Shown here: in pieces, positions 1 through 11,166 of the stretch
How the letters are laid out: each line of letters starts with the position of its first letter
How positions within the stretch are numbered: position 1 is the first letter of the stretch
Source: Bacillota bacterium
Lineage (GTDB): Bacteria > Bacillota_I > Bacilli_A > Acholeplasmatales > Acholeplasmataceae
Assembly (NCBI GenBank): GCA_006226985.1
Contig: SBGC01000050.1
Location: 1-11,166 of the forward strand
Length of the DNA stretch: 11,166 nt
Direction: 5' to 3'
Program-made: the position numbers and the translations under genes
Notes under the pieces: generated by a model
Database searches by the model: none
What the model was told of the DNA's origin: nothing
Seen by the model: the letters and a program-made list of their open reading frames with translations, nothing else

Positions 1-1
1 T

Positions 2-30
2 ATTATAACATAATAAATAATAAAAAAAAA
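2..30 (-). promoter_or_regulatory. Possible promoter for a gene beyond the left edge
   Basis: The minus strand reads TGTTATAAT at the window edge, an extended -10 (TG-n-TATAAT) at 2-7. The region 17 bases upstream is only a T-run, so there is no real -35 box. It lies just past the yebC terminator, where a promoter for the next minus-strand gene would be expected. The sequence is very AT-rich, so a chance match is possible. Confidence 0.3.
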
Positions 31-58
31 GACAGTTTCGGTCAAATGAAAACGTGTC
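22..58 (-). terminator. Intrinsic terminator of the ppa-yebC operon
   Basis: On the minus strand a hairpin (GACA-C-GTTTTC paired with GAAAC-TGTC, plus-strand 31-58, with a bulge or mismatch) is followed by nine T residues (30 down to 22). It lies about 55 bases after the yebC stop codon, as expected for the end of this operon. The stem is imperfect, but the T-tract is strong. Confidence 0.7.
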
Positions 59-84
59 CTTTGTTTACTTTTTGCGATTTTTAA

Positions 85-104
85 TGCATTTTACTTGCAT
101 TTTA
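85..104. repeat. Short tandem direct repeat downstream of yebC
   Basis: TGCATTTTA occurs twice, separated by CT (85-93 and 96-104), an 11-base period close to one helical turn. It lies between the yebC stop and its terminator. No function can be assigned, and in AT-rich sequence it may be chance. Confidence 0.4.
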
Positions 105-112
105 TAAATGTT

Positions 113-835
113 CTATTCAAGTTCTACATTGTGGTAAACATCTTGAACATCATCAAGCTCTTCTAACATTTGCATTAATCGATCAAATTTATCCACATCA
201 TCTTGTGTCTCAAGCTTAGTCCCCATGATAGGTAACCACATGATTTCTTCAGTTGGCATATCAAGATCTGGATTAACATCATAAAGCGCTGTGCGAATAG
301 CATTGAATTGCGATGCATCGGCGTATAAAGTGACACCTTCTTCATCCGATTCAATGTCAGTAACATCAAGATCGTTACCGATAAGTATTTCTAAAACTTC
401 ATCTTCTGACATCCCTGGAATCGTGAATACTGCTTGGTGATTAAACTGATGTAATGCTGATCCTGAAACACCTAATTTACCACCTGTTTTTGTAAAGCAA
501 TTTCTAACTTCAGCAATCGTACGATTGACATTATCCGTTAAACATTCAACGATAAACATTGAACTTCCTGGACCAAATCCTTCATAGCGTGCACTTGTAA
601 AACTATCTTCTTGTCCGCCTTTAGCTTTATCGATATTTCGTTTGATAATATCTGCAGGAATTTGTTCCTTCTTTGCTTTCTCAATGATTCTTTTTAATGA
701 TTGGTTTGTGTCAGGATCTGGTGTTCCTGATTTTGCAGCGAGATAAATTTCTCGACCAAATTTTGCATAGAGTTTACTTTTGACAGCAGCTGTTTTAGCC
801 ATCGCTACCTTTCGTACTTCAAATGCTCTTCCCAT
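113..835 (-). CDS. yebC: YebC/YeeI-family protein (TACO1-like translation or regulatory factor)
   Basis: This 240-residue protein has the normal length for the YebC/PmpR/TACO1 family. Seen: an N-terminal segment MGRAFEVRK, then AKFGREIYLAAKSG (residues 25-37), YEGFGP (84-89), TDNVNRT (100-106) and a C-terminal DVYHNVEL (232-239). It matches the Bacillus YeeI-like branch better than the MAGHSKW branch typified by E. coli YebC. Family knowledge: members were first annotated as transcriptional regulators. More recent work on bacterial members and mitochondrial TACO1 points to a ribosome-associated role easing translation of difficult, proline-rich stretches. Cytoplasmic. The ATG lies three bases after the ppa stop, with AAAGGA in the ppa 3' end as a plausible Shine-Dalgarno, so the two are very probably one operon. 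The family assignment is secure; the exact role is not visible here. Confidence 0.95.
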   Translation of the reverse strand: MGRAFEVRKVAMAKTAAVKSKLYAKFGREIYLAAKSGTPDPDTNQSLKRIIEKAKKEQIPADIIKRNIDKAKGGQEDSFTSARYEGFGPGSSMFIVECLTDNVNRTIAEVRNCFTKTGGKLGVSGSALHQFNHQAVFTIPGMSEDEVLEILIGNDLDVTDIESDEEGVTLYADASQFNAIRTALYDVNPDLDMPTEEIMWLPIMGTKLETQDDVDKFDRLMQMLEELDDVQDVYHNVELE

Positions 836-838
836 AAT

Positions 839-1378
839 TTATACGTCCTTTACTCCAAATTTTTCTTCATAAGTTTTAATACTTTGTGCAATGATTTTCT
901 TAGCTGCTTCTGGTCCTTCAATATCCAATATGTATGTTTTTTTACCTTCAAGTGATTTGTACACTTCAAAGAAGTGGCCCATTTCAGTTAAAAGGTGTTG
1001 CGGTAATTCATTAATATCATTATATTGGGTTAACGATGGATCACCAAATGGGATGGCAATGATTTTTTCATCAATTTCATCTGAATCAATCATTTTCATC
1101 ACACCAATTGGATAACATTGAACAATCGATAACGGTTCTATATCTTCTTGGCATAAAACAAGGACATCAAGAGGGTCATTATCTCCAGCATAAGTTCTTG
1201 GAATAAATCCATAATTTGCTGGATAGTGAGTTGACGTAAATAAAATACGGTCTAAAATAATCATACCAGTATCTTTATCTAACTCATATTTTTTCTTACT
1301 ACCTTTAGAAATTTCGATACATGCAATAAATTTATCAGGTTGAATTCTTGATTTATCGATATCGTGCCATATGTTCAT
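839..1378 (-). CDS. ppa: Inorganic pyrophosphatase, family I (soluble)
   Basis: Hydrolyses pyrophosphate to two phosphates in the cytoplasm, pulling forward nucleic-acid synthesis, aminoacylation and phosphoribosyl transfer. The protein is 179 residues, typical for bacterial family I enzymes. The family signature DNDPLDV is at 66-72 and supplies the metal-binding aspartates (D66, D68, D71). Other active-site equivalents are K30/E32 in KYE, D98, D103 and K105 in the DSDEIDEK stretch, and Y140-K141 near the C-terminus. The start ATG has a good AGGAG eight bases upstream. It is the first gene of a two-gene operon with yebC. Unlike many Bacillus species, which use the unrelated family II (DHH) enzyme, this genome has the family I type. 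Upstream lie a purine riboswitch aptamer and an intrinsic terminator, which is unusual for this gene. Confidence 0.97.
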   Translation of the reverse strand: MNIWHDIDKSRIQPDKFIACIEISKGSKKKYELDKDTGMIILDRILFTSTHYPANYGFIPRTYAGDNDPLDVLVLCQEDIEPLSIVQCYPIGVMKMIDSDEIDEKIIAIPFGDPSLTQYNDINELPQHLLTEMGHFFEVYKSLEGKKTYILDIEGPEAAKKIIAQSIKTYEEKFGVKDV

Positions 1379-1407
1379 AAATCATGCTCCTTTTTTTGTC
1401 CATTTCT

Positions 1408-1425
1408 ATTTTAACACTTTAGTGT
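1408..1425 (-). promoter_or_regulatory. Possible ppa promoter with a flanking inverted repeat
   Basis: On the minus strand TGTTAAAAT is an extended -10 (TG-n-TAAAAT, -10 at 1408-1413), which would start transcription about 23 bases before the ppa ATG. The -35 region is the T-tract of the preceding terminator and is poor. An inverted repeat ACACT-TT-AGTGT (1414-1425) sits directly upstream of the -10 and could be a small operator. If real, ppa can be transcribed independently of the riboswitch leader. Confidence 0.4.
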
Positions 1426-1456
1426 AAAAAAAACACCCTAATTATTGGGTGCTTTT
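1426..1456 (-). terminator. Intrinsic terminator between the riboswitch leader and ppa
   Basis: The minus strand has GCACCC-AATAATTA-GGGTGT followed by eight T residues (1433 down to 1426). The core stem is CACCC/GGGTG (1434-1438 with 1447-1451), extended by A/T pairs around one mismatch. The plus strand also reads as a hairpin followed by TTTTT, so it may work in both directions. It is placed where a riboswitch-controlled attenuator would be, about 110 bases after the aptamer and 47 bases before the ppa start. Confidence 0.8.
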
Positions 1457-1462
1457 TATGTT

Positions 1463-1496
1463 CACATAGAAGTTGATGCTGCTTATCCACTATGTG
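1463..1496 (-). other. Stem-loop in the ppa leader
   Basis: CACATAG (minus strand, from 1496) pairs perfectly with CTATGTG (ending at 1463) across a 20-base loop. It lies between the switching elements and the terminator. It may be part of the expression platform, but no clear overlap with either the terminator or the aptamer pairing was found. Confidence 0.5.
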
Positions 1497-1504
1497 CCCC
1501 TTAA

Positions 1505-1537
1505 TTTGTATTTAAATACCTTGTATAAAGGCTACGA
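1505..1537 (-). promoter_or_regulatory. Putative switching elements of the purine riboswitch
   Basis: Downstream of the aptamer, three minus-strand segments are complementary to the aptamer or the RNA 5' end. TCGTAG (1537-1532) matches CTACGA of the P1 3' strand, including the ligand-reading C. TTTATAC (1529-1523) matches GTATAAA at the P1 5' side. TAAATAC (1514-1508) matches GTATTTA at the predicted RNA 5' end (1643-1637). The last two pairings are nested around the aptamer and could form together. They suggest a competing fold that opens P1. No folding energies were computed. Confidence 0.45.
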
Positions 1538-1568
1538 ATTACAAAACAACCCCTAATATGCTTAATAA

Positions 1569-1633
1569 ATCGTAGTCGCGATGTAAGGCATCGCGGTAGA
1601 AACGTTATCTCCGTTATAGATAATTTATACGAT
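1569..1633 (-). promoter_or_regulatory. Purine (guanine-class) riboswitch aptamer
   Basis: Read on the minus strand, the 65-base segment has the three-way junction of purine riboswitches. P1 is ATCGTA/TACGAT (1633-1628 with 1574-1569). P2 is TTATCT/AGATAA, closing a seven-base loop ATAACGG. J2/3 is the hallmark GTTTCTACC (1603-1595). P3 is CGCGAT/ATCGCG with loop GCCTTAC, followed by GACTAC. By alignment to the B. subtilis xpt aptamer, the spacing between U47, U51, the L2 GG pair (37-38) and position 74 is conserved. Position 74 is C (plus-strand 1575), which reads guanine or hypoxanthine; U there would read adenine. U51 is kept, arguing against the Mesoplasma deoxyguanosine variant. The loop-3 CC is shifted one base from the usual position. 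It is oriented toward ppa-yebC. Confidence 0.85.
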
Positions 1634-1649
1634 AATTAAATACAAAACC

Positions 1650-1678
1650 ATTATAGCAATTATTCATACATTCGTAAA
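1650..1678 (-). promoter_or_regulatory. Promoter of the purine-riboswitch leader
   Basis: The minus strand has TTTACG (1678-1673), a 17-base spacer, and a perfect TATAAT (1655-1650). The predicted start is near G1643, about 10 bases before the aptamer P1 stem. It lies just after the folD stop codon, so the leader and ppa-yebC form a unit separate from fhs-folD. This is one of the best sigma-A-type matches in the window. Confidence 0.8.
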
Positions 1679-1692
1679 GTAAATTATTTAAT

Positions 1693-2541
1693 TTATTTAC
1701 CAAGATGATCAAGATATAATTCATAAGTATTTTCTAAGAGTCCATTGATGGTCATTGGACCAACACCTCTTGGAACTGGTGATAGATATCCTGCGACTTC
1801 TTTGACGCCATCAAAATGAACATCACCTACTAATTTACCATTCACACGATTCACACCGACGTCAACAACAACCGCTCCTTGTTTCACCATATCTTTCGTG
1901 AGTAACTCAGGTTGACCAGCGGATGCGATAATAATATCAGCTTGTAAAGTATGTGAGGCTAAATCTTTTGTTTGTCTATGACAAACGGTGATGGTTGCTC
2001 CTGCATCCATCAAAAGTCTTGCAACTGGAAAACCTACGATATTACTTCTACCTATAACAACTGCATTAGCCCCAGCAATTTGAATGTCATATGTTTTAAG
2101 AAGCGTCATAATTCCTTTAGGCGTTGCAGGATAAATGGTTTTCTTCTTTTGGTAAAGATATCCTTGATTGATAACATGAAAGCCGTCAGCATCTTTATCT
2201 TTGGATATTAAATCAATTAAGTAACTATCATCTAGATGCTTAGGTATAGGAAGTTGGAGTAAGATGCCATCAACTTCTGGATTTTCATTTAAATCAAAAA
2301 TAAGTTTTTCAACTTCTTTTTGTGAAATAGTTTCATCAAGGCGATGCAATGTATGTTTTATACCTACAAGCTCACAAGCCTTTCCTTTTCCAGTGACATA
2401 TGAAATACTCGCTGGATTATTACCGATGAGTATAATCGCTAATTCAGGAATACGATCTCCAATTTTCTTGTGTTCGTCTATTTTTTTCTTCAGTTCAAGA
2501 TTTCTTTCATTAGCAACTTTATATCCGTCGAGTAAAATCAT
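1693..2541 (-). CDS. folD: Bifunctional methylene-THF dehydrogenase / methenyl-THF cyclohydrolase
   Basis: Interconverts 5,10-methylene-, 5,10-methenyl- and 10-formyl-tetrahydrofolate, normally with NADP, feeding purine synthesis, thymidylate and Met-tRNA formylation. The protein is 282 residues, the family norm. Seen: SYVTGKGKAC at 47-56 with the catalytic Tyr48/Lys52 pair, GILLQLPIP (92-100) with the conserved Gln96, DADGFH (117-122), the nucleotide-binding GRSNIVGFP (164-172), and the C-terminal PRGVGPMT (257-264). ATG start, with AAGGAAGTGAT upstream overlapping the fhs stop. Only 13 bases separate it from fhs, so the two are co-transcribed and probably translationally linked. No intrinsic terminator is obvious immediately after folD; the riboswitch promoter starts within 20 bases of its stop codon. 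Confidence 0.97.
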   Translation of the reverse strand: MILLDGYKVANERNLELKKKIDEHKKIGDRIPELAIILIGNNPASISYVTGKGKACELVGIKHTLHRLDETISQKEVEKLIFDLNENPEVDGILLQLPIPKHLDDSYLIDLISKDKDADGFHVINQGYLYQKKKTIYPATPKGIMTLLKTYDIQIAGANAVVIGRSNIVGFPVARLLMDAGATITVCHRQTKDLASHTLQADIIIASAGQPELLTKDMVKQGAVVVDVGVNRVNGKLVGDVHFDGVKEVAGYLSPVPRGVGPMTINGLLENTYELYLDHLGK

Positions 2542-2554
2542 TTAAATCACTTCC

Positions 2555-4141
2555 TTAATCTAATAAATTCCCGTCAGCATCTACTTTCATTTCTAGTGCG
2601 CGAGGTGTTTTGTTTAATCCTGGCATAACCATAATACCTTTTGTAAGAGCTACTAAAAATCCTGCCCCTAAAGAAGGTCTAATTTCTTGAATATTTAACG
2701 TGAAATCTTCTGGTAATCCATGAACATTTGCATCACCAGTTAATGAAAGAGGTGTCTTAGCCATACAAACAGGTAGGTTCCAACCTAATTTTTCATATGA
2801 TTCTAATTGAGCAAGTGCTTTTTTAGAGAAAACAACATCTTTTGCTCCATAAATCTTTTTAGCGATTTTTTCAATTTTAACTTTTGGCAAGTCAATTTGA
2901 TCATAAATAGGCTTGAAATGAGATCCTTTTTCAGCAATATCAACAATGATATTTGCTAAATCAACCATACCTGCTCCACCTTCACTAAATCCTTTACATA
3001 AGGCAACTGGATGATTATTTTCTTTTGCCCAATTCAGCATATAATCAACTTCATCTTGTGGATCGGTGTAGAAATGGTTAACTGCAATGACATATTTCAT
3101 TCCAAAGTTTTGAATATTCGTTAAATGTTTAGCAAGAAGTGGTAATCCTTTGATCATAGCATCTAAATTAGGTGATGAAAAATCTTCTGCACCACCATGT
3201 GATTTTAATGCGCGAAGTGTAGTAACAATGACAATAGCGTCAACTTGTTTATTCAAATAGGGCATCTTAAGATCTAAGAATTTTTCCATACCTAAGTCTG
3301 CGCCAAATCCAGCTTCTGTCACGGCATAATCCCCAAGTTTAAGCGCTAAGCGAGTCGCAACTATCGAATTACATCCGTGAGCGATATTCGCAAATGGACC
3401 TGCATGAACGAACGTTGGAACACCATCGACTGTTTGAACAAGGTTAGGATTCATTGCTTGTTTGAGTAATAATGTTAATGCATCAGCTCCACCAAGGTCA
3501 GAAACATAGAGTGGTTCTTGATTTTTGTTATAACCAATTAAGATACGATTTATTCTATTTTTTAAGTCAACTAAGTCACGTGATAAAGCTAAAATAGCCA
3601 TAATTTCTGATGCTGCAGTAATAATAAACCCATCTTTACGTGTAGGTGTTTCAATTTCACGAAGTGCACGATCGTTCATATCCATGCAACGTTTCCAAGT
3701 CACTGTTTCAATGTCTAATTCATTACCTTGGAAGATGTGGTTATCAATGAGAGCTGATAAAAGATTATTTGCTGCAGTTATGGCATGTAAGTCGCCTGTA
3801 AAATGCAAGTTTATTTCTTCAGATGGTGTAATACTGGATTTCCCACCACCTGTAGCTCCACCTTTAAGACCGAAAACAGGTCCTAAGCTTGGCTCACGTA
3901 ATGCTAATACAGGATGCTTTCCGATATGTTTAAGGCCTTGAGTCAAACCTATTGAAATCGTTGTTTTACCTTCACCAGCCGGTGTTGGGTTGATTGCTGT
4001 TACTAATATCAATTTGCCATCAGGTTTGTTTTCAAGTCTCTTTAAAACGTTAAGATTAATCTTAGCTTTATCAAAACCATAGGGTATGCACTCTTCTTGA
4101 GTTACGCCCATTTTTGCGCATAAATTCATAATATTTTCCAT
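2555..4141 (-). CDS. fhs: Formate--tetrahydrofolate ligase (10-formyl-THF synthetase)
   Basis: ATP-dependent ligation of formate to tetrahydrofolate gives 10-formyl-THF, the formyl donor for purine rings and initiator Met-tRNA. Seen: the P-loop TPAGEGKT at 53-60, EPSLGPVFGLKGGATGGG (83-100) and the conserved GDLHAI stretch near 116-121. The protein is 528 residues, slightly shorter than the roughly 555 usual in Firmicutes, mainly through a shorter N-terminus. The start is supported by AAGGAG six bases before the ATG, so the short N-terminus looks real rather than a mis-start. It is the first gene of an operon with folD. It has its own promoter and, further upstream, a candidate structured RNA with its own terminator. 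Together with folD this gives a formate-driven one-carbon route. Confidence 0.97.
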   Translation of the reverse strand: MENIMNLCAKMGVTQEECIPYGFDKAKINLNVLKRLENKPDGKLILVTAINPTPAGEGKTTISIGLTQGLKHIGKHPVLALREPSLGPVFGLKGGATGGGKSSITPSEEINLHFTGDLHAITAANNLLSALIDNHIFQGNELDIETVTWKRCMDMNDRALREIETPTRKDGFIITAASEIMAILALSRDLVDLKNRINRILIGYNKNQEPLYVSDLGGADALTLLLKQAMNPNLVQTVDGVPTFVHAGPFANIAHGCNSIVATRLALKLGDYAVTEAGFGADLGMEKFLDLKMPYLNKQVDAIVIVTTLRALKSHGGAEDFSSPNLDAMIKGLPLLAKHLTNIQNFGMKYVIAVNHFYTDPQDEVDYMLNWAKENNHPVALCKGFSEGGAGMVDLANIIVDIAEKGSHFKPIYDQIDLPKVKIEKIAKKIYGAKDVVFSKKALAQLESYEKLGWNLPVCMAKTPLSLTGDANVHGLPEDFTLNIQEIRPSLGAGFLVALTKGIMVMPGLNKTPRALEMKVDADGNLLD

Positions 4142-4185
4142 ATTTTTCTCCTTATGTATACATATTGTCTAGACATGACATACCC

Positions 4186-4214
4186 ATTATAACATATTAA
4201 AACCATCTATGAAA
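4186..4214 (-). promoter_or_regulatory. Promoter of fhs-folD
   Basis: The minus strand has an extended -10, TGTTATAAT (TATAAT at 4191-4186), with TTTCAT 17 bases upstream (4214-4209). Start is expected near 4179, giving a 5' leader of about 38 bases before the fhs ATG. This leader is too short to hold a riboswitch, so the structured RNA upstream would be bypassed by this promoter. Confidence 0.65.
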
Positions 4215-4259
4215 ACGCTACAATCTGGTTTTTTGTTATGACACAAATGAATAGACTTA

Positions 4260-4280
4260 TTTACATAGTTAATGTGTAAA
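4260..4280. repeat. Inverted repeat between the upstream RNA and fhs
   Basis: TTTACA and TGTAAA form six-base arms separated by nine bases, lying directly after the T-tract of the upstream RNA's terminator and about 45 bases before the fhs -35 box. It could be an operator or a secondary hairpin. The AT-rich context weakens the case. Confidence 0.35.
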
Positions 4281-4312
4281 AAATAAAAAATTCAGTCCCC
4301 CCGAACTGAATT
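4278..4312 (-). terminator. Intrinsic terminator of the RNA upstream of fhs
   Basis: On the minus strand AATTCAGT and ACTGAATT form a perfect eight-base stem (4312-4305 with 4296-4289) around the loop TCGGGGGG. It is followed by TTTTTTATTTTTT. The plus-strand reading has only CTTTATT after the stem, so the minus direction is favoured. Confidence 0.85.
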
Positions 4313-4450
4313 CTTTATTCAAGCACATGGTTTGTGCTAGCCCCGTGAAGAGGTTTCCCCGAGTCCAAAATCTTGGAATAAATCCATGCCCCCATTTTTA
4401 TGAGTCTTTTGGTTTTTTTCAATCAAAACGAAAGCATCTCATAAAAATCT
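4285..4450 (-). ncRNA. Candidate structured RNA of unknown family
   Basis: A unit of about 165 bases is bounded by a perfect TATAAT promoter and a strong intrinsic terminator. Seen on the minus strand: a perfect 10-bp 5' stem (4447-4438 with 4404-4395). A long-range helix pairs 4382-4372 with 4323-4314 (seven pairs, a one-base bulge, three pairs). Local hairpins are AGCACA/TGTGCT (4338-4322) and TCCAA/TTGGA (4377-4364). Four G-tracts of four to six bases occur in about 100 bases of otherwise GC-poor sequence. No open reading frame with a plausible start is evident. I looked for ZTP, THF, T-box, SAM, glycine, SRP RNA and tmRNA hallmarks and found none. The length is close to 6S RNA, but the 5' and 3' ends do not pair with each other. 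It could be a free-standing sRNA or an attenuator leader for fhs-folD. Confidence 0.6.
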
Positions 4451-4456
4451 AATTCT

Positions 4457-4485
4457 ATTATACTTGGGTTTTTTTGTTATAAACA
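4457..4485 (-). promoter_or_regulatory. Promoter of the RNA upstream of fhs
   Basis: A perfect TATAAT lies at 4462-4457 on the minus strand. The -35 is weak: TGTTTA at 17-base spacing or TTTATA at 15. The A-rich spacer follows the aminotransferase terminator. Predicted start is near 4450, immediately before the 10-bp stem. Confidence 0.6.
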
Positions 4486-4506
4486 GGGCGTATATGTCCT
4501 ATTATG

Positions 4507-4539
4507 AAAAAAAACACATCAAAATTGACGTGTTTTTGT
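4507..4539 (-). terminator. Intrinsic terminator of the prs-pth-mfd-aminotransferase operon
   Basis: The minus strand forms ACACGTCA/TGATGTGT with one G-T pair and a short AT loop (4533-4514), preceded by A residues and followed by eight T residues (to 4507). It lies about 15 bases after the aminotransferase stop. The A-tract on the other side makes it potentially bidirectional. Confidence 0.85.
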
Positions 4540-4549
4540 TAAATTTTTC

Positions 4550-5731
4550 TTATAAGTTAAGTATTCTCTTAATTTTGGCAGAAAGTCCATTAATTTCTTT
4601 TAAAGATAAACTACATAACGCTAAACGTATACCACCATTCATTGGAACAGCATAAATATGATGTTCAGCAAGCTTTAAATAGTCCTTGTCTGGATCTTTC
4701 GTGAGTATGACTGTATAGAACCCACTCTTGAAAGGATACATTTTTAATCCAGCTTCTTTTGCTTGTTTTAAGAAGAGTGCGCTTCTTTCTTGCACAAGTG
4801 TTGTAATATGTAATAATCCGACTTTAAAAGCATCTTTATGTTCTGTCTTGGAAAAATGATTTAATAACTCAATAGATGGTGTAGGCGTTGCTGACCAAGA
4901 ACCTCTTGCTTCATTAATGAATCTTGGTGCTGCTTGTTTAACTAATGCTTCGTTGGTAGAAATCATAATTGCTGCACCTAATCTCATGCCGTAAACACCA
5001 AATGTCTTAGAACCTGAAAAAGAAATGATTGTTAAAATATGTTTTTCAAGCTGTGGTAAATATGTCATTTTTTGTCGTGTATCTTTTTCGTGAGAGAAAT
5101 CAAGATAGGCAACATCATAAAGAAATACAATGTCATTGTCTTTTTTTGAATTTAGAATATTAATAATGGTTTGCCATTCATCTAAATCCAGTGTATATCC
5201 TGTTGGATTATGGCATGGATCATTAATAACTACAATAACTTGTTTTTGAATGTTGCATAATTCATCAAGTTTTGTTTTAAAACTATCTAAATCAAAATGG
5301 TCATCTTTGAATAACTTATGCTCGAATATTCTCAGTTTTGCGCGATCAGCAAATCGTTCATACTGCCATCTGACATCCGATACAAAAACATAATCATTTG
5401 GCTTACTAAACAGTGCAAACGTCGATGCAATCGCTCCACTGCCACCTGGAGTTGCACAAGCATTTACAAACATCTTTTCACGAATTTTAGATTCATGTTT
5501 TCCTAAAACCCATGAAATTACATTCGCCTTAAAATCAGGACCGCCATCAACTGATGGATAAGGAAGAATGTATTCATCAACAAACTGACGAATTGCTTTT
5601 GTTACGATCGGCATGCCACCTATTGTTTTATCTTCATCGTAAAACATGCCTATGGACGCATTGATCACGTCATCATATATTTTTGACGCTGCCACTGCAT
5701 CCTTAGATATTTTTAAAATATCCACACTCAC
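4550..5731 (-). CDS. PLP-dependent aminotransferase, class I (aspartate/aromatic type)
   Basis: Fold-type I aminotransferase resembling the AspC/TyrB branch; it likely transfers amino groups between aspartate or aromatic amino acids and 2-oxoglutarate (specificity is inference). Numbered from the upstream GTG at 5740: GGSGA (99-103, cofactor phosphate side), NDPCHNPTG (173-181), YDVAY (208-212, Asp/Tyr of the PLP site), SGSK with the Schiff-base Lys245, Arg253 after it, and the substrate-carboxylate Arg372 in GGIRLAL. Length about 393, normal for the family. Start choice: the GTG at 5740 lies inside the Shine-Dalgarno AGAGGTGATC, so the GTG at 5731, eight bases past GAGG, is preferred. Fifteen bases or fewer separate it from mfd, so it is probably the last gene of the prs operon. 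It is not part of the Bacillus version of this cluster. Confidence 0.85.
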   Translation of the reverse strand: MSVDILKISKDAVAASKIYDDVINASIGMFYDEDKTIGGMPIVTKAIRQFVDEYILPYPSVDGGPDFKANVISWVLGKHESKIREKMFVNACATPGGSGAIASTFALFSKPNDYVFVSDVRWQYERFADRAKLRIFEHKLFKDDHFDLDSFKTKLDELCNIQKQVIVVINDPCHNPTGYTLDLDEWQTIINILNSKKDNDIVFLYDVAYLDFSHEKDTRQKMTYLPQLEKHILTIISFSGSKTFGVYGMRLGAAIMISTNEALVKQAAPRFINEARGSWSATPTPSIELLNHFSKTEHKDAFKVGLLHITTLVQERSALFLKQAKEAGLKMYPFKSGFYTVILTKDPDKDYLKLAEHHIYAVPMNGGIRLALCSLSLKEINGLSAKIKRILNL

Positions 5732-5734
5732 ATC

Positions 5735-5744
5735 GATCACCTCT
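5735..5744 (-). promoter_or_regulatory. Very strong ribosome binding site of the aminotransferase
   Basis: AGAGGTGATC matches nine consecutive bases of the extended anti-Shine-Dalgarno complement (GGAGGTGATC). It overlaps the GTG at 5740 and therefore favours the in-frame GTG at 5731. An out-of-frame ATG-TGA start-stop (5733-5728) overlaps that start, a minor curiosity. Confidence 0.7.
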
Positions 5745-5745
5745 A

Positions 5746-8700
5746 TTATTCATTATAAATCAAGTCATCTAAAAATTGGTCAAACAAGTAAAGCCAGTGT
5801 TGTTTTTGATTTTTAATGACCATACGTACATGAATGTGCCCTTTAATAAACTCTAAACGAATGGGCACATTGAATGCATTAGCCTTATCAAATAACTTCT
5901 GACCGTTCATCTTTTGAGATGCTTCCATTGTTAACACGAGTGAAACCATAGATGGTTCAACAAGTGTTTTTTGAACACCGATTTTCGCACAATACTTTTT
6001 AAATAGTTTTTCATACATATATAAAAGAAGATCTGCATCAAGTGCTCCAAAACGATCAGTTAACTCATTTTTTAGATCGTTAATGTCTGAAAGCCTGTTA
6101 AGTTCAGCAATTCGTTTATGTATTTCAATACGAATAGCGTCTTCACTCACATAAGATGGGTCTACGTGTCTTGCTGCATAGACTTCATCAATAGTAGTTT
6201 CTTTTGGTTTTTCAATAGAAATACCTGTTATTGCTTCTTCGAGTAATTTCATATAGAGTTCAATACCTACTGAGTCAATGAAGCCTGATTGTTCAGATCC
6301 TAAGATATCACCTGCACCACGAATAGATAAATCTCTCATGGCTATCTTAAATCCACTACCCAGTGCAGTGAAGTCTTGAATAGCAGTCAATCTCTTTTTA
6401 GCTTCATCGTTGATGTTTCGATATTGATCATAGAGTAGATACGCATAAGCGATTCGATCACTACGTCCAACACGTCCTCTAATTTGATAGAGTTGTGATA
6501 ACCCTAATTTATCTGCATCGTGGATGATGAGTGTATTTGTATTAGGAATATCAACACCTGTCTCGATAATCGTTGTAGATACTAAAACATCATATTGGTG
6601 ATCTATAAAATCACTTAACGTATTTTCTAATAAATCACGATTCATTTGTCCATGTGCATATGCAATTCTTGCTTCAGGAACTAGTTTTTCAAGTTTATGT
6701 ACCATGCCTTCAATGCCTTGTACTTGATTAAAGAGATAAAAGACTTGTCCGCCTCGTGCAAGCTCTCTAGAGATTGCTTCTTTCACTAATGCTTCATGAC
6801 GTTCAACAACATATGTTTGAACAGGATACCTGTTTAAAGGAGGTGTTTCAATCATTGATAGATCTTTTAGTCCCATCATCGACATTTGTAATGTTCTTGG
6901 AATCGGAGTTGCAGATAAAGTGAGTGTATCGACATTCACTTTAATCTCTCTAATTTTTTCTTTATGTTCAACACCAAACCGTTGTTCCTCATCTATAATG
7001 AGTAAGCCTAAGTCTTTGAATTTTACATCTTTTGAAAGTATACGATGCGTTCCTATTAAAACATCGACATACCCTTTGCTTAATTTTTCAAGCGTTTCTT
7101 TTTGTTTTTTAGGTTTCACAAAACGACTTAATAAAGCAACATTGGCCCCATATTTTTCAAAACGTTCTTTGAATGTATAAAAATGTTGTCTGGCTAATAC
7201 TGTTGTAGGAACTAAATAGAGGACTTGTTTCTGATTGAGCACAGCTTTAAATGATGCACGAAGTGCAACTTCTGTTTTGCCAAATCCAACATCGCCACAA
7301 ATCAGACGATCCATTGGTCTTTCTTGTTCCATATCATGCTTTGTATCAATAATTGCGCGTTCTTGATCTTTTGTGGTTTGATAGTTGAAATCAAGCTCAA
7401 AAGCTTTTTGCATTTCAGTATCTTTGTCATATGCAAAACCAACACTTTGTTGTCTTTCAGCATAAAGTTGAATTAATCGATCACTTAAATCTTTAATACG
7501 CATGCGGACACTGGCTTTAGTCTTTGTCCATTGTTTTCCACCAAGTTTAGATAATTTAGGATGCATACCATCATGACTGCTATATTTAAGAACCATATCA
7601 ATTTGATCCATAGGTACATATAAAGCTTCTTGATTCGCGTATATAATATGCAGATAATCTCTTTTTTCTTGACTTAACTCCATTGTTTTTAAACCTATAT
7701 ATTGTCCAATGCCATAATCATAATGAACAACAAAATCGCCAACTGTTAAATCTTCGATACGTCGAATCTTGGTTGATTGATTTAAAACGCTTCGATATTT
7801 AATTGCGGGTCTTACTTTATATGAGAATAATTGTGCTTCATCAATAATCATTAAATGATCTGGTTTAGAAATAAATGATCCATGGTTTGACTCTTTAACA
7901 AGAATGATGTCAGCTGATTCTTCTAGTTTTTGTTTGTATGAGATTTTCTTTTCCTGAAGAAAAGTAGTCACTTGCTCATGATAATGATTCGTTGGTGCAC
8001 AAAAAATAATGCGCATCTTACCTAAAACATCTTTAATATCTAGGTAAAGAAGGTTTAAGTTCCCTTGATAGTTATTGACTGTTGATATACCTAAATCAAT
8101 TGCGTCCTCGGGTGAATTCAATCCATAATTATCGATTTCGATATGTTTTTTCTTTAGTTGTTTCGATAAGTCGATTCTAAAAGGAACATCTAAAAATGCT
8201 CGACCGTTCATTGCAACCGCATATGTATCTAAATCACTATGAATGGTTTCTTCGTTTGCAATCATCTTATGAACATCGATGTAGTAAATCTTTTTCTTTT
8301 TTGTAAAATCAATGATTGTTGTTTCTTCTAAGTTAAAAAATGGGATATATAAATTGAGGGCATCGAGCTTCGTTCTTGTTTCGATGAAATCAAGATCAGC
8401 ACCTAATTTTTCTTGTTCTCTTTCTGAAAGTGATTTTTCTTGGAAAAACTTTTGAATGCGATTAATCGCATCTTTTTTCATGTCATCTGTGTAAAAAAGC
8501 TCATGCATAGGTGCAATTTGAATCGTTTCGATTTCTGCAAATGACCTCTGATTTTCAACATCAAAGACTTTTATCTGATCAAGGACGTCATCAAAGAAGT
8601 CTAGACGGTAAGGCTTATCATGATTAAGGGTATAGATATCTAGAATATGGCCTCGTAAACTGAATTCACCAGGTTTCTCTACAGTGTAAGTTCTCACATA

Positions 8701-9165
8701 TCCACTATAAACTAAGTACCTAACAAGCTCTTGAATGTCATAGTTTTCGTTTCTTTTGACCGTTTTTACACTATGAATATAATCGTCTGGAGTGAGTTGT
8801 CTTTGACAGATGCCTTGCATGGTTGTAATTATGATAAATTTTTGGTCTGTAAGTAGTTGTTTTAATGTAAAAAGACGTTCACTTTTAAACTCAGGACTGC
8901 CTAAAGCCATCATACTTGTTAATGTTTGATCTGCTGGATAAAAGAGGACTTGCTCTGAATCAACGAGTTGAGACATGACGTCATAGTATTTTTGTGCTTC
9001 ATATAAATTAGGTGTAACAACAAATACATTTTCATCACCTTCTAAATAATCAATAGCTATTAAATAGGCGTTATAGGTATCATTTGATGACTTAAAAAAC
9101 ACCGTTTTGGATGTTTTTTCTATTCTCTTATGTATTTGTGTGTTGTGTCTTATATAATTTAACAT
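5746..9165 (-). CDS. mfd: Transcription-repair coupling factor Mfd
   Basis: ATP-driven translocase that removes RNA polymerase stalled at DNA lesions and recruits UvrA for nucleotide excision repair. Numbered from a GTG at 9171. The UvrB-like N-terminal module covers roughly 20-300. The RNA-polymerase interaction (CarD-like) domain is near 473-530 with VGDFVVHYDYGIGQYIGL. Walker A is GDVGFGKTE (626-634), the DEEQ box is at 727-730, SATPIPRT is at 753-760 and QIRGRVGR is at 896-903. The TRG translocation motif starts at RGAGDILG (951-958), and a C-terminal D7-like regulatory domain runs from about 1000 to 1141. Full length for the family, with all helicase motifs intact. Start choice: AGGTGA (9173-9168) overlaps that GTG, so the ATG at 9165 (1139 residues) is preferred. 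It follows pth, as in Bacillus. Its presence implies a working UvrABC pathway, unlike many reduced mollicutes. Confidence 0.96.
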   Translation of the reverse strand: MLNYIRHNTQIHKRIEKTSKTVFFKSSNDTYNAYLIAIDYLEGDENVFVVTPNLYEAQKYYDVMSQLVDSEQVLFYPADQTLTSMMALGSPEFKSERLFTLKQLLTDQKFIIITTMQGICQRQLTPDDYIHSVKTVKRNENYDIQELVRYLVYSGYVRTYTVEKPGEFSLRGHILDIYTLNHDKPYRLDFFDDVLDQIKVFDVENQRSFAEIETIQIAPMHELFYTDDMKKDAINRIQKFFQEKSLSEREQEKLGADLDFIETRTKLDALNLYIPFFNLEETTIIDFTKKKKIYYIDVHKMIANEETIHSDLDTYAVAMNGRAFLDVPFRIDLSKQLKKKHIEIDNYGLNSPEDAIDLGISTVNNYQGNLNLLYLDIKDVLGKMRIIFCAPTNHYHEQVTTFLQEKKISYKQKLEESADIILVKESNHGSFISKPDHLMIIDEAQLFSYKVRPAIKYRSVLNQSTKIRRIEDLTVGDFVVHYDYGIGQYIGLKTMELSQEKRDYLHIIYANQEALYVPMDQIDMVLKYSSHDGMHPKLSKLGGKQWTKTKASVRMRIKDLSDRLIQLYAERQQSVGFAYDKDTEMQKAFELDFNYQTTKDQERAIIDTKHDMEQERPMDRLICGDVGFGKTEVALRASFKAVLNQKQVLYLVPTTVLARQHFYTFKERFEKYGANVALLSRFVKPKKQKETLEKLSKGYVDVLIGTHRILSKDVKFKDLGLLIIDEEQRFGVEHKEKIREIKVNVDTLTLSATPIPRTLQMSMMGLKDLSMIETPPLNRYPVQTYVVERHEALVKEAISRELARGGQVFYLFNQVQGIEGMVHKLEKLVPEARIAYAHGQMNRDLLENTLSDFIDHQYDVLVSTTIIETGVDIPNTNTLIIHDADKLGLSQLYQIRGRVGRSDRIAYAYLLYDQYRNINDEAKKRLTAIQDFTALGSGFKIAMRDLSIRGAGDILGSEQSGFIDSVGIELYMKLLEEAITGISIEKPKETTIDEVYAARHVDPSYVSEDAIRIEIHKRIAELNRLSDINDLKNELTDRFGALDADLLLYMYEKLFKKYCAKIGVQKTLVEPSMVSLVLTMEASQKMNGQKLFDKANAFNVPIRLEFIKGHIHVRMVIKNQKQHWLYLFDQFLDDLIYNE

Positions 9166-9183
9166 GTTCACCTAGATATGAAA

Positions 9184-9203
9184 ACCCAAACCTACGTTTG
9201 GGT
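9184..9203 (-). terminator. Hairpin over the pth stop codon (possible weak terminator or attenuator)
   Basis: ACCCAAAC and GTTTGGGT form a perfect eight-base stem with a four-base loop; the pth stop codon TAG lies in and beside the loop. On the minus strand it is followed by only TTTC, so termination would be weak. It may reduce transcription into mfd or protect the 3' end of the upstream message. The sequence and its location are clear; the function is inference. Confidence 0.5.
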
Positions 9204-9761
9204 GTTGTATTTCGTCATAATATCTTTATATGGTTTATCTTGGATAAAGTCATCGATGATATCCATAGACAGCTTGATTGTTTTTTGAAGTGTTATGATT
9301 TCGTCTTCACTAAATTGTCCAAGAACATATTGATCAAGTGCCATAGACACATTATTATCAATACCTATCCGAACCCGTTTAAATGCTTCATTATGCAATA
9401 AACCAATGATATTTCTTAATCCGTTATGGCCACCATGACCACCAGTTTCTCTAAGTCTTAGCTTGCCTGCTGGCAAGTTGACATCATCAACAAATATCAA
9501 TAAATCATCCATATCCACATCGTAATATTTCATGATTTTTGAAATTGCTTCGCCAGATAGGTTCATATACGTTGATGGTTTAACAAACATTATTTTTTGA
9601 CCCAATTGATTAATTAAAGCGACTTCTGCATTAAACTTTAAGTCAAGTTTAGCTTTTTCCTTTAATTTATCGAGATAAGCGTCAATCACCATGAACCCAA
9701 TATTGTGACGTGTTTTTTGATATTTTTGACCTGGGTTACCAAGTCCTACAATCACTTTCAT
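9192..9761 (-). CDS. pth: Peptidyl-tRNA hydrolase
   Basis: Cleaves peptidyl-tRNA released by abortive translation, recycling tRNA in the cytoplasm. The protein is 189 residues, typical of bacterial Pth. Seen: VGLGNPG (5-11) with Asn9, RHNIGF (18-23) with the catalytic His19, KPSTYMNLSG (61-70) with Asn67, DDVNLPAG (92-99) whose first Asp matches the catalytic aspartate of E. coli Pth, and GGHGGHNGLR (107-116) with Asn113. The ATG overlaps the prs stop as TAATG, so translational coupling is likely; only a weak AGAGAAA precedes it. The prs-pth adjacency is the Bacillus arrangement with ctc missing between them. Confidence 0.97.
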   Translation of the reverse strand: MKVIVGLGNPGQKYQKTRHNIGFMVIDAYLDKLKEKAKLDLKFNAEVALINQLGQKIMFVKPSTYMNLSGEAISKIMKYYDVDMDDLLIFVDDVNLPAGKLRLRETGGHGGHNGLRNIIGLLHNEAFKRVRIGIDNNVSMALDQYVLGQFSEDEIITLQKTIKLSMDIIDDFIQDKPYKDIMTKYNTQT

Positions 9762-10738
9762 TAATTTTTCTCTGGATGTGATATTTTGTCAAATATTTGA
9801 CTAATTGGTTCGTCTTTTACGATGTGTAGTATTGATTGACCAAGTAATGGTCCAATTGATAATTGAATAATTTTTGGTAATGCTTTTTGTTTAGGTAGTG
9901 CGATTGTATCTGTGACAACAACTTGACAAATAACTGAGTTGTTAATTCTTTCAATCGCATCCCCTGAAAAAACAGCATGGGTTGCAGCTGCATATACTTT
10001 GGTTGCTCCAGCGTCAATTAAAGCTTGAGCTCCAGCAACAAGTGTTCCTGCTGTATCAATAATGTCATCCACCATAATAGCAACACGTCCACTAACATCC
10101 CCAATAATATTTTGGACTTCAGCTCTATTTGGTTCTGGTCTTCTTTTATCAATAATAGCAAGTGGAGCATTCAAAATTCTAGCAAAGATTCTAGCCCGTG
10201 TCACACCACCATGATCTGGTGATACAACGACGATATTTTCAAGTGGTTTATTATATAAGAAATAGTCAGCTAAAAGTGGTGCTGCAGGGAAGTTATCAAT
10301 GGGTATATTAAAGAATCCTTGAATTTGTGCGGCATGTAAGTCAAGACATATCACACGATTAACACCTGCAACTTGAAGCATATCTGCAATCAGTTTTGCA
10401 GTAATTGGTTGTCTCGATTTTGATTTTCTATCTTGTCGAGAATATCCATAATAAGGCATAATGACTGTGACTGTTTTTGCTGAAGCACGCTTAAGAGCAT
10501 CCGCCATAATTAGTAATTCCATTAAGTGTTCATTTGCAGGAGATGATGTGGATTGTATAACAAAACAATCATGTCCACGTACACTTTCTTCAATATTGAT
10601 TGATATTTCTCCATCAGCAAATCTTACAACATCCGCTGAAGATATTTCAATCCCAGAAGTTCGAGCAATCTCTTCCGCTAAAGGGCGGTTTGAGTTCAGG
10701 GCAAAAAGTTTAATTTTCTTTCCATCGATGATTGACAT
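9761..10738 (-). CDS. prs: Ribose-phosphate pyrophosphokinase (PRPP synthetase)
   Basis: Makes PRPP from ribose-5-phosphate and ATP, the precursor for purine, pyrimidine, NAD and salvage pathways. The protein is 325 residues, class I length. Seen: RFADGE (39-44), [10 protein letters not shown] (96-105) of the ATP site, the PRPP-synthetase signature around [11 protein letters not shown] (133-143) with a metal-binding His135, the flexible catalytic loop DKRRPEPN (197-204), and the PRPP loop [10 protein letters not shown] (223-232). All key residues are present. The start ATG has AAGGAG at good spacing. It is the first gene after the spoVG terminator, with its own promoter bearing a palindrome, and it is translationally coupled to pth. 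In Bacillus it follows spoVG-glmU; glmU is absent here. Confidence 0.98.
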
Positions 10739-10768
10739 GTTCTATACTCCTTCGTTATTATCACTTTC

Positions 10769-10797
10769 ATTATACATGAAATGTATCTTATTTTTTA
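10769..10797 (-). promoter_or_regulatory. Promoter of the prs operon with an overlapping palindrome
   Basis: A perfect TATAAT lies at 10774-10769 on the minus strand; the -35 region (TAAAAA at 17-base spacing) is poor. The inverted repeat ATACAT-GAA-ATGTAT (10772-10786) overlaps the first part of the -10 box and the spacer, a typical place for a repressor operator. Start is expected near 10762, giving a leader of about 24 bases. A weak -35 with an overlapping palindrome suggests factor-dependent control (inference). Confidence 0.6.
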
Positions 10798-10808
10798 GAC
10801 ATAACTCC

Positions 10809-10845
10809 AAAAAAAAATCTTTTTGCATGGTCTGCAAAAAAGATT
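10809..10845 (-). terminator. Intrinsic terminator of spoVG
   Basis: The minus strand has AATCTTTTTTGCA-GACCA-TGCAAAAAGATT followed by a T-tract ending at 10809. The stem is about 12 bp with one extra T. It separates spoVG from prs, in contrast to the Bacillus cluster, where transcription can run from spoVG into the following genes. Confidence 0.9.
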
Positions 10846-10870
10846 TCTATTTAATACTTCATTTGTTTGC

Positions 10871-11152
10871 TTATTCTTCTTCGGAAGCTTGTGGATTTGC
10901 TAAAGCTTCATTGTAAGCAACCGTAATTGCATCTTCAATAACTTTACGCATTTCTCCATGAATAGGGTGTGCAATATCTCTAAATGTACCATTTGGAGTT
11001 TTTTTGCTTGGCATTGCGACAAAAATGCCGTTTTCTCCTTCAATGATACGAATGTCATGTACAACAAAACTTTCATCGAAGGTTATTGTTGCCACTCCCC
11101 TTAGTCTGCTTTCGCTGCTAACAAGCTTAACTCTTACATCGGTAATTTTCAT
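10871..11152 (-). CDS. spoVG: SpoVG family nucleic-acid-binding regulator
   Basis: Small protein of 93 residues from the chosen ATG, the normal SpoVG size. Seen: the N-terminal MKITDVRVKLV, RLRGVATITFD, a central FVVHDIRIIEG, and the family hallmark GIFVAMPSKKTPNGTFRDIAHPI, which is nearly invariant in the family. Family knowledge: SpoVG affects septation and sporulation in Bacillus and virulence genes in Staphylococcus and Listeria, and binds DNA or RNA site-specifically. In a wall-less, non-sporulating organism a sporulation role is excluded, so a general regulatory role is inferred. Start choice: the TTG at 11164 would lie in the GGAGGG ribosome binding site (11162-11157), and known family members begin at the Met corresponding to 11152. 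The upstream promoter lies outside the window. Confidence 0.95.
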   Translation of the reverse strand: MKITDVRVKLVSSESRLRGVATITFDESFVVHDIRIIEGENGIFVAMPSKKTPNGTFRDIAHPIHGEMRKVIEDAITVAYNEALANPQASEEE

Positions 11153-11166
11153 TTTGCCCTCCAAGA

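Follow-up and report, generated by a model that had tools for sequence, protein, structure and literature searches.

A guanine-class purine aptamer ahead of the pyrophosphatase gene ppa in Acholeplasmataceae, in a leader complementary to a C-rich small RNA

The window, as we call the whole 11,166-nt stretch of DNA analysed here, carries a purine aptamer on its minus strand. Upstream of the aptamer and on the same strand lie folD (1693-2541) and fhs (2555-4141). The genes after it are ppa (839..1378, minus strand), encoding a 179-aa family I inorganic pyrophosphatase (PF00719, E 4.3e-60), and yebC (113..835, minus strand), encoding a 240-aa yebC/TACO1 family protein (PF01709), the two that a preliminary description of this DNA had named. 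A terminator and then a probable extended -10 promoter of ppa stand between the aptamer and ppa. The window's genus is the one that contains Peloplasma aerotolerans, and its genome holds a second purine aptamer ahead of a PF00860 permease gene. Elsewhere in the window, the minus strand ahead of fhs looks RNA-like at 4281-4460 and may include a terminator (AATTCAGTTCGGGGGGACTGAATTTTTT); this stretch matched no Rfam family at gathering. In one relative, G011 (L072 2260-3468), ppa and yebC form a single 402-aa open frame, either a real fusion or an assembly frameshift.

By cmscan against Rfam, RF00167 (Purine) matched at full length at 1652-1553 of the minus strand with 61.6 bits, above the gathering threshold of 37 (E 5e-9), and it is the sole Rfam family to reach gathering within the window. 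The aptamer with its flanks thus occupies 1553..1652, with the P1-P3 core at about 1633-1569. In alignment, the pocket and junction are intact, with GUUUCUACC, GG in L2, CC in L3, C74 (in GACUACGA) and a closed P1 of six pairs; the pocket bases U22, U47, U51 and C74 are those of the guanine subclass, and L3 is 5 nt long where the Rfam consensus has 7 nt. C74 and U51 are invariant across 21 aligned ppa leaders and, by eye, are kept in the G022, G030, G035 and G006 leaders, while the junctions of the G009 and G004 aptamers are decayed. The preliminary description had proposed a full guanine-class aptamer on this strand and an Infernal search with Rfam to check it, and the search upholds the proposal. 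The presumed ligand is guanine. Just upstream, at 1650..1678 (minus strand), lies the probable promoter of the riboswitch RNA, TTTACG and TGnTATAAT with a 17-nt spacer and TG ahead of the -10 box. The strong promoter described earlier stands as a site with 10 of 12 consensus matches, whose TTTAC and TATAAT-like boxes recur in the ppa leaders of relatives; its mere presence says less, as promoter-like sites in the region number 26 against 20.6 expected, near chance.

The placement before ppa is widespread in the family. In a first set of 61 genomes (the window's own and relatives), a purine aptamer is present in 53 and ppa in 60; in the family-wide set of 88, the figures are 55 and 85. Of the 85 family genomes with ppa, 26 have the aptamer immediately ahead of that gene, or 26 of 57 excluding genus g7: 18 in genus g1, four in g15 (G072-G075), two in g4 and one each in g12 and g13. 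Gene order is folD-aptamer-ppa in all 26 wherever the contig is long enough. Being kept in 26 genomes, the placement is not a single-genome accident. No purine aptamer match occurs in genus g7 (29 small genomes), and none occurs at ppa in the eight genomes of genus g11 (Acholeplasma, including laidlawii, oculi, granularum and equifetale); the synteny that the preliminary description proposed to look for in Acholeplasma relatives therefore holds for the 26 and is absent from these eight. Fourteen ppa loci lacking the aptamer, rescanned with the full Rfam, gave nothing at Purine gathering, and by eye the G004 and G026 ppa leaders contain decayed aptamers. Among 120 genomes sampled from the class, 79 have an aptamer and 83 a PF00719 match; among the aptamers listed, only those of this family (G000, G022, G031) stand just upstream of ppa. 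Among the papers searched, none combines 'purine riboswitch' and 'inorganic pyrophosphatase', and the pairing appears to be previously unreported. These two results bear out the earlier view of ppa as an unusual target. Purine aptamers also lie ahead of a PF12974 (phosphonate-binding type) ABC transporter in G020, G036 and G029 (L137, L140, L143), an assignment from a Pfam run on the G020 protein only.

In an order sample, 7 of 10 f5 genomes have the order folD-purB-flavodoxin-aptamer-permease-ppa-yebC. Together with the decay of some g1 leaders (G004, G026), this arrangement would fit a relic, an aptamer left before ppa by loss of the intervening permease gene and regulating nothing particular. 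We consider this highly improbable, given that the pocket, an alternative fold, a terminator and a site complementary to a small RNA (sRNA) are conserved in most of the 26, with two-sided changes.

Between its inferred start and the U-tract, the leader RNA would span 1427..1644 (minus strand, as are all features that follow) and measure about 218 nt if terminated. At its 5′ end is the 5′ strand of a closing helix, P0 (UGUAUUUAAU, 1635..1644), followed in order by the aptamer, AGGGGUUGUUU, UUCGUAGCC, a UUAUAC element, the P0 3′ strand (UUAAAUACA, 1507..1515), a GGGGAUARGUARCAUC hairpin and the terminator. Folding and alignment together place both P0 strands as well as UCGUAG and UUUAUAC (1523..1537), which are complementary to both P1 strands and would form the alternative, ligand-free fold. 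A predicted antiterminator strand, AGGGGUUGUUUU (1543..1554), pairs with the terminator 5′ arm, and its 3′ part takes part in the competing anti-P1 helix. The hairpin contains the sRNA-complementary site AUAGUGGAUAAGCAGCAUC (1475..1493; consensus GGGGAUARGUARCAUC), identified by motif scan and pairing. Next to it, UUAAGGGG (1497..1504) is a possible second sRNA contact, its complementarity to a second C-rich stretch of the sRNA (CCCCUUAA) being directly visible. An intrinsic terminator, AAAAAGCACCC-loop-GGGUGUUUUUU, lies at 1426..1457. The leader has the makings of a terminating one across the set: a terminator was located in 26/26 ppa leaders (positioned manually in G010), and competing pairing in 21/26. 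Scanning the 3′ half of the leader with cmscan to E 10, in the window and in G019, returned only Purine at gathering. A second aptamer in this half was entertained as a candidate and dropped once the motif appeared antisense at the tpx locus.

3′ of the terminator, a conserved TGnTAAAAT box precedes the ppa ribosome-binding site; in the window it reads as an extended -10 element, TGUTAAAAT, at 1408..1416. As the box also occurs in relatives without the aptamer, ppa is most likely served by its own proximal promoter, judging from alignment by eye. The preliminary description took ppa to be the target of the aptamer. An aptamer with its own promoter before ppa-yebC, kept in 26 genomes, speaks for ppa as a target; with a terminator, a second promoter and an sRNA site in between, its status as the main or only target is not established.

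To predict the logic of the switch, we folded unfinished transcripts, with the P1 bonus set by hand and the P1-absent state imposed through energy penalties. In the ligand-free fold, downstream sequence takes up both P1 strands and the structure is closed by P0; once P1 has formed, the partner of AGGGGUUGUUU is the terminator 5′ arm. This shift in arm capture averages +0.38 over the 26 ppa leaders, versus +0.02 with shuffled linkers. It is at least +0.17 in 21/26, and in 14/26 none of 20 shuffles reached the native shift. Five leaders (G006, G009, G022, G030, G035) have no shift, and they are the same five that alignment A1 (21 leaders) omits for linkers that differ or are decayed; folding kept all 26. 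Permease leaders behave in the opposite way, with 21/21 negative and a mean of -0.44, a control that is only partly specific as their shuffled linkers alone give -0.30. These 21 remain from 28 listed, seven having been dropped by hand (G018, G021, G024, G032, G034, G040, G045) because the contig was cut or the start or terminator was not reliably found.

The permease (PF00860) leaders have features of their own. In L123, L128 and L146, for example, the terminator arm has GUAGAAAC, complementary to the J2/3 pocket strand GUUUCUAC, and in the ligand-free fold the antiterminator seemingly uses the pocket strand of the same aptamer. At the 5′ end, GUAUUCA (as in L147) has a match, UGAAUAC, past the terminator and shortly before the ribosome-binding site; this corresponds to P0 of the ppa leader.

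In the alignment of 21 ppa leaders, two-sided changes occur at 24 pairs of the ligand-free structure, versus 11.7 in shuffles; P2 and P3 account for 12 of the 24 and the sRNA-site hairpin for 6. The antiterminator helix, with 94.5% of cells paired, has no two-sided changes in these leaders; it is conserved, not covarying. In full-length folds, where the P1-forbidden state left the P1 bases unpaired and a 120-nt frame was used, the mean terminator probability is 0.93 and 0.93 in the two states, and the permease controls likewise show no difference. The ON logic thus rests on the unfinished transcripts and the hand-set P1 bonus. Taken alone, we consider a guanine ON switch in the ppa leader, as modelled here, somewhat favoured. 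The opposite arrangement, a guanine OFF switch in which the ligand promotes termination before ppa, would be in keeping with guanine riboswitches being mostly OFF, with the OFF-like folding of the permease leaders and with the failure of either state to prevent the terminator in the 120-nt frame. As P1 is predicted to sequester the terminator arm in 21/26 ppa leaders and the ligand-free fold to free it, we judge an OFF switch quite unlikely.

For the ON switch, we propose that an RNA made on the minus strand from the aptamer's own promoter would either end as the ~218-nt leader terminated before ppa or be read through into ppa-yebC. Without ligand, the P1 strands would pair with UCGUAG and UUAUAC, leaving the terminator arm free, and RNA synthesis would stop. 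With guanine bound, P1 would form and AGGGGUUGUUU, now freed, would capture the terminator arm and permit read-through, an ON behaviour that would depend on GGGGUUGUUU. Read-through would then supplement ppa made from the proximal promoter.

The partner of the leader site came from a scan with the hairpin motif. Allowing up to one mismatch in 20 genomes of the genus, the motif was found in 32 places, versus 7 for the reversed pattern: 12 in ppa leaders, 13 antisense between topA and tpx, and 7 elsewhere, which puts 25/32 at two conserved loci. The tpx-side strand holds a conserved C-rich RNA gene of about 106 nt adjoining tpx, with a promoter-like TTTACA, three hairpins, two C-rich single-stranded stretches and a terminator, and with two-sided changes in 10/20 consensus pairs. 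Compared with Rfam (L262 1250-1700, to E 5), it has no match at gathering, the best scoring 25.9 bits against 60. We searched the literature and found no paper title on an Acholeplasma sRNA. A model built from 13 sequences matches in 41/88 family genomes and in 24/100 of the order sample, which overlaps the family set. The 13 were found via the complementary motif, and their pairing is to that extent selected; the other genomes are free of this. In 19 of the 41 sRNA-bearing family genomes no aptamer precedes ppa, so the sRNA must serve other roles as well. Genus g10 (L322, L313, L314) has a diverged tpx-side RNA with UUUCCCC for UAUCCCC and no aptamer before ppa, and the sRNA extends to one genome each in two further families of the order, G050 and, as a weak match, G045 (L323, L324).

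The leader site, about 18 nt long, and the tpx-side sRNA pair in 22/22 genomes that have both (20 in one pairing set, with G011 and G072 from another), the extended and conserved complementarity looked for in a sponge. For ten of these 22, the sRNA was picked up only by the model, the complementary pattern having missed it. In 21 of the genomes, G012 being left out, two-sided changes in trans keep the pair at positions 1, 4, 5, 6, 8, 11 and 17 of the 18-nt core (7/18); one mismatch occurs in the pairing of G005 and of G015. In the same 21, cognate pairs average -29.5 kcal/mol versus -26.3 kcal/mol when partners are swapped (0/5000 permutations, relatedness not removed), and the cognate partner ranks first in only 5/21. 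Against the consensus seed, the 22 leaders range from -18.9 to -34.2 kcal/mol, the permease leaders from -4.9 to -11.9, and shuffled segments average -9.7. Pairing in trans best accounts for the site. When it is blocked, the predicted switch is little changed (0.73 to 0.72 with P1 formed; 0.32 to 0.40 with P1 absent), and in folding the site is equally accessible with or without P1, so these predictions do not link guanine to the sRNA. The aptamer, its synteny and the pairing with the sRNA are well supported.

Loss of the sRNA tends to go with decay of the leader. No sRNA match was found in G004, G006, G009 or G010, where little beyond the terminator remains at tpx, save for a remnant of the second C-rich stretch in G010. 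A four-protein tree divides these into three losses within the genus, in G004 and G006, in G009 beside G014, and in G010 beside G018 (support 1.0, 1.0 and 0.78, respectively), and they accompany decay of the aptamer and/or the site. The G004 aptamer is under threshold, that of G006 scores lowest of the ppa aptamers (42.9 bits), the G009 junction is broken, and the G010 leader has lost the GGGG of the site with its pocket intact. Similarly, G033 has an sRNA remnant only and no aptamer, while its genus sisters G072-G075 have both. Some observations count against a strict rule: G006 retains -23.4 kcal/mol to the consensus seed despite losing the sRNA, G011 has both RNAs with an aptamer that scores low (49.3 bits), 19 genomes have the sRNA without an aptamer at ppa, and G030, a genome 86% complete in which no tpx ortholog was found, has the aptamer and no sRNA match. 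In G026, complementarity is kept although the aptamer is decayed. A search for a diverged sRNA predicted from the G030 leader found none, only the leader itself matching fully and the next-best place lying inside apparent coding sequence.

We propose that a guanine-gated leader pairs with, and probably sponges, the C-rich sRNA, together with conditional read-through into ppa, and we give this combined reading an even chance. The dedicated ~18-nt site would pair with the C-rich sRNA beside tpx, and the leader would most likely be a partner or sponge, not a mere target, since blocking the site leaves the predicted switch unchanged and upkeep of the leader seemingly depends on the sRNA. The direction of sponging, as well as the effect on ppa, we infer. 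A bolder form, which we hold tentatively and think less probable than that, makes the terminated leader itself the effector, a sponge for the Acholeplasmataceae C-rich sRNA, with guanine shifting output from the short sponge to ppa mRNA. Alternatively, the leader could be a guanine riboswitch of the ordinary kind controlling ppa. The sRNA would then be a further regulator of the same gene that binds the leader of the read-through mRNA and alters its decay or elongation. The leader always stands before ppa (26/26), the sRNA predates the leader site and is more widely distributed (41/88 genomes), as fits a leader that became a target, and PPi is a product of purine salvage. Such control would miss ppa transcripts from the proximal promoter, which do not contain the sRNA site; furthermore, the site lies ~100 nt upstream of the ppa start, clear of its ribosome-binding site, and blocking it leaves the predicted switch unchanged. 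We regard the leader as mere target as rather unlikely.

Several known systems share parts of the proposed leader pairing and sponging. With the guanine subclass of RF00167 (xpt-pbuX type) it shares the aptamer fold and pocket, a promoter of its own and an intrinsic terminator; it differs in having ppa behind it, a predicted ON logic, a 5-nt L3 and an extra sRNA-complementary domain. In the adenine ON riboswitch of the pbuE type, ligand-stabilised P1 prevents the terminator, as is predicted here, but the ppa leader has C74 instead of U74 and captures the terminator arm with a separate antiterminator strand. EutX, reportedly a riboswitch-containing sRNA that responds to B12 and sequesters a protein, is alike in placing the fate of a non-coding RNA that acts in trans under riboswitch control; here the partner would be an sRNA. 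In Bacillus subtilis, RosA is a sponge of the C-rich sRNA RoxS, likewise a case of RNA base-pairing with an sRNA in a Gram-positive lineage; the part of that report consulted does not describe RosA as a riboswitch leader (PMC8216469). In the 5′ UTR-derived sRNA sponges of E. coli, a terminated leader fragment acts as the sponge, as we propose for the ppa leader; unlike in that proposal, the sections consulted name no riboswitch leader as a sponge (PMC7815308).

If true, the proposed mechanism would join a metabolite-sensing riboswitch to a base-pairing sRNA, two layers of control usually studied apart, in near-minimal, wall-less bacteria whose sRNA control has been little studied. It would add a guanine ON switch with an unusual target, and its parts are all short RNAs accessible in vitro. 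It would also give a first clear partner to an sRNA that spans most Acholeplasmataceae outside genus g7. Should the terminated leader itself be the effector, purine supply would be tied to all the targets of the sRNA, and pyrophosphatase would be a secondary output.
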